A stretch of 64,000 bases of DNA, from contig RSEH01000009.1 in NCBI GenBank assembly GCA_006503475.1, positions 62,001 through 126,000 on the forward strand, read 5' to 3'. The notes under the pieces are model-generated. The model was given only the letters and a program-made list of their open reading frames with translations, did not search any database and was not told the DNA's origin. Within the stretch, counting starts at the first letter, position 1; every line of letters starts with the position of its first letter. Shown one piece after another: positions 1-64,000 of this stretch. Position numbers and translations under genes: made by a program. This DNA comes from Stentor roeselii (lineage: Eukaryota > Ciliophora > Heterotrichea > Heterotrichida > Stentoridae).

Positions 1-450
1 ATCAGCAGGTCATCCAGTTTTCAGATGTCAACAAACTCATCTGCTCCGTTGGGTGAAACCAGAGCAGTTCCAATGCGACTTGTGTTATAAGAAGTTGCAA
101 CAAGAACATTACAAGTGTAAAGAATGCAACTTTGACCAGTGCTTTGAGTGTTCGAATATTTTGATGAATTGTATTTCCAAGAATGAGAAGAAAACTCATG
201 GACAACAGAATCATCCTTTGGAATGGGTTTGTCATCCTCCTGGAGCAGTTGATGGAGCTTCTAATTGTAACTTGTGTGGACTTAGGTATAAAACTGGAAT
301 GTTTTGTTGTAGACTATGTCAGAATAAATATTGTGCTTTGTGTTATCATGACCCGAATAGACCTAAACCTCAGGTTGGACAAAGAGGTAATCAAGGCGAT
401 TTGCTGGCGAATTTGATGGCGATGCAGATGCTTGGAGGGTTGATGAGGAA
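1..450 (+). repeat. Near-identical duplicate of 2055-2504
   Basis: Bases 1-450 align without gaps to 2055-2504. I counted only a handful of differences, several silent and two giving Leu/Met and Ala/Val changes. Similarity fades within the last few codons and is lost in the 3' flanks. The left limit is outside the window. Confidence 0.9.
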
Positions 451-454
451 TTGA
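1..454 (+). CDS. 3' part of a C1-like Cys/His-rich protein (cut by left edge)
   Basis: The frame is open from base 2 to a TGA at 452-454, so the start lies left of the window; the in-frame GTG at 53 is only an internal codon. The roughly 150 residues seen hold the last two Cys/His modules of the family, ending in a module with the motif MFCCRLCQNKYC. They match the C-terminus of the complete neighbour at 781-2511 almost residue for residue, so the product is expected to be the same B-box/coiled-coil/C1-like type. Function is unknown; repeated CxxC/CxxxH modules of this layout bind zinc in plant DC1 proteins and are probably ligand or protein interaction surfaces. Partial, otherwise intact. 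Confidence 0.8.
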   Translation, partial: SAGHPVFRCQQTHLLRWVKPEQFQCDLCYKKLQQEHYKCKECNFDQCFECSNILMNCISKNEKKTHGQQNHPLEWVCHPPGAVDGASNCNLCGLRYKTGMFCCRLCQNKYCALCYHDPNRPKPQVGQRGNQGDLLANLMAMQMLGGLMRN

Positions 455-780
455 TAGAGTAGTTTTAGTTAGAGATTGATTTTTATGGGATCTTGATGTT
501 TAGGTGTGAGAATATTATAAGGAATCATCATTATAGTAATGAGGATTAATAGCGGGAAAGTTTATTATTCTCATATTCTGCAGATTCTATCTGCCACCTG
601 CTAACTCAACAATAAACAAAACATAAAAACTACATTCCCGATAAGCACTCAATAACCTTGAAATATTCTTAAATCCTAAATTTCCATCTTAAAATCAACC
701 AAAACTCTTTTCTTCCTAGAAAAAATCAAAAAATTCAAAAATCTAATTTTCATATTGAAATGTAGACAAATCATTACAAT
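455..780. other. Intergenic spacer between duplicated genes
   Basis: AT-rich sequence with stops in all frames. It must hold the 3' end of the left gene and the promoter of the 781 gene. The last bases before the ATG read ATTACAAT; no other element was recognised. Confidence 0.5.
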
Positions 781-2511
781 ATGAAGTGCTCGAATATTGA
801 ATGCCTTAATCCTGCAGCAATCGAGTGTATCTGCAACAGTGAAAGAAAATACTTTTGCGCAGATCACCTGACCAAGCACATGATAACATGTCAAGCAGCT
901 CATCAGACTCGTCCTATGGAATCCCAATCAGACCCTCAAGTTAAAAAGTTGGTTTTAGACAAAATTTCTAGCATCCAGCAGAAAATAATGATCAACAAAC
1001 GTCAGTTGGCAGAAGACTTCTCGAGAACTATGGGAAATTTTGAAGAGAGGTTCCGAAAAGTCATGACTAGTCTAGATGACATGTCAAACAACTTGAAAAA
1101 AATCATGAGCTCTATTCAAACTTCTCCTCAAAGTTTAAAAGACTCCCGAATCAAAACAGTTCTTGGAATTCCTCTAGACCAAGCCAAGGAAAAGGTAAAG
1201 GAATGGGACAATGTTTATTGTTTCAACTTAAATGCTTTTGAGTTATCTGAATCAATTAAGGCGTATGGAATTATTGAAGATGACTTTGAGTTTCTTTTCA
1301 CGAATGCAGAAAGCAAGAATAAAAATAAGGCTCAAGCTGGAGAGACTTATGAACAACAAAGGCCTATTAGAAAGATGAATACTTTTAGATCTGACCAGAG
1401 TTCAAGTAATAACGAAGTCAATCGTCCTAATAGTCAAACGTTTTCTCCAACTTCACCTTCACTACAGAGACAAAACACGAAATGTCTCAATGGACATGAT
1501 TTGAAATGGACTACTACTGTTCCTTTTATGTATTACAAGAAATCTAAGTCATTTTATATCATTTGTGATAGATGTAGGAATCAGTTCTCTTCATCTTGTT
1601 GGAACTGCTCAGAATGTACATATGATTTATGTGAAAGTTGTGGAACTGAAACTGGACTTATATGTCCGAAGTTAAAATGCTCCAATAACCATGAACTGCT
1701 CTGGAGGCCTGACGCATGCATGTACTACGAAACCAAAGGTAAAGGCCACAACTTCAAGTGCAGATCATGCAACCAAATAAAAAATGAGCCAAACTGGCAT
1801 TGCAGGACCTGCGATTTCGACATATGTAAAGACTGTGCAAGTTCAAAGTTCAACCAAAACCCTTTATCCTCCCCGGCAAAATGCAAACAAGGTCACAATT
1901 TAACCAAAAAAGTTGTAGGCCCAGCAAACATAAACGGTTTGATTCTGAATCCCAAATGTGACGTTTGCAGTCAAAACTTCCAAGGAGAAGCCTTAGTTTG
2001 TGACTCTTGCAACTATTTTGTATGTTTTCAATGCATAGATTTTTTCAACAGTCCATCAGCAGGCCATCCAGTTTTCAGATGTCAACAAACTCATCTGCTC
2101 CGTTGGGTGAAACCAGAGCAGTTCCAATGCGACTTGTGTTATAAGAAGTTGCAACAAGAACATTACAAGTGTAAAGAATGCAACTTTGACCAGTGCTTTG
2201 AGTGTTCGAATATTTTGATGAATTGTATTTCTAAGAATGAGAAGAAAACTCATGGACAACAGAATCATCCTTTGGAATGGGTTTGTCATCCTCCTGGAGC
2301 AGTTGATGGAGCTTCTAATTGTAACATGTGTGGACTTAGGTATAAAACTGGAATGTTTTGTTGTAGACTGTGTCAGAATAAATATTGTGTTTTGTGTTAT
2401 CATGACCCGAATAGACCTAAACCTCAGGTTGGACAAAGAGGTAATCAAGGCGATTTGCTGGCGAATTTGATGGCGATGCAGTTGCTTGGAGGGATGATGA
2501 AAAATGGATAG
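781..2511 (+). CDS. B-box-like / coiled-coil / C1-like Cys-His repeat protein
   Basis: The 576-aa protein is complete. Residues 1-41 form a B-box-like zinc finger (C3, C8, C16, C18, C26, H29, H33, H41). Residues about 55-125 are charged and helical, likely a coiled coil. From about residue 238 there are five Cys/His modules of the form C-x3-H-x-L...CxxC...WxCxxCxYxxCxxC, like DC1/C1-like domains. This is TRIM-like architecture without a RING. No catalytic motif is present, so a scaffold or binding role is inferred. It belongs to a local tandem family with the partial gene on its left and the divergent 3097-4842 gene on its right. No intron is evident. Confidence 0.85.
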   Translation: MKCSNIECLNPAAIECICNSERKYFCADHLTKHMITCQAAHQTRPMESQSDPQVKKLVLDKISSIQQKIMINKRQLAEDFSRTMGNFEERFRKVMTSLDDMSNNLKKIMSSIQTSPQSLKDSRIKTVLGIPLDQAKEKVKEWDNVYCFNLNAFELSESIKAYGIIEDDFEFLFTNAESKNKNKAQAGETYEQQRPIRKMNTFRSDQSSSNNEVNRPNSQTFSPTSPSLQRQNTKCLNGHDLKWTTTVPFMYYKKSKSFYIICDRCRNQFSSSCWNCSECTYDLCESCGTETGLICPKLKCSNNHELLWRPDACMYYETKGKGHNFKCRSCNQIKNEPNWHCRTCDFDICKDCASSKFNQNPLSSPAKCKQGHNLTKKVVGPANINGLILNPKCDVCSQNFQGEALVCDSCNYFVCFQCIDFFNSPSAGHPVFRCQQTHLLRWVKPEQFQCDLCYKKLQQEHYKCKECNFDQCFECSNILMNCISKNEKKTHGQQNHPLEWVCHPPGAVDGASNCNMCGLRYKTGMFCCRLCQNKYCVLCYHDPNRPKPQVGQRGNQGDLLANLMAMQLLGGMMKNG

Positions 2512-3096
2512 GATATTTCAATAGTTTAGAATAGATTAGGTTGGTTTAGTTTTAAAGAAGAGGGATTAGATGATATTTTGGAAGAAAATGATCTTTTATA
2601 CAAAAATAGAATTTATAATAAATAATTTACTATAGTAACCTGTATATGCAAAAATTGATATGCATTCATTTAGAGTTTTAACTTTAAGATGAAAGGAATA
2701 TATAAATGCTGAGTTCTAGTCTTAAATTGTCTTAATTCTAGATTGGTGCTAATAAATTAATTGCTTTACCGAATCGGGTATTTAATTTCACTATATCCAG
2801 CTTTTCCAAGAAAATGGTTAAGAAAAGTAAAAGTACTCATACTCCAAACTTAATCAGCTTCCTAATACTTGAATATTTCATTTCAATACATTTTATAGAT
2901 GATTTTCAGGAAACTATTATAATTTGGATACTTGTTGGGTTGAATAAAAATTAAAAATAATAGCAAGTGATATTGGTCAATTCTAGCTAATAATTCAACC
3001 TTAATCATTACAAGCATCCCTAAAACTGGTTAAATTTTAAATCAAAAAACTCATTTTTACATTTTTTCAAATTATGTAGAATAATCCCTTATAATA
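2512..3096. other. AT-rich intergenic region
   Basis: No open frame of coding character on either strand and no RNA gene recognised. The sequence just before the next ATG is CTTATAATA, matching the TATAAT-like bases found before many starts here. Confidence 0.5.
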
Positions 3097-4842
3097 ATGA
3101 ATTGCTCTGAAAATTATTGTTCTATGCAACCTATATATGAATGCATCTGTAACAATAAAAAATTGTTTTTTTGTAATACTCATTATGAAAAGCATCTCTT
3201 AATACCAATCCCAACTGGTCACAGCAAACGAAATCTACCAACAGAAGAAAATTCTAGAATTCTGGATATAATTCTTTCAAAACTCGATGATCTTAAGAAA
3301 AAAATAAGTATATCAAAAAATCTTTTAATTCAAGATTTCTCAAAAATAACTCAGGCACTTGAAGAAAGATTTCATAAAATAATTAAGGAAATGGAAGAAT
3401 GTACAAAAAAAATTGAAGATTATATTAAAGAAGTGAAAAATAATGGCAGAAATTTAATTAACTCTCAGCTAAAAGTTTTATTTTCAGGTAATCAAGGAAA
3501 AACTAAAGCCTTATTACATGATATTGATTCCTCATTAAATTTTAACCTGAATAACTATGAACTTAAAAAAAGCATAAATGAATATGGGAAAGTTACTGAA
3601 AAAATAGATGAAACCCTTAAACAAATAATAAACAAATGTAGAGAATTCCCAAACTTTTATAGAAATAGAAGTGATCACAACTTTCAACATCATGAAAATA
3701 AACAAAATGCACTAGCTAATAATTATAACAATATTCTTCCTTCTGCGGATCGACCCATTTTGAATTATAATGAACGATACAATTTTAGAATACGAAATAC
3801 CTCTACTCCTGACATCCCAAAAAATAAAGAAATAATAATGGCTCAAAAAAATCCAATAAAAAATCAATCACTGGTCACAATTTCAAATATTAAAATGGCC
3901 AAGTGCACTAAAGACCATGAGCTTAAATGGTCAATGCAAGCAATTTCAATAGATTTTCAAAAACAAGGTGTTTTTTGTTTGAAATGCCAAGCATGCAATA
4001 CAAAAATTAAATTATCTTGTTGGAGTTGCTTAACATGTTCATACAACGTATGCGAACAATGTGGAATTGATAATTGGCTAAATTCTCCTAAATTTAAGTG
4101 TCAGAAGAGTCATGAACTTATTTGGAGTCCTTATAGTTCTGATTATCGTTTCATTTGCATGAGCTGTAAAATCTTAAAAACAGATTATTGTTGGAATTGC
4201 CAATATTGTATATACAGTGTTTGCAAAACTTGTGCTTGTCTTAAATTAAATCAACAAACTTTCATAAATCCTGCTAAATGTGATCGAGGTCATAATCTTG
4301 TGGATTTCATTAATCAATTACCAAATGAAAGAATAATTTGTAGCTACTGCCAAGCTGATCGGGTGAGTAAAAGATGTGCTTTATGCAAGTACTATTTATG
4401 CTCTGATTGCTTTGCATTTAAAGAAAAGCCTTCTGCAGGCCATCCTATTTTAAGTTGCATTCAAAGACATTTTATGGCATGGAACGATTCTGCATCTTTC
4501 CAATGTGAAATCTGCTACAAAAATTACAACCACAAAAGATTTAACTGTAAAATTTGTAATGTGAACATATGCAAAGAATGCTCTAAAATCTTGTTAGGGT
4601 TTGTTTTTGACAAAACTAAAACTCATGGACCAAATTATCATCAACTTGAATGGATATGTAATCCTTTAAAAATAAATAGTGCTCAATCTTATTGTTATAT
4701 ATGCAGCAGGAAAGTTGAAAAGGTAGGATTATTTTGTTGTAAAGAATGCCATATAGTATTTTGTGCATTTTGCTATTATAACCCATATTATTATGGTACT
4801 CCAAACTCAAAGAAAGATAAAAATGCTATTCTTTATTCATAA
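3097..4842 (+). CDS. Divergent paralogue: B-box-like / coiled-coil / C1-like protein
   Basis: The 581-aa protein has the same order of parts as the 781-2511 product: an N-terminal finger (C3, C8, then CICNNKKLFFCNTHYEKH), a Lys-rich coiled coil at about 55-130, a variable linker and five Cys/His modules from about residue 270. The phrases SCWSCLTCSYNVCEQC and AGHPIL line up with the neighbour. It is much more diverged than the two left copies, so it is an older duplicate. Its codons are more A/T-rich than those of 781-2511. Function is unknown. The start follows TTATAATA directly. Confidence 0.85.
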   Translation: MNCSENYCSMQPIYECICNNKKLFFCNTHYEKHLLIPIPTGHSKRNLPTEENSRILDIILSKLDDLKKKISISKNLLIQDFSKITQALEERFHKIIKEMEECTKKIEDYIKEVKNNGRNLINSQLKVLFSGNQGKTKALLHDIDSSLNFNLNNYELKKSINEYGKVTEKIDETLKQIINKCREFPNFYRNRSDHNFQHHENKQNALANNYNNILPSADRPILNYNERYNFRIRNTSTPDIPKNKEIIMAQKNPIKNQSLVTISNIKMAKCTKDHELKWSMQAISIDFQKQGVFCLKCQACNTKIKLSCWSCLTCSYNVCEQCGIDNWLNSPKFKCQKSHELIWSPYSSDYRFICMSCKILKTDYCWNCQYCIYSVCKTCACLKLNQQTFINPAKCDRGHNLVDFINQLPNERIICSYCQADRVSKRCALCKYYLCSDCFAFKEKPSAGHPILSCIQRHFMAWNDSASFQCEICYKNYNHKRFNCKICNVNICKECSKILLGFVFDKTKTHGPNYHQLEWICNPLKINSAQSYCYICSRKVEKVGLFCCKECHIVFCAFCYYNPYYYGTPNSKKDKNAILYS

Positions 4843-5206
4843 TGTAAGTAGAATTAATTAAATAATGATAAATTTATTATGAAGTTTGATTTAACTCACT
4901 GATCATATTTCTTTTATATCGTATTAGAAATAATTCTTTAACTTTGGAGGTTTTATAGTGTCTAAAGAAACTTCTATTGTTTCATCTATTCCTTCTTTTG
5001 GCATTCTAATCTCAAATAAGATAACAAAAATATGAATCAGGAGAACAGAGTAATTTTCGATGTTTTCAGCTTATTTTTCATGTTAATTTTTTTTTCTTGT
5101 GATTAGTAGTTTTTCATTAGATTCTTTAGATGTGACTAAGGTTATCAGATGGCCTTCGTGTTTTAGTAATTTTTATAAATTATTTTAAAAAGTAAGAACT
5201 GGTCAA
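4843..5206. other. Intergenic region, no gene seen
   Basis: AT-rich with stops in all frames. I looked here for the missing N-terminal part of the oxygenase fragment that follows, allowing 15-nt introns, and found no matching coding sequence. Confidence 0.4.
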
Positions 5207-5563
5207 ATGATTTCTTCTCAAGAAATCGATAACCCGAAGACTGGACTTTTCTTGAGGAACAGAAAGTCTCAGCTGGTGAAGACAAAAGTTAGTCCTGATG
5301 TTTTGTTTTTTCAAATCGGAGAAGTCACTCAGATCTTATCTGGAGAGATGGTTGAAAGTACTCCTCACTGTGTTTTTAATGATGGAAAAATAAAAAATGT
5401 ATCGAAATCTAGTTTTTTCACTTTCATGAAACCTAAAGGAGACACTGAGTTGACTTCAACTGATCCTCAGGTGATTTATATTGAACATGAAGGAGTTTAT
5501 AAAATTGAATCAATTTCAATTAATATTTGCAGAACTGTATCAAATCTATTTATTAATTATTAA
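5207..5563 (+). pseudogene. C-terminal fragment of a 2-oxoglutarate/Fe(II) oxygenase
   Basis: The 118-codon frame matches only the end of the isopenicillin N synthase-like dioxygenase fold: DNPKTGLFLRNR, then DVLFFQIGEVTQILSG, then STPHCVF, which holds the distal iron-binding His. Family members are usually about 300-350 residues. The first half, with the HxD iron ligands, is absent, and the usual Arg of the 2OG-binding RxS motif appears as Lys in VSKSS. The fragment cannot be a complete enzyme. It is probably a gene relic, though expression as a short protein cannot be excluded from sequence alone. Confidence 0.6.
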
Positions 5564-5664
5564 ATCTTAGTCAGCATTAATCATTGATGATTTTCATTGA
5601 AATTATTCAAATATTAATAAGGGTGATCTATTATTATCTAGTAAACTAATAAATTATCTAACTA

Positions 5665-8508
5665 TTAAGCTATTTCCTCATGTTTTTGAACAGAATCTGT
5701 CAGTTTATTCGCTTTAAATAATTTTGTGAGTTTATAGCCTCCAAGAGCAACTAACCCCAAGGTAACAATAATCGCAAGAACAATCAACACCCAACTAAAA
5801 CTGTTTTCTAAAGTTTCACTTTTACTATATTTGACGATATCAAGATTCGTATAAAACGAAACCAAATCAAAAGAACTAATATGATTGTTTTTTTCCTTAT
5901 AACTATATTTCAGTACATTTTCTCCAGTATTATTATAAATCCAGAAGTTAATCTCATTTCCCTTCTTCCAATTTTTTCTCTTACTATCCTCATCAAGCCC
6001 CGCCAATTTACTTTTTTTAACAACATGAAAAGGATACTCCGCAGGTTTTTCACAAACATTTAAAACAGTAGCCAAGTAAAGTTCTCCTCTTTTTGCAAGA
6101 CTCGATATATGTGAACATTCATTTTCATGTAAAACCTTTTTTTTACTAAGTCTTTTCCACGATTTTTCAAATACTTGAGCTTCTTCAATGTCATCAGTCA
6201 GTTTTTTCTCCCCCGAGTCAAAAAGAGCCAAAGGTTGATTTCTATGTTCGAGGTATTTTTTCCAGATGAACTCGTATTCAGGCTTGTGAAATCCAAGAAG
6301 CCACTCATGTTGAAGGGTTCTTCCATAGCAGGTGTAGTTCCCGACCCCAAGGCCATCATCGCCTGTGATGTATCTGTGAAGATTGACCTCAAAAGACTTC
6401 TCAGTCACCATTCCAGCTGAAAGGGGAAAGCTAGGAATTAAGTACAAGAATTCAGATTTCAAGTCAACAAAAAAAGCACCGTTCACAGGGTAGTAATTAT
6501 TTCCTTTTCGAACACTACTGTCGTATTTGAAGTACTTTTTCATGATGTTCGCAGTGTTAAACATGTAAAACCATGAACCACTTGTGAACCTTTTGTTAAA
6601 CCTCAAGAAAATATCTGAATTCAGAGGAGGTTTCAATTCAAAAAGAACTTTAAGTTCATCAGCACCTTCTTCAAGTACAACTCTTTGAGTAAAAGTTTCA
6701 TTAACAGCAAAAAACCGAGATTCTGCAATTTGGACAATTTTTCCTGAATGAATCAAAAAACTTTCAAGTTCTCCAATCGTGTCAGCCTCAAGCTATATAA
6801 AGTTTACATAAGGACAAAAGGTGTAAAATCCGCTTTGGTCAGTAGTATAGTTCATAATTTGAGTATTTAATTCATAAGAATTTCCAGAATGTTTCACATT
6901 ATAAATCAATCCATTCTTAAACTCAACTTCCAAGTTCTTGTTTTTAAGTGAAGGCTTCGTTGATTCTGATGAAAGTTGACTGCATTCTGAACAGCTCACT
7001 AATGACTCAGATATAAAAAGTGTTTCAAGAGTGTAGGCCTCCAGGTCATACTTGAAATAAAATCGAAATCTTGAATCCCATGGAACTGCCTGGACTTCAA
7101 GTGCCTTTCCTTTGCTGTTGAATATCTTCATGTGTGGGTAGTCACTCTCAATGCTCATCACTCGAGATACTTTCCAGTCAAGAGAGTTGAATAAGTAAAG
7201 AACCTTGTAATTTGAAATGATTGATGATGAGTCTGAGTCTTTTGGTAGCATCTTCTCGAAGATTGAAGATAAAGAGTCGAGGATTAGATCTTGGTCGGTT
7301 TTTAACAGTTGCATGTAGTCCAGGTAGACTTTTGGACGGTTTGTTCCTGTTATTGCATCGTGATGGGTCGTTGTTGCAAGGTTGTATGATATAAAAGGAC
7401 TTTTGTTTATTAGGGAATGAAGAATTTCTGTGGCTCTTGTTTGAGTTTGGATTTCGATTATCTTCTTTTTCAGGGTTGGTTGATTTGAGTAAAAACCGGT
7501 CCATGATTTTTTGTAATAATAGCCTGAGGTTATTAGTGGAAGCATGTCTCCTGAAAATGTATCAAAAACTTGCTTTTGTTTGTATACCTCATCGAAATAA
7601 TCGGAAGGAGTAGCATAAATGATATCCAAGTTATTACTTTTCTTCATAATTCTATCAAGAAGGTCAAAAAACATCAAAGAATAACTCAAGTTCGAGTAAA
7701 AAAAATCCCCTCCCATAAGCATCAAATGATTATCAGTGCGATATTTATATTGAGTCGAGTTCACATATTCTTCCATTAACTTCACACTAAATCTTAATTA
7801 CCAAAGATCCACCTCTTCTTCACTAGCCGGCAATTCATTAAAGCAACACTGCCAGTTCCAAGGTTCCCTATCCAAAAAATAAGGTGGATAATAATGATCA
7901 TTAAGAACATGCGTAAGAATTCCTGTTTTCGTATTAAAACCTTCTCCTTTCCACAGAAATTCACAATTTCCCGTGACTTCCAAGTAATTCTAAATAAATC
8001 CTACTCTGATATTTTCCTCAACTCTCGATATTACAAGTGTTTCAAATCCCATTTTTTCAATCAGTGCTGCTGTGAGTGAAGAATGACCGAAAGGGTCAAG
8101 TTGCCAGCCAGTCTTAAGATGAGTGATGTTAAGTTCTCTCTTTAAGTACTGGAAGCCGGTCTCCATCTGGCGAATGGCAAGTTCGAAGTCAGGAAGGGCT
8201 TCGTCGTTTTGAACCCAACCTCCTCCGACTATTTCGAGTCTTTTTGATTCGATCAGCTTTTTAACGATTGGAATTTCGCTTTGGTGGGCTTCGAGGTACT
8301 TGCTTAGGTACAGCGTCTCTGCCCAGGAGAAACGAAGGGATGGGTTGGCTTGGAGAAAGGTGATCATGTTGTTGATTATGTGCTGGGAATAGGTATTGTA
8401 GTAATCGTCCACGGTTTTTAACCACCCTGCATCGTTGTGAGAGTGAAGGACTATAAAAACCTTTGTCTTTGCATAGACACTGATGATTATAGGAATCAGG
8501 AGGAACAT
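5665..8508 (-). CDS. Lysosomal-type alpha-mannosidase (GH38), three 15-nt introns
   Basis: Plain reading gives four broken frames. Removing GT..AG introns at 7990-8004, 7787-7801 and 6793-6807, each 15 nt, joins them into one 932-aa protein. Residues 1-13 look like a signal peptide. HSHNDAGW (22-29) holds zinc ligands, WQLDPFGHS carries the catalytic Asp, and TTTHHDAITGT follows in exon 3, all hallmarks of GH38. A hydrophobic segment near the C-terminus (starting WVLIVLAIIV) plus a short basic tail suggests membrane anchoring, which differs from soluble animal enzymes. The expected role is trimming mannose from glycoproteins in lysosomes or food vacuoles. The start follows CATTATA. Confidence 0.92.
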
Positions 8509-9239
8509 TATAATGGTTTATTTTGAAGGAATTAGTTTTGGTTTTATTTTAGGTTAGGTCTTTTGAGTTAAAATGGGTTTGTTTTCGGTTATTTTAGAAA
8601 CAGATTTTATTATAATTTTTTTGAGTTAAATAGGATGATTTGGAATATTTTGTGAGTGAATTGGATATAACTAATATGATGGTTTTAAACTAAAATTGTT
8701 TTTAAATTGTTTGAACACAGGCAACTTTAATAAAACTTGGTTGCCACTATTTATGAATTTCTTTGATAGTTAGAATGACTTTAAGTACAGATTATAAAAC
8801 AATCAAACAACATATATGAATTATTTTATGATTTGAACAATTAAAAATCCTATTTAAGACCCTAAACCAAGTAAATACTGTCAAGACCTATATAATGAGC
8901 CTAAAAATGAAAAAAGCAGATATCTATTACTCTCACTTTTATGCTTTAACAATATGGTTAATGTTTTTGGAAATAGTAGTAGTAAATAATCTATTTGTTG
9001 AAATAGACTAAGCTTACAAAAATTTCGCAATGTGAAGACTTTCATGAAAAAAATAGTTGGAATCAAGCTAATTTCTCTAATAATTTTTAATTTACAACTA
9101 GAAACCTGCTATCATAATAGATTTGCTTATTTTGTAAGTTATACATGTAAAATTTATAGAGTCGATTGTGAAGCAATGGTTTTAGGAATGATAAGAAAAT
9201 TACTTAAATAAAAGATACTTATTGAAGTGCTTCATGTAA
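8509..9239. other. AT-rich intergenic region
   Basis: Only short accidental frames on both strands. No gene or RNA recognised. It includes the promoter side of the alpha-mannosidase gene. Confidence 0.4.
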
Positions 9240-9715
9240 AGCAAAGGTGCCAAGGCAGTCATCAACATGAAGTCCTGATGGCATATACACCATTCATGAG
9301 ATTTTCCAAATTGAAGGTAATAATAAAATAATCTAGAAATATGATTCTTCTGATTTCTGATCGCATTTCTATCCTATTTCCTTCATATAACTTGAACTTC
9401 GACTTAATCAATCTGTGGCAGGACAGCAAAGTTCCGACTGCGACCATGTGCTGACCAAGTGTCTACTCTCAGAGACTTTTCACCTGACTCGTACTCTTTG
9501 AAGTACTTCTGAGCTTCAGGGATGGCCTCATTACAATTCTGTATAAAATCGCTTTATTTGAAGTCTATCTAAAATTAGCTTTTCCAGGATAAAACATACT
9601 TGAAAGTCTCTTCATCCTGATGAATTTCGCTGTTGTTCACCACCCGTTGGCCTTCAATCCAAGAACCTGCAGGAAGAATCGGAATTCGCAGACTTGCTTC
9701 AAGACTACTTAAAAA
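9240..9715 (-). pseudogene. Unidentified coding relic
   Basis: Read on the minus strand, separated stretches look like conserved protein although no continuous frame exists. They are ASLRIPILPAGSWIEGQ with VVNNSEIHQDEETFK at about 9715-9600, AIPEAQKYFKEYESGEKSLR then VDTWSAHGRSRNFAVLP at about 9540-9417, and YMPSGLHVDDCLGTF near 9280-9240. The G+C and codon choice of these islands resemble real genes, while the spacers hold stops, and no 15-nt intron joins them. I do not recognise the family. A decayed gene is the simplest reading. Confidence 0.4.
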
Positions 9716-9719
9716 GTAT

Positions 9720-10020
9720 TTTTCGTTTTTTCTAAGCTTTTATATTTGGTCTCCACGCTTTAGAATTTGAAAAATAATGAAATAGAATAAATTATATTTT
9801 TCTTAAGTTTTCATCTGGTTTTAAGGCTTTATAATTTCCTGACAAAAATCTTTTAAAAAATCGCGAAATTATTCAGGAACATTAAAACTCTAAATATTTT
9901 TCAATATCTTTAATCATGTTAAAAGAACAAACATAATAGACTATAAAGAAAAAATTGAAAATCATAAGATTTTTATATTTTAATAGAAATTTTTACATTG
10001 ATATGCTTTCCTTATTAAAA
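9720..10020. other. AT-rich intergenic region
   Basis: Very AT-rich, no coding frame and no recognised element. It runs directly into the tandem repeat that begins near 10021. Confidence 0.35.
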
Positions 10021-10224
10021 TATAATCTTGATTTAATTCTTTAACTTGGGTGAAAGGCTTGTTTTACTAATTAAATATAATCTAGATTTAATACTTTGAC
10101 TAAGGTGAAAGGCTTGTTTTACTAATTTAATTATAATCTAAATTTAGTTGTTTAACTTGGGTGAAAGGCTTGTTTTAATAATTAATTGATAATAGATTTA
10201 ATTCTTTAACTTGGGTGAAAGACT
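10021..10224. repeat. Tandem repeat, about 56-bp unit, 3.6 copies
   Basis: The unit begins TATAATCTAGATTTAATTC and contains the more GC-rich core TTAACTTGGGTGAAAGGCTT. Copies start near 10021, 10076, 10132 and 10188; the last is partial. The array ends about 40 bases from the stop codon of the minus-strand gene 10265-11431, so it lies in or just past its 3' end. Confidence 0.85.
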
Positions 10225-10264
10225 TACAAAAACTAATAACGACAAAGAATTTTCTAATTCTTCC

Positions 10265-11431
10265 TTATTCTAAATTATCTATCGAATCAACCTCCATTCT
10301 TATATCCTTCCAATTCCGACCTTCATCTAAAACCTTTTCTAAAATTTCATTTCTAATTTCTCCAACATACTCAGTCTTATTTCCCTCAAAATCTTCAGCC
10401 AGTACTTTAAAGCAACAACGATAGAAAAAAAATCTCTGAACATCACTAAACCTTTCCTTACAAACCAAACATTCAGCTTTTTCTTTTTCTTCTGTAAAGA
10501 TAAAAATTCCGAAGCCAAGATTTTTAGCGACAGGATATTGAAAAGCTTCACAATTTGAATTGGAACATTTAGCCAATAATGAAAGGCCATTATATAAGGT
10601 TTTCCATTTGGGTAAAGGGTCAGCTGCCTCTGAAAAAATAGGCTGATTATCATCATCAAGTCTAAATTCAAGAGGAGGTGGCGATTTTAATATTTCATTA
10701 AGGATACCAAAAGGGTTTTCATTATTTAATGGTTTTGGCATTTGAAATCTTATTTGGTATTCGATATGAGAGTCGTTTTTTATTCCATAAAAGTTCAAGT
10801 CTTTATCATCTTCTAAATCTTGGTCATCTCTGAGCCAAATAAGGTAGTTTATTGGTTTTCTTTCGATTTCGGTTAGATATTGCTTTACTTTTGAGATTTT
10901 ATCAGTTATATCGAAGTAGCAGTAAATTGCATCTTCCATTGGAGTCCAGACTGTAATAAAAATCAAATTTATATCATAAACTGACTCCTGAACTAGTTCT
11001 ATCTCAGTATCAGTAGCGAAATCTGCTAAATTCCTATCAAGCGGCAGAATTGAAGAGTTATAAGCTAAAGCGAAATCCCTCATACAAAATTCTAAAGATT
11101 TATCTTTCGCTGATACTAAAAAACTGCAGATAAGATCCTGAACAGTTTTCCTAAACGCGAACATGACATGAGTCCTAATTTTTCCCTGAGGAGTGTTGAT
11201 GAAGAATCTCAATGTAAAGTTGTTTTTGGACCCGACTTGGAAATGACTGATGTTTTTTTCTAAGTTCATTCTGATGTACTCAGGGTCAGTGATTCCACCG
11301 CTTTGATATAAAGTCTGGTCTGGGCTGTAGATGCCTGTTAATGACTCGATATCTTCTTTCAGTTGGTACCAAGAAGAATATGTTATCTGATACGTCCCGG
11401 TCAATGTTTGGAATGTTAGAGCTCTTTCCAT
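10265..11431 (-). CDS. Protein with ubiquitin-like modules and a C-terminal Cys-rich domain
   Basis: The 388-aa protein is complete. Residues about 10-80 look like a ubiquitin fold, with LKEDIESLTGIYSPDQTLYQ matching the alpha-helix and following loop of ubiquitin, then ISHFQVGSKNNFTLRFF. Weaker ubiquitin-like patterns appear at about 85-155 and 160-230. The C-terminus (about 290-350) has paired cysteines, KCSNSNCEAF and CLVCKERF, suggesting one zinc site, followed by RFFFYRCCFKVL. It lacks a Gly-Gly end, so it is a ubiquitin-like-domain protein rather than a modifier. Function is unknown. Its 3' end borders the 56-bp repeat array. Confidence 0.65.
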   Translation of the reverse strand: MERALTFQTLTGTYQITYSSWYQLKEDIESLTGIYSPDQTLYQSGGITDPEYIRMNLEKNISHFQVGSKNNFTLRFFINTPQGKIRTHVMFAFRKTVQDLICSFLVSAKDKSLEFCMRDFALAYNSSILPLDRNLADFATDTEIELVQESVYDINLIFITVWTPMEDAIYCYFDITDKISKVKQYLTEIERKPINYLIWLRDDQDLEDDKDLNFYGIKNDSHIEYQIRFQMPKPLNNENPFGILNEILKSPPPLEFRLDDDNQPIFSEAADPLPKWKTLYNGLSLLAKCSNSNCEAFQYPVAKNLGFGIFIFTEEKEKAECLVCKERFSDVQRFFFYRCCFKVLAEDFEGNKTEYVGEIRNEILEKVLDEGRNWKDIRMEVDSIDNLE

Positions 11432-12363
11432 TTTTATTATTATAGGGTTTATTAGATGATGGGTTGCAGGAATTATAAGTTTTTGATAAATTTGATTATC
11501 TATGCAGTATTTAATTAAAATGTGAAAATTTTTTTATAATAAATTTTAATGAGTTTGTTTAGAAATGATGATTTTTATGAGAATATTTTGATTTAAATGA
11601 ACCTAGTTCAATTATATTAAATCTTTATGAATTTCTCACAATTTGATTTAACTAGATGAATTTATTTCGAACAATAAAATTATTTATGAAATAAAAGCTT
11701 AGTTTCATTGAAAAGCTTAAAGCTTTTTCACATTTTTTCAATCTGAGATTCTTTCCAATCATTTGAATACTATTTCAAGTCTTCTTTAGATAAAGTAATG
11801 CAAAGCCTTATATTTTAAAATCGAATATTGAAAAACACACTAATATTTTGAGTTTGACTCAAAAGAGAGAAAAATTTTAATTGATTTTTATTCTTTTATT
11901 TACACATCAAAATAAATCTGTGAATGAAATGCTTTGATTTGGCTGAAACTATTTTGTGTTTTTTATGTATTAAGCCTTGTTTTTAGTTATCAATAAGTAA
12001 TATTTCCGAAAAATAAATCGTATGATAAAATTACCTAACTTATTTATCTTTAAGTTTTAGTGGCTAATAGTTGAATTTTAGTTTTTCTGCAGTTCTTTTT
12101 ATTCATTTTGATTAAGATTCAAACATAACTAGATTCAAGATATCGGATAGAGTAGTCTTATTCAATATTTAATTTCGCATTTCTGAATAAATTAGGGATG
12201 TCATCAATGCAGTTACTTTCGATATATTGAAGATTACTCTAAAATCAAATTGACATTTATAGATTCGGTAAATATTTTATTTTGCAATAATGCTAAATTT
12301 AAAAGTTTCATGAGATGCTTATGTGAAATATCATAAAAAGCTACTTTAATTACTATCTAAGTA
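11432..12363. other. Gene-free AT-rich interval of about 930 bp
   Basis: No coding frame on either strand, no RNA gene and no clear repeat. A short imperfect inverted repeat, TGAAAAGCTTAAAGCTTTTTCA in part, sits near 11708-11730; it may be chance in this AT-rich DNA. Confidence 0.4.
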
Positions 12364-15300
12364 TTAACTATTCATTAATTGCTTACTGTCCTCGAATGTT
12401 TCCCTACTATTTTTTTCATATATCTGAGAAAACTCTTCGACTTTAGTGGTTTGATTGGTTGAATTGTATAAACCAATAAGATTTTCATAAGTAGATAATT
12501 CAACTCTTTTTCTAACTTGATGCTCTTTCATAATGTCCAGCGACATAAGATAATAATCCTCAGCTTTTTTATGGTTTTCTTGTTTCATAAGCAAATGCGC
12601 ATAATTATTATAAAGACAAATCAAACTCTCTGCATTGATCGGATCAGCTTTTTTTTCAACCTGAATTCTTTTCTTAAAAACATCTTCAGCCTCAACAAAA
12701 TTTTCTAATTTTATATAAAGAAGTGAAAGATTATTCAAAATAACTGAAATATCATGATGATCTTCAGGAAGACTCACTGAAAGACTATCAAGACATTGAA
12801 GATAAAATTCTTTTGCTTTCAAAAGCTCATTTTTTTGCATTAAAACATTACCCAAGTTGTTGCAAGTTGAAGCCAAGTCAGGATGATGCTCATTTTGAAT
12901 ATTTTTATCGATTTCCAAGCAAATTCTAAAAAATTTCTCAGATTCTTCAAGATTTCCTTTTTCAAGATGAATAATTGCAAGGCCATGATAAGTCTCAACC
13001 ATTTCAGGATGTGTTTCAACATTGAAATGCTTTTTCTGAACCTCAAGACACCTTTGGTAATATTTTGTTGATTCTTCAAAATTTTCTTTATGAAGGTAAA
13101 TTTCTCCTAATTCTTTCAAGGTTTTCATGTAAGTAGGACTGTTTTCTTGATCGATTTCTAAGCTTTTCAGGTAATATTTTTCTGAAGAATCTAAATTTTT
13201 TTGTGATTTGTAAAAATCTGCGAGTTTAGAGTATGTTTTTGATAGGGTCTTTTCGTTGATAGTGTTGTTTTCTTGAATTGTTACACTTTTTTCCAAACAA
13301 TTTTGAGCGATTTGAAGGTCGTCTTGTGCGATGAAGAAATCTGCGAGTTTTTGAAGATTTGGTACCAAAGATTTTGATCTATATGAAGACCTTTCAATAT
13401 CATTCAGTGCATTTCGGTAACAATTTTCAACTTTATTGTTAAATCCTCGATTTTCATACTTTTCAGCAAGTTTAAAATAAGTAGAAATTTTTTCTGATAC
13501 TTTTTCAGGTTCTTTTTCTTCATATATTTGTTTTTGAATTTCTAAGGTCTTTTCACTTTTAAATTCGTTGACGTTATCGTAAAGGTCCGAAAGTTTTTTT
13601 AGTAAAACGGTGGATATCGAGTCTTCTGCTTGTTTTGAGCAGAATTTTTCGATTTTTTCTAATATTTTTTTAAGTTTTTCTAGATCGTGTTGAATATATT
13701 TATAACCTGCAGCTAGGTTTAGGAAAAGTTTTAATTCTTCTTCTTTGTTGATCTCAAGTTCTTTTGTTAATAATTCAATGCGGGCAATCATTTCTTCTTG
13801 TTCTTGATATTTGCTTTGATTTTCAATTAATTGTTCATTGATTTCGAATTTTTCATTGTACTGTTTTAGAAGAGCCTCTTTGTTTTCATCTTTATTCTCT
13901 TTCTGAGAACTTGAATTAATATTATTATCATTCAGATTCAACACTCTTCTCTCAATTTCACAATCATCAATATGTTTAAAGTTTTTTTTGCTAATCCCAA
14001 GCAAAGCCAGTCTTATTCCATTTGGCCAGCCTTTGATTTCATTAACAAGTTCGTCAATATCAGTGGTTTTAGAGTATTGAAGCAAAAATTCCTTTACAAG
14101 TCTATCATCTAAAGGTCTAAGAATGAAAGCATTACGTGATTGAAGATCTCTTGATGTATAAAGGTACTTTATATTTAATTTTTTTATGTATAATTTTTTT
14201 AAAGCATCTTCACTTTCTAAGAAAATTAGGATCTTTTCATCTTTAATTGACTGTAGATTTTCGTGAATTGTTTTATTTTTATTTGAAGATTGTAAATCTG
14301 ATAGGGAAGAATTAAGATCATTTATATCTGTATCTATTGAATTTGAGTTGATTTGGTAGATTATTCTGTATTCTGAATAGTAATATTCACAGTATTGGTA
14401 GCCTAGCCAGGTTTTTCCGGATCCAGCATTTCCACATAAAATTATTAAATTTTCTTTTTCAAATCTCTTATGAATTTCTTGAACTTCTGAGTCTCTATCA
14501 ATCATTTCATAAAATAATTTATTAAATTTCATAACCTTCACAATTTTCTTCTTAATATTAATATCTAACGCATTAATACTTGTATGAATTATTTTCAGAA
14601 CACGACTATTTTTTTCTCGCTTCTCAAGGTTATGTAACTTGCTCAATGCCTTTTCAGAAATGACCTTATTTTTATTTAACCTTATATTTTTCAATAATTT
14701 AGCACACATGGCTCTAATCTTCCAATCATCACTTGAAATTTTTTTTTCAATTATATCAAAAATCTCTGTTGAAATAAATTTATTTGACACCCTTTCTTGC
14801 AAAATATATTCAATTATATTATCAATCAAAATGATAATATTTTCAGTCTTCAACTTATCCAAAACTTGTAATTCAGCTTTCAGCATATCTTCAATATTTT
14901 TCTCGGTTTCAAGTTTATTTTTCTCGGTTTCAAGTTTATTTTCCTCGGTTTCAAGTTTATTTTCCTCGGTTTCAAGTTTATTTTCCTCAAATATACTATA
15001 AGTTTCAAATATTATTTGGTAGTTTTGAAAACTCATTCTAAGATTTTCAATAGTCTCCTTAAAACTGTTTGCTATTTTCCTCAATGCAGCAGCCAGATTG
15101 CAATTTCTAATATCTGATATAATATCAATTAAAATTAAACCTTTATTATATAATTGTTGAATTATACCCTCTGTGCTTTTGGCATCTGTGACTAGTTTAA
15201 TTATTATCTTTAAGTCAAGACTTGTTGAAATTCTAGGATGTTTTTCTTCACGTGCATCAATAAGTTTCAATGCTGTACTTAGTTTTTCTTTTATTTTTTT

Positions 15301-15942
15301 TTTTTCTTCTGAGGTAAAAACTACAAATCCTTTGTTTTTGATAAAATAGGCATAGTAAAATTTTCGCATAATTCTTACAACTTTTTCTGCACTTTCTATT
15401 TTTACACAGTTCCAGATACTTGACTTGTCAATATATTTTAAAAGTATATCTGCTATTGCATAAGGGTGCTCACATAGATGTGGTTTTATTAGACTGAGTT
15501 GATTTATAATTTCTTCATCAAAATTGGTATCTTTCATTAATATTTGAATTTTTTTTGCTAGTTCACTTGCTTTTTGTTGGGTTTTGTTTTCTAATTCACT
15601 TGGGTCTATGGATTCGTTGTTATAATTTTGAAATTTTTTATAAGAATCTATAACTTTTCCTTTACAACAGAGTTTAGCTCTTATTTTAGCACAAGCTCCT
15701 GAACCTAACAACCCTGGGCAAAGGCTGAGCTGAAGAGTTTCATAGTTGATAAATAATTTCCTGATAAAGATTGAAGGAAACTTAGCCATCCACATGAATT
15801 TTTCACAACTCAAATTTGATGAGGGTATCACACATCTGCTGGACTTGTCCTTAGACTCGATTGCTGCCTCGACTTGTCCATTAAAGATTGAAAAAAGAAT
15901 AGAAATTCCTGCTTTGAGCTCTAACCGAACCTGGTTATCCAT
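12364..15942 (-). CDS. STAND NTPase with C-terminal TPR array (NLR-like architecture)
   Basis: The 1,192-aa protein has an N-terminal region of unknown fold, including a Cys-containing stretch at about 75-95. A helical region follows, then five tandem copies of a 7-residue unit (ENKLETE) at about 318-353. An NTPase module has the P-loop GNAGSGKTWLGYQ near residue 505 and a Walker-B-like hydrophobic strand KILIFLESED. After a coiled coil come kinesin-light-chain-type TPRs from about 860 to 1165 (for example STKYYQRCLEVQKKHFNVET). Nucleotide-driven sensors of the STAND class have this order, NTPase then repeats. A sensing or signalling role is inferred; the ligand is unknown. Confidence 0.8.
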   Translation of the reverse strand: MDNQVRLELKAGISILFSIFNGQVEAAIESKDKSSRCVIPSSNLSCEKFMWMAKFPSIFIRKLFINYETLQLSLCPGLLGSGACAKIRAKLCCKGKVIDSYKKFQNYNNESIDPSELENKTQQKASELAKKIQILMKDTNFDEEIINQLSLIKPHLCEHPYAIADILLKYIDKSSIWNCVKIESAEKVVRIMRKFYYAYFIKNKGFVVFTSEEKKKIKEKLSTALKLIDAREEKHPRISTSLDLKIIIKLVTDAKSTEGIIQQLYNKGLILIDIISDIRNCNLAAALRKIANSFKETIENLRMSFQNYQIIFETYSIFEENKLETEENKLETEENKLETEKNKLETEKNIEDMLKAELQVLDKLKTENIIILIDNIIEYILQERVSNKFISTEIFDIIEKKISSDDWKIRAMCAKLLKNIRLNKNKVISEKALSKLHNLEKREKNSRVLKIIHTSINALDINIKKKIVKVMKFNKLFYEMIDRDSEVQEIHKRFEKENLIILCGNAGSGKTWLGYQYCEYYYSEYRIIYQINSNSIDTDINDLNSSLSDLQSSNKNKTIHENLQSIKDEKILIFLESEDALKKLYIKKLNIKYLYTSRDLQSRNAFILRPLDDRLVKEFLLQYSKTTDIDELVNEIKGWPNGIRLALLGISKKNFKHIDDCEIERRVLNLNDNNINSSSQKENKDENKEALLKQYNEKFEINEQLIENQSKYQEQEEMIARIELLTKELEINKEEELKLFLNLAAGYKYIQHDLEKLKKILEKIEKFCSKQAEDSISTVLLKKLSDLYDNVNEFKSEKTLEIQKQIYEEKEPEKVSEKISTYFKLAEKYENRGFNNKVENCYRNALNDIERSSYRSKSLVPNLQKLADFFIAQDDLQIAQNCLEKSVTIQENNTINEKTLSKTYSKLADFYKSQKNLDSSEKYYLKSLEIDQENSPTYMKTLKELGEIYLHKENFEESTKYYQRCLEVQKKHFNVETHPEMVETYHGLAIIHLEKGNLEESEKFFRICLEIDKNIQNEHHPDLASTCNNLGNVLMQKNELLKAKEFYLQCLDSLSVSLPEDHHDISVILNNLSLLYIKLENFVEAEDVFKKRIQVEKKADPINAESLICLYNNYAHLLMKQENHKKAEDYYLMSLDIMKEHQVRKRVELSTYENLIGLYNSTNQTTKVEEFSQIYEKNSRETFEDSKQLMNS
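14897..14990 (-). repeat. In-frame 21-bp minisatellite inside the STAND gene
   Basis: Four full 21-bp units and a partial fifth, on the plus strand CTCGGTTTCAAGTTTATTTT with T/C variants, encode the 7-residue unit E-N-K-L-E-T-E. Because the unit is a multiple of three, copy-number change keeps the frame. Confidence 0.9.
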
Positions 15943-16485
15943 TTATAACCTCATATAAATGGTTTGGGTTATAATGAATTAGGTTGAAAAAGTAAGAAAA
16001 TAATGGATTTTGTCTTTAATTTTGGTATTTTGAATATTCTACATTTTGAATATTTTGTAGAACTATATTATATAAGGAAAATGGATGAGGTATAGGAATC
16101 TTTTTAAAGGTTTTTAGTTTAGTTAAGACACTTTTATAATTGGTTGAAGTTTGAATCTGTAGTCTTTTGAAGATTCATAATCAAACTATCATTTGTTTCT
16201 TGAATTTTGAATAAGTAGCCTTAGAAATATCAATATAAACAATCAAGATTAATTATCTCAGAATATTGACTATTGATGATAAAAGTAGCAAAAAATTAAG
16301 CGTAAATTTCGCTAATCTAGATTCTTTCATTATTCATTAGAATAATAATCTTTAAATACATTCCTAAAAATCAACCCATTCTCTCTTAATCCATGAAACC
16401 ATTCTCTCCCAAACCACTATCTAAAACTAATTCTCACCTCCAACAAAAACAAAAATTTCTTCAATCCTAATTAAAATAACCCTAT
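15943..16485. other. AT-rich intergenic region
   Basis: No coding frame or RNA gene recognised; contains the upstream side of the STAND gene and the 3' flank of the VOC gene. Confidence 0.4.
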
Positions 16486-17118
16486 CTACTTTCCACACCT
16501 CTTATTAAAAGCCTGAGCAAAGACTTCCTTAGCTCTACGAGTGACTCTATTAAATTCAAGTTGTTCACCATTCGGTCCTTTCAAATAAAGTAAGTCCCAC
16601 CCATCAAATTCATTTCCTTCCTGTCGTACCATGAAAGTCCTTACCTCTCCCTGGGGTCCTCTTGAGACTCGATTGAATCTAACCTTATCAAATCCTCTTT
16701 CAACAGCTTTTGCTTCTAAGTCAATCGCGAACTGTTCAATATCGACGTCATCTTTCAAATAAAACGAGATGTGCATTGAATTGACGATGGCAGGACTCGA
16801 GGCCTGATTGAAGGCCTGAAAAGTTTTGCCTTCTTCGTCAGCGGAGTGGTATTTAAGCAGCTCTATCACGACGTTGTCGAATTGAATGAACCGCACGTCG
16901 AGTTCATCGGAACCGTCTCGTAAGTTTGGAACGAAAGGCTGGTGATCGATTTCTTCTTTTTCTAGAAGGGCGTTGTGGATCTCTGGACCTTTGAAACCGT
17001 TTCCGGTGATTATTGGAGTTCCTCCTAGGACCTCGGTGTAGAATTCAAATGCACGCTCCATGTTTTCGACTGTTATTCCGATGTGGTGAACACCTTGTAA
17101 GTGACCTCCTAAAGACAT
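16486..17118 (-). CDS. VOC (glyoxalase/dioxygenase fold) protein
   Basis: The 210-aa protein opens with GVHHIGITVENMERAFEFY, the classic first strand and helix of a vicinal-oxygen-chelate module, whose second His is the usual metal ligand. A second half begins at NSMHISFYLKDD and ends with LKGPNGEQLEFNRV, where the Glu is the usual last ligand. Two modules in about 200 residues fit glyoxalase I-like or related metal enzymes. The substrate cannot be told from sequence. It is flanked by long spacers on both sides and has no intron. Confidence 0.85.
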   Translation of the reverse strand: MSLGGHLQGVHHIGITVENMERAFEFYTEVLGGTPIITGNGFKGPEIHNALLEKEEIDHQPFVPNLRDGSDELDVRFIQFDNVVIELLKYHSADEEGKTFQAFNQASSPAIVNSMHISFYLKDDVDIEQFAIDLEAKAVERGFDKVRFNRVSRGPQGEVRTFMVRQEGNEFDGWDLLYLKGPNGEQLEFNRVTRRAKEVFAQAFNKRCGK

Positions 17119-18273
17119 TTATTAGGTGGAGCGGAAAATGGAAAATGGAAGAGGATTTCTGATGGTATATTTAAATTTTTTATTAGGAATGGTTTAAGTG
17201 ATTTGTTTTGAGAGTTAAATATTGTTTTGAATTTAGTTAGGAGGATCTATTAGGATTAATAATATTAATCATCTAAAATAGCTACAAAAGATTATTATTA
17301 TTTTATATTATCTGATAAAGGACTTATTCTTTCTTTCTGTCAGCAATAATCAGATAATTTTGCTTAGTTATCATGACCTTCAGTTTTACTTAGTATCTCT
17401 AAATTCCCTATTAAATGAAAGACATGCAGTTCATAAAATCTTTTCAATTACTTACTAAAAATAAGAGTTCTCTATAAATTATCATGAATCCTTAATAATC
17501 TTATTTTATTCAGAGCAAAACCTTCTATAAATAAGAAATATTTCATATCAAAGTTCTTTGACATTTATTGTTTTAGACTCACATTAGATAAACTTTTATC
17601 AGAATTAGCTTTTTGAAGAGATTTATAAAATATTCGACCTGCTTTGCTTTAATAATATTGATTTGGTTTATAAAATAATTATAGAGAGAAAGGCTTGGCC
17701 ATATCAAGAAATCATTTAAGATAAGTATCTATGCTCTCTAGGAAGTTCAGTGTGTTTCAAACAAACTATTTGATGAATAATATATAGATAAAATTAGGCA
17801 ATCCTGATATTCAAAATTTCTCCGATCTCCATTTATCAAATAATAAAGAATTGCCATCTAGTAGATGCTCTAGATGGACGGAACTATCATTGAAAACCAA
17901 TATTTTGTAAAATCTTGCAAATGCTGTATACTAGGCTAATTGATAGCCAGATTATCCTACCATTAATTAATCAAAAAAACAGTCCATCTTAGAAAATTTA
18001 ACATCATCCTAGATTGGCTGATTTTTTATATTTTGTATAAGAATCTGATTAAATACTAGATCAAATTTAATTCTGAATTTTTTTACATTCCAAGTTGTAT
18101 TTCTTGATAAATTAAGCAGATAAAATTAAAAAATTAAAGGAAATCGAAAAGAACATACTGATAATCTAAAAAATTAAGAACCAAAGATGACTGAATGAAT
18201 CGCTGAGAAGATATTTCAAACTTTTAAATTAATTCAAGTGTTTTAGTACACTTTTAACATCCTAATCATAAAA
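17119..18273. other. Gene-free AT-rich interval of about 1.15 kb
   Basis: The longest clearly empty stretch. Stops in all frames; no tRNA, repeat or conserved protein piece recognised. It separates a minus-strand gene from a plus-strand gene and so must hold both promoters. Confidence 0.4.
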
Positions 18274-19395
18274 ATGGAATCATCACACAAAAAAACTCCT
18301 TCAATTTCCCTCTCAAATCCTTTGGTAGTTTCAGAAATGCTTAAAACAACAGTAAACTATATCATAAAATCAGAGCACGGAGAAGAAATCCATGAATCAA
18401 CACGAACATATGAAGAATTCATCCATCTTCGGAAACTCTTAGCTCAAAAATGGCCAGGAACCTTCCTACCAGCGATACCGAGTAAGTCTTTTTTGAGCAA
18501 TTTAAACACAAAATACATAAAAACTTACAAAAGACAGCTTGAAGAATTTTTCAGCTACACCCAAACAATCCCTCATCTCTTCGAAAGCGAAGAATTCCAA
18601 TGTTTCCTAAAATCCAAATCTCCCTTCACCTTAAAGCCAAAATCCGACCATTCCGAAGTATCTCTAAACCACCAGGCAATATTCCACGAGTACATCGGAA
18701 GAGCCTTAAACCCCGAGTCACTATCATCTTTAAAAGACCACGAAACCCAACTTCAACTTTCTCTTCAATCAATAATCGACATGCGAGACAAAGCAGAAGT
18801 CCTTTCAGAAGACTTCAAAAAGTTCCACTCTTCCTTCGCCAGTGCTTTCAACTCTTTAGAAAAAAATGAAAAGTTGTTAGTCACTTCAGAAGACTCAGAA
18901 GATCTTTTTTTTTATCCAGATCTTCCAAATGTAAAAAATAACTTTTTTGAATTCAGTTCTTGGGCAGAAAATGAAATTTTACAGATTGAAGCCATGCTTG
19001 AAGCAGTTGAATTTGTTTGGAAATTGCAGAAAATGCAAGATGATATTGAAAGTTTTCTTTTAAATTGCAGAGCTGAACTGGAAAAAATTGATAATAATCG
19101 AGTTTCTTTCACGAAATTGTTAAGCTTTAAGACTAAGGAGAAATTTATTAGGGATAAAAATTTTGATATTGCGAATAAGGAAAATGAAAAAATGAATTTG
19201 AGGAATTTTCAGACTATTGTTGCTTTGAGGTTAAATGATTTGGAAATTCCGAGGTTTAAGGAAGATAGACTTGCTGGGTTTGGGGTTATGAAGGAAAAGT
19301 TTAATGAGATTGTGAAGAAGTCGGTGGAAACTTTTACTTTTGCTGCTAATAAAACTTTGGCTAATGTTTCGAGAAGTAGGTTGAATAGTACTTAG
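18274..19395 (+). CDS. PX-domain sorting nexin-like protein
   Basis: The 373-aa protein has a PX domain at about residues 20-115, with TRTYEEFIHLRKLLAQKWPG followed by the phosphoinositide loop FLPAIPSKSFL and YKRQLEEFF. The remaining 240 residues are helical and charged, as in the BAR-like half of endosomal sorting nexins. Expected role: binding PI3P on endosomes and shaping or sorting vesicles. Synonymous codons shift from C/A-ending in the first half to T/G-ending in the second, part of the skew pattern noted in the findings. Confidence 0.85.
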   Translation: MESSHKKTPSISLSNPLVVSEMLKTTVNYIIKSEHGEEIHESTRTYEEFIHLRKLLAQKWPGTFLPAIPSKSFLSNLNTKYIKTYKRQLEEFFSYTQTIPHLFESEEFQCFLKSKSPFTLKPKSDHSEVSLNHQAIFHEYIGRALNPESLSSLKDHETQLQLSLQSIIDMRDKAEVLSEDFKKFHSSFASAFNSLEKNEKLLVTSEDSEDLFFYPDLPNVKNNFFEFSSWAENEILQIEAMLEAVEFVWKLQKMQDDIESFLLNCRAELEKIDNNRVSFTKLLSFKTKEKFIRDKNFDIANKENEKMNLRNFQTIVALRLNDLEIPRFKEDRLAGFGVMKEKFNEIVKKSVETFTFAANKTLANVSRSRLNST

Positions 19396-19627
19396 ATTAG
19401 GATGGAGAATTTATTGTTATTTAGGATTTAATTCTAGGAGATAATGGATGAGAATAGGACTTTTTTAGAGGGTTTAGATGAGCGAAGGATTAATTTAATG
19501 TTTTTTTTTTGAAAAAAGTGAATAAATGAGAGAGTTAATTCTCATAACCTTTTATCAATCCTTAACCACTTCATAAATCTCCATAATTCCAATTCTTAAC
19601 ATAATAAAGATTAAATCTTAAATAAAT

Positions 19628-20881
19628 CTACTCAACTTTCCTATTTCCAGAATTCTCAAGTTTCTTCTGCAATAAGTTATTCTGAATCTTCAAATCAACA
19701 CACTGACTTTTCGATTTAAACAACTCTCTTTCAAACAACTCACACTTATCACATCCAACCAAAATTTTCTTATCTCCTCTCAAATGAAGTTCTTTATGGT
19801 GACTTCCAAGTCCAATCCTCTTCAACCCTTTCTTAATTTTTTCCTTCACATTTTTTTCCTTTCCTCCTGCATAAAAAATGCAAAGTTTTACATCTTCAAC
19901 CATTTTAAGCCATTTAATTTCATCGAATTTCCAATGATTCCTCTGAAAGTTTTCATAAAGTTTATCAATAATTCCAGAAATAATTTTTGAGTCTTGAGTT
20001 TTACTATTTTCCAACAAATTTACAATGATTAATGCTGAGTTTGTTTGAAGTAAGTTGAAAATTTCTTGAAATGATGATGATGTTAGCAGGTTTCCGGATA
20101 AGTCGAGGACTTTGACAAAGTCATCGTAAAAGAGACCATGGGTTAAGTTGATGAGTCCTTTGTCGGTGATTTTATTGTGAGATAGGTTTACTTCTCGAAG
20201 TCCACCTAATTGAGGCGCAGGATGACCGTTTCTCAGCCCATGACTCCACTCAAGTTCAACCTGGCAGCTATTAACTCTAGAAATAACACGACTAACAATA
20301 TCACACCCATCATTTTCCAACAGATTAAAAGACAAGTCTATTTTCCCAAGTTCTTTCAAATCAATTCCATTACTAAAAACATTCAAATCCTCATCCCTTA
20401 AATCACATTTAGTAATTTGTATCTCAGCAAGACTAACAACGACTTTCAAGCAATGATTCATCATGATCCAAGCCTTGGAATCAAAGTGAAAACCTTGAAT
20501 TTTCAAAGAAACAAGGCATCCTTTATTCTGAAAGTTGAAAGAAAATCCTTCTAAAAGTTTTCCAAGGTTGTAAAGTGAATGATTTTGAGCAAGTTTCGAT
20601 ATTTGAACTTTTACCGTCTTGTTCAAAGAAGACTTCGCAGGTCTTGAAGACTGACTAGGACTTCCTTCAAGTTCTAAACAAGATATACAAGGAAGTATCT
20701 TCAATCCTTCCACAATTAACGAAATATCTAAAAGCTCTGCTTTGTCAAAGTTCAACCTGAACCTTCCTGACTGTATAAAAAGAAAAAAGTCTTTAGGAAG
20801 TCGATGGGCGTAATACTGACTCATTATGCAAAACTTTTCAAATGGTGTGTCTTTTGTTTTTTTGTTTAACTTGACCAGCAT
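19628..20881 (-). CDS. CEP78-like leucine-rich repeat protein
   Basis: The 417-aa protein has ribonuclease-inhibitor-type LRRs at about 100-300. The stretch from EWSHGLR through LGGLREVNLSHNKITDKGL to VKVLDLSGNLLTS and LLQTNSALIIVNL follows the same order as the corresponding part of centrosomal CEP78. The tail (about 370-417) is a short coiled coil. CEP78 acts at the mother centriole or basal body in ciliogenesis, which fits a ciliate and the STPGR neighbour. The family call is from memory and is moderate. It is the last gene of a tight minus-strand run, 21 nt after the preceding stop. Confidence 0.6.
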   Translation of the reverse strand: MLVKLNKKTKDTPFEKFCIMSQYYAHRLPKDFFLFIQSGRFRLNFDKAELLDISLIVEGLKILPCISCLELEGSPSQSSRPAKSSLNKTVKVQISKLAQNHSLYNLGKLLEGFSFNFQNKGCLVSLKIQGFHFDSKAWIMMNHCLKVVVSLAEIQITKCDLRDEDLNVFSNGIDLKELGKIDLSFNLLENDGCDIVSRVISRVNSCQVELEWSHGLRNGHPAPQLGGLREVNLSHNKITDKGLINLTHGLFYDDFVKVLDLSGNLLTSSSFQEIFNLLQTNSALIIVNLLENSKTQDSKIISGIIDKLYENFQRNHWKFDEIKWLKMVEDVKLCIFYAGGKEKNVKEKIKKGLKRIGLGSHHKELHLRGDKKILVGCDKCELFERELFKSKSQCVDLKIQNNLLQKKLENSGNRKVE

Positions 20882-20902
20882 TGTTTAATTAATAAGAAAT
20901 GG

Positions 20903-21286
20903 TTATTTGTTGCTTTTACGACGGAAAAGAAAACCTTCTAAATGCAGGTCGATTTGTTTCAGTGATCGTGATTTTGATGATTCGATTAAAGAACTCAAGT
21001 TTTTAGGAGAAGGAAAAACTGGAGATTTTCGAGATTCGCCTCTTGACTTGAAAAGCTTTAGTTTCGCTGTGTGGATGTTGACTGGGATTAGAAGTTGCTT
21101 CTTTATTTTTGGCTTACGTGGCATGCTTAATCGTTTAAAACGCTCGAAATCTACGAAGAAATTTAACTCTTGATTTAACTTTATTGTTGGAGGTCTTTGA
21201 GGGCAAAGGTGAGGAAGAGAATCGTGCTTGCTTCGGATTGGGTTTTCGATATCGGGGTGGGTTGGAGAGTTGATGTGAGGATGCAT
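20903..21286 (-). CDS. Small basic hypothetical protein
   Basis: The 127-aa frame has no recognised domain. It is rich in Ser, Lys, Arg and Pro with SRGESRKSPVFPSPKNL in the middle, suggesting a disordered, possibly phosphorylated protein. Support comes from its place in a regular run of co-directional genes (17 nt after the STPGR stop, 21 nt before the next start) and the TATAATTAT just before its ATG. It could be a lineage-specific basal-body or cytoskeletal protein; that is speculation. Confidence 0.55.
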   Translation of the reverse strand: MHPHINSPTHPDIENPIRSKHDSLPHLCPQRPPTIKLNQELNFFVDFERFKRLSMPRKPKIKKQLLIPVNIHTAKLKLFKSRGESRKSPVFPSPKNLSSLIESSKSRSLKQIDLHLEGFLFRRKSNK

Positions 21287-21303
21287 ATAATTATAATAAA
21301 TAT

Positions 21304-22166
21304 CTATTTCCCGAGATTAACATAATTCGGATAATTTGCAAACACAATCTGTGTTTTATAGCTTCCAGGCCCAGGGACTTTCATGCAACTGCTTTCTTTT
21401 TTCTTATCACCTGCAAATGTCCATTGAGGTCCGGACAATGTTGAAATTTTTTCATATGTTCCAGGTCCTGGATTTGCAATAAGATCTTCATTCAAACTTT
21501 TATATTCTTTTCTCTGTTTTCCAACGATCCAAGCAGGAGATTTTTCAAAAACGATGCTATTTTTCAGTTGATATTGACCCGGTCCTGGGACTGGGTCCTT
21601 TATTTTTACTTGAAATTTAGGTCTGATTGAAAAGCTAGGACCGTCTTTCTTGTCCCTAATTTCATAAACACCTGGCCCAGGAACGGAATTTTTCCTATTT
21701 TTCGGAATTTGATAAAAGGTATTGATCCTGACTTTTAATTACACAGATTACTTCCCCTCTGTGGACTTGATTCCGGGCTAGAATCTGGGAAGTTTTCCGC
21801 AGCTGAGGCTGTTCTTCTTTTTGACTTCATCTGAGATGAACAGGGTGATGGGTACCTTGGAGTTTGATAAGATCTGAAGCCACCCTCCCCTGTACACAGT
21901 CCATCTCTACCGATTTTCCCAGCCCTGCTTAAATCTTACAACGTCCAAGAAGGTGACGTGGCATTCAAATTCGTTGAGTAGCTTCCAGGTCCAGGAGTTA
22001 AATTTTCAGCAGTCCAGGGTTTTCGCTGAGATGAGCCAAGCCTGTATTTGGGCGAACTGAAAAGGTTTGAAGTGTTTGGAGAGTAAGACCCTGGTCCTGG
22101 AGATTCCTTAAGCGGCATGTAGTACTTTTTCCCAGTAAAAGAATAAACAGGAGGACTATCCTTCAT
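21304..22166 (-). CDS. STPGR/SHIPPO repeat protein (ciliary microtubule associated), two introns
   Basis: Six copies of the P-G-P-G-x-Y motif occur across three exons, the signature of SHIPPO/ODF3 (CIMAP) proteins that bind axonemal or cortical microtubules. The first intron, 21925-21939, is the usual 15 nt. The second must remove 17 nt (21728-21744, GTGTAA...CAG) or 20 nt (21732-21751) to keep frame; with 17 nt the protein is 276 aa. A canonical 15-nt intron nested inside would give a stop at once. Located 14 nt after the NDR kinase stop. Confidence 0.8.
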
Positions 22167-22180
22167 TTATTTAATACAAA

Positions 22181-23587
22181 TCATTTATAAACACCCTTAA
22201 TCTCATCAAGTTCCTTAATCGCATTCAACAAATAATAATTTGCATCATCTTCCTTCGTATAAGTATAAGCAGGGAAATTCGGGTCCTTCCTCTTCTTCTT
22301 CGCAATAACTTCACTACTATAAAACGGTTCAGTTTCCTCAAACTTATCAAAATTCGACGTATCATCCATTCCTTTCAACTCAGGAACCCAAGGCGGTCTA
22401 CTTTTTCTAATATTTTCCCAATCAACTCCATTAAAAAACGGGTGTCTTTTAATCTCTTCAGCTCCATGAAGTCCAAGTCGATTTCCAGAATCACTTACAA
22501 GTTTTCTAATCAAATCAGTAACTTCTCTTGATAAATTCGCTTCTCTCGGAATGACAAAAGTTTTCTTCCAATGCAAAATTTTCTGACAAGTAGTGCTTGG
22601 GTCATCAGCGAAAAAAGGCGGGTACCCGACGACCATTTCATATAAAATAACGCCGACGCTCCACCAGTCGACGCTTTCGTCGTAGCCTTTGCGGGCGAAG
22701 ACCTCTGGAGCGATGTAGTCCGGAGTGCCGACTGTTGAATAAGCGAGTTTTCGGCTTCTTTTGAATTCGGTTTTTCTGTCGAGAAGTTGCTTGTATTTTG
22801 CCTCTTCTTCGAATTTTGTTAGGTTGCTGTAGGGACTTTCGAAGTTTATGTCACTTTGCTTGCATAAACCGAAATCTGATAATTTTACGTGACCTGTGTT
22901 GTCGATTAGGATGTTGTCGGGCTTTAGGTCTCGGTGGATGTAGTTTAACTTGTGAACGGATTCTACTGCTAGGATTGTCTCTGCTATGTAAAATCTTGCC
23001 TCGAGCTCTGGAAGGATGTCTCGTTTTATTAACATTGTCATCAGGTCACCTCCTGCCAGGTACTCCATCACCAAATAAAGATACTTCTCATCCTGAAAGC
23101 TAACCTTCAAGTCAATAATCCAATCATTTTTCGCCAAAGCAAGAACATTCCTCTCAGCCCTGACATGAGTCGTCTGATTTTTCTTAAGCATTTCAGCCTT
23201 ATTCATCTTTTTAAGTGCAAATATTTCACTAGTCTGTTTATGCCTGACAACTCTAACCTCTCCAAAGGCTCCTCTTCCAATAAGTGTGAGAGGTTCATAA
23301 TCAAAAATATTGACCCTTCTCCTTTTATTCCTAAGTACTTCTGCTTCCTTCTTAAAGATCTGGTTCTTAATGAGTTCTTGTTCTACATTCGAAAGTGAAA
23401 GTTCAGTCATTTTTTGACCAAGTTCTTCCCAAGCTGATTTCTTAACACTTTCTTCTTTTTTAATCTTCGAGTAGCGCATCTCGATGTAAGACTTGGCAGC
23501 TTGAGCCTTTTCTTTTGTCTGAGAAGAAATGACGACATCTTCCTTCTGATCCCTTTTCCTCGTCGGAGTGACTCTAGAGTTGTCCAT
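22181..23587 (-). CDS. NDR/LATS-family AGC protein kinase
   Basis: The 468-aa kinase is complete. An N-terminal helical region (about 30-85) corresponds to the MOB-binding part of NDR kinases. The kinase core has GRGAFGEV (about 98-105), HRDLKPDNIL (about 217), SDFGLCK and, after the long insert typical of NDR, STVGTPDYIAPE. The C-terminal hydrophobic motif PNFPAYTYT is where an MST/Hippo-type kinase would phosphorylate. NDR kinases act with MOB in cell morphogenesis, division and ciliary or cortical patterning. It ends in TGA, one proof that TGA is a stop here. Confidence 0.92.
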   Translation of the reverse strand: MDNSRVTPTRKRDQKEDVVISSQTKEKAQAAKSYIEMRYSKIKKEESVKKSAWEELGQKMTELSLSNVEQELIKNQIFKKEAEVLRNKRRRVNIFDYEPLTLIGRGAFGEVRVVRHKQTSEIFALKKMNKAEMLKKNQTTHVRAERNVLALAKNDWIIDLKVSFQDEKYLYLVMEYLAGGDLMTMLIKRDILPELEARFYIAETILAVESVHKLNYIHRDLKPDNILIDNTGHVKLSDFGLCKQSDINFESPYSNLTKFEEEAKYKQLLDRKTEFKRSRKLAYSTVGTPDYIAPEVFARKGYDESVDWWSVGVILYEMVVGYPPFFADDPSTTCQKILHWKKTFVIPREANLSREVTDLIRKLVSDSGNRLGLHGAEEIKRHPFFNGVDWENIRKSRPPWVPELKGMDDTSNFDKFEETEPFYSSEVIAKKKRKDPNFPAYTYTKEDDANYYLLNAIKELDEIKGVYK

Positions 23588-23607
23588 TTAGACTATTTAA
23601 AAACCAT

Positions 23608-25806
23608 TTAAGTGAAAAAAGATTCTAAACGTTTTTCTAATTCTTCAGCTTTTTTCATCATTTTTTGATATTTTTGTGAATTTTGAGTTAAACTTGTAAG
23701 TTCTTTATAGTCTTTTATTGCCAGCAGGGCTTCTTCATGGTTTTTATTCAGTTTTAACGAAAATTTGCTGATGTAGTATAAAAATTTGCCCTTGGAACAA
23801 AGAGAAAAGTTACTTGTTTGGCCTCTTCGAGGAGATGTTATTGTTGATAGTGGAATTGAACTTTCTTCATCGAGTTCTGTTTGGATTGAAAGTCTTTTGA
23901 AGGCGCAAAATTCTTTAAATTTTGGATTTGGTTTTATTTTTCTTCCGCTGGAAGATTTTTGATCGATGTTCGGGTTTTGAAAAGGCTTGAAAGGGTTTGA
24001 ATGAGACTCGCTTGGACTTACTAGACCGGAAAAGTCTTTTAGGTTTTTTTGGGATTTTAATTGGGTTATGTAGGGAAGTTTCAGTGATGCGAATGGAGGA
24101 ATGAATCTGGAGAAAAGTCGTAGAGTGAAAAAACATTTGTTGTATAAACGGTTTTCGAATAGGAGTTTGGAGTAGGCTAGGTTTACTTTTACCCAGGTTT
24201 GAATAGGCATCTGATTAGACTGAACCCTCGCAAGTAAAGACTTAAAAATATTTTCCTTATTCAAAGGTTCAAACTCAATCAACTTGAAATAAGCCGCAAT
24301 TTCAAGTCTAGACGAAGAAATCATAGCCCTTAAATTATTCACCGCTTCATGTCGATCCCCCATCAAAAATCTAATCTCAGAACAAAGCAAATCAGCCGTG
24401 GGTTTATGCATTTCAGAAACAATCTGACACTTTTCCAGCGCTTCAGAAAGTCTTCTTCTATTTTTAATATTTTGCTGAATTTCAAGCACAACATGCATAA
24501 AACCTTGAAGTCCCAAATAAATCTGCCGAACTTCTTTAAATTTGAGTTTATTATTGTTATCCAAGGTCTTCATCGCTTTAACAGCGTATTTAAAGACTTC
24601 AGGCAATTGCCGTGTGAAGAGATAAGCTTTAACCAGCCAAAAATAAAGTTTTCCTTTTCTAGAATAGTCTGAAACACGAAGAAGTTCACGAAGAGTCCCT
24701 TTCCCGATACCTGAAAATGCGAAATCTTCAGAAAGTACGCAAAATTTTCCAAGGTAGAATAAAAAGACTGGGTATTGAGGATGTTCCAGGAATTTTTTAT
24801 GAAGTAAATCGATGGAATTGGTGAATTTTCCTGTTAAGTAGTAGGATTTCGCGAGTTTCATGCAGAAGAGGATGTAAAAATGATCGAAATCGTCTGAGGT
24901 TATTTTGAGGAATGCTTCACTTGCGATTTCTAGACATTTTTCGTAGTCTTTTAGGTGTTTGTAGAAACTCCAGCAGAGGTAGTAAGGCTCTGGTCGTTTG
25001 GAGTAGTTTGCTATTAACTCGAGTAGTAAAGGACCTGCACTTGGGTCGTTTTCTCGCATGTAGATCACGCTCCAGGCTAGGTATCCGTAAAAGTCGCTGA
25101 GATCTTTTAGTTGTTTTGCGTAGAATCTACTTGGCTCAATGTCTACCCCTTCAACAAGCTGTCCAGAAACACTAACCATTAACAAAAGCCAAATAGCTTC
25201 CACATTAGAACTAAACCTTTCCAACTTCCTGCAACATTTCTTCAAAGCATTCTTAACTCCAACATCATGTCTAGAATTAAAACAACACCCGGTGCTCTCC
25301 TCTTTTTTTTCCCTAACATTCTGCGCAACAAGTATCTTAAGCATTAACTTCCAAAGTTTATAATCAACTCTTTCAATCTGCAAAACCTGAGCTTTTTTCA
25401 AGAATTCAAGCGACATTCCAAAGTTCTTCCTAAAGCACATCAACTTTCCAGCTTCAAAAAGTTCCTCATGACTCCAATTTTCAATTTCACTTTCAATAAG
25501 TCGTTTATCCATCTCAATAAACCTAAGATCAGACATGAAATTCTTCTTATCAGATCCAGAAAGAATACAAAATTCAATAATAGGAAAAGTTTCAGGGTTT
25601 TCAAAAATTTCATCAATTAACGTCCCAATTGAACTAAAAGAACTTCCAATGTTGATAATCGAAGGATTTGTCATAGGTACTTCATGATTATTTAAAAACG
25701 CTTTCGCGTTTTTAAGTGTAATAGTTCTTTGCTTCAAAAGTGAATTTTTTCTAGAAATTTTTAAAGAACTCTGAAGAACAGCAAGAAAATAGCTGTCAAG
25801 TGACAT
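23608..25806 (-). CDS. TPR-like helical repeat protein
   Basis: The 732-aa protein carries many degenerate helix pairs of TPR type, clearest at about 230-450 (YEKCLEIASEAFLKI, TGKFTNSIDLLHKKFLEH, LPEVFKYAVKAMKTL). A Ser-rich linker lies at about 575-660, followed by a last helical segment. No catalytic motif is present. Such proteins are adaptors or complex scaffolds; I do not recognise a named family. It sits between the kelch and NDR genes with gaps of 27 and 20 nt. Confidence 0.75.
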   Translation of the reverse strand: MSLDSYFLAVLQSSLKISRKNSLLKQRTITLKNAKAFLNNHEVPMTNPSIINIGSSFSSIGTLIDEIFENPETFPIIEFCILSGSDKKNFMSDLRFIEMDKRLIESEIENWSHEELFEAGKLMCFRKNFGMSLEFLKKAQVLQIERVDYKLWKLMLKILVAQNVREKKEESTGCCFNSRHDVGVKNALKKCCRKLERFSSNVEAIWLLLMVSVSGQLVEGVDIEPSRFYAKQLKDLSDFYGYLAWSVIYMRENDPSAGPLLLELIANYSKRPEPYYLCWSFYKHLKDYEKCLEIASEAFLKITSDDFDHFYILFCMKLAKSYYLTGKFTNSIDLLHKKFLEHPQYPVFLFYLGKFCVLSEDFAFSGIGKGTLRELLRVSDYSRKGKLYFWLVKAYLFTRQLPEVFKYAVKAMKTLDNNNKLKFKEVRQIYLGLQGFMHVVLEIQQNIKNRRRLSEALEKCQIVSEMHKPTADLLCSEIRFLMGDRHEAVNNLRAMISSSRLEIAAYFKLIEFEPLNKENIFKSLLARVQSNQMPIQTWVKVNLAYSKLLFENRLYNKCFFTLRLFSRFIPPFASLKLPYITQLKSQKNLKDFSGLVSPSESHSNPFKPFQNPNIDQKSSSGRKIKPNPKFKEFCAFKRLSIQTELDEESSIPLSTITSPRRGQTSNFSLCSKGKFLYYISKFSLKLNKNHEEALLAIKDYKELTSLTQNSQKYQKMMKKAEELEKRLESFFT

Positions 25807-25833
25807 TTCTATTTAACGAAATAAATTATTAAC

Positions 25834-27270
25834 TCACTGAGGAAAAAACCTGGTATTTCTCCTAATAACCATTCGAATGGGATTTTCTTTCCTTCTTCCT
25901 TCCAGTCCTTCAATTGTATCCTGGTTCGTTTCCAGGACCCACAAGTCATTAGTAGCAAAAGAACTGAGACTCATTCCTCCAAAGCATAAAAGTCTTGACC
26001 CAGAAACAGCAGAAGCGATTCCCCAAACAGCAAGAGGAACATTTCCACAGATATCAACAGACTCCCACCGACAACAAGGAACATTAAAAGCGACGATATC
26101 CCCAACAGAGCTCTGTCCTGACCTACTGAACAATGAATCATTTCTGCCACCTACAAATACTAAAAACTTTCCACAAACCCCAGCAGAATGACCGTATCGG
26201 GCAAGAGGGGAACTACCTGCAGGTTCTATTTTCAAGAGTTTTACTAAACTTTTATCTGTTCTTGATACTTTTTTCAATGGCTGGATCAGGTGCAGGTCGT
26301 TTAAGACTATTCCTAAATCATTCATTCCTCCGAAAATGTAAATTCCTGAGTTTTTTTTGGTGAAGTCTTCATCAAAAACTCCTGGAATGTTGAAGATGTC
26401 GAAGTTGTTTTGCTTTAAAATGTTTGGGTGAAAAACGCAGGTCATTGAAAAGGAATGTCTTGGACCTGCCTTTGTTGAGTCTTTTGTGAATTTTAATGGA
26501 AACCATTGCATTTGGTCTAAGTGAACTGCTTGGAAATCGCTTAGGACTTCAGAGTTGTTGTTTATTCCTCCGTAGATTAACATTGAGTTGCCTAAGATAC
26601 TTGCTCCGTGGTTTCGTCGAGGGTCTGCCAGACGACCTAAGGGCTTGTAGATCTTCCAGTGAAGGGATTGAGTGTCGAGAATGTGGATTAAGGGAGAACA
26701 TGTTCGTGTGTGAAGGGAAGAGTTGAATGCACCCGCTCCTCCGTATACTACTAAAAAGGTACGGAAGGCTAGAGTTGTGTGACCGTCTCTAGGTTCAGGC
26801 ATCTCCATATCCTTAACAGGGTTAATAGTACTCCAGCTGAGTCTCTCATAATTCAAACATTTCAATTCATTCAGTCGATCCCCTTTCTGTCCCCCAAAAA
26901 GGTAAAAATCATTTCCAATGCTAGTCAAAGTTGCACCCACACGACTAGCTGGAATATTTCCATAGGTTCTTTTTGAACTCCAGGAAAATAACACGTTTTT
27001 CACTCTTTGCACCTTGTTTGCAAAGTCAACAAATTGGACGTGATTTTCTGAAGAATAACGTTGGATTAGACTGTCAAGAAAAGGAAGAGAAGAGTTTTGA
27101 TGGTCGTTTAAAGACTTTTTAGGAGTCAGCAAGGCTTGGGATGAAAGGTCCATATTTGAGGTAAAGGCTCGAGGAGGAGTTATGTGAGTTCTTGGACCGA
27201 TTTTTACTTTAGGTTGAAGCTTGGGAAGTTTCAGGTTTCTATCTGAGATTGATCGTTTTTTAGATATCAT
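25834..27270 (-). CDS. Kelch-repeat beta-propeller protein
   Basis: The 478-aa protein shows six double-glycine blades: YLFGGQKG, LVVYGGAGAF, MLIYGGINNN, GIYIFGGMND, LVFVGGRNDS and LLCFGGMSLS. The N-terminal 90 residues are basic and probably disordered. No BTB or F-box is attached. Kelch propellers bind proteins, often actin or ubiquitin-ligase partners; no specific role can be assigned. It is the first gene of a six-gene minus-strand run and is divergent from the RBR gene, with 50 bp between the two start codons. Confidence 0.88.
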   Translation of the reverse strand: MISKKRSISDRNLKLPKLQPKVKIGPRTHITPPRAFTSNMDLSSQALLTPKKSLNDHQNSSLPFLDSLIQRYSSENHVQFVDFANKVQRVKNVLFSWSSKRTYGNIPASRVGATLTSIGNDFYLFGGQKGDRLNELKCLNYERLSWSTINPVKDMEMPEPRDGHTTLAFRTFLVVYGGAGAFNSSLHTRTCSPLIHILDTQSLHWKIYKPLGRLADPRRNHGASILGNSMLIYGGINNNSEVLSDFQAVHLDQMQWFPLKFTKDSTKAGPRHSFSMTCVFHPNILKQNNFDIFNIPGVFDEDFTKKNSGIYIFGGMNDLGIVLNDLHLIQPLKKVSRTDKSLVKLLKIEPAGSSPLARYGHSAGVCGKFLVFVGGRNDSLFSRSGQSSVGDIVAFNVPCCRWESVDICGNVPLAVWGIASAVSGSRLLCFGGMSLSSFATNDLWVLETNQDTIEGLEGRRKENPIRMVIRRNTRFFPQ

Positions 27271-27320
27271 TGAAATTAATCAATATATACGAATGTTAAA
27301 TTTCTGAAATTTCGATTATA

Positions 27321-28355
27321 ATGGGAAACACTCAATCAGAAAACAACCCAAGCAAACCATCTCCTTGTAACTGCAGTTCTCGCAACAAAAGCACTTTAAT
27401 CCAGATCTGTCTCTGCCCATCAAAATGCAAAGAATGCGCTTTATTCTCATTAAAATACGAATCAAACTGCCCTAAATGCCAAAAGCAATACACCTGTTCA
27501 GAACGAGAAAAAATCCGTGAAAAGTACCAAGAAAAATGTGGAAACTGCAACATTAACACCCTGTACTTCGAAATATTTTACTGCAACCATCAAGTTTGCA
27601 CGATTTGTTACATGAACAACGAGAACTGCCCCATTTGCAAAGTCGGCAAAAAAGAACCTGAAACTTTTCGAATCGAGGAAAAATTTTGTCCAGTCTGTTG
27701 TGAATCTTTAACGAATTTCAATCAGAACACCTTAGCCTGCAGTCATCTTTACTGCAACAACTGTTTAAGATTTTACATCCATTCAGAAATTGACTCAGAA
27801 TACGAAAAAAATGAGATTTTTCAGAAACAAGGAATAAAATGTCTTGAATGTGATGTTTTGATATCTGAAAGAGTTGTTGATCAGCTTATTGAACCACATT
27901 ATTTAATTAAGTTGATGAAAATACTTAATAAGGATATAATTGAATGTCCGAAATGTTTATTGACTTGTGAGGCTGTTGAAGAAACTGTTAGATGTCAGTG
28001 TGGGCATCATTATTGTAAAACTTGCAAAAAAATACCGAGTTCTTGTGACTGTGAAAAAAATGAAAATTTTCAGATTACAGAAGATATGTCGATTTGCCCA
28101 GGGTGTAAATCTGTTTATCTTAAAGATGAAAAATGTGACCATGTTTCTTGTGCAAATCCTAAGTGTAAAGCTGAATTTTGCTTTAGATGTTCAGCTTTTC
28201 GATCGCCTACTATTAATCATGGAAATCACTACCATCGACCTAATTGTAGTTATTTTGAGGACTTTCAAGGAAGTGATGTTATGATGAGAGATTGCACACA
28301 GTGTAGAAAAGCTGGAAAGCTTTGTGCTCGGCCAGGAAATTTAATACTTAAGTAA
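27321..28355 (+). CDS. RBR (RING-IBR-RING2) E3 ubiquitin ligase
   Basis: The 344-aa protein has an N-terminal Cys-rich region (about 18-110), then RING1 (CPVCCESL...CSHLYCNNC, about 121-150), an IBR (about 205-250) and RING2 (CPGCKSVYLKDEKCDHVSC). The Cys of EKCDH occupies the place of the catalytic, ubiquitin-accepting Cys of RBR ligases. The start MGNTQS fits N-myristoylation, with Gly2 and Ser6, so membrane attachment is plausible. Shared promoter space with the divergent kelch gene is 50 bp, with GATTATA directly before the ATG. Confidence 0.85.
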   Translation: MGNTQSENNPSKPSPCNCSSRNKSTLIQICLCPSKCKECALFSLKYESNCPKCQKQYTCSEREKIREKYQEKCGNCNINTLYFEIFYCNHQVCTICYMNNENCPICKVGKKEPETFRIEEKFCPVCCESLTNFNQNTLACSHLYCNNCLRFYIHSEIDSEYEKNEIFQKQGIKCLECDVLISERVVDQLIEPHYLIKLMKILNKDIIECPKCLLTCEAVEETVRCQCGHHYCKTCKKIPSSCDCEKNENFQITEDMSICPGCKSVYLKDEKCDHVSCANPKCKAEFCFRCSAFRSPTINHGNHYHRPNCSYFEDFQGSDVMMRDCTQCRKAGKLCARPGNLILK

Positions 28356-28765
28356 TAAGATTTAGTTTAAAAGTGGATAATCTTGCTCAAGAATATTATT
28401 CTGAAAAACTAGTGAGTAAGAAATACAAGAACCTGTTAATTGGCTTGTTAATAATTTACGTATTCAATAATGAATGATTTCAGACGTCTTAATCAACACT
28501 CACGACCTGTTAATAATAATCCATCTGCAAATAATCAACAATCTAGAAATATCATGATAATCCATTCATTAAAAACTCGCATCCATGTTAATAATAATCC
28601 AAAATCAACGCCTACTAATAATCAATCCATTAATAATCATCATACCCATTAGAAATTTACTCTCAATAAATCATCGAAAATAACTACAAAAATATTGAAA
28701 AAGAAGTATTTAGATACCTTCTTTAACCCCAGCTTAGTCCTCTCAAATAATCCTTCAAGTATTAA
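28356..28765. other. Intergenic region with AATAAT-rich low complexity
   Basis: Contains a low-complexity stretch (28495-28645) with repeated TTAATAATAATCC-like words. A 60-codon Asn-rich frame at 28470-28652 exists, but nothing supports it as a gene. Confidence 0.45.
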
Positions 28766-29434
28766 ATGGCTTTACTTCTTGACCTTCCTGACGACCTAGT
28801 CCTTAACTACGTGCTTCTTTTCATAGGCAAGGTCGAAGAAATCCTCATTCTTCGCGAAGTAAGTAAAAGCTTCAACGAAAAAATCGAGATGCTGCTTCTT
28901 GCCATCATCGAACTTGACCTAATAAAGCTGGAGTCTTTAAAATCTGACGAGCTCTTCACCAGCAAAAGGCCTCGGCTGGAAGAACTGGAAGATTTGATAA
29001 AATTTCAGAGTTTTCGCTTAAAATCATTGCCTTTAATTCAAACTCCTGAAAGTTTTGATTTGATGATTGGACAGGGACTGATGTGCCTTTCTCGAAACTC
29101 GATTAATTCAGAGCCTTTAGAAGAAATTGATTATTTTTTAAACTATACGATGATCACGGAACTTAAACAAGTGCTTTCCTTGGAATGCACTCGAGAAGTT
29201 CATCAAAAAGCGAATGAAATGTGTTTGAATGCCCTGGCATTGCCCGTGACAATCAACGAAAAGCAGCGAAAGCTGCTGAACTGGTTAACCGGTTCTCTAA
29301 AAATGTTAGAAATTTTTTTCAGTCTCGAGCCAAACTACCAAAACCTGCAAAAACTCAAAGAAATTCATGATTTTCACGAAAAACGAGTCAGACAAATCAG
29401 TCATCATTTCGGTGTATTCCAAACTTTTAACTAA
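28766..29434 (+). CDS. F-box-like protein
   Basis: The 222-aa protein begins LLLDLPDDLVLNYVLLFIGK and continues REVSKSFNEKI, the spacing of an F-box (LP..., L...V......S/K.F), which recruits SKP1 in SCF ubiquitin ligases. The rest is helical with no recognised substrate domain. Only 8 nt separate its stop from the next gene's ATG on the same strand, so the two may be co-transcribed. The F-box call is moderate because the motif is degenerate. Confidence 0.65.
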   Translation: MALLLDLPDDLVLNYVLLFIGKVEEILILREVSKSFNEKIEMLLLAIIELDLIKLESLKSDELFTSKRPRLEELEDLIKFQSFRLKSLPLIQTPESFDLMIGQGLMCLSRNSINSEPLEEIDYFLNYTMITELKQVLSLECTREVHQKANEMCLNALALPVTINEKQRKLLNWLTGSLKMLEIFFSLEPNYQNLQKLKEIHDFHEKRVRQISHHFGVFQTFN

Positions 29435-29442
29435 TAATTATC

Positions 29443-30828
29443 ATGTCTGCCAACATCAATCGACTCACAATCGAAAAACAGCTTCCCAAAGAAGTTTTCA
29501 TAAAAAAGCTTCAAATAAGTTCGACAATCTTCGACTTTTCAGACGATTTAAAAGACCAAAAAGGCAAAGCAGAGCGACTCGAGGCACTTCAAGAGCTTAA
29601 AGACATGTTAAACGAAGTGAAGTACTTAAACATGTATTTTATTCCTCATATCGAGTTAGTCTTCGAAATGATCCAAAAATGTTTATTCCGTCCTTTAATC
29701 GTCGTGAAAAGACAAAAATCCGAATCATCTGAATCAGGCAAAGAAGAAGACGAGGTTTACCGCGACCCAGGCTGGACCCACTATCAAGGAATTTACGAAA
29801 TTTTCCTGAAAATCGTGATAAATGACTCAACTGACGTGAAAAACCTGAAAATGCTTGTAAATGTCAGCTTTATCCATAATCTCATCGAACTTCTTAACAG
29901 TGAAGAGTCTCGAGAACGTGAGTATATCAAAACTATTCTTCATCGACTTTACGTTAAAATCATTCCAAGACGAAAAATCATCAGAAAAGCAATGAGTGAA
30001 GTTTTTCTTGCAATGATTCATGAAGACAAAAAATTCAACGGCGCTAATGAACTACTTGAAATACTTTCAAGTCTTATAAGCGGCTTTGCAGTGCCTTTGC
30101 GAGAAGAACATGTAAGTTTCTTTAAAATGATTTTAGTTCCACTTCACAAAGTTCATAATTCTCAGACTTTTCATGAAAAACTACAGAGGTGCTCTTTGCT
30201 TTACTTTGGAAAAGAACCTGCCCTTGTGTCTGACTTGTTGAAAGGACTTTTAAGGTACTGGCCTTTTGGAAACTCGGTAAAAGAAGGGTTGTTTATTGAT
30301 GAGTTGAATTGTGTTTTAGAGTTTCATGAAGTGCCTGATTTAGAAGAGTTGGTTCCAAGTATTATGAAAAGAGTCTTTTTGTGTATTTCTGGACCTCATC
30401 TGCAAGTTTCTGATAGATCGATGCTGTTCTTTGAGAAAGAGTACTTTTTGACTATGGTCAGGAATTATAAACATATCGCTTTTCCTTTGTTTGTTCCTAT
30501 TGTAGTTGAATTGGCAGAAACTCACTGGTATAAAATCATTCAAGACTCTTTTGTTGTTATTAAGTCAGCTTTAAAGGAAATTGACTCTAGTTTGTTTGAG
30601 AAGGTTTTGACTGAAAATGAGAAATTTGATAATCCTCATGCTTTTATGCATAATTGTCGATCTCGTGAAGATGCGGAAAGGAAATGGGCGAAGATCTTGA
30701 AACTTGCGAAGTTGGTTGAACCTGGAATTACTGATCCTGTATTGCCGTATTCGGATAATCATGTTGTCGGATTGAATAATCGGAATGGGATTCAAATTCA
30801 ATCTAACTTATTAATTCCTCCCATTTAG
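29443..30828 (+). CDS. PPP2R5: PP2A regulatory subunit B56 (B' family)
   Basis: The 461-aa protein matches the HEAT-like B56 core: DPGWTHYQGIYEIFLKIV, SREREYIKTILHRLYVK and FNGANELLEILSSLISGFAV are near-diagnostic. B56 subunits direct protein phosphatase 2A to LxxIxE-bearing substrates in mitosis and signalling. Length fits the conserved core without long tails. It starts 8 nt after the F-box gene and ends 22 nt before the next start. No introns are evident. Confidence 0.95.
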   Translation: MSANINRLTIEKQLPKEVFIKKLQISSTIFDFSDDLKDQKGKAERLEALQELKDMLNEVKYLNMYFIPHIELVFEMIQKCLFRPLIVVKRQKSESSESGKEEDEVYRDPGWTHYQGIYEIFLKIVINDSTDVKNLKMLVNVSFIHNLIELLNSEESREREYIKTILHRLYVKIIPRRKIIRKAMSEVFLAMIHEDKKFNGANELLEILSSLISGFAVPLREEHVSFFKMILVPLHKVHNSQTFHEKLQRCSLLYFGKEPALVSDLLKGLLRYWPFGNSVKEGLFIDELNCVLEFHEVPDLEELVPSIMKRVFLCISGPHLQVSDRSMLFFEKEYFLTMVRNYKHIAFPLFVPIVVELAETHWYKIIQDSFVVIKSALKEIDSSLFEKVLTENEKFDNPHAFMHNCRSREDAERKWAKILKLAKLVEPGITDPVLPYSDNHVVGLNNRNGIQIQSNLLIPPI

Positions 30829-30850
30829 CATTCCCCCTTGAGTCTAATAA

Positions 30851-31147
30851 ATGGAAAAAGATATTGTGTCTAAGTTAATTGATATGCAAGATGCACATAA
30901 TCAATTAGGCCAATTGTATGGTCTCATGGCATTGAGTATTTTCCAATTAGGTCTAAAAAATCTGAACGAAATCAATACAGAACAAACCGACTGCATACAA
31001 ATCCTAAAAGAAACGATTTCAAAACAAAGAAACTTTATCCGTAATCTAGGTCAGCAATCAGGTGGAACCATTTCTGAGTCACTTAATCTAGACATTATTC
31101 TGAGTAAATCGAGGAAGATATTAAGAAATAATTCTAAATTAAATTAG
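30851..31147 (+). CDS. Small helical hypothetical protein
   Basis: The 98-aa protein is predicted largely alpha-helical (DMQDAHNQLGQLYGLMALSI). It vaguely recalls Mediator subunit MED21 in size and helix pattern, but this is weak. TCTAATAA precedes the ATG. Its TAG overlaps the stop codon of the convergent 31144-32682 gene by 3 bases, with the two frames sharing four bases. Confidence 0.6.
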   Translation: MEKDIVSKLIDMQDAHNQLGQLYGLMALSIFQLGLKNLNEINTEQTDCIQILKETISKQRNFIRNLGQQSGGTISESLNLDIILSKSRKILRNNSKLN

Positions 31148-32682
31148 CTATTTTTCAGATACTTGGCAAAAGCAGGACTATCCAATATAACCGCACTAAT
31201 GTTGACTAGCTGTTCTTTATTCTTAATTTCGATTTTTGCCATATCATTTTCATTAAAACTCCAAAAAAACACTTGCTTTTGACCTCCAGATATAAAAATA
31301 TTTGACTTGTTACTGGTCTCAATATCTTTGACACGATTTGAAACCTTAAGGGAATACTTTGTAACAATAAAAGTATCTTTCACATCCCAAACTTTTACCG
31401 TCTTTTCTTCCCCTGCAGAGATTAAAAACTTATCATTAAAGTTGAAGCAAACTGTAGCAACTCCTCCAGAATGCGCTTCTTCTTTTTCAATCCTGCAAGT
31501 CTTCGATTTATTCAGAGACCTTAAAAAAATCTTCCCATCACTTCCACCAGAAACAATCCAAGAAGAACTGAAAGAAAAATTCATGCAGTTCATTGAGTTT
31601 AAATGAGAAGTGCCTTCATGAGCCTTATCTTTAAACAACTTGTCAAACCCAGAGTCTTTTTTTCCCCAGACGTCAAGATTCCCTTCATAGTCTCCGAAAG
31701 CGAAGAAATTTTCATCTTTAGACATCTTCGCAACGACAACTTTCGAGGTTTCTAACCCGACTTCACAAGAAATCTCGAAAGAATTTAAGTCTAAAACAGA
31801 AAACCCATGTTTTTTATAAACCAGAAGTAAATTCTCAGATTTTTTTAATAATAAAAGCGCGAATAAGGACTTGTTTGTGTTTTCATGTTTGTATTCATGA
31901 AATTTCGTCATTTGTAGAGTCCAGAAATAAACCTTTTCATTTATATCTGAAGTTACGATTAAGTTTTTCTTAAGACTTATTTGAAAAAGCTTCATATTTC
32001 TCAAAAAAGTAGGTCTTTGGAAATTTGTGAAGTCTTTTAGATTCATTTCAGGCATATGCACTGGTTTGTTTTTTTGATATAAAAGAGTCTTTTTAATCAG
32101 CTTGTTCTTTATACTTATGTCAACTCTTTCTGAAAATAGCCTTGAGTCCATCATTTCAGGGAATTTTCCTAGTTTCGCTACTTTTTGTTGAAAACCACTG
32201 AAATTTTGTAGATCTTGGAAAATGTACTTCAAGTGGTTGAGTTTTGGACTTGCTGTTGCCAAGGGTAAGTAAAAAATGCTTTTTAGGTTTTGAACCACTC
32301 CTAAGAATACTTTTCCTTTAGAGAAGATAAGATTAATATTTTTCTCTAGTTTTTTTATGGTTTTGTTGATTTTTTGAAGGGTGCACATGACTTGGTGGTT
32401 TATTTCTTTGATTATCTTGCTTGATAAGTTTGTTATTTTTGACTTGGCGATGTTTAGCTCGTTTTTTATGCTTAGGAATTTACTTAAAATTTCTTCTAGC
32501 CCAGATGAATCAGGGTAAAAATCTGGAATAAAAGTATCATGGCTGCTAAGATGATTGACACAAGAATATTCAAATTGACCATTTGATTCGAATTCATGTA
32601 ATCGCTTATCTTTGCATCCTTTTACATGACACTTTGGCACTAAAATTTCCATTAAAATTATGGAAACTAATTCATATTCCAT
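31144..32682 (-). CDS. B-box-like zinc finger / coiled coil / WD40 protein
   Basis: The product is 512 aa, or 502 aa if the second Met (32652) is used; that Met is preceded by TAATTTTA and may be the better start. An N-terminal finger KCHVKGCKDKRLHEF...CVNHL resembles the B-box-like fingers of the 0-5 kb family. A coiled coil spans about 65-125. WD40-type repeats follow, with GSDGKIFLRSL and AGEEKTVKVWDVKD the clearest. The plan is TRIM-like with a WD propeller. Function unknown; likely a scaffold. Confidence 0.8.
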   Translation of the reverse strand: MEYELVSIILMEILVPKCHVKGCKDKRLHEFESNGQFEYSCVNHLSSHDTFIPDFYPDSSGLEEILSKFLSIKNELNIAKSKITNLSSKIIKEINHQVMCTLQKINKTIKKLEKNINLIFSKGKVFLGVVQNLKSIFYLPLATASPKLNHLKYIFQDLQNFSGFQQKVAKLGKFPEMMDSRLFSERVDISIKNKLIKKTLLYQKNKPVHMPEMNLKDFTNFQRPTFLRNMKLFQISLKKNLIVTSDINEKVYFWTLQMTKFHEYKHENTNKSLFALLLLKKSENLLLVYKKHGFSVLDLNSFEISCEVGLETSKVVVAKMSKDENFFAFGDYEGNLDVWGKKDSGFDKLFKDKAHEGTSHLNSMNCMNFSFSSSWIVSGGSDGKIFLRSLNKSKTCRIEKEEAHSGGVATVCFNFNDKFLISAGEEKTVKVWDVKDTFIVTKYSLKVSNRVKDIETSNKSNIFISGGQKQVFFWSFNENDMAKIEIKNKEQLVNISAVILDSPAFAKYLKNS

Positions 32683-32923
32683 ACTTTGGCTTAATTGATG
32701 TAGTTGTTAAACTGGTAGAATAAAATATTTCCTTAATTATTGATTAGGTTTTTTTTTCGTGTTTTTTACTTAAAAATAGATTCTAAGAATTTTTATAATT
32801 GAAGGTACTTAATAACGAAGAAAATCATGAAGGGATATGAATCTTGTAAGAATTTTATTATATGTCCATTACAGGTTTTTCCAAGTCAAGCCTCAAATGA
32901 AATTTAAAAAAACGATGATATAA

Positions 32924-35900
32924 ATGGACGGTGAAAAGCAGGAATCCTGGTGGTTTGGTGAGTACCCAAACTATTCCTTAAAAAAGTACCCAGACATGCC
33001 AATATACCAACGATTCAAATCAAGTGATCGATCATTCAACAAGATCATAGGAGACTACCGAGAAGCCTTCTGGAGAGACGACAATTGTTTTATTTTTGAA
33101 TGGTTCGACAGCAAAGAACTAAAAGGAGAAAAGTTCGGCCTGGACCTAAACTCAATCACTTACTTTTACGAGCACTGGTTCACTGATGAAGAAAATATTC
33201 ACACAGTTGAAAAGTCCTGGCTTTGCGACCCAGTTGAATGGGGATTAATCATCAAGTACTACCCAGATCATGAAGAGCAAGTCACTTGGAATGTTGAAAA
33301 TGATCAGAAAGTCTTTGAAAAAAAAACTACTTTTGGAGATCAGGTCAAAGCGACGAAAATTGGACAGGTTAATACACCGCAAGGTATTCAAGATTTCACT
33401 GAACTCTTTTGGAGTAGTCCGACAGGATATGGAAAGGAAAGGGTTTGGACTTGTGGAGATGATAAGGGAGAAGAGAAGGAGTATAAGGATGGAGAGAAAA
33501 AATGGGGAACTTCTGAGGTTGAGGTGGATGATGAAGTCACCAAAAAGGTTTGGAATGAGGATGGAAATCATAAGTGGGGAGAGTCCACTGGAGAAGAAGG
33601 TTACGAAAAATGGCATGAAAAATGGGAAAAAACCTCAGAAGGTTCATACGAAGAACTAATAGTCGAAGACCGTTTCCAAAACCGTGGGAAGCTAAGAGTC
33701 CGTTCCCAGAGCAACAACTACAAAATAGAATGGGAAGGAACAAAGCCTGTTATAACAATCCCATCTCCAGGAAAAGCAAAATTCGAAACCAGAGATTCCC
33801 AAAAAGACTCAATACCCTTACCAGCAGCTCCAGCCAGCAATACCAAAATGATGAAAAAGCCTGAAGGTAAAAAACTAAGATCAGGTCGTCCAGGAAAGCC
33901 AAAATCACCTGAAGACTCAAAATCAGAAAAACCTTCTTCAAAAGACCCAAACATCAAAGGACCTGTAATCGACTTTCCTTCAAAGCCCAGCATTTTCCCT
34001 CCAAGCGAAATTTTCCGAAAGGACCCAAGACCAAATAATTCCTTTGAAGAGCCAGAGAGCCTTGTAGAGCCTTCTGGTTCTTTAGACCCTCCTTTGAGAC
34101 TTGAAGCAGGAAAAGCTTCTGACTCAGAAAAGCTTTCAGCTCAGTTGAACTCTTTATTTAAAGACTTGAAAAAAGACCTGTCAAGTCGTTTAAGTGATTT
34201 GAAGTCCTCAGAGCCGTTCAAGTCAATGCCGAGTGACTTGGGACTTCTCAGTGAAGACCTGAAGACATTTAAAGACCCGAACCCATTCGACCCACAAGAG
34301 TCTCTTTCAGCGATTCAAGCCTTAAGAGACCTTGACAGAAGAGTCCTGGCTTCAGAAAAAGCACTGTTGTCCGGACTTCCTTCATCAGACCAGCTGAAGA
34401 CTCTGTTCGACCAGTCGTCAAGTGCAGTTCTAGCCCTTGTTCCCACTTTAGACCCTAACAATATCTCTGGAACTCCTGCAGATCTTCAAAAACTTTTAAA
34501 GGACTTCGAAAACTCTTCAACTCCTAAAGAAAAAATCAGAATCATCGCCGGTCTTAGTCCAAAACTGCAAGATCTTCGAAGGGCAAGTCTTAGAGATGCG
34601 GAAGATCATGAAAAAGAACTTGCACGGGTGAGTTTTCAGATGAGTCCAGTGCTTAAAGCACTGGAAAAAGCTGTTATTGAATCACAGGAAACACTTTTGA
34701 AAGTCAAGTCTTCAGCGAAAGATGCAGAAACTTTTGAACCTTTTATTAATGGATTCAATGTAAGAGGAAAAGAATGGAGCAAGTCACTTGATAGTAGACC
34801 TTATATTGAAACTGTCCCTTTGGTCGCTGAGTTACTTGTTGATATGGAGAACTTGAAAAAGGAGATGCTTGAAAATGAACTTCAGGTGAAACTGGCTGAA
34901 ATTGAAGAGAAAGTAAAAGAAATCAATTTGGAACTACTTGAAAGACTTGCTTCGAAACCTTTGGAATCAAAAAAGAATTCTTTTAATTTACAAGAGATTG
35001 TCTGTGGTCTCGATGATCAGGTCAACTGTGCAGCGGCTCTTGTTAAGAAAATTCTTGGAAAAGACTTTAAAACTGGAGATTCTCGGATTGATCGCATACC
35101 TTGTCTTCAAAATGAAAGCTTTACAGTTGATCCTTTGGAACTGTTGAAAAAAATTTGGATTGATGGAAAGGATGCACTTGGTAGTGTCAATAAAGCTCTG
35201 GCTTGTCTTGCTGAAGTTGTTTGTGAAGCTGATGAAAAAGGAAGAATTGGAGAAATTATTGAACGGAATGAATTGGCTGTCACTGGAACCACTCCGAAAA
35301 ATAAAACTGAAGCTTTTGATCAACTTGGTGTTAGCCTTGATGAATTCCTTCCTTGCCTTCAGAATTCTTCATCTCTTCTTTTAAAATTGTGTGAAAAAGT
35401 TCAGAAAACACCGCCGAAGAACCCTGAAAATCTTAAAAATCTCTGGAAATCTTTGATGATTTCGGAAAAAATTACAGAAAAACTCTTCCTCGACAAGTCA
35501 GAAGACTACAAAAGTCCCTTAGATTCCCTTCCAGACGACCCAAAAGAAGAAGACCTAATAAAATCCCTACTCCTTTCCGAAGAGCAAAACCTATCTCTTC
35601 TAAACAACGACTCCAACATGACAGAATCTGAGCTCTCAGAAATCGACTCATTAGCAAACAAGCGTCCAAAGCACTGTTTTTTTTCAAAAGATAAAAAGCC
35701 TCTTCTCCGTTCCTCAAGTATAAAAGTACCAAAAGGTTTAAAATCAATCCGAGGTCAAAAAGGTTCAATCGGAAAGACATTAACAGAGCCTTTCATCGAC
35801 CTTTTAGAAATTTCCTTCAAAACAGCCTCAGAACTGAAACTTTGGGTGGAAGGTTCAAAGCCAAGTGTTTCGCGTCATTTAGAATCACTTAACACCCAGA

Positions 35901-38900
35901 AAGAAAAACTAAAGCTTGAGATATCAACCAACTTCGAAGAAGAAGAAACTTTAGAACAACTTCTTAACTACTTAAAATCCCTTGAAGACTCAAAACAAAC
36001 ATCTTATCATTCCCCTGAAACCAGTAAAAATCTAGGAATCCTCGTCCAAAAATCCGAAAAAGTCTTAAACACAACATCGAAGATAATCGAAGCCACCCTC
36101 CCTTCAGAAGTCGAAGAGATAAAAAAGCGAAAAATGGCTGAAAATTTGCCAGAATACTTTAAAAGAATCGGTTTTTTCCTCAGTATTTTCTTTAAAATGG
36201 TAAAAGACGCAACTGGTGTCGACGAAGGTGGAGAAAACTTAGAAGACGCTTTAAACCAAATGAAAAAAAAACAAGTAGTTTCAATGTTGCCCTTTGAAGC
36301 TGAAGATCTTTTAAACCATCTCATAAGTCGAGGAGTGAAAGACTTAAAAAAAATGAAGTTCTTGGTAGGGCTTGTCGGAGATGAAGACGACATCGAAGAA
36401 GCTGCAAGGTTGGAAGACATGGCCGAGTCAGTGATGCCTGAACACGTGAGTCACCCTTCAGCTCAAGACAGTCTCGTTCAAATCGACCAGTTTTTACACG
36501 GCTTCAAAGAAATCGGCAGCCAAGTCCAAGGCAAGGTCAACGAGTTGATTCAGAAACTTGTTGAAAAACTAGTAAATCCTGAACCACTTGAAAAAGACGT
36601 CGCAAATCTAATCACTGCTCTCGAGTTTCAAGCGAAAATCGCGGAAAGAATGGCTCATGGAGATAGTTTAGAATTACTTGAAGATCTTGAAAGACGAAAA
36701 GAAGCTTTGCCAGGTACTGCGAAGGACCTGGTACCTTATCTTTGCCAACTTTCAAAAGATTTCGCGGTTTTTGTCGTTGGGATGTTGGAGGATAGTCTGA
36801 AAATGACCAGGCCTGAAGAGCAGAAGCTTCAATTCATTATTGGAAAAAAGTTAAAAGCGGCTCCTGTCTTGGTTTTAAGAGAAGTTGAACATTTGTTTAG
36901 TGGACCTGATACTGAAGATATGGTTTCTATGATTGTGAAGTTGAATAGGGTCACTGATTATTTCTTGAAAATTCATTCTATTGGAGACCCTGCACTTTAC
37001 TCGATGTGTAAAAAGGATTTCGCAAGGCTTTCATCGCTTAGCCCTGTGGAAGTCAAGAGTCTTGGAAAGGACTACGCAGATGTCCTTCTTTCTTTTATTG
37101 AATCGGATGACTCGTCAGAGTATATTGAAGAAGAGTCGTCGATTAGGAGTAAAAGAACTAGTCTTAGAGGAAGACCTGTTCTTGACTGGGAAACGATTTT
37201 CAGGGGAAAGGGTCTTGATTTAGACCCGGGGTTTTTAACTGAAATAATCAACCAAGAGCAAGAACTCGCTTCTCTTTACATCTTAAACATCACCAACGCC
37301 CTCGGGTCACAAGAAGTAAAACGAATGGGCATCAGTCTAGTCGACCAATCAAAAGAAATCAGAAACGACTTAGATGTTAAAAGTAAAATCGAGAACTTTT
37401 TCCAGTTAAGACTTGAAGAAAGTAAACTTATTTCAACACTTTCTTTGAAACTTGATGCTTTAGCTGAAAGGATTCAAGAACTTGACCAAGAAAAAGAAAC
37501 TCTTCTCACTCGAGGACTTGCTGAAGTAAAAATTTTAGTTGACCAAAACAACCCGCTTTTAAAGCAACAGGTTTTGTTGTTAGTTGAAAAAGAACAGGAG
37601 TACAGGTCTAAATTACCTGGAAATGCTCAGGAGTTCATGATTAGACTTGCAAATCGCACAGCATTAGAAAGAGAACTGCAGAGGATTAAAGAGGAGTCTA
37701 AACCTGCTGATAATGAAAATGAAGAAATGATCAGAGATTTGACTGTTGTTGAAAATTCACTTTATACTGGACTTAGAGCTTTAAATGGATTTTTGCAGCA
37801 GGTTTCAAATGATTTGTTACCTGGGACTAAGTCTTTAAAACATTTAACTGAACAGCATGTTTCTACCTCTGTGCCTGGATTATTGGCTTCTATCAATACT
37901 GGCCTTCAGTCTTTACTTGTTTTAGTTCAGGCTCTTGTCGCTGTTATTGAGTCTTCTCCTGTCAGAAGCACTTTAATCGACTTGGTCCGACTTATTCAAA
38001 CTGAAATGAGAAAAGATGACTCGGATACTGAACCTGTCTTTGCAAATCTTTTCAAACTTTGTGGATCTTTAGATGATAAAAACCTCAGCAAAAAACTTCG
38101 GGAAACTCGGAATCAATTGCCTGAAGAAAAAAATGCGATTATTGATTTGGCTTCTATTATCTTTGAAAGTCTTGGTAAAGTACTACCTGCTCGTACTGCT
38201 CAGTCTAAATTGCAAAATAAACTGGTTAGAGAAACTGCTAAACTAAGAGATGGAATTGATGAAATTGATTTAAATGATGAGGATTTAGTCACGAAATATA
38301 TTCGTGAAGCGAATAATTCTATTCTTCCTGAAGACTTGAAAGCTAAAGAAATGTTGGAAAAAATTAAGAAAAATTTAGAAAATATTAGTGAAAAATCGCC
38401 TTCGAATATTCCTGAGTGTATTGAAAGGATTAATGACCGGATGAAAGAAGCTGAAAAGATCGAAAGACTTCGAAAAGAACTCCGAGAAAAAGCCTCAAAA
38501 GAAATAAACAGACTAAAAGGCGACATCCAAGACAAACTAAACGAAATCTCCACCATAAAAGCAAGTCTCGACGCCCAAAAAAACAACTTAGAAGCTCAAA
38601 TCGCTTTACTTTCCAACAACGTGAACCTAAACGCATCACTAGTAGAGAAGCTAACATCAGAAGCAGTAGAAAAAGACAAAAACCTCTCAGCCTCAAAAAA
38701 TTCCCTCTCAGACCTAAAAATGCGTCAAGAGCAGCTCGAAGAAGACCTCGCGCGAACCAACAACGAACTTGACTCAACAAACCAAGAAATAAGAGCTCTC
38801 AGGAAAGCCAACAAAGAAAAAGACTCTCAAATCCGAGAACTTTCAACTTCTCTTGATTCATTCCAAATGGCAACTGACAAGTTCTCCTTAGGTGATAAGG

Positions 38901-41155
38901 AAAAATCTGAAATTCTAGAAAAACTTAGAGAAGAACTTCGACAACTTCGCAATGAACTTGAGGAAAAACAGAAAAAAAATGAACAACTTGACGATGACCT
39001 TAACTTAAAAGAAAGACAATTAAAAAAAATTGAGATTGAAAAAAATTCTCAGGACTTGGAACTTGAAAAAATAAAAAATGAAAAAAATTCATTAAAAGCT
39101 GAAATCGTTAAAATTGGAACTGATAAAAATGAACTTGAGGAAAAATTAAAAATGAATGAAAATTCTGAAGAAATTAGAAAAATTGAAAGGATTTTAGAGG
39201 AAAAACAAAAGGAACTTGAGGAAAGTGAAGAAAAACTGGTGATTGCCAGACGATACCAGATGCTATACCCTGAACTTATTTTAGAAAAACAAGAAAACGA
39301 GGCGAAACTTCGAGAAATTCAAATCGATTTCCAGGAAATCCGAAGAAAACACGATGATTTAAAATCAGAAAACGATCAACTCAAGTTCAAAATGAATTCC
39401 TTAGAAACCGCTTCAAAAACAGCAGAAGAGTTGTTAAGAGAAAACCAAAAAATGCGTTTAAGACTCAACTTTTTCGAACAAAGCAGCGAAGGGCGAGAGT
39501 CCAACGACCTGATCAAGAAAATATCAGAAGACCTTTCAAATAAAGAAGGTCAAATCCGAGACCTTCTTCAAGAAATCGATCGACTGAAAAAAGTCATCGA
39601 AGGACATGTAAAAAAATTCCGACTTTCCTTGACGAGAAACTTTTTGATCCGTCTTTGTCACACTTATAAAGAAATGGAACGACAGGGCTTCGTCAAATGG
39701 AGAAACTTCAAAAAGTCCTCAGGAGGTCCTTCGATTAACCTGGCCCCGGCACTGAAAGACTTGGAAGAGTCAAAAGATTTAAAAGACGAGGCAAGTAAAG
39801 CTGCTGATGAGGTCTTAATTAAAACAGCGGCAGATCTCTTCGCACATAACAAAATCATTGAGAACTACAAAGAAGCTGCGAATGAAAAACCCTTGAGTTT
39901 CATTAATGTCTTCAAGTTCCTCGAAGAACTCATGGATAAAAAGTTCGAGTCTGACAAGTTGCAAGTCTCTGAAAGCAAGTCAGTAGTTTCAATGCCTGAG
40001 TTCATGATGGACTTTTTACTGAAAACTTATGGAATACAGTCATTGGCTCTTAAGTTTTTAAGTCAGTTTATTGGCGGATTTTATGAGATTTATAAGGAAA
40101 ATGATCGATATGCTGCTTTTTTTGCAAGAATTCTGCAAATTTTTCACCCTGAACCTGCTCCTTTGAATTTAGCAGTTTTTATTGTCAAGGCTCGGATGGA
40201 CTTTCACCCTTTGATTGAAAATCATGAGAGAAGTTTGAATGAAAATGAAAGAAAAAAAGATGCAAGTCGAATAGCTTTTGAAAATTCAGGACATGGCGGA
40301 AAAGCTTTTTTGGGAGATACGATTGAACTGGTTTATTCACTTTTTCATGATGACCCTTCTGGTGGAGAATCAGTTTTAGAGATGATTAAACCTGAGAAGG
40401 TATCTATCGAGGACTATGTGGCTTATAAGATCTGTCATAAAATGGCAAAACTTGGAAAAACACCTGAAATGATTTTTAATCTTCTTGATAAGGATAACGG
40501 TGGATCCATTGACTGTAAAGAGTTCTTATCAGGAACTCGTGTCGACCTTGACTTATGGATTTCAGAGAAAAACATCAGCAAACTCATGGACCATCTCACC
40601 TGCAACAAGGAAGTCTCCAAAGAAGCCTTCATGAGTAAAATAAACATGAAGTTCCTTCTTGACTGCAACAAAAACCCTTCTTGGACAGTAACAAAATGTG
40701 ACTTTTTATCTTCTCTTCTCGAAGTTTTCACTCAAAAACAACGAAAAGTCCTGAAAGTTCTTCATGAAAAAGCTAAACCTTCTGGAGTTTTCAATAAACA
40801 ACTCTTCATCAGCGCTGTTGTCGACCTCGACCCCAGCCTTGACGGGCAGACTATTGATAAAATGTATGACGAAGCGAAAGACAAAGGACCTGAAGTTAGA
40901 TTGCAAGCCGCAAGTGAAGTTGCAAGCAAATACGCACTTGGAGACCTGAAAAGTTTCAAAGTCAAAGAACTCTTGCAAGAACTGCAAAGAAGGAAAATCG
41001 TGAATTCTACGGAAGATGAAACTGTTAGTGTTTCTACTAAAACCAAAAGAATCAGCTTTGTTGAAGGAAATGTGAGGATCGATAGGGATGAAGAGGAAAA
41101 AACGATTATTAGGAAGAAGTTGATCAAAAAATTAGTTAAGAGGATTGTAGGGTAA
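32924..41155 (+). CDS. Giant coiled-coil protein with Trp-rich N-terminus and C-terminal EF-hand
   Basis: A single uninterrupted 2,743-codon frame. Residues 1-265 are rich in Trp within short Gly/Lys/Glu repeats (KWGTSEVEV, HKWGESTGEEGYEKWHEKW), recalling Trp-rich ESV1/LESV starch-associated proteins of plants. A Pro/Ser/Lys linker spans about 290-400. Long helical domains follow, with a continuous coiled coil at about 1830-2210. Near residue 2518 a canonical EF-hand loop, DKDNGGSIDCKE, suggests Ca2+ binding. The C-terminus is helical. It is probably a cytoskeletal or cortical scaffold; that role is inference. Confidence 0.85.
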   Translation: MDGEKQESWWFGEYPNYSLKKYPDMPIYQRFKSSDRSFNKIIGDYREAFWRDDNCFIFEWFDSKELKGEKFGLDLNSITYFYEHWFTDEENIHTVEKSWLCDPVEWGLIIKYYPDHEEQVTWNVENDQKVFEKKTTFGDQVKATKIGQVNTPQGIQDFTELFWSSPTGYGKERVWTCGDDKGEEKEYKDGEKKWGTSEVEVDDEVTKKVWNEDGNHKWGESTGEEGYEKWHEKWEKTSEGSYEELIVEDRFQNRGKLRVRSQSNNYKIEWEGTKPVITIPSPGKAKFETRDSQKDSIPLPAAPASNTKMMKKPEGKKLRSGRPGKPKSPEDSKSEKPSSKDPNIKGPVIDFPSKPSIFPPSEIFRKDPRPNNSFEEPESLVEPSGSLDPPLRLEAGKASDSEKLSAQLNSLFKDLKKDLSSRLSDLKSSEPFKSMPSDLGLLSEDLKTFKDPNPFDPQESLSAIQALRDLDRRVLASEKALLSGLPSSDQLKTLFDQSSSAVLALVPTLDPNNISGTPADLQKLLKDFENSSTPKEKIRIIAGLSPKLQDLRRASLRDAEDHEKELARVSFQMSPVLKALEKAVIESQETLLKVKSSAKDAETFEPFINGFNVRGKEWSKSLDSRPYIETVPLVAELLVDMENLKKEMLENELQVKLAEIEEKVKEINLELLERLASKPLESKKNSFNLQEIVCGLDDQVNCAAALVKKILGKDFKTGDSRIDRIPCLQNESFTVDPLELLKKIWIDGKDALGSVNKALACLAEVVCEADEKGRIGEIIERNELAVTGTTPKNKTEAFDQLGVSLDEFLPCLQNSSSLLLKLCEKVQKTPPKNPENLKNLWKSLMISEKITEKLFLDKSEDYKSPLDSLPDDPKEEDLIKSLLLSEEQNLSLLNNDSNMTESELSEIDSLANKRPKHCFFSKDKKPLLRSSSIKVPKGLKSIRGQKGSIGKTLTEPFIDLLEISFKTASELKLWVEGSKPSVSRHLESLNTQKEKLKLEISTNFEEEETLEQLLNYLKSLEDSKQTSYHSPETSKNLGILVQKSEKVLNTTSKIIEATLPSEVEEIKKRKMAENLPEYFKRIGFFLSIFFKMVKDATGVDEGGENLEDALNQMKKKQVVSMLPFEAEDLLNHLISRGVKDLKKMKFLVGLVGDEDDIEEAARLEDMAESVMPEHVSHPSAQDSLVQIDQFLHGFKEIGSQVQGKVNELIQKLVEKLVNPEPLEKDVANLITALEFQAKIAERMAHGDSLELLEDLERRKEALPGTAKDLVPYLCQLSKDFAVFVVGMLEDSLKMTRPEEQKLQFIIGKKLKAAPVLVLREVEHLFSGPDTEDMVSMIVKLNRVTDYFLKIHSIGDPALYSMCKKDFARLSSLSPVEVKSLGKDYADVLLSFIESDDSSEYIEEESSIRSKRTSLRGRPVLDWETIFRGKGLDLDPGFLTEIINQEQELASLYILNITNALGSQEVKRMGISLVDQSKEIRNDLDVKSKIENFFQLRLEESKLISTLSLKLDALAERIQELDQEKETLLTRGLAEVKILVDQNNPLLKQQVLLLVEKEQEYRSKLPGNAQEFMIRLANRTALERELQRIKEESKPADNENEEMIRDLTVVENSLYTGLRALNGFLQQVSNDLLPGTKSLKHLTEQHVSTSVPGLLASINTGLQSLLVLVQALVAVIESSPVRSTLIDLVRLIQTEMRKDDSDTEPVFANLFKLCGSLDDKNLSKKLRETRNQLPEEKNAIIDLASIIFESLGKVLPARTAQSKLQNKLVRETAKLRDGIDEIDLNDEDLVTKYIREANNSILPEDLKAKEMLEKIKKNLENISEKSPSNIPECIERINDRMKEAEKIERLRKELREKASKEINRLKGDIQDKLNEISTIKASLDAQKNNLEAQIALLSNNVNLNASLVEKLTSEAVEKDKNLSASKNSLSDLKMRQEQLEEDLARTNNELDSTNQEIRALRKANKEKDSQIRELSTSLDSFQMATDKFSLGDKEKSEILEKLREELRQLRNELEEKQKKNEQLDDDLNLKERQLKKIEIEKNSQDLELEKIKNEKNSLKAEIVKIGTDKNELEEKLKMNENSEEIRKIERILEEKQKELEESEEKLVIARRYQMLYPELILEKQENEAKLREIQIDFQEIRRKHDDLKSENDQLKFKMNSLETASKTAEELLRENQKMRLRLNFFEQSSEGRESNDLIKKISEDLSNKEGQIRDLLQEIDRLKKVIEGHVKKFRLSLTRNFLIRLCHTYKEMERQGFVKWRNFKKSSGGPSINLAPALKDLEESKDLKDEASKAADEVLIKTAADLFAHNKIIENYKEAANEKPLSFINVFKFLEELMDKKFESDKLQVSESKSVVSMPEFMMDFLLKTYGIQSLALKFLSQFIGGFYEIYKENDRYAAFFARILQIFHPEPAPLNLAVFIVKARMDFHPLIENHERSLNENERKKDASRIAFENSGHGGKAFLGDTIELVYSLFHDDPSGGESVLEMIKPEKVSIEDYVAYKICHKMAKLGKTPEMIFNLLDKDNGGSIDCKEFLSGTRVDLDLWISEKNISKLMDHLTCNKEVSKEAFMSKINMKFLLDCNKNPSWTVTKCDFLSSLLEVFTQKQRKVLKVLHEKAKPSGVFNKQLFISAVVDLDPSLDGQTIDKMYDEAKDKGPEVRLQAASEVASKYALGDLKSFKVKELLQELQRRKIVNSTEDETVSVSTKTKRISFVEGNVRIDRDEEEKTIIRKKLIKKLVKRIVG

Positions 41156-41460
41156 TTAGTGATTTTAGGGTTTAGGATTAATTTTTAGAAGTAATGGTTT
41201 TGGGATTAGAAGAAGTTGGGAAGTTTTAAGAGGTGATTAAGTGATTAGTTAGGTAAAAAAGTGATTTTTATTAACACCCTTGATTTTTACCATCACAGAT
41301 CAGGAAAATTTTACATAAAACTCTTTAGAGGATTGAAGCGTAATAAGTGATTAAACAATCTAGTTAAAAAACTTATTTTTATCAGAACTTCTGTCATTTA
41401 TATCATCACAGACCAGGAAGAAACATATAAAAACTCCTCAAGAGCATTGTAGGGTAATAA
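41156..41460 (+). repeat. Two degenerate upstream copies of the 41461 gene's 5' end
   Basis: Units starting near 41239, 41345 and 41459 align over about 80-110 bases. Shared words are GTGATTAAACAATC/ATGATTAAACAGTC, then CATCACAGACCAGGAA/GATCACAGCACC. The third copy is the start of the coding sequence; in the two upstream copies the ATG appears as GTG and stops have accumulated. Confidence 0.65.
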
Positions 41461-42000
41461 ATGATTAAACAGTCCAAATCAAAAAAAGTAATTTCTATTA
41501 GAACCCCTGTCGTTTTGTATGATCACAGCACCAATACTCAACCGACTGTTCCCAGCAGATGTGTCAGTGATTTCAAAGAAATCATTCAAGTTGAGAAGGG
41601 GAGAAAAAGCTATTCAAGGGTAATTCAAGCCACCAAAAAGAAGGACTTGGTTCGGAGTAGCAAGTCTTTTGATCAAAGTTTTGGTGAGAAAAAATGTTGT
41701 GCTCAGCTTTTGATGAATGAACAACCTTTTATTGTGTTGAAAAGTAACAAGTTTCAAAGAGGATTCACTTGTGAAAAAAAAAACTCGTATGAAATGGTCT
41801 TGAATAATAAGATTTCTGAAAGCATTTTGAAGTTTAGCAGCAGTAAAAGGATTAATAAGAAATCTCATGATTTTGAGTATGGTGAAGATATGCAGATCTT
41901 TGCTATTCGACCTTTGTGCTCACCACTTTTGCCTATCACAAGGAAACGGTTTTTGTCGTTTTATGGAGCGAAAAGGTATCAGAAGTATGGAAATAGGTGA
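41461..42000 (+). CDS. Basic hypothetical protein, 179 aa
   Basis: No recognised domain. The protein is rich in Ser and Lys, with SRCVSDFKEIIQVEKGRKSY and a tail FLSFYGAKRYQKYGNR. The frame is closed by TGA. Support for being real comes from its length, the TAATAA before its ATG and the compact gene spacing around it; the adjacent 3' neighbour on the opposite strand ends 116 bp away. Its 5' end lies in a triplicated segment. Confidence 0.55.
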   Translation: MIKQSKSKKVISIRTPVVLYDHSTNTQPTVPSRCVSDFKEIIQVEKGRKSYSRVIQATKKKDLVRSSKSFDQSFGEKKCCAQLLMNEQPFIVLKSNKFQRGFTCEKKNSYEMVLNNKISESILKFSSSKRINKKSHDFEYGEDMQIFAIRPLCSPLLPITRKRFLSFYGAKRYQKYGNR

Positions 42001-42116
42001 GGATTAGTTGATAAGTAAATTCCATAAAGTTATAAATTCCTCTATTGCTAAATAACACAAAAAAAAACTCAAACTAATTCAACTTCCCTCCTCCTCATTC
42101 TCAACCCCCAACAATC

Positions 42117-43031
42117 TTAATTAATTCTATTTAAAAAAGTTTCACTAGTTTGTTTCCTCATATGCAAAAGACTAGACTTATACTCAGCATTAACTTTTTC
42201 AATCTTAACATAATCCTCAAAGTTTTCATTCAAGCCTTTCAACTTCTCCTCAGCACTTTTATTAAGATCATAGATTTTATGATGAAATTCAAGAACCTGT
42301 TCAACAGCATAGTCAAGATTAGCACAATGTTTATTAAAATCCTTCAACTCCTTCTGATCACTTTTCACATCTTCCACCCGATCAGTAATTATTTTAACAT
42401 CTTCAGCGAGTTGATCAATGACTTGAAACTCTTCAAGTAGTTTATCATCAATCTTTTCAACCTTATTTTGAAAATCTTGGAATTTAAAAGACTCGACAAC
42501 AGCTTCCCAAATAATTCTCGATTCTTCGAAGTACCTCTGGACTTTTCTTTCAATTTCTTTTTGAATTTTTTTCACTGTCTGGATTTCCAGGTCGAACTTT
42601 TGAAGAACTTCTAAAGATTCCATCCAATTTCCTTGTAAAAGTGAAATTTTTTTCTTTAGTTCTTTGTTTTCTATTGCAAGTTTTTCACTAAGTCCTTCTA
42701 AAGTTTGCACTTTTTGTTCAATTAAACTGACAACAGAATTTTGACTTTCTTGGTAAAGAGGAAGTTTTTTTTCTAGTTCTTCGATTTGACTACTTTGCAA
42801 AATTGCTTGTTTTAATGATTTTAAATGTGAGTTTAAGTGGGTTGGGGTGACAAGGTCTTCGAATAGGCTGAAAAGGTTTTCCTCACATGATAGGCAGTCT
42901 CCCGCACAAACTGATAACTTTAAAATTTCAAGAGCTATGCAGGTCTTGCAAAGGCCTGTGCTTTGGGAAACTGATTTATTGACTTCGTTTTGAAAAGTGG
43001 TCCATAAAAAATCACGAGATTCGAAATCCAT
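42117..43031 (-). CDS. Coiled-coil protein with an N-terminal Cys cluster
   Basis: The 304-aa protein has a short Cys-rich start (LCKTCIALEILKLSVCAGDC then CEEN), possibly one zinc site, followed by almost continuous heptad-like helices from about 65 to 300. No named family is recognised. It begins 12 nt after the stop of the PKG gene on the same strand, so joint expression is possible. Confidence 0.7.
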   Translation of the reverse strand: MDFESRDFLWTTFQNEVNKSVSQSTGLCKTCIALEILKLSVCAGDCLSCEENLFSLFEDLVTPTHLNSHLKSLKQAILQSSQIEELEKKLPLYQESQNSVVSLIEQKVQTLEGLSEKLAIENKELKKKISLLQGNWMESLEVLQKFDLEIQTVKKIQKEIERKVQRYFEESRIIWEAVVESFKFQDFQNKVEKIDDKLLEEFQVIDQLAEDVKIITDRVEDVKSDQKELKDFNKHCANLDYAVEQVLEFHHKIYDLNKSAEEKLKGLNENFEDYVKIEKVNAEYKSSLLHMRKQTSETFLNRIN

Positions 43032-43043
43032 GAATTATAAGTA

Positions 43044-45728
43044 TTAAAAATCTTGGTCCCATGATGCAGGGATAGGCTTAGTAGAGATCCTCCCACAAAC
43101 AACCTCAGAACCATCCTGACTATCCAGATAATTCTGCAGGGTCTGATTTTGTGTAAGTGCAAAGTTGACTTGTTTATCAATTTTATCAACAGTAGGCAGA
43201 TAAGGTGGACTATGTTTTCGACTGAGCATATCCTCCCAATCAATTCCCTCAAACCACTTATTCGCCTTGAGCCCTTTGAAATTTCCCCTTAAACTCGGAT
43301 TTTTTTTCAACAACAACTCAATAACAGGCCTTTCACTCCGAGTGCTTTTAATAAACTCCGGGTATTCAAAATCCTCAGAAATAATTTTTTTATAAACCAA
43401 AAAAGGGTCTTTATCATGTTCTCCAAAAGGGACACTTCCACAAATAAATTCAAAAATAAGAACTCCAAGACTCCAAAGGTCAGAAGCCAAAGAGTACCCT
43501 TTTCCAATGATGATCTCAGGAGCCATATACTGAGGAGTTCCAACGACAGTGAAAGTCCTTCCTTTGATGACTTTGGCAGTGCCAAAGTCGAGTAGTTTCA
43601 AATACCCGTACTCGTCGACCATGAGGTTTTCAGGTTTGAGGTCTCTGTAAACGATTGAGTTTTCATGTAGATGTTCCAGGATCAGCACAAGACAAGCAGC
43701 GTAAAATCTGCATTTGGAAGTATTCAAAAGGTTTAAAATACGAAGCACGTCGTGAAGACAGAGACCTTGAACATATTCCAGTAAAAAGTAAATCCTTTTG
43801 TCATCTTTGAATGTTTTTACGAGTTTCACTATGAACTGGTGTTCAATTGAAAGAAGGATTTTTCTTTCTAGGTTTAAACATTCATGCAAACGATGACTTA
43901 TGATTTTTTTACGAGATACTGACTTTAAAGCATAAAGTTCTCGGTTTTTTTTATTCGCACAAAGGTAAACATTTCCGAAAGTTCCTTTTCCTAGCATGTT
44001 GACAATCGCTAAGTCGTTTAAAACTATTGAGTCGTCTTGGAGTTTTATTCTTTTCACAAGGAGTTCATGGATCCCTTCATCGATAATATCAAAAAAATTG
44101 CTTCTGTTAGTTACCCAAAAGATGCATTTTTTATTGCAAACCACTGAAGCTGTTCGATTTTCATTTAAAATCATTGACCTTTCACCGAAAAAGTTACCTT
44201 TTGTCACTTTTCTTATCACGATTCCATCACGGATGACTGAGACTTCTCCTTCTTTTACTATGAAAAACTGGTCTCCTGCCTCGCCTTGTTTAAAAACTGT
44301 TGAATTTTCTGGGAACTCTTGATGACTAACACATTTCGATATCAGTCTTAACTTACTTTCAGGAAGGGTTCGAAAAATGCTTACTTTTTTCAGGATTTCA
44401 ATGATTTTATTGTGCTCGATCACCTCTCCTAGCTGCCCGTCAATTGTTTCTTCGAGTTTTACACGGCTTATGACTCCGACGTCGACGTCGTTTATGGCTA
44501 AAAAGTTATTTTTTACGTGTTTTGAGTTGTTGAAAAACAACCAATTTGCTCCGATGTTATCGAACACGGTGAAAGTTTTGTTGTTTGAGATAAGACTGCC
44601 TTTTAGGAGGATCCAGATGTACTTGTTCTTGACTGTACCCTCGGGAATCACAACTTCACCGTTTTTGTAGGAAAATACTTCAACTTTTTCTAAAATTGAT
44701 TCAACTTGGCACTTGGTTAGACCTTGTAGGTATTTTTCTTTGTCAATAGAAATTAGAAGAGAGTTTTTGTAGAGACTGTAGAGAAGTACATCGCCTAATA
44801 CGATTTTAAGCATTTCTCTTCCCAGGCATAGGACTTTTACCTTGCGCACAGCTGTGACTGTCGCAGTTCTCAGCGTATTGTACAGCAAAGCCTGCTCTCC
44901 AAAGTACTCACCAGAAGACAAGACCCTCACCATTTTCCCTGCACAACTACATTCAACTAGTCCTTCTTTAATAATATAAAACAGTTCTCCCGGGTCTCCT
45001 TCAACAACGATTTTTTGCCCATTCAAAAAAGTCTGACTGACAGACAAAGCGACGAGACTTTCAATTTGTAACTCACTTAAAGTCTTTAAAAAGGGAACGC
45101 TTTGTAAGAATTTTTTATTTTCTTCGAAGTTTAAAGAACTGAGAGCTTTCAAAGCATCACGGAATACTTTACGGCCGATTCCCCACATCTGTACTTTTTC
45201 ATGAGTTTTTATTGTTGCCGTACGCTTTGAATCGTGGATTAGGGCCAACTCGCCGAAGCCTTTCCCTGAAGATATAGTTCCTTTGGCGGAGCCATTAATT
45301 ATCACTTCTACTGAACCAGAGGCGAGGACAAAAAAGTTGTAGCCTGGGTCTCCTTGTCGAAAAATTATCTTTTTTGATTCTAGTTCGTAAAACTTCATCT
45401 CTTCTATTATCTGGTCGATGTTTTCATCTGGCAAATGAGTGAAAAGGAAATGATTAAGCAACGCTTTCTTTATTAAGTTCTTGTCTTCTAATGTTTTCTC
45501 TTTATTAGATACTTTTGCTGATTGAGCTTCTAAGTCAGGGTCTTCCATCCAATAGTCTGTGGTCACACTTTTGATACCGTCTTTTTTCCAAGAACTTAAA
45601 AACGAAGTTTCAGACGTCAAGGTTTCAGTTGATTTGCAGGATTTCAATACAGGCTGACTGTTTAAAGACTCTCTCGGTGTTTTCTCAGTTCTTGTTTTCG
45701 GTTTGGTTGGAAGTTTACTATTTCCCAT
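43044..45728 (-). CDS. Cyclic-nucleotide-dependent protein kinase (PKG type) with four cNBDs
   Basis: The 894-aa protein carries four cyclic-nucleotide-binding domains. cNBD1 (FGELALIHDSKRTAT), cNBD2 (FGEQALLYNTLRTAT) and cNBD4 (FFGERSMILNENRTAS) keep the phosphate-binding cassette; cNBD3 is degenerate and lacks it. The AGC kinase core starts at about 575 with GKGTFGNVYL, then YRDLKPENLM, LLDFGTAK and VGTPQYMAPE, where Tyr replaces the usual His of the HRD motif, as in many PKA/PKG kinases. This order, regulatory then kinase in one chain, is the PKG plan known from alveolates. It should link cGMP to ciliary or contractile responses. Confidence 0.93.
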   Translation of the reverse strand: MGNSKLPTKPKTRTEKTPRESLNSQPVLKSCKSTETLTSETSFLSSWKKDGIKSVTTDYWMEDPDLEAQSAKVSNKEKTLEDKNLIKKALLNHFLFTHLPDENIDQIIEEMKFYELESKKIIFRQGDPGYNFFVLASGSVEVIINGSAKGTISSGKGFGELALIHDSKRTATIKTHEKVQMWGIGRKVFRDALKALSSLNFEENKKFLQSVPFLKTLSELQIESLVALSVSQTFLNGQKIVVEGDPGELFYIIKEGLVECSCAGKMVRVLSSGEYFGEQALLYNTLRTATVTAVRKVKVLCLGREMLKIVLGDVLLYSLYKNSLLISIDKEKYLQGLTKCQVESILEKVEVFSYKNGEVVIPEGTVKNKYIWILLKGSLISNNKTFTVFDNIGANWLFFNNSKHVKNNFLAINDVDVGVISRVKLEETIDGQLGEVIEHNKIIEILKKVSIFRTLPESKLRLISKCVSHQEFPENSTVFKQGEAGDQFFIVKEGEVSVIRDGIVIRKVTKGNFFGERSMILNENRTASVVCNKKCIFWVTNRSNFFDIIDEGIHELLVKRIKLQDDSIVLNDLAIVNMLGKGTFGNVYLCANKKNRELYALKSVSRKKIISHRLHECLNLERKILLSIEHQFIVKLVKTFKDDKRIYFLLEYVQGLCLHDVLRILNLLNTSKCRFYAACLVLILEHLHENSIVYRDLKPENLMVDEYGYLKLLDFGTAKVIKGRTFTVVGTPQYMAPEIIIGKGYSLASDLWSLGVLIFEFICGSVPFGEHDKDPFLVYKKIISEDFEYPEFIKSTRSERPVIELLLKKNPSLRGNFKGLKANKWFEGIDWEDMLSRKHSPPYLPTVDKIDKQVNFALTQNQTLQNYLDSQDGSEVVCGRISTKPIPASWDQDF

Positions 45729-46124
45729 TTTTAAGGGTTTCTGTTAATCAAATATTTAAAGGGATTAATTTTAAGTTTTTTATAAAATTTTAAGGATTGA
45801 ATTCGACTTGTTTTCGATGATTAAAATAAGAAGAGAAAGACTTTTGTATTAATTAATTTAATATTCTGAGTTATAATGAAAGTAAATGTTATTTGAAAGT
45901 TAGGATTGTAAAAATGTTAAGTATAGATAAATGAAGGATTTATTATATATTATAATGGCTCATTGAATTTTTCGGAAGGATTAAAATATATTGTTATGGA
46001 TTGGTTTAATGAATTTTTTGAAAGGATTACCATTATCGAAGTTTAATTGAAGTCTTATGAATAACTAACTAGAAGTTTTATGTGATTTGATTATTGGATT
46101 TAGACAAACTAGTAGTCAATCTCT
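45729..46124. other. AT-rich intergenic region
   Basis: No coding frame. Two similar words, GAATTTTTCGGAAGGATTA and GAATTTTTTGAAAGGATTA, occur about 45 bases apart (near 45965 and 46010), possibly a small direct repeat. Confidence 0.4.
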
Positions 46125-47057
46125 TTAAAACTGTTTAAGTTCAACAGCAGTTTCAAATATCTGCTCTGAGAAAACATAATGAGAAAAGCTAGTAACAATA
46201 AACCAAATCGGTATAACAAGACTCAAATACTGAATCCAAGCAAACTTCAAATTCTGCAAAAACAAAGGCTGATAAGCGACTTCCTGAAAAACCGGGACCC
46301 TAAGATTCAAATTAACCCGAGTACTGAGTCCATCTCCAGGAGCATAGCTAAAACTCTGGTAATCATAAAAAGTAGTTTCATTTCTATCCAAGTACCTTCT
46401 CAACATCTGTGTCCAAAATCCATCAACAGGTCGATCTAAACTAAACAAGCTTTCATTATAAACCTTTCTAACAATTTTCGAACTTTTCAAAGGTTTTCTT
46501 TGCCTAAGCTTCAAAACTCCATCAATAAAAACAGAAGAAGCTCCATTCGGTAAGTCAAGATCGACGATGGCTAAACAAGTCATGTCAAGATTGACTCTTT
46601 CTCTTAATCTGTAATCAAATTGAATGAAAAGCTTCAAATTTCTGATGTTTTTGGGAGACTCGTGAAGAGTTAAGTTAAAAGTGTAAATGTCTGGCTTTAG
46701 GTCTGCATTTTGGTCCAAGTAATTCGATTCAATGTCCACTGGGATCAGGTTCTTCGAATTTAACTCGGATATGACCCCTGATGTTGAATACAGTGAAGAT
46801 GTCAGGTTTGTGATTACTAAGTTGTTTGAAATCGACTTTGAGGAACTTAGAACTCCTAGAATTAACTCGTTTCGGTAGAGGACTATGGGCTGCTCGTAGT
46901 ATTCTAAAGCGCTTGGCCAGAAACCGTGAGTACTTGCTGATAGGAAAAAGGGAACGATTATAATCAGAAGGGTAAATAAGGAACATAGGAAGGTTGAACA
47001 TGAGCAAAAGTCCGCCCGGTATGTCCTTTCCACTATTTCTTTCAAAATTAGACCCAT
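46125..47057 (-). CDS. TMEM231: TMEM231, ciliary transition-zone membrane protein
   Basis: The 310-aa protein matches TMEM231 along its length: VERTYRADFCS at the N-terminus, a first membrane span at about 24-42, STHGFW, then YEEQ-like YYEQPIVLYRNELILGVL, a long extracellular region, and KFAWIQYLSLVIPIWF for the second span. TMEM231 is a core part of the B9/MKS complex at the ciliary transition zone, controlling entry of membrane proteins. Length fits the family (about 315). It is divergent from FHIT across 895 bp holding the candidate RNA. Confidence 0.9.
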   Translation of the reverse strand: MGLILKEIVERTYRADFCSCSTFLCSLFTLLIIIVPFFLSASTHGFWPSALEYYEQPIVLYRNELILGVLSSSKSISNNLVITNLTSSLYSTSGVISELNSKNLIPVDIESNYLDQNADLKPDIYTFNLTLHESPKNIRNLKLFIQFDYRLRERVNLDMTCLAIVDLDLPNGASSVFIDGVLKLRQRKPLKSSKIVRKVYNESLFSLDRPVDGFWTQMLRRYLDRNETTFYDYQSFSYAPGDGLSTRVNLNLRVPVFQEVAYQPLFLQNLKFAWIQYLSLVIPIWFIVTSFSHYVFSEQIFETAVELKQF

Positions 47058-47282
47058 TTAATTAATTAGATGGAAGATGGTATTAAAGAATTTTAGAATC
47101 ATTTTAGTTTATTAGGTGGAGGTTTACTAATTTTAAAGAAATTTGTATTTGTTTTAGTATTTTTGTAAGGATTAGGAATTTTTAGAATTTTTATGTTGGA
47201 ATATTTAGAAATGTTTATGTTAGAAAAGGCAGTTGGCTTAATGGTTTTTTAGGAATAGAGTATTTGGAAAATGGTGATAGTA
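47058..47282. other. Upstream spacer of TMEM231
   Basis: AT- and T-rich without coding frame; includes repeated TTTTTAGAATTTTTATGTT-like words. No recognised element. Confidence 0.35.
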
Positions 47283-47656
47283 TTAAGGGAAATCCATGGT
47301 TGTCAAGACAGATTTATTAAAAAACGTTAATTATTGGGAGCCTAACTAAAGGGGAATACTTCGGGGGATACCTGGGATCGGGAAGTATGCGGTTTTTATC
47401 TTTCTAAAAAACAAGAAAAAGAAAAAAAGAGCAGTGAGAAAGGAACGGGATAGTCCAGAGAAATAACCCGAGAGGGATATACCAGGGCACCTGATTTTCT
47501 AATTTATCTTCATTAATAAAAGTCATGAGGACGACTTTTAAGCCCTCATCATGAAAAATGAGAATGAAGACAATCGGAAAAACAGGGGCCCCGGTTGTTT
47601 TCTTTCTCTCTCTGGATTTTGAAAAAAAAAAAATAAAAACTATTTTTTTTTTCTAC
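47283..47656 (+). ncRNA. Candidate structured non-coding RNA, class not identified
   Basis: An island clearly richer in G+C than the flanks, with stops in all frames and several strong hairpins. They are 47356-47362 with 47382-47388 (ATACTTC/GAAGTAT), 47463-47469 with 47474-47480 closed by a GAGA tetraloop, 47517-47524 with 47533-47540 (8 bp), and 47566-47577 with 47591-47602 (12 bp with G-U). A run of ten T at 47643-47652 could end Pol III transcription on the plus strand. I compared it by eye with RNase P, MRP, SRP, U1-U6, U3, telomerase and group I introns and found no convincing match. Strand and ends are inferred. Confidence 0.45.
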
Positions 47657-47829
47657 CCCAAGATCAGGAACTATGTTTTCAAAAAGGATGAAATCCTTTT
47701 GATAAAGTTCATCCTTTTTCTTTTCTTTTCTTGTTTTTTTTTACTCTTTTCCAAGTCTTCAAGCCTGGCAAGCCAAGAGCGAAGCTTCCAGCGTATTTCA
47801 TTCAATCATCTTGATACTTTACTCCATTT

Positions 47830-47950
47830 ATAAAAACATTTTTCCGAACTTTTAAAAATCTTCAAAAAAATCTAAAAATTCTTCCAAATTCTAAAAATCT
47901 AAAAATCTTAAAAACTCCGAAGATCTAAAAATCATTTAAAAAATTCGGAA
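47830..47950. repeat. Simple TCTAAAAAT-type repeats before FHIT
   Basis: Imperfect repeats of AATCTAAAAATCTTC-like words fill the 120 bases before the FHIT start codon. Low complexity; could act as promoter spacer or be neutral. Confidence 0.5.
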
Positions 47951-47952
47951 TA

Positions 47953-48345
47953 ATGATAGTGAAATTCGGAAAATGGAACATTAAAGACTGTGAAATATTC
48001 TGGCGAGGTGAGAAAGCTTATGCGATGGTTAACACGAAGCCAGTAGTCCCTAACCACGTTTTAGTTTGTCCTTTAAGAGTCGTTGCAAATTTCTCTGAAC
48101 TAACTCCAGAAGAACTTCTTGAAATGAACTTCGCAATGACTCGAATTTTATCTTCTTTCGGGCCTTCTTCAGTCGCTGTTCAAGACGGTCGAGAAGCAGG
48201 TCAGACGGTTCCCCATGTTCATTTCCACATATTACCAAGAAGAGGAAGAGAAGTAAATGCAGTTGACTCTGACAGGAAGGAAAGAACTGATGCTGAGATG
48301 GCTGAAGAGTCGGAAACATTGAAAAATTTGATAAATTTCAATTAG
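47953..48345 (+). CDS. FHIT: FHIT-type dinucleoside triphosphate hydrolase (HIT family)
   Basis: The 130-aa protein has the HIT triad H88-V-H90-F-H92 in GQTVPHVHFHILPRR, the form typical of the Fhit branch, preceded by PVVPNHVLVCPLRVV and QDGREAGQ. Fhit enzymes cleave ApppA-type nucleotides through a His-AMP intermediate. Length and order fit the core of the family; the C-terminus is a little shorter than the human enzyme. It lies 11 nt upstream of the mucolipin gene on the same strand. Confidence 0.9.
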   Translation: MIVKFGKWNIKDCEIFWRGEKAYAMVNTKPVVPNHVLVCPLRVVANFSELTPEELLEMNFAMTRILSSFGPSSVAVQDGREAGQTVPHVHFHILPRRGREVNAVDSDRKERTDAEMAEESETLKNLINFN

Positions 48346-48356
48346 AGTTAGATATA

Positions 48357-50141
48357 ATGGAAGAAGAAAGAAGTTGGAAGAACATGAGCATTAAAGATGA
48401 TCTTTACATGTCGCCTTTTGAAAAATATAGTCTTTATGGGATATTTCCTTGGACCTTTCTGTTGAGTTTGGTCCTGGTTATCACGACGACTGCTGAGATT
48501 GTGTTTTATGTCTCGGTTAATACGAATTACAGCTACCAGCAGCTTTTGTTGTGGAATAAACTTTTTTTAAATAGAGATGTGGATGGATCTGACACTTCGA
48601 TGATACCTGAATTCAACATTTATCACTACTCGAAGCTCAAGACTTACTTAAAAGATACTGTTGATGTAATGATTGATTAGAAATATTATGACATCAACAG
48701 TAACACCCTGGATAACTATAAATATCACTATGAAGATAACGGGAGCAAGAAACCTATAAAGCTCTATATTAATTATATTGATACTTTTGATGCTGATGAT
48801 CATAACTTCAACACTGAATACAAACTCACTCCTGAATATATCGGACCCTTCCAAGGAGACTCTTCTGAAAAGTTCATTGATTTAATTGACTCTTTCAACT
48901 TGGAATTTGAATTGATTCATGATGTCAACTCTCATTTTCCCACCAGTTCCACCTGCTTCACCTGGAAGATAAAGCAAAGATATGTTTACACCTTACACGG
49001 AATCATCAGCGTCACACTTTCAACAGATCGCGGAAACTGTGGAGACGATTCAGGTATTATTTACTCAGATTTTCTATCAAAAGAATTTTTTTTCCTTCAT
49101 TTTTCCGTATTTTTGATTTCTTTGACGTCAATTTACGGTTTTATCCACCAGTCACTGAAAAGAATAACAGTTGTAAGAAACGTAAATGCACGTGCGACTT
49201 TTTCAATAACCTGGGGAAACCTTTCCATGAGTGAAAAGCTGAAATTTTTCAGCATATGGAGCCTGATCGACTTATCAGGGAACATTTTTCAGCTTCTCGG
49301 TTCGATTTCTTGCATTTTTAACGGAAGTATATCGATGGACGTGCAAGAAAAATCAGTAGGTCTCGGTTGTTTCTTTGCATGGCTTGGAGTGGTTCAATAC
49401 CTGAAGCCGAATGAAAACGCTTACACAGTAGGAAACACGATGAAAAGGTCTTACAAGATCCTCGGTCCTTACATCATCGGGATTCTTCCGATTTTCCTCG
49501 CTTTTGCCTTTTTCGGCCTTTCAGTTCTCTGGCAAACTGGAAATTATTCCTCGCTTGCCTGGGCGTTGTTGCTTCAGTTTTCAATGATCAACGGAGACTC
49601 TTTGGCTTATTCGATTACTTCAACAGTTTCAGTGAGTAACTTGTTCGGACTTCTTTATTGCTTCAGCTTTTTATTCTTTTTTATATGGTAAGGGTCAGGT
49701 AGTGTTATTCATAATATTTTCATTGCTATTGTCACTGAAAGCTATGAGTCTCTTAAAGTTAAACCGATTGGAGGGGATGAAAGAAATTCTCGCGCTACTG
49801 GACTTGGAAGAATTTCTATTGCACCTATTGTTATGCAGAAAGTAAAAGATGAAAAAAAAGGTAAGGGATAAAAAGGGAACTTGAAAAGTAAGAATTTCAA
49901 AAAACTTCTCAATGCGAAAATCAAGGAAGAGACTGTAAGTAACCCGAAAACTATCAAATATGTTAAAAGAGCGAATAAGTTAATGAAAAAAATTAAAAAA
50001 AATATCGAAAAAATCGGAAAACATTTGAAATTTGAGAAAAGGGTCAAGGTTGATAAGGAAAAAGTGATTCAAAGGGCTGAAGAGCTTTTGCTTACAAGAC
50101 TAGACGAGTACATAGAGAAACTGCTAAGTAAATACCCCTAA
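48357..50141 (+). CDS. Mucolipin-type TRP cation channel (TRPML), three introns
   Basis: Exons 48357-48665, 48681-49687, 49703-49860 and 49876-50141, joined by removing three 15-nt introns, give a 579-aa protein, the size of animal TRPML. The first membrane segment is followed by a long luminal domain, then several membrane spans and a pore with FSMINGDSLAY (407-410 NGDS), matching the TRPML filter region FSLINGDD. The last span continues FIAIVTESYESLK. TRPML channels release Ca2+ and other cations from endolysosomes. The third intron ends AAG rather than TAG or CAG; the frame it opens runs 86 codons. Confidence 0.9.
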
Positions 50142-50148
50142 TCCATAT

Positions 50149-50574
50149 TCATTTAACTAAAAAAAGTCCTTCAATAAGATCGTTAAACTTGATTTTACCA
50201 TCCTCAGCAATCCCAAACTCCTGAAAGACAGCAAGAACATCTTTATCAGCCAAAGGTTCCCCAGCATTACAAAGCGCGATTTTCAACTCTCGAGCATCAA
50301 CTTGACCATCATTATTTTTTTCAAGACTTTTAAAGAACTTGACAACTTCTTCTTTATTAGTGACTTGATTTAACTTGCATTTATTGAAAAGCCTTATCAA
50401 TTCACCTTCATTGACTTTGCCGTTGTTGTTTTCGGACTCTTCCTTTAACTCTTCGACTTCGCATTCAGTGGGGTTGAGTCCTAAGCACCTTAAAGCAGTT
50501 CCAAGGTCTTTAAGGTCGAGTAAGCCCTGCTTGGTGGGGTCGAGGTAGGAAAGAACATCTTTAAAGTTACTCAT
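50149..50574 (-). CDS. Calmodulin-like EF-hand protein
   Basis: The 141-aa protein has the four-helix-pair layout of calmodulin, centrin or myosin light chains. The third loop, EKNNDGQVDARE, keeps most ligands; the others (DPTKQGLLDLKD, ENNNGKVNEGE, AEDGKIKFND) are altered or shortened, so Ca2+ binding is likely reduced to one or two sites. A light-chain or Ca2+-sensor role is inferred. Its start codon is only 5 bp from that of the divergent DHHC gene and its stop is 7 bp from the mucolipin stop. Confidence 0.85.
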   Translation of the reverse strand: MSNFKDVLSYLDPTKQGLLDLKDLGTALRCLGLNPTECEVEELKEESENNNGKVNEGELIRLFNKCKLNQVTNKEEVVKFFKSLEKNNDGQVDARELKIALCNAGEPLADKDVLAVFQEFGIAEDGKIKFNDLIEGLFLVK

Positions 50575-50579
50575 TTATA

Positions 50580-51305
50580 ATGGTTTATAAGCGAAAAAGC
50601 GGATTTGAATGTCCCTGGAGCTATCAACAATTGTTTAGTTTCATTATTTACTTCTGTGCTTTGCTTGTTTTTTCAGTCATTATCTGGCCGAATTACTCTA
50701 AAGGGAAAAAAGTGGTTTTAGGTAGTCTTTCTATTATTTCTTATGTTGTTCTTGTTGTTGTTCTTGTCGTTCTCACACTTTCTGACTCTAGTGACCCGAT
50801 AGTGAATAGTTATCTCAGCTCGAATGATGAAAAGTAAGGACCAGGTAGGTTAAAAAGTACCATTGAAGCCTGTACTACTAGACAATGTACCACTTGCATC
50901 GCACCTGTCAGTTCAGTCTCCACAAAGCACTGTTTAAAGTGCAATAAATGTATTTACAAATTCGACCATCACTGCAAATTTGTCAATAATTGCATAGGTG
51001 GCAAGAACTACAAAATATTTTTTATTTTGATTATCGTTCTTGAAGCTCATGAGCTTCTGATGATAGGGATTTATATTGAATACCTCGCGAGTTTTGATAA
51101 AAGTTTTGATTGGACTTTGACTTTTATCATTATTTGTATTTTGAAGGCTTTTGTTGTGATTGGTTTCAATACTTATCTTATTGGTTTTCATTTGTTTTTG
51201 AAGTTTCACAATTTGTCGACGTTTGACTACATCTTGGGAAAGAGAAAAGTAGAAGCTTATGATGTTCCTAAACGAAATCTCAGTGAAACCAACATCAATT
51301 CTTAA
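50580..51305 (+). CDS. DHHC-type protein S-acyltransferase, one 15-nt intron
   Basis: Removing 50834-50848 (GTAAGG...GTAG) joins two frames into a 236-aa protein. Two membrane spans (about 20-38 and 46-68) precede the Cys-rich domain, with RQCTTC, KHCLKCNKCIYKF and the catalytic D124-H-H-C127 followed by KFVNNCIGGKNY. Two further spans follow (about 138-160 and 170-190). Such enzymes palmitoylate Cys residues of membrane proteins. It is short for the family and lacks the usual C-terminal TTxE motif in obvious form. The start is read from TTATA directly before the ATG. Confidence 0.92.
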
Positions 51306-51420
51306 TTTAATTAACGGCCTGTCTTTTATGCTCCATGTCAAGCTTCTCGTCTTTGCTCAGCCAAACTAAAGCCATCAAAGTTTGGACTTTTTTTTCTGTT
51401 TCGGGTTTTCTGTGTAAAAA

Positions 51421-53295
51421 TTACTGTAGAGGAAGATGTTTGAACAGGTCTAATACCAGGGCTCGAAAGCTTTTGAAGGTCATTTCATTTGAACCGATAT
51501 TTCTTTCGAATTCTAAGTGACGGAGGGTTTCTTTTAAGGTTTCGAGTTGCTTTTTTTCGAGAGTTCGGAGGTGTTTTTCATGATGCAGCTGTTTTTGCAA
51601 ACTTGTTATAATCACATGAATCGGTTCTTCATCTTCTTTTTCAAAATTTTTTGTTTTTGATCTGCGAAATGGGTTCCAACTTGACCGATCCCGACTAGAT
51701 TCAACTAATTTTCGAATAGATTTAGACAAATCACCTTGAAACTGGTCTCCTAGAGCTCTCTGAACATTAAAAAATAAAGCTTCATATGCTTTAAGCTGCT
51801 TTTTTATATCTGAAAGTTCTTCAGCCATGCTGATTAATTTTTACTTAGTGATAGTACTAGAGTTTTCCCTCTCAATCATAATAATATGGTCTAAAAAGTA
51901 GTTTTTTTCAGTCTCCGCAAGCGACTTGACTGCTTCTAGATCCTTAAGAGCAAGTTCAACAGATTCAACTCTTTGCAAAGCAGGAGGTTCTTCGACCTGC
52001 TTGCCAAAACATGAACAATTTTTCAGTTTTTGAGAATTTTCATTATTTTTCATCCTTTCATTTGAAATAATAGTCAGAAGGTCCCTTTTTTCAATAAGTA
52101 ATAAACAAATCTTTTCTTCTAAATCTTTGATCAAGTCTTCGTAACCCGCTTCTCGATCAACGAAGTCTTGGATATTTTTTTCATATTCTTCAAATTTTCT
52201 ATCAAATTCCTGAGATTTACTTGAAAATTCTTCTATTTTTCTTTGATATTCTGAAAATTTTGAATTATTTGAAACTTCTTCATTGATTATTGGGCTAAAT
52301 TCATCTTTTTTTGAATTTTCTTTCAGGAATTTCAATTGAATATCAACTTCTTTTGAATTATTTTTATCTATTTTTAGATTAACATCTGAAACTTCTTCGT
52401 TTTTTTCTTTATTTTCATTGATTTTTAACTTAAATTCAATGGTCTCAGTGTTTTTTGAAGGTTTTTTCAATTGAGACAAGTTTTCAAGTGTTTTTGAAAC
52501 TGATCTAGAAAGTTTTTCACATAAAAAATTGACATTGCTTTCAATTGTGGAAAAATACTCGAAAATGTTTAGGTTGTAAGTATCAATAAGTGAAAAAATC
52601 TGAGAAACCTGCAATTTTTGTAGTTGAAGAGGTGAAAATTGTAATCCTTCTATTTCTTTTTTCAGAGAAACTGTTGAAAACTTTGAATAATCTCTAAAAG
52701 TAGAACATTGGGTGTTAACTCCTGATCGAATAGAGCTAAAAAACGACTGCTCTTGGTTAAAAGAAGATTCTTCTCGACAGAACAATTCAGTCTCTGAGTC
52801 ATCAATGCTCAAACTTTTAACAAACTTGAAGTTAGGAAGTTTTACCGAAATATTCCCAAGAAAACACATCGAAAGTAAACTTTTCGGTTTATTTACTTCA
52901 TCATAGAGCTCTTTAATGACCTTAGCCTGAGCAACTCTAAGACTTTCAAGTTCAGTTTTAATAATCTTCAAGTTTTTTACTTCATATTCAAGTTCAAGGC
53001 GATGAACTTTCATTTGTCCAGAAGAAGTTTTCAACTCCTGAACAAGTTCTTCAAGTTCTTCAATTTTTTCCTGGTCTTTTTGTCCTTTAGTCTGAAGTAC
53101 CTGAATAATTTTGATATATCTTTTAGCCTTTTGTTGCCATTTGTTTTCTAAACCATTGAGTAACTCTCGATTTTTTCCAAGTTTCATTTCTTTCTTATTC
53201 TCAAGGCAGTATATTTTCCCTAAACCAGGCTGAAAAGAAAGACCTTTTCCAAGTCTTTCCTCGACTTCATTATTTTTTTCAGTCAACTCATTCAT
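51421..53295 (-). CDS. Long coiled-coil protein, one 15-nt intron
   Basis: Two apparent genes are one: intron 51830-51844 (GTAAAAATTAATCAG) joins them in frame into a 619-aa protein. Coiled coil dominates at about 35-140 and 320-480, and again at the C-terminus. The middle (about 145-300) is Ser-rich. Proteins of this kind often sit at basal bodies or cortical fibres, but no family is recognised. Its start is 8 bp from the divergent twin-CX9C gene, with TATAAAGC between. Confidence 0.8.
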
Positions 53296-53303
53296 TATAA
53301 AGC

Positions 53304-53552
53304 ATGTCAGATGATGATAATCTTTTTTCCTCTTTAAACTTGATTGAATGTGGAAGACTTTATAATCAAGCCAGAGACTGCTTCTCGAAAGCGAGTAAAA
53401 AAGTAGAAAAAGAAGAATGTATGAAAATCCATAAAAAGTATCAATATTGCTTAGCCCAAGCTGAGATTGAAAGGTTGAATCAAGGGAAGGACTGGCAAGA
53501 CTTTAAGGAAAAGTGGGGTCATTATCCGAATGAAGTAAAAAAAGATGATTAG
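53304..53552 (+). CDS. Twin CX9C (CHCH) mitochondrial intermembrane-space protein
   Basis: The 82-aa protein has C16-x9-C26 and C39-x9-C49, the exact twin-CX9C pattern oxidised by the Mia40 relay in the mitochondrial intermembrane space. Family members are assembly factors or structural subunits of respiratory complexes, commonly 70-120 residues. Which one cannot be told; WQDFKEKWGHYP after the fold is distinctive. Divergent from the coiled-coil gene with 8 bp between start codons. Confidence 0.85.
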   Translation: MSDDDNLFSSLNLIECGRLYNQARDCFSKASKKVEKEECMKIHKKYQYCLAQAEIERLNQGKDWQDFKEKWGHYPNEVKKDD

Positions 53553-53634
53553 GTAAGGATTGATAAGTATTGGTTTTATTGTAAAAGGCCTGAAGCCTAT
53601 TTAGAAGTATCTTAAACTCACAATTAAATGAAAA

Positions 53635-54594
53635 TTATCTATTGTTTTCGGCGTCTCTTTTACTTGGAGATCTTCGTTGTCCCTTGTCTCTTGCAAAGTT
53701 AAGAATCGTCCAATCGTAGATATTATCGTATTGAAACCCTTCTTTAAAAAAAAGCTCTTTAAACATCTTCTTCAAATGGGAATAGTCAGGTTTTTCAGCG
53801 AACTTCAGCATTCGGGTATAGTTTAAAAAAGCTAAAATTTCACTGGGAAGTCTTTGGCAGAGCTTTTCTGGAGCTGTGTCGATTTTAGATTGCATTATCC
53901 TTGTGTATTTATCTTTCTTGTTATGTGCCCTGAGGCCTTGCCAAGGAAGGTTTCCTCTTAAACAGTAGATCATGACATAAGCTAGTCCTTCTAGGTCATC
54001 TCTTCTAGACTGTTCAATTCCCAGATGTGTGTTGATAGAGGCGTACCGAGCAGTTCCAGTGAGACTTTTTCCGTCTCGATAAGGGATATGCATGCCAGAC
54101 ACTGGGTCTTTGAACCTTTTTGCAAGTCCAAAGTCAATCAAGTAAATAATGTTTGCTTTTCTTCCTAGACCAATTAGCAGATTATTCGGTTTTATATCAC
54201 GATGAATGAAACCTAGATTATGAATCACTTCTAGTCTTGTCAAAATCTGGTCAGCTAGCATTAGACAGGTCTTAAGTGTGAAGGAGTTCCCGCAGAATGT
54301 GAATAAATCCTCCAATGATGGGCCTAGCAAGTCGATGACCAAAACGTTATAGTCACCTTCAATGCCTCTCCAGTGAACGTTTGGAATACCTGCGTGGCTT
54401 TGAAGGCATGAATATATATCTGCTTCGTACATTAGTTGAGGGTATCGTGACCTTATATGCTCTAGTTTAACTGCTACTTCATCTCCAGTTTCTTTGTTAA
54501 TTGCCAGGTAAATTTCCCCGAAGCTTCCGTTTCCTAATTTACCTTTTAGCACGTAATGTCCACCTACTCGTAGTTCGGATGTTTTAGCCTGCAT
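53635..54594 (-). CDS. Casein kinase 1 family protein kinase
   Basis: The 319-aa kinase has [35 protein letters not shown] and the CK1-specific segment [20 protein letters not shown] in place of the APE motif. The tail beyond the kinase domain is short and basic. CK1 kinases are constitutive and act in many processes, including ciliary and Wnt-type signalling. The start codon is 20 bp from that of the divergent OGG1 gene. Confidence 0.95.
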
Positions 54595-54614
54595 ATTGAG
54601 TTTATAGTGAATAA

Positions 54615-55514
54615 ATGTCTAGAGGCACAATCAGTATACCTAACTGCAATATAGAACTTGTGCTAAAAAATACTTTCCAAATCGGGCAAGTGTTCAACTG
54701 GGAAGTATTCTATGATAAAAAAGTAATTGGAACATTCAAAGACAGGCTCTTAGAAATAAGCATCAATCGAGATAGTATCGATTACTTTATAAGTCCTTCG
54801 GGAAGCAAGGAAGAAGTTGAGCAATTTCTGAATCTCTCTTTATCAGTAAAAGAAATGACAAATGTATGGAAACGAGATCGTTTTTTTTCATCTGTGTACA
54901 AATCTTTTCCGGGTGTCAGAATTTTAAAGCAGCCAATATTTGAATGTTTAATTTCTTTCATCTGCTCCCAAAACTCACACGTGAAACGAATAGCCTCAAA
55001 CATCCAAGAGATAAAAACAAGATACGGAAGAAAGATCTGCATGAGGAATGATAAAACTTGGTATGCATTCCCCACAGTAAATGAACTTTCTCAAGCAAGT
55101 GTCGATATTTTAGAGTTTATTGGTCTCGGATACCGCGCGAAGTACATAAAAAATACAGTATCAAAAATCGCTGAGAATGGTGGAGAAGACTGGCTACAGT
55201 CCTTAGAAGCTAAAACAACAGAAGAAATCAGAGAAGAACTGATGAAACTAGATGGAATCGGGCCAAAAGTCGCTGATTGCATCCTTTTGTTTGGCTTTAA
55301 CAGGTTTAACGTGGTGCCGATTGATACCCATATGTGGAAAATCGCGAAGATGCACTATGGAGCTCCTGGGAAAAAGGCTCTTTCGAAGCAGGTTTATAAA
55401 GATACAGCTCAAGCTTTTGTTGACAGTCTTGGAGAATATGCGGGATGGGCTCATTCTATTTTGTTCGCTGCTTCTTTGAACAAGGCTATTGGAAAGAAAA
55501 AGAATAAAAAATAA
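54615..55514 (+). CDS. OGG1: 8-oxoguanine DNA glycosylase/AP lyase
   Basis: The 299-aa protein aligns with OGG1: FQIGQVFNW near the N-terminus, [21 protein letters not shown], and the helix-hairpin-helix [11 protein letters not shown], in which K218 is the Schiff-base Lys. [12 protein letters not shown] supplies D237, the conserved catalytic Asp. It removes 8-oxoG opposite C and nicks the strand in base excision repair. Length and motifs look complete. A Lys-rich C-terminal tail (GKKKNKK) may aid nuclear import. Confidence 0.95.
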
Positions 55515-55553
55515 TTAGATTGATTATTGGTTGATTTTTAGGGATTTAGTAAA

Positions 55554-57557
55554 TTATGGATAATTTACATTTAATTTTAGAAATACCTTCAAAAAGTCGG
55601 GGCTTAGTTTGTGCTTAGATGTTGGAACTCCTTTGATGAAGTTACCTGAATAGAAATTTCCAAAAGAATCTTTAGCTTCACCTGTTCCATTTGGTAAATT
55701 ATTTATCCATGCTCCAGAATAATAGGAGGTTTCGAATCTTAGTTCGCCTATTCCATGAAATTGAGAATTGAGAAAGTCACCGATATATGTGAATTTTCCT
55801 ATTGTCATTTTTCCTTTACCTGTTATGCAATTTTGAGAAAAATGGCCGGAATATAATCTACCATCAGATAGTTTAGCTGATCCTTCCCCTTCAAGCATTC
55901 CTTCTTGAACCATTCCCTGATACTCTAAAATCTCGCTATTAAAATTTTCAAACTTTCCATCTCCATTTGGAACTCCATTACAAAACATTCCAAAAAAACT
56001 TCTTCCATTTTTCTCCAAAAGTTTTCCATACCCATCCTGAACCCCATCCTTAAAATGCCCTTCATAAACTTCCCCATTTTTACCCAAAAGTTTTCCAAAT
56101 CCTTCAAAATTTCCATTTTTCACATTTCCAAAGAAGACCCTTCCATCCTGAAACTTGAACTCTCCTTGTCCATGAGGTTGAAAATCCAAAAAGTCTCCTT
56201 TAAACTTAAATTCCGATGTATTAAGTTTGCCACTGACAAGTTGTCCATCAATAAAGACCCCTTTAAAAACTTTATCATGACAATTGAAAGTGCCTTCTCC
56301 ATGCAGAAGTCCAAGATGCCACATTCCAGCACGAGCTTCTCCATTATTCATTTGAAGTACGCCTCGTCCTTCAAAGCAAGAATTAACGATTTCTCCATTA
56401 TAACAAGCTCCATCTCCAAACATGACAGTTCCATTCATTTGAACTCCTTTATCAAAAATTCCTTCAAAGTAAGAATTGTTAGGATAGGTCATTTTTCCGA
56501 ATCCATGAGGAAGACCCTTGCGAAAAAACCCTTTATATGAAAAGTCAGGAGCGGTTAAAGTCCCGAAATCATGAAATTTTCCTTCAGAAAAGATTCCAGA
56601 ATACACTTCTTTCGAACACATCTCAAGTAACCCGACGCCATCACGGATACGTTCATGCCATTGTCCTTTATACTTACACCCACAAGCATAAGTATAAACC
56701 TGGTCATTTTGTTTTGAAATCGGGGCACTTGCAGTTTCATCAATACAAGAAAACATGATAAAAACCATGTCAAGTGTCTGAACCGCTTTGGAAAAATCAG
56801 TCAATGAGATAGTTTTCTGTGATTTTTCATGAAACTTCGGAAAACTCGGAGAACTGACCCAAATAAAAGAATAACTTGTTTCCTTTGAAACCTTTAAAAA
56901 TAACTTCTGAATAAACTTCTGCCAGTTGACCCGACTCATCACTCCAATATCAGTCGCCATGTAATTTTTGATATAAGCCAAAAAGTTATCTTCAAAAATA
57001 TCCCACTGGATGACTTGTTCCTTAGAAATATGATTTGCCCAAAAATCCTGAATAATTCCTCCCAGTCCTGTTTTCGGATTCTTCTTACGAACTCCATGTT
57101 TCACTATTTTTTTCGCTTCTTTGATTATCTTGTCAGCTGAGGCAATGTCGATATTTTGTCTTTCTGTGGTGAACCCGGCCTTACGAAAGACACTCGGCTC
57201 ATGAGACATAATGGCGTCGATGAACTTTTTAACTTGCAGCTCATCTTCATTCAGGTTAAAATTTTGTCTTGATTCTGGTTTTTTTGAGTGAAAAGTTGAA
57301 AGTTTTTCAAGTCGAACTGGAGATTTTTTCAATGAAATCACTGCTTTTCGAACTTCATTCTTGAAGCCTGAATAAGGATTTTTCTTTAGGTCTTTTGACG
57401 TCTCGTCACTTCCTCCGCGGATGTGAACTGAACGAGAAGCGACTCGGGCTTTGATGGAAGAGTCGTAGAAGTAAGAATTGATTTCTTCGATGTTTTTGGT
57501 TATTCGAAAGCCGGAGTTTCTGAAGGTGTGCCATTTGAAATCGGGAGAAAAAGACAT
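55554..57557 (-). CDS. MORN-repeat protein
   Basis: The 667-aa protein has an N-terminal half of unknown fold (about 1-285) and then about fifteen MORN repeats of the form Y-x-G-x-(F/W)-x-x-G...G-x-G, for example YKGFFRKGLPHGFGKMTY and GEFKFQDGRVFFGNVKNG. MORN arrays bind membranes or organise cortical and ciliary structures. No kinase or phosphatase domain is attached. It starts only 6 nt after the MCU stop and in the same frame, though no intron can join them. Confidence 0.9.
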   Translation of the reverse strand: MSFSPDFKWHTFRNSGFRITKNIEEINSYFYDSSIKARVASRSVHIRGGSDETSKDLKKNPYSGFKNEVRKAVISLKKSPVRLEKLSTFHSKKPESRQNFNLNEDELQVKKFIDAIMSHEPSVFRKAGFTTERQNIDIASADKIIKEAKKIVKHGVRKKNPKTGLGGIIQDFWANHISKEQVIQWDIFEDNFLAYIKNYMATDIGVMSRVNWQKFIQKLFLKVSKETSYSFIWVSSPSFPKFHEKSQKTISLTDFSKAVQTLDMVFIMFSCIDETASAPISKQNDQVYTYACGCKYKGQWHERIRDGVGLLEMCSKEVYSGIFSEGKFHDFGTLTAPDFSYKGFFRKGLPHGFGKMTYPNNSYFEGIFDKGVQMNGTVMFGDGACYNGEIVNSCFEGRGVLQMNNGEARAGMWHLGLLHGEGTFNCHDKVFKGVFIDGQLVSGKLNTSEFKFKGDFLDFQPHGQGEFKFQDGRVFFGNVKNGNFEGFGKLLGKNGEVYEGHFKDGVQDGYGKLLEKNGRSFFGMFCNGVPNGDGKFENFNSEILEYQGMVQEGMLEGEGSAKLSDGRLYSGHFSQNCITGKGKMTIGKFTYIGDFLNSQFHGIGELRFETSYYSGAWINNLPNGTGEAKDSFGNFYSGNFIKGVPTSKHKLSPDFLKVFLKLNVNYP

Positions 57558-57563
57558 GATTTA

Positions 57564-58499
57564 CTAAGTATTTTTTATTCTTTCTTCGATGTCGTTGATT
57601 GTTTGAAGAATGGTTTTCATTTCTTCTAGGTTGACTCCTTTACGCTTCAGGAGTTTTTTATATTTTTTATTGAAATAGTATTTTTTTATCCCCTCCATTC
57701 CGTAGTCGTGACGGTCTGAAAGCATCCAAAACATGTAGCCTATTGAAACGTCTGCCATGGCCATCATACAAGTTATCGGTTCCATGATATCCCAGGAATA
57801 CAGGTGGTATGTCCCGTATTGAACTGCAAGGAACTGAAACAATATCACATTATAAAACCTCTTTATCACCTTCTGAGCATATGAAGCAGCTTTCTGAGTA
57901 ACTTCATCATGAACTTCTAATTCAAAAGCATGTTGAGATTTAAATAATTTCAACTGAGCTTCAAACATTTTCCTCTGATGACTGACCTGAGTTCCAAATT
58001 GCAAAATCGCATTTTTCACAATCAAGCTAAAAGTTTCTGAGTCGACTTCAGGAGAAGGGTATTCATTAAGTTCTTTAAAGATATAAAAGTTGAAAGTTCC
58101 AATGACTTCAGCTTCTTCTCGATTCAATTTCTTTTCTTTCTCATATTGCTGAGCGAGAGTCCTTTGATGAGGAGTGAGATGAAGTTGATTGGCATTAAGG
58201 TTGTATAAAGTGAACATCTTGTCAATTCCAATTTTGATATAAAGAGGGTCAATGGTCGAGTCGATGACTGAGGAACTGAGACTTAGTTTAGACCCGTCGC
58301 CTCCGAAGAAAGTCACGTCTTGTTGCCCCAGTCTTGAAGCGATTTCGTCTTTTAATTGACGAAGTGAGTCGATTGGGTTGAGGGTGAACATGATCTTTTG
58401 AGATTCAATTGGAAGCACAAAGTAAGGAAAAGCTACTGACTCTGATTGCTGGATCCTTATGAACATTGAGTTCTTCAGCAAGTAAGAACGAAGCGCCAT
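57564..58499 (-). CDS. MCU: Mitochondrial calcium uniporter pore subunit
   Basis: The 311-aa protein has the MCU layout: N-terminal domain (about 12-100), coiled coil (about 110-220), a span FYNVILFQFLAVQYGTYHL, then W236-D-I-M-E240-P, the selectivity-filter motif that defines MCU, a second span and a helical C-terminus. It conducts Ca2+ into the mitochondrial matrix. The N-terminus is short for a targeting peptide, so import signals may be cryptic. 99 bp separate its start from the divergent MAPKK-like gene. Confidence 0.95.
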   Translation of the reverse strand: MALRSYLLKNSMFIRIQQSESVAFPYFVLPIESQKIMFTLNPIDSLRQLKDEIASRLGQQDVTFFGGDGSKLSLSSSVIDSTIDPLYIKIGIDKMFTLYNLNANQLHLTPHQRTLAQQYEKEKKLNREEAEVIGTFNFYIFKELNEYPSPEVDSETFSLIVKNAILQFGTQVSHQRKMFEAQLKLFKSQHAFELEVHDEVTQKAASYAQKVIKRFYNVILFQFLAVQYGTYHLYSWDIMEPITCMMAMADVSIGYMFWMLSDRHDYGMEGIKKYYFNKKYKKLLKRKGVNLEEMKTILQTINDIEERIKNT

Positions 58500-58598
58500 T
58501 AATTGATTATTGAAAGTTTTAGATGAACTGGGATTTATTGATTAAGCTAGGATTCTAGACCATAAATGATGGGAGTGGCTTTCTTAGGATAATTATAA

Positions 58599-59579
58599 AT
58601 GTCGAGAAAACTACCTCCGCCTAAATTAAATATCGCTCCAAGGGAAGAGGTCAAAACGCTTCCTCAACTCGAGCGAACTGTTTCTGGGAAACTTAGAATC
58701 AACAGTTTGTCTGAACTGGAAGTGATTGAAAAACTCGGTCAAGGCAGTGCAGGAGTAGTCGAAAAGTGCAGACACAAGCCCTCAGGCCAAGTGGTAGCAG
58801 TGAAAAAAGTGCCTCTATCATCCGAAGAAGAAACCAAAAACGCCGTGATCCAAGAAGTAAACACCTTAAACTCATGCAAGAACCAAAACGTGATCCATTC
58901 CTACGGTGCAATAGTCCAAAAAACCACAATGAACATAATAATCGAATACATGGACAAAGGCACCCTTCAAAAAGCTCTTCAGTTATCAGGTTCCCTAAGC
59001 GAAGAAGTGATCGGTCACATCGCCTTCCAAGTCCTAACAGGTCTCGAATACCTTCACAAGTCCAAAAAAATCATTCACCGAGACATCAAGCCTTCAAACT
59101 TACTTCTTTCCTCAGAAGGTCTCGTAAAGATCTCAGATTTCGGAACAGCAGGTATAATGAGTAGAACAGACGCAACAAAACGAACATTTGTAGGAACGGT
59201 TACTTATATGTCAGTAAGAACTACTTAGTAGCCAGAGCGCTTTATGGATGAAGGATACCATTCAGATACCGACATCTGGAGCCTCGGCCTTTCACTTCTA
59301 GAATGCGCCATCGGGCGCTTTCCTTACCCAGAGCCAGACGAGTTCGGGCAGTGCCCTGTTTTAAGTTTCTGGGAACTTATAAACTACATCTATTCCCAAC
59401 CAGCACCTATTCCATCAACGGGTTTTTCACCTGAAATGCAGGACTTTTTAAGGATTTGTCTGGGGAAGACCAGCGGGAGCCGAAGCACGGCAAGTGCATT
59501 GCTTGCACACCCGTTTATAGTGAAGAACTCTAACCCTATTAGTTTTAACATCTGGTTAGAAGGTCTTCCTACAAGGTAA
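58599..59579 (+). CDS. MAPKK-like (STE7) protein kinase with an unusual intron
   Basis: Frames 58599-59213 and 59232-59579 join to a 320-aa kinase with GQGSAGVV, VAVKKV, HRDIKPSNLLL and SDFGTAG. The STE7-type activation segment TFVGTVTYMS|PERF is split exactly at the intron. To give YMSPERF the intron must be 18 nt (59214-59231, ending in tandem TAGTAG). The canonical 15-nt form (59214-59228) leaves an in-frame TAG. MAPKKs phosphorylate MAP kinases; a Ser/Thr pair in the activation segment (SRTDATKRT) is available. Stop is 8 bp from the convergent gene's stop. Confidence 0.85.
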
Positions 59580-59587
59580 TTATTAGC

Positions 59588-61357
59588 TTATTTCTTAGCA
59601 CTTGATGGACGGTTTATTGAAGTTGAACTTAAAGAAGTCACCAGGTCTTTGCCGAGGATTGAGTTAAGACCTGCACGTGGAAGACGGTTTATTGGAGACT
59701 TCGAACGTGAATCACCGTCTTCGGGCTTCCAGTCTGAACTCGAGTGGCCTGGACGGAAGGAGTTCATATCAGCTTTGTAAAAACGACCGTCGAAGCCTTG
59801 AATATGAGGAATAGTTGGAACTATTGAATTTTCTCCTTTACCACAGGATAAACAATTTCCTGTTAAACTTTTTTTTGAGATCAAGGCGAATGTTGAACCT
59901 GTTGTTCCCATTTCTTCTAACATTGAGAAAAGACGACGGATTTGTGAGGTTAAATTTTGAAGCTCTTTGAATATCTCGCCTTGGTTTCGCTCTAGGTTTA
60001 AAAGACGCTGACCGACTGAGAGGAACTCGTCGCGAGTTGAGGTCTCGTTTGCTTTACTTGCCAGAACTCGCTTGAAGATACCAAGGTCTAAAGCTTTCAT
60101 GATTTTCTCAAACTTTTCATCTGATTTTTCGAAGTTTTTTATAGTTTGTTCACGAAATTTCCAGAAATCGTTAAAATCTGGAGAATTTTGGATTATTTGA
60201 GGCTTTGGAGGTTTTAAATTGTTGATTACATGAAGCATGAAGTCTTTTTCTACTTTTGTTTCGAGTTTTGAAGTGATTTCTTGGGTTTTAGTGGAAAGGG
60301 TGTTGATTGTTTCTTCGATGTTTTCTGGGATTCGAGGGGTTAAGGTGTGAAGGGTTTCTTCTAGAGATTCTAGTTTTTCTGTGAACTTTTGAATTGATTG
60401 TTCTTGAGGGTGGAGTTTTAGCTGAAAACTATTCAAAATATCTGAAATTTTGTTTTCGTGAGTTGATTTATTGACTTTTAAAGACAATCTGCCTGATAGT
60501 TACTCTTTAGACATTTCTCCAAGATTAGCTTCAGATGTTTCAAGACGATTGACGATGGAAGATTCAACTGATTTGATTTCATTGCTTAACTTTTCAAATA
60601 ACGACTGTTGTCTGCTCAGTTTAAGACTTGCTTGAATATCTCGTTGTTTTTTCATCTTGTTTTCAAGGACTTCAACAGCATCCCAAACGAACTGTTCATT
60701 GACGCGAGTTTGAAGTAACCTATCGATATCATTGATTTTCCATAAAAACTCAGTTTTTAATTCTGAGAACTTTTTATCGATATCTGAAAATTTTGACTGA
60801 AATTCATTTTCTTGAGTTTTTCCAACTTTTTTCACTTTTTTCAACTTTTTTAAAAACTGGTCTTTTGGGACCTTTTCCTCGATTTTTTCAAGAAAATGTT
60901 TAGAATGTTTATCGAATTCACTTTTTTCTACTTTTTTTCTTAGTTCTTCCCATAAGTCTTTGATTTCAGCTTCTGCAAACTGCTTGAAATGCTCAAGATC
61001 TTTGATTTTTTCACACATTTTATCAGTTCCTGCAGTCAAGGTCGTGATGAGGTCGTCAAAGTTGGAGATTTCGAAGTTGTTGACTGAAAATTCGCTTGGC
61101 ATCACTGAAGAGATTTTTTCGACAAGCGTTGTAACTTGAGGAACGCTTACTTTGCTTAACAACTCTTCTTGTAGAAACTTTATTTGAAGAGTGTTTTTGT
61201 TTAAGGCTGCTGCCACCCGGGTGAGGAAGTCTTGAAGGTTTTTTAAGTTCAGGTCAAATGAAACTAAAGGAAGGTCGGGAATTGCTGGGTCCATGTCTGA
61301 TTCAGTCACTCGGGTTTCTTCGTATAATGAAGTTTTGAATGTTGATTGTTCTGACAT
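59588..61357 (-). CDS. Coiled-coil protein with C-terminal Cys pair, one 15-nt intron
   Basis: Intron 60489-60503 (GTAACTATCAGGCAG) joins two apparent genes into a 584-aa protein. The first half is Lys/Glu-rich coiled coil with repeated -FLWKI/-FVWDAVE heptads. The second half continues as coiled coil to about 470 and ends in a Ser/Arg-rich tail with NCLSCGKGENS. The layout recalls DUF4795-type ciliary proteins, which carry a similar CxxC after a coiled coil, but that is tentative. Convergent with the MAPKK-like gene. Confidence 0.8.
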
Positions 61358-61729
61358 TTTTAAGTAAGGTTTGGAAGACTTTGTGATGAAGGTTATTGGT
61401 TTTAGGATTTATGGATTTTAGTGGAAGTGAAGAGATTAGGTGTTGATTAGATTTTATAGTTGGGAGGTTTTAGGATTGAAAGGTTTATTATTTTGGGAAT
61501 ACTGAAGAGATGTGGAATAATTTCAAGATATTTAAATTAATATATTTTTGGTAACTTCACATTTTTTTAATTATTTGATTGACGGAGATTTATTATCTGA
61601 TATAGAACTATGAAAAAAAAGTTAAACTATTACAATCACTACCTGAATAATAAGATATAACCTTATCACCATTATCTTCTCTTCAAACTTCTCCAACATT
61701 TAATAATCTGATCCTTATTTAAATTATCA
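61358..61729. other. AT-rich intergenic region
   Basis: No coding frame, RNA gene or repeat recognised. Confidence 0.4.
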
Positions 61730-62290
61730 CTAATCACTCCTCTGCAAAGAGCTGTTTCCACTCGAAAAGCAAGGATTCTTCAAAAACATCGGAGGAGTTT
61801 CCTTTTTCTTCATATTAATAAACTGCAAAACATTCCTCCTTCTATTTCTCGCGCTAGTTTTTCCATTTTCAGGCAAAGGTTTCGCTTTAACAAACTTGAT
61901 TTCATTGGCAAGTCCAGCACAAGACTGATCAGAAAACGAAATATTTGAAATCTTCGAAACATCCAAAGACAAAAGATCTGATTTCTTTTCACTTCCCTTC
62001 TCTTGAATGACCAGAAACCTTTCCGCACATCTAACAGCGATTGTCGATTTATGTGAAGAACGTGAAAGGTTAATACTTTTGTTAAGTTCAGGAAGTGAAC
62101 GATTTTCAGTTAAAGAAGCATTTCTAGACCGATGATTAAGCGTCTTGAGTCGATCAAGAGAAAAACTTTTTCCAATATTTTCAGTTTCTGAGATTTGAGC
62201 GAGACTTGCACTGCGAATTTTTGATTTGGTCTTGAAACAAGCGATTTTAGGAAAGCAACAGAAAGACATGCACCAATTATATCTTATCAT
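61730..62290 (-). CDS. Ser/Lys-rich hypothetical protein
   Basis: The product is 186 aa from the first Met, or 179 aa from Met8 (62269), which gives MSFCCFPKIACF at the N-terminus. No domain is recognised; it is Ser/Asn/Lys-rich and likely disordered, with basic stretches (SARNRRRNV). It follows the 53-aa gene by 16 nt on the same strand, continuing a tight run. Confidence 0.55.
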   Translation of the reverse strand: MIRYNWCMSFCCFPKIACFKTKSKIRSASLAQISETENIGKSFSLDRLKTLNHRSRNASLTENRSLPELNKSINLSRSSHKSTIAVRCAERFLVIQEKGSEKKSDLLSLDVSKISNISFSDQSCAGLANEIKFVKAKPLPENGKTSARNRRRNVLQFINMKKKETPPMFLKNPCFSSGNSSLQRSD

Positions 62291-62306
62291 TAAGGATGTT
62301 TAATAG

Positions 62307-62468
62307 CTAATTTATTTCCTCTCTTTCCTCAACAGGCTTTACGTTGATAGAGACTTTTACGTCCATTTTGACCAGGTCCTTCAAAATAGCAAGAGCCTGT
62401 TCTCCATTCCCTTTCATCAGCGACTCTCTAAGACCTTCTCCATAATCCGGAACATCTTCATTATTCAT
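62307..62468 (-). CDS. 53-aa small protein (MNNEDVPDYGEGL...)
   Basis: A short complete frame from ATG at 62468 to TAG at 62307, below common ORF length limits. The sequence looks like real protein: an acidic start and an amphipathic helix LRESLMKGNGEQALAILKDL followed by VKMDVKVSINVKP. It fills the slot between two co-directional genes with gaps of 15 and 16 nt, matching the spacing of neighbours. The helix-strand pattern weakly recalls the start of HOIL-1-like proteins. Function unknown. Confidence 0.55.
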   Translation of the reverse strand: MNNEDVPDYGEGLRESLMKGNGEQALAILKDLVKMDVKVSINVKPVEEREEIN

Positions 62469-62483
62469 TTATCTATAAATAAC

Positions 62484-63512
62484 CTAGTTCCTTGAAAAAT
62501 TTCTCTTCGAGTTCTTAACTCGCTTTCTTTCTTTTGGAGTCTCACTTCGAAGTTCCACGATTTTATTCGAGTTTTTTTCAGGAGCGCCTGGCAAAAAGTT
62601 AAATTCTAACTTTTGAGGGTTTTCTTCAAGTTTTGATTCTTCTTCAACTGGAAGTTCTCCGAAGTACTCTTCATAGACGGGGATGATTCTTGACTTTAAA
62701 CCTGGAAGGTTATTGGCCAGGACGATTTCGAGTGACTTGGCAATGAAAGACTCGGCATCGGCTCTGTTGTAAAGAAGTGAACTGCTAATGCTGAGGTTGT
62801 AATAAGCGATTGCAAGAGGGGACAAGTAACGAGGGTCTTCCAGGTTGAGTGATTTGATGATGTCTGCAACGCAAAGGTGAAAATCGACACTTTTTTTGTT
62901 GTCTCTTGATTTGTGAGAAGCGTAACCTGCCATTGAGTAGAGCTGTAGTGATAAGTCTGTGGACTTTTGAGGACTTACTAAAGAAATTCCTCTTAAAAAG
63001 TACTCAAGTGCAGCATTTGGCTTTTTTTCTTTTAGGAAGTAAAACCCGGTACTGCTTAAGAATCACTGTAAATAAACTTTTATCCTTATCAGCTTTCGAC
63101 CTTTGAACTTGATCAGGAAGTCCTTGTCAGTGATCTTCTGAAGGTTCAGTAAAATCACGTAGGCTTGAGACTTTTTGTCAGTTTGAATGCAGAATAACGC
63201 CCAGTTTAGCAGAAGTCCACAAATTTCTTTAATATACTTGGAAATCTAAGTGATTTTTACAGCTTTTTTCCCTCCGAGTTTCTTTTTAAGAGGCAAGGCT
63301 TCTAAAATGACTTCAGAAGCGTCAGCTAGTTTTTTTTGCTGTTCTAAGGTGTATGTGATGTAGTCAAGTTCTGAATTTTTCTTACTTTCCACTTCACTGT
63401 AAACCTTCTGCTGAACCTCAGTGAATTCGTCGATAACACCTTGGATGTCTTTGATGCTTTTTATTGTTTCTACTCTGGAATTAGCTAAAACACAGATCTG
63501 TTGTTTTCGCAT
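62484..63512 (-). CDS. TPR-like helical protein, two 15-nt introns
   Basis: Introns 63246-63260 (GTAAAAATCACTTAG) and 63052-63066 (GTGATTCTTAAGCAG, a GTGA donor) join three pieces into a 332-aa protein. Helix pairs of TPR type are visible: AISKYIKEICGLLLNWALFC, NAALEYFLRGISLV and AIAYYNLSISSSLLYNRADA. The C-terminal 60 residues are charged and disordered. Probably an adaptor. Its start codon is 18 bp from that of the divergent glutaredoxin gene. Confidence 0.75.
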
Positions 63513-63530
63513 AAAATATAATATTCACTT

Positions 63531-63899
63531 ATGGGCTGTCAGTGCTCGAACTATGACAAACACTCTGAAGCCAAAATCGACTTCACTGAACCTTTTGCAG
63601 AAATTATAAAGTCTCAAGTTTGTGAATATAAAGTTCTTCTTTATTCCAAATCTTCTTGTGAAATGAGCAGAACTGCTAAAAGTATTTTAAGGAAAAATCT
63701 TGTAAAGTTTGAGTATTTTGAATTGGATAATATGAATGATGAGGGACAGGCTCAAAGTGCTTTGCAAACTTTTACGGGGAAAAAAAGTACGCCTTATGTT
63801 TTTGTTCATGGAAAGTTTTATGGAGGGCTTAAAGAGTTGCAGAGGGGAGTTAGCAGTGGCGATTTGGCGAAAATAATTAATCAGGATAAGAATGAATAG
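63531..63899 (+). CDS. Glutaredoxin with monothiol-type site and dual acylation signal
   Basis: The 122-aa protein has a glutaredoxin fold from about residue 32: VLLYSKSSCEMS, in which C43-x-x-S46 replaces CPYC, then the cis-Pro motif STPYVFV (86-92) and GKFYGGLKELQ for glutathione binding. The start MGCQCS fits N-myristoylation at Gly2 plus palmitoylation at Cys3 and Cys5, so it is probably membrane-attached. Monothiol enzymes deglutathionylate proteins or handle Fe-S clusters; EM in place of the CGFS-type residues argues for the former. Confidence 0.87.
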   Translation: MGCQCSNYDKHSEAKIDFTEPFAEIIKSQVCEYKVLLYSKSSCEMSRTAKSILRKNLVKFEYFELDNMNDEGQAQSALQTFTGKKSTPYVFVHGKFYGGLKELQRGVSSGDLAKIINQDKNE

Positions 63900-64000
63900 G
63901 TTTATGGGAATTTTTTGAATAGATTTTTTTTGATTTTTTTAGAAGTTGGAAAGATGTTGGAAAAAAGATGAAGAAGAATTTTTAGAGAATTTTAGGGAAT

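Follow-up and report, generated by a model that had tools for sequence, protein, structure and literature searches.

A candidate non-coding RNA gene of a possible lineage-specific family in the ciliate Stentor roeselii

Genomic setting of the locus

The locus lies in a 64-kb stretch of Stentor roeselii DNA (contig RSEH01000009.1, positions 62,001 to 126,000), referred to here as the window and numbered from its first base. An 895-bp gap, fifth in length among 35 in a hand-chosen gene set in which several long gaps may contain missed exons, separates two divergent genes: one of the TMEM231 family on the minus strand (46125-47057; Pfam E 1.1e-51) and one with a HIT domain on the plus strand (from 47953; E 8.9e-20). 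Within this gap, 100-nt windows starting at 47300-47500 have a GC content of 0.37-0.42, compared with 0.19-0.32 for the flanking 100-nt windows across 47000-48000, apart from those starting at 47700, 47750 and 47950 (0.37-0.39). An AT-rich stretch ahead of the HIT-domain gene (47854-47931) is 78% alike to C65:62204-62282 (E 2.4e-7).

The genes of this genome carry 15-nt GTA...TAG introns and long open reading frames (ORFs) under the standard code, and a (CCCTAACA)n array opens one of ten contig starts examined. For the heterotrich Blepharisma, a published account (PMC9942806) reports the CCCTAACA repeat at telomeres, introns mostly of 15 and 16 bp and, in Blepharisma stoltei, UGA read as tryptophan. 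The CCCTAACA array, the 15-nt introns and the TMEM231-family neighbour agree with the ciliate origin assumed in a preliminary description of this DNA, and the standard code points to a heterotrich other than Blepharisma. A protein-coding gene with tiny introns is an unlikely occupant of the island, since no ORF of at least 120 aa lies inside it, no intron candidate of the 15-nt GTA...TAG type occurs in 47050-47960, and its best hexamer coding score is low (0.29, below 28 of 29 leave-one-out pieces from the hand-chosen gene set), although this score is not decisive: one gene piece scored lower (0.26) and three lay at 0.34-0.35.

The features of the locus are as follows; none is assigned to a strand.
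47058..47952, unstranded: gap of 895 bp between the divergent protein genes, delimited by ORFs and Pfam matches
47404..47742, unstranded: whole predicted structured unit, in which an outer purine/pyrimidine stem (47406-47444/47712-47739) encloses a rod, an A/T hairpin and a small hairpin
47449..47619, unstranded: core rod-like hairpin of 59 bp with regular 1x1 mismatches, based on predicted pairs and shuffle z
47507..47570, unstranded: predicted Y-shaped tip of the rod, with hairpins 47517-47540 and 47545-47562 on the stem 47507-47514/47563-47570, containing the ATGAGG and CCTCAT stretches
47593..47622, unstranded: 30-nt element GGTTGTTTTCTTTCTCTCTCTGGATTTTGA, common to G000:C94 (from 73679, plus strand) and G000:C410 (about 136971-136993, minus strand)
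47624..47652, unstranded: hairpin of an A run and a T run including T10, 12 bp in the predicted fold
47668..47710, unstranded: small hairpin 3' of T10 in the predicted fold

Folding of the structured unit

The preliminary description had proposed a GC-richer structured RNA candidate with strong hairpins at 47283-47656. That interval (374 nt) has a folding z of -2.9, reached by 0 of 100 shuffles. Its left part, 47283-47448, carries no folding signal (z +1.15, equalled or bettered by 433 of 500 shuffles). The core rod, 47449-47619 (171 nt), reaches z -6.3 on the plus strand and -7.0 on the minus strand, with 0 of 500 shuffles as stable, and the longer unit 47404-47742 reaches -106.5 kcal/mol (z -7.3) on the plus strand and -113.1 kcal/mol (z -7.7) on the minus strand, with 0 of 120 shuffles as stable for each. 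The outer stem of this unit, taken alone, does not exceed what base composition yields (equalled or bettered by 37 of 500 shuffles). The strong folding signal of the island stands, far beyond shuffles, and its borders need changing: on the predicted folds, the structured unit is 47404-47742, with the 47449-47619 rod as its core.

Across the 64-kb window, a scan of both strands folded 1502 windows of 170 nt against 24 shuffles each. The lowest z of all (-6.9) belongs to the window from 47431 on the minus strand, which overlaps the rod; 26 of the 1502 fall below -3, three of them at this locus. The second lowest value in the scan (z -4.7, plus strand) was found at 29241-29410, within the ORF 28766-29434.

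On the plus strand the rod comprises 32 A-T, 23 G-C and 4 G-U pairs. Its 1x1 mismatches lie at 47484, 47489, 47494 and 47501, each with A on the 5' side, and two of the four are A-C oppositions. The short motifs on which the preliminary description had built are all present as described, letter for letter: ATGAGG at 47525-47530, CCTCAT at 47544-47549, ATGAG at 47558-47562 and T10 at 47643-47652, together with the palindrome GGGGCCCC at 47585-47592, which, in the predicted fold, belongs to the 3' arm of the rod instead of pairing with itself. The 8-bp hairpin with ATGAGG in its loop corresponds to 47517-47524/47533-47540.

These motifs had been read as competing helices, probably a switch. In the best plus-strand fold, the 8-bp hairpin and the CTCAT:ATGAG helix coexist (p 0.78 and 0.74), and the ATGAGG:CCTCAT pairing, which excludes both of these tip helices, costs 2.6 kcal/mol and has p of about 0.06. 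Because the two tip helices coexist and the alternative is minor, a switch is not the natural reading on the plus strand. The best minus-strand fold pairs the ATGAGG and CCTCAT stretches with each other, replacing the two-hairpin tip. A search for 8-bp hairpins whose loop contains a 6-mer complementary to a neighbouring stretch, a pattern defined only after it had been observed, found them in 13 of 2000 shuffled versions of the region and at one place in the 64-kb window. T10 had additionally been offered as a possible RNA polymerase III (Pol III) terminator, a role that is not supported: all ten T residues are paired with the preceding A run in the predicted fold, and the upstream element of the small nuclear RNA (snRNA) type in this genome is imperfect here.

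A 30-nt element shared by three intergenic loci

A search of the genome assembly (44.4 Mb, 522 contigs) with 378 bases of the locus returned one further place, on contig C94, with 95% identity over 35 query bases (E 1.9e-7). A first 20-base pattern, allowing up to three mismatches, gave 14 places, among which a locus on C410 was recognised from its flanks. A second 20-base pattern, representing the invariant core, gave 15: the locus described here (C20) and C410 without mismatch, C94 with one, none with two and 12 with three. The same pattern read backwards as a control gave 10 places, so the 12 three-mismatch places are at control level; none of the 12 carries GGTTGTTT directly before the core, and 10 of the 12 lie inside open frames of at least 190 codons. 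The pattern search scores best candidates only, and three is therefore the number of loci found, not a proven total. The three copies of the element differ in length through a 2-nt insertion in C94 and a 1-nt deletion in C410.

The element is intergenic at all three loci. Its gene neighbours are divergent at C20, convergent at C94 (frames ending at 977 and 1783 of L002) and two minus-strand frames in tandem at C410; this difference in orientation argues for an independent gene and against an mRNA leader. The element occupies the 3' arm of the rod at C20 and precedes the folded domain at C94 and C410, at a distance that varies between loci. Pairing of its 5' half with the 100 nt upstream was matched or exceeded by 1, 462 and 179 of 500 shuffles at C20, C94 and C410, respectively. 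As this pairing is notable at C20 only, we rejected it as a hairpin common to the family.

Outside the element, local alignment scores between C20 and C94 lie within those of shuffles on both the left and the right. An alignment to the reverse complement gave a score of 36, and the downstream regions of C94 and C410 align weakly (score 41), both figures being uncontrolled. A gapped 25-base pattern of the element had no exact match in the viral_contigs or genome_contigs collections, and no similar DNA was found in the plasmids collection; none of these is a collection of eukaryote genomes, so these negative results carry little weight. A limited literature search did not turn up this RNA family, from which we claim nothing about its absence from print.

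A predicted pseudoknot at two of the three loci

Downstream of the element, both other loci contain three predicted helices, a, b and c, in the order a-c-b-a'-b'-c'. At C94 (coordinates of L002) they pair at 1561/1618 (a), 1572/1656 (c) and 1594/1629 (b). At C410 (L017, numbered on its reverse complement) a hairpin at 1516-1536 comes after the element, and then helix a from 1539 with a' at 1580, c at 1551 with c' at 1630, and b at 1560 with b' at 1618, with a further hairpin inside at 1595-1617. Since a' lies within the loop of b and a precedes c, the predicted helices form a pseudoknot in both. The layout, whose criteria were set after both loci had been inspected, is absent from all 400 shuffles of each locus and from all 852 pieces of 150 nt from the window.

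Across 23 hand-matched pairs, which cover 6 of the 10 pairs of helix a and 8 of the 9 pairs of helix b at C410, nine differ between C94 and C410 on both sides, one differs on one side and 13 are unchanged. The single one-sided change is C-G to C-A on the plus strand; read from the minus strand, it would give a G-U pair. Folding at C410 is strong over 1503-1640 (z -4.7 plus, -5.3 minus; 0 of 200 shuffles each) and lower over 1420-1700 (z -2.0 and -2.1). C94 is weakly folded, with z -2.1 on the plus strand (4 of 200 shuffles) and -1.3 on the minus strand (19 of 200) over 1550-1670, and z -1.3 on the plus strand (23 of 200) over 1496-1700. The minus strand is somewhat more stable at C20 and over 1535-1640 of C410; by energy it is not more stable over longer C410 stretches, nor is it at C94.

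At C20, the C94-type pseudoknot is absent from both the rod and the stretch downstream. The A/T-rich downstream stretch produces the layout in 16 of 400 shuffles, so any match there would have meant little. C20 hence shares with C94 and C410 the 30-nt element and not the a-c-b-a'-b'-c' arrangement.

Comparison with known RNA families

No match at gathering score was obtained when the 64-kb window was scanned with 4227 Rfam families, which include the RNase P/MRP, signal recognition particle (SRP) and snRNA models that the preliminary description had proposed to run. Under permissive settings, stretches of 801 and 396 nt returned 23 and 18 rows with E no higher than 10; the best had E 0.41 and 0.2, and every row fell below its own gathering score, at chance level. 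ARAGORN found no tRNA in the window. Around C94 (1300-1900) Rfam returned one row with E 0.9, and over the whole C410 locus one row, SNORD78 (E 0.012; 31.3 bits, where the gathering score is 38), located within an adjacent protein gene and away from the element.

Five expected RNAs each have one match elsewhere in the genome: U6 on C196 (97.1 bits), RNase P on C97 (87.5), RNase MRP on C402 (73.1), SRP on C288 (95.5) and U2 on C18 (142.6). Identity of the locus with RNase P or RNase MRP RNA, SRP RNA, or U6 or U2 snRNA was rejected on this basis, none of the models having a match at the locus itself. The strong folding signal, the empty Rfam result at gathering score and the presence of these five RNAs elsewhere bear out the earlier view of a structured RNA candidate of no known class.

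Several known systems offer partial likenesses. Like RNase MRP and nuclear RNase P RNAs (RF00030, RF00009), the locus would give a structured RNA of a few hundred nucleotides, and GGGATAGTCC at 47447-47456 resembles by eye the CR-I stretch of these RNAs, a resemblance only; unlike the genes on C97 and C402, whose scores exceed the cut-off, it is unmatched by Rfam. Ciliate telomerase RNA (RF00025) has in common with C94 and C410 a pseudoknot, preceded at C410 by a hairpin, but none of the three loci shows a template. Against (CCCTAACA)n, the longest match reaches 6 nt on either strand of C20 and on the plus strand of C410, 8 nt on the minus strand of C410, and below 6 nt at C94, whereas the window as a whole contains matches of 9 nt. 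Telomerase RNA is unlikely because no template was found. The sequence GATTTTGA, invariant in C20, C94 and C410, fits the Sm-site consensus; in contrast to Sm-site snRNAs, the locus lacks the TCCCATATYAAA upstream element, and no Rfam snRNA model matches in the window. Class I RNAs of Dictyostelium, an example of the lineage-specific non-coding RNA families of protists, are short and numerous and combine one short conserved sequence with variable stems over several loci. The present loci resemble them in being several, with a single short conserved sequence and variable stems, and differ in numbering three and in having longer folded domains.

The snRNA-type upstream element

The element TCCCATATYAAA is perfect (12 of 12 positions) upstream of U2, U6, RNase P and SRP, and its best match in 47000-48050 is 9 of 12. 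The RNase MRP gene (L030, C402), unlike RNase P, also has a best upstream match of 9 of 12, and because of this the imperfect match at the locus cannot exclude a gene. By eye, a TA-rich box follows the full TCCCATATYAAA by about 18-19 nt at the U6, RNase P and SRP genes (L028, L029 and L031), and none is seen at this spacing at the U2 gene (L048). We label TCCCATATYAAA with the TA-rich box, judged by eye, a putative snRNA-type promoter code for this ciliate. The sequence AATCCCATATYAAA, with TA 16-21 nt further on, was found at nine distinct loci, compared with one match in the control. Six of the nine (L038, L040, L042, L043, L046 and L047) have no gathering-score Rfam match within about 3 kb; these six may be unknown Pol III genes, promoters of protein genes or sites that arose by chance. 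Upstream words common to C20, C94, C410 and the MRP gene amount to a few 8- and 9-mers whose order is not kept, with no expectation computed for their number.

Competing explanations

The main rival to an RNA gene is a foldback DNA element that has decayed, either an old MITE-like palindrome or a local inverted duplication, whose two arms would form the rod and in which the 30 nt would be a leftover or filler insertion; we consider this explanation somewhat unlikely, and it is the strongest of the alternatives. The folds of the two strands are about equally strong, as expected of an inverted repeat, and the G-U pairs and A-C oppositions of the rod are similar in number. Palindromic germline elements have also been described in Blepharisma (PMC9942856). 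However, the search (simple repeats skipped) found the arms nowhere else in this 44.4-Mb assembly, the 30-nt element aside, no target-site duplication was seen by eye, the element does not occupy matching arm positions in C94 and C410, and the tip has two hairpins of its own. A relic would also leave the both-sided pair changes between C94 and C410 unexplained.

A hairpin precursor cut by a Dicer-like enzyme, in which the element would represent a shared small RNA, or a portion of one, as microRNA families do, is improbable. The single long rod with regular mismatches would suit such a precursor, as would one conserved stretch opposite a variable arm, and 22-nt and 24-nt small RNAs are reported from Blepharisma (PMC9942856). 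Yet the core of the element lies in the 3' arm at C20 and pairs downstream in the C94 and C410 folds, the longer C410 fold pairs the 5' half of the element with upstream sequence, and the element varies by 1-2 nt in length. Furthermore, no other place on either strand has fewer than three mismatches to the 20-nt core, and thus no near-perfect target was seen.

Least probable, by a little, is a DNA regulatory site such as a promoter element with incidental folding around it: a short stretch near-exactly conserved amid divergent surroundings would accord with this, as would AT-rich stretches upstream at C94 and C410 that could by eye contain a TATA box, but three places only were found, C94 lies between convergent genes and so cannot be an mRNA promoter of its neighbours, the distance from element to folded domain varies, and the z of -6 to -7 at C20 is left unexplained.

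A possible lineage-specific non-coding RNA family

We rank above these three explanations the reading that 47404-47742 is a gene in its own right, as yet unannotated, for a non-coding RNA, and that it belongs to a lineage-specific family of which this genome carries three loci, a proposal we regard as evenly balanced between right and wrong. Counting for it are folding beyond shuffles, an element at three intergenic loci that stands well clear of chance matches, and the pseudoknot layout common to C94 and C410 with its both-sided pair changes. Conservation was compared among loci of this one genome. Counting against it are the lack at C20 of the C94/C410 pseudoknot, the different placement of the element, the weak structure of C94 and the lack of an snRNA-type upstream element.

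We infer that the unit is transcribed, from one or the other strand. The RNA would be an extended rod whose own ends close it, with the shared element in the basal part of the 3' arm. This element may be what does the work, by binding a protein or by base pairing, since no other sequence was found nearly unchanged at all three loci while the rest changes; the rod at C20 and the pseudoknot domain at C94 and C410 would then act as scaffolds that display it. More tentatively, the three loci may represent a new class of eukaryotic non-coding RNA, in which three paralogous genes carry a nearly invariant 30-nt site, two with a compensated pseudoknot and one with a 171-nt rod instead, as a fast-evolving scaffold RNA around a fixed binding site.

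To our knowledge, the non-coding RNAs of heterotrich ciliates have hardly been catalogued. Three loci with a shared element provide a direct and cheap test by RNA sequencing. Should the locus be a relic, it would illustrate the ease with which decayed palindromes can pass for RNA genes. A real family would add a structured RNA outside Rfam in which a single site is held fixed and the scaffold is rebuilt between paralogues.
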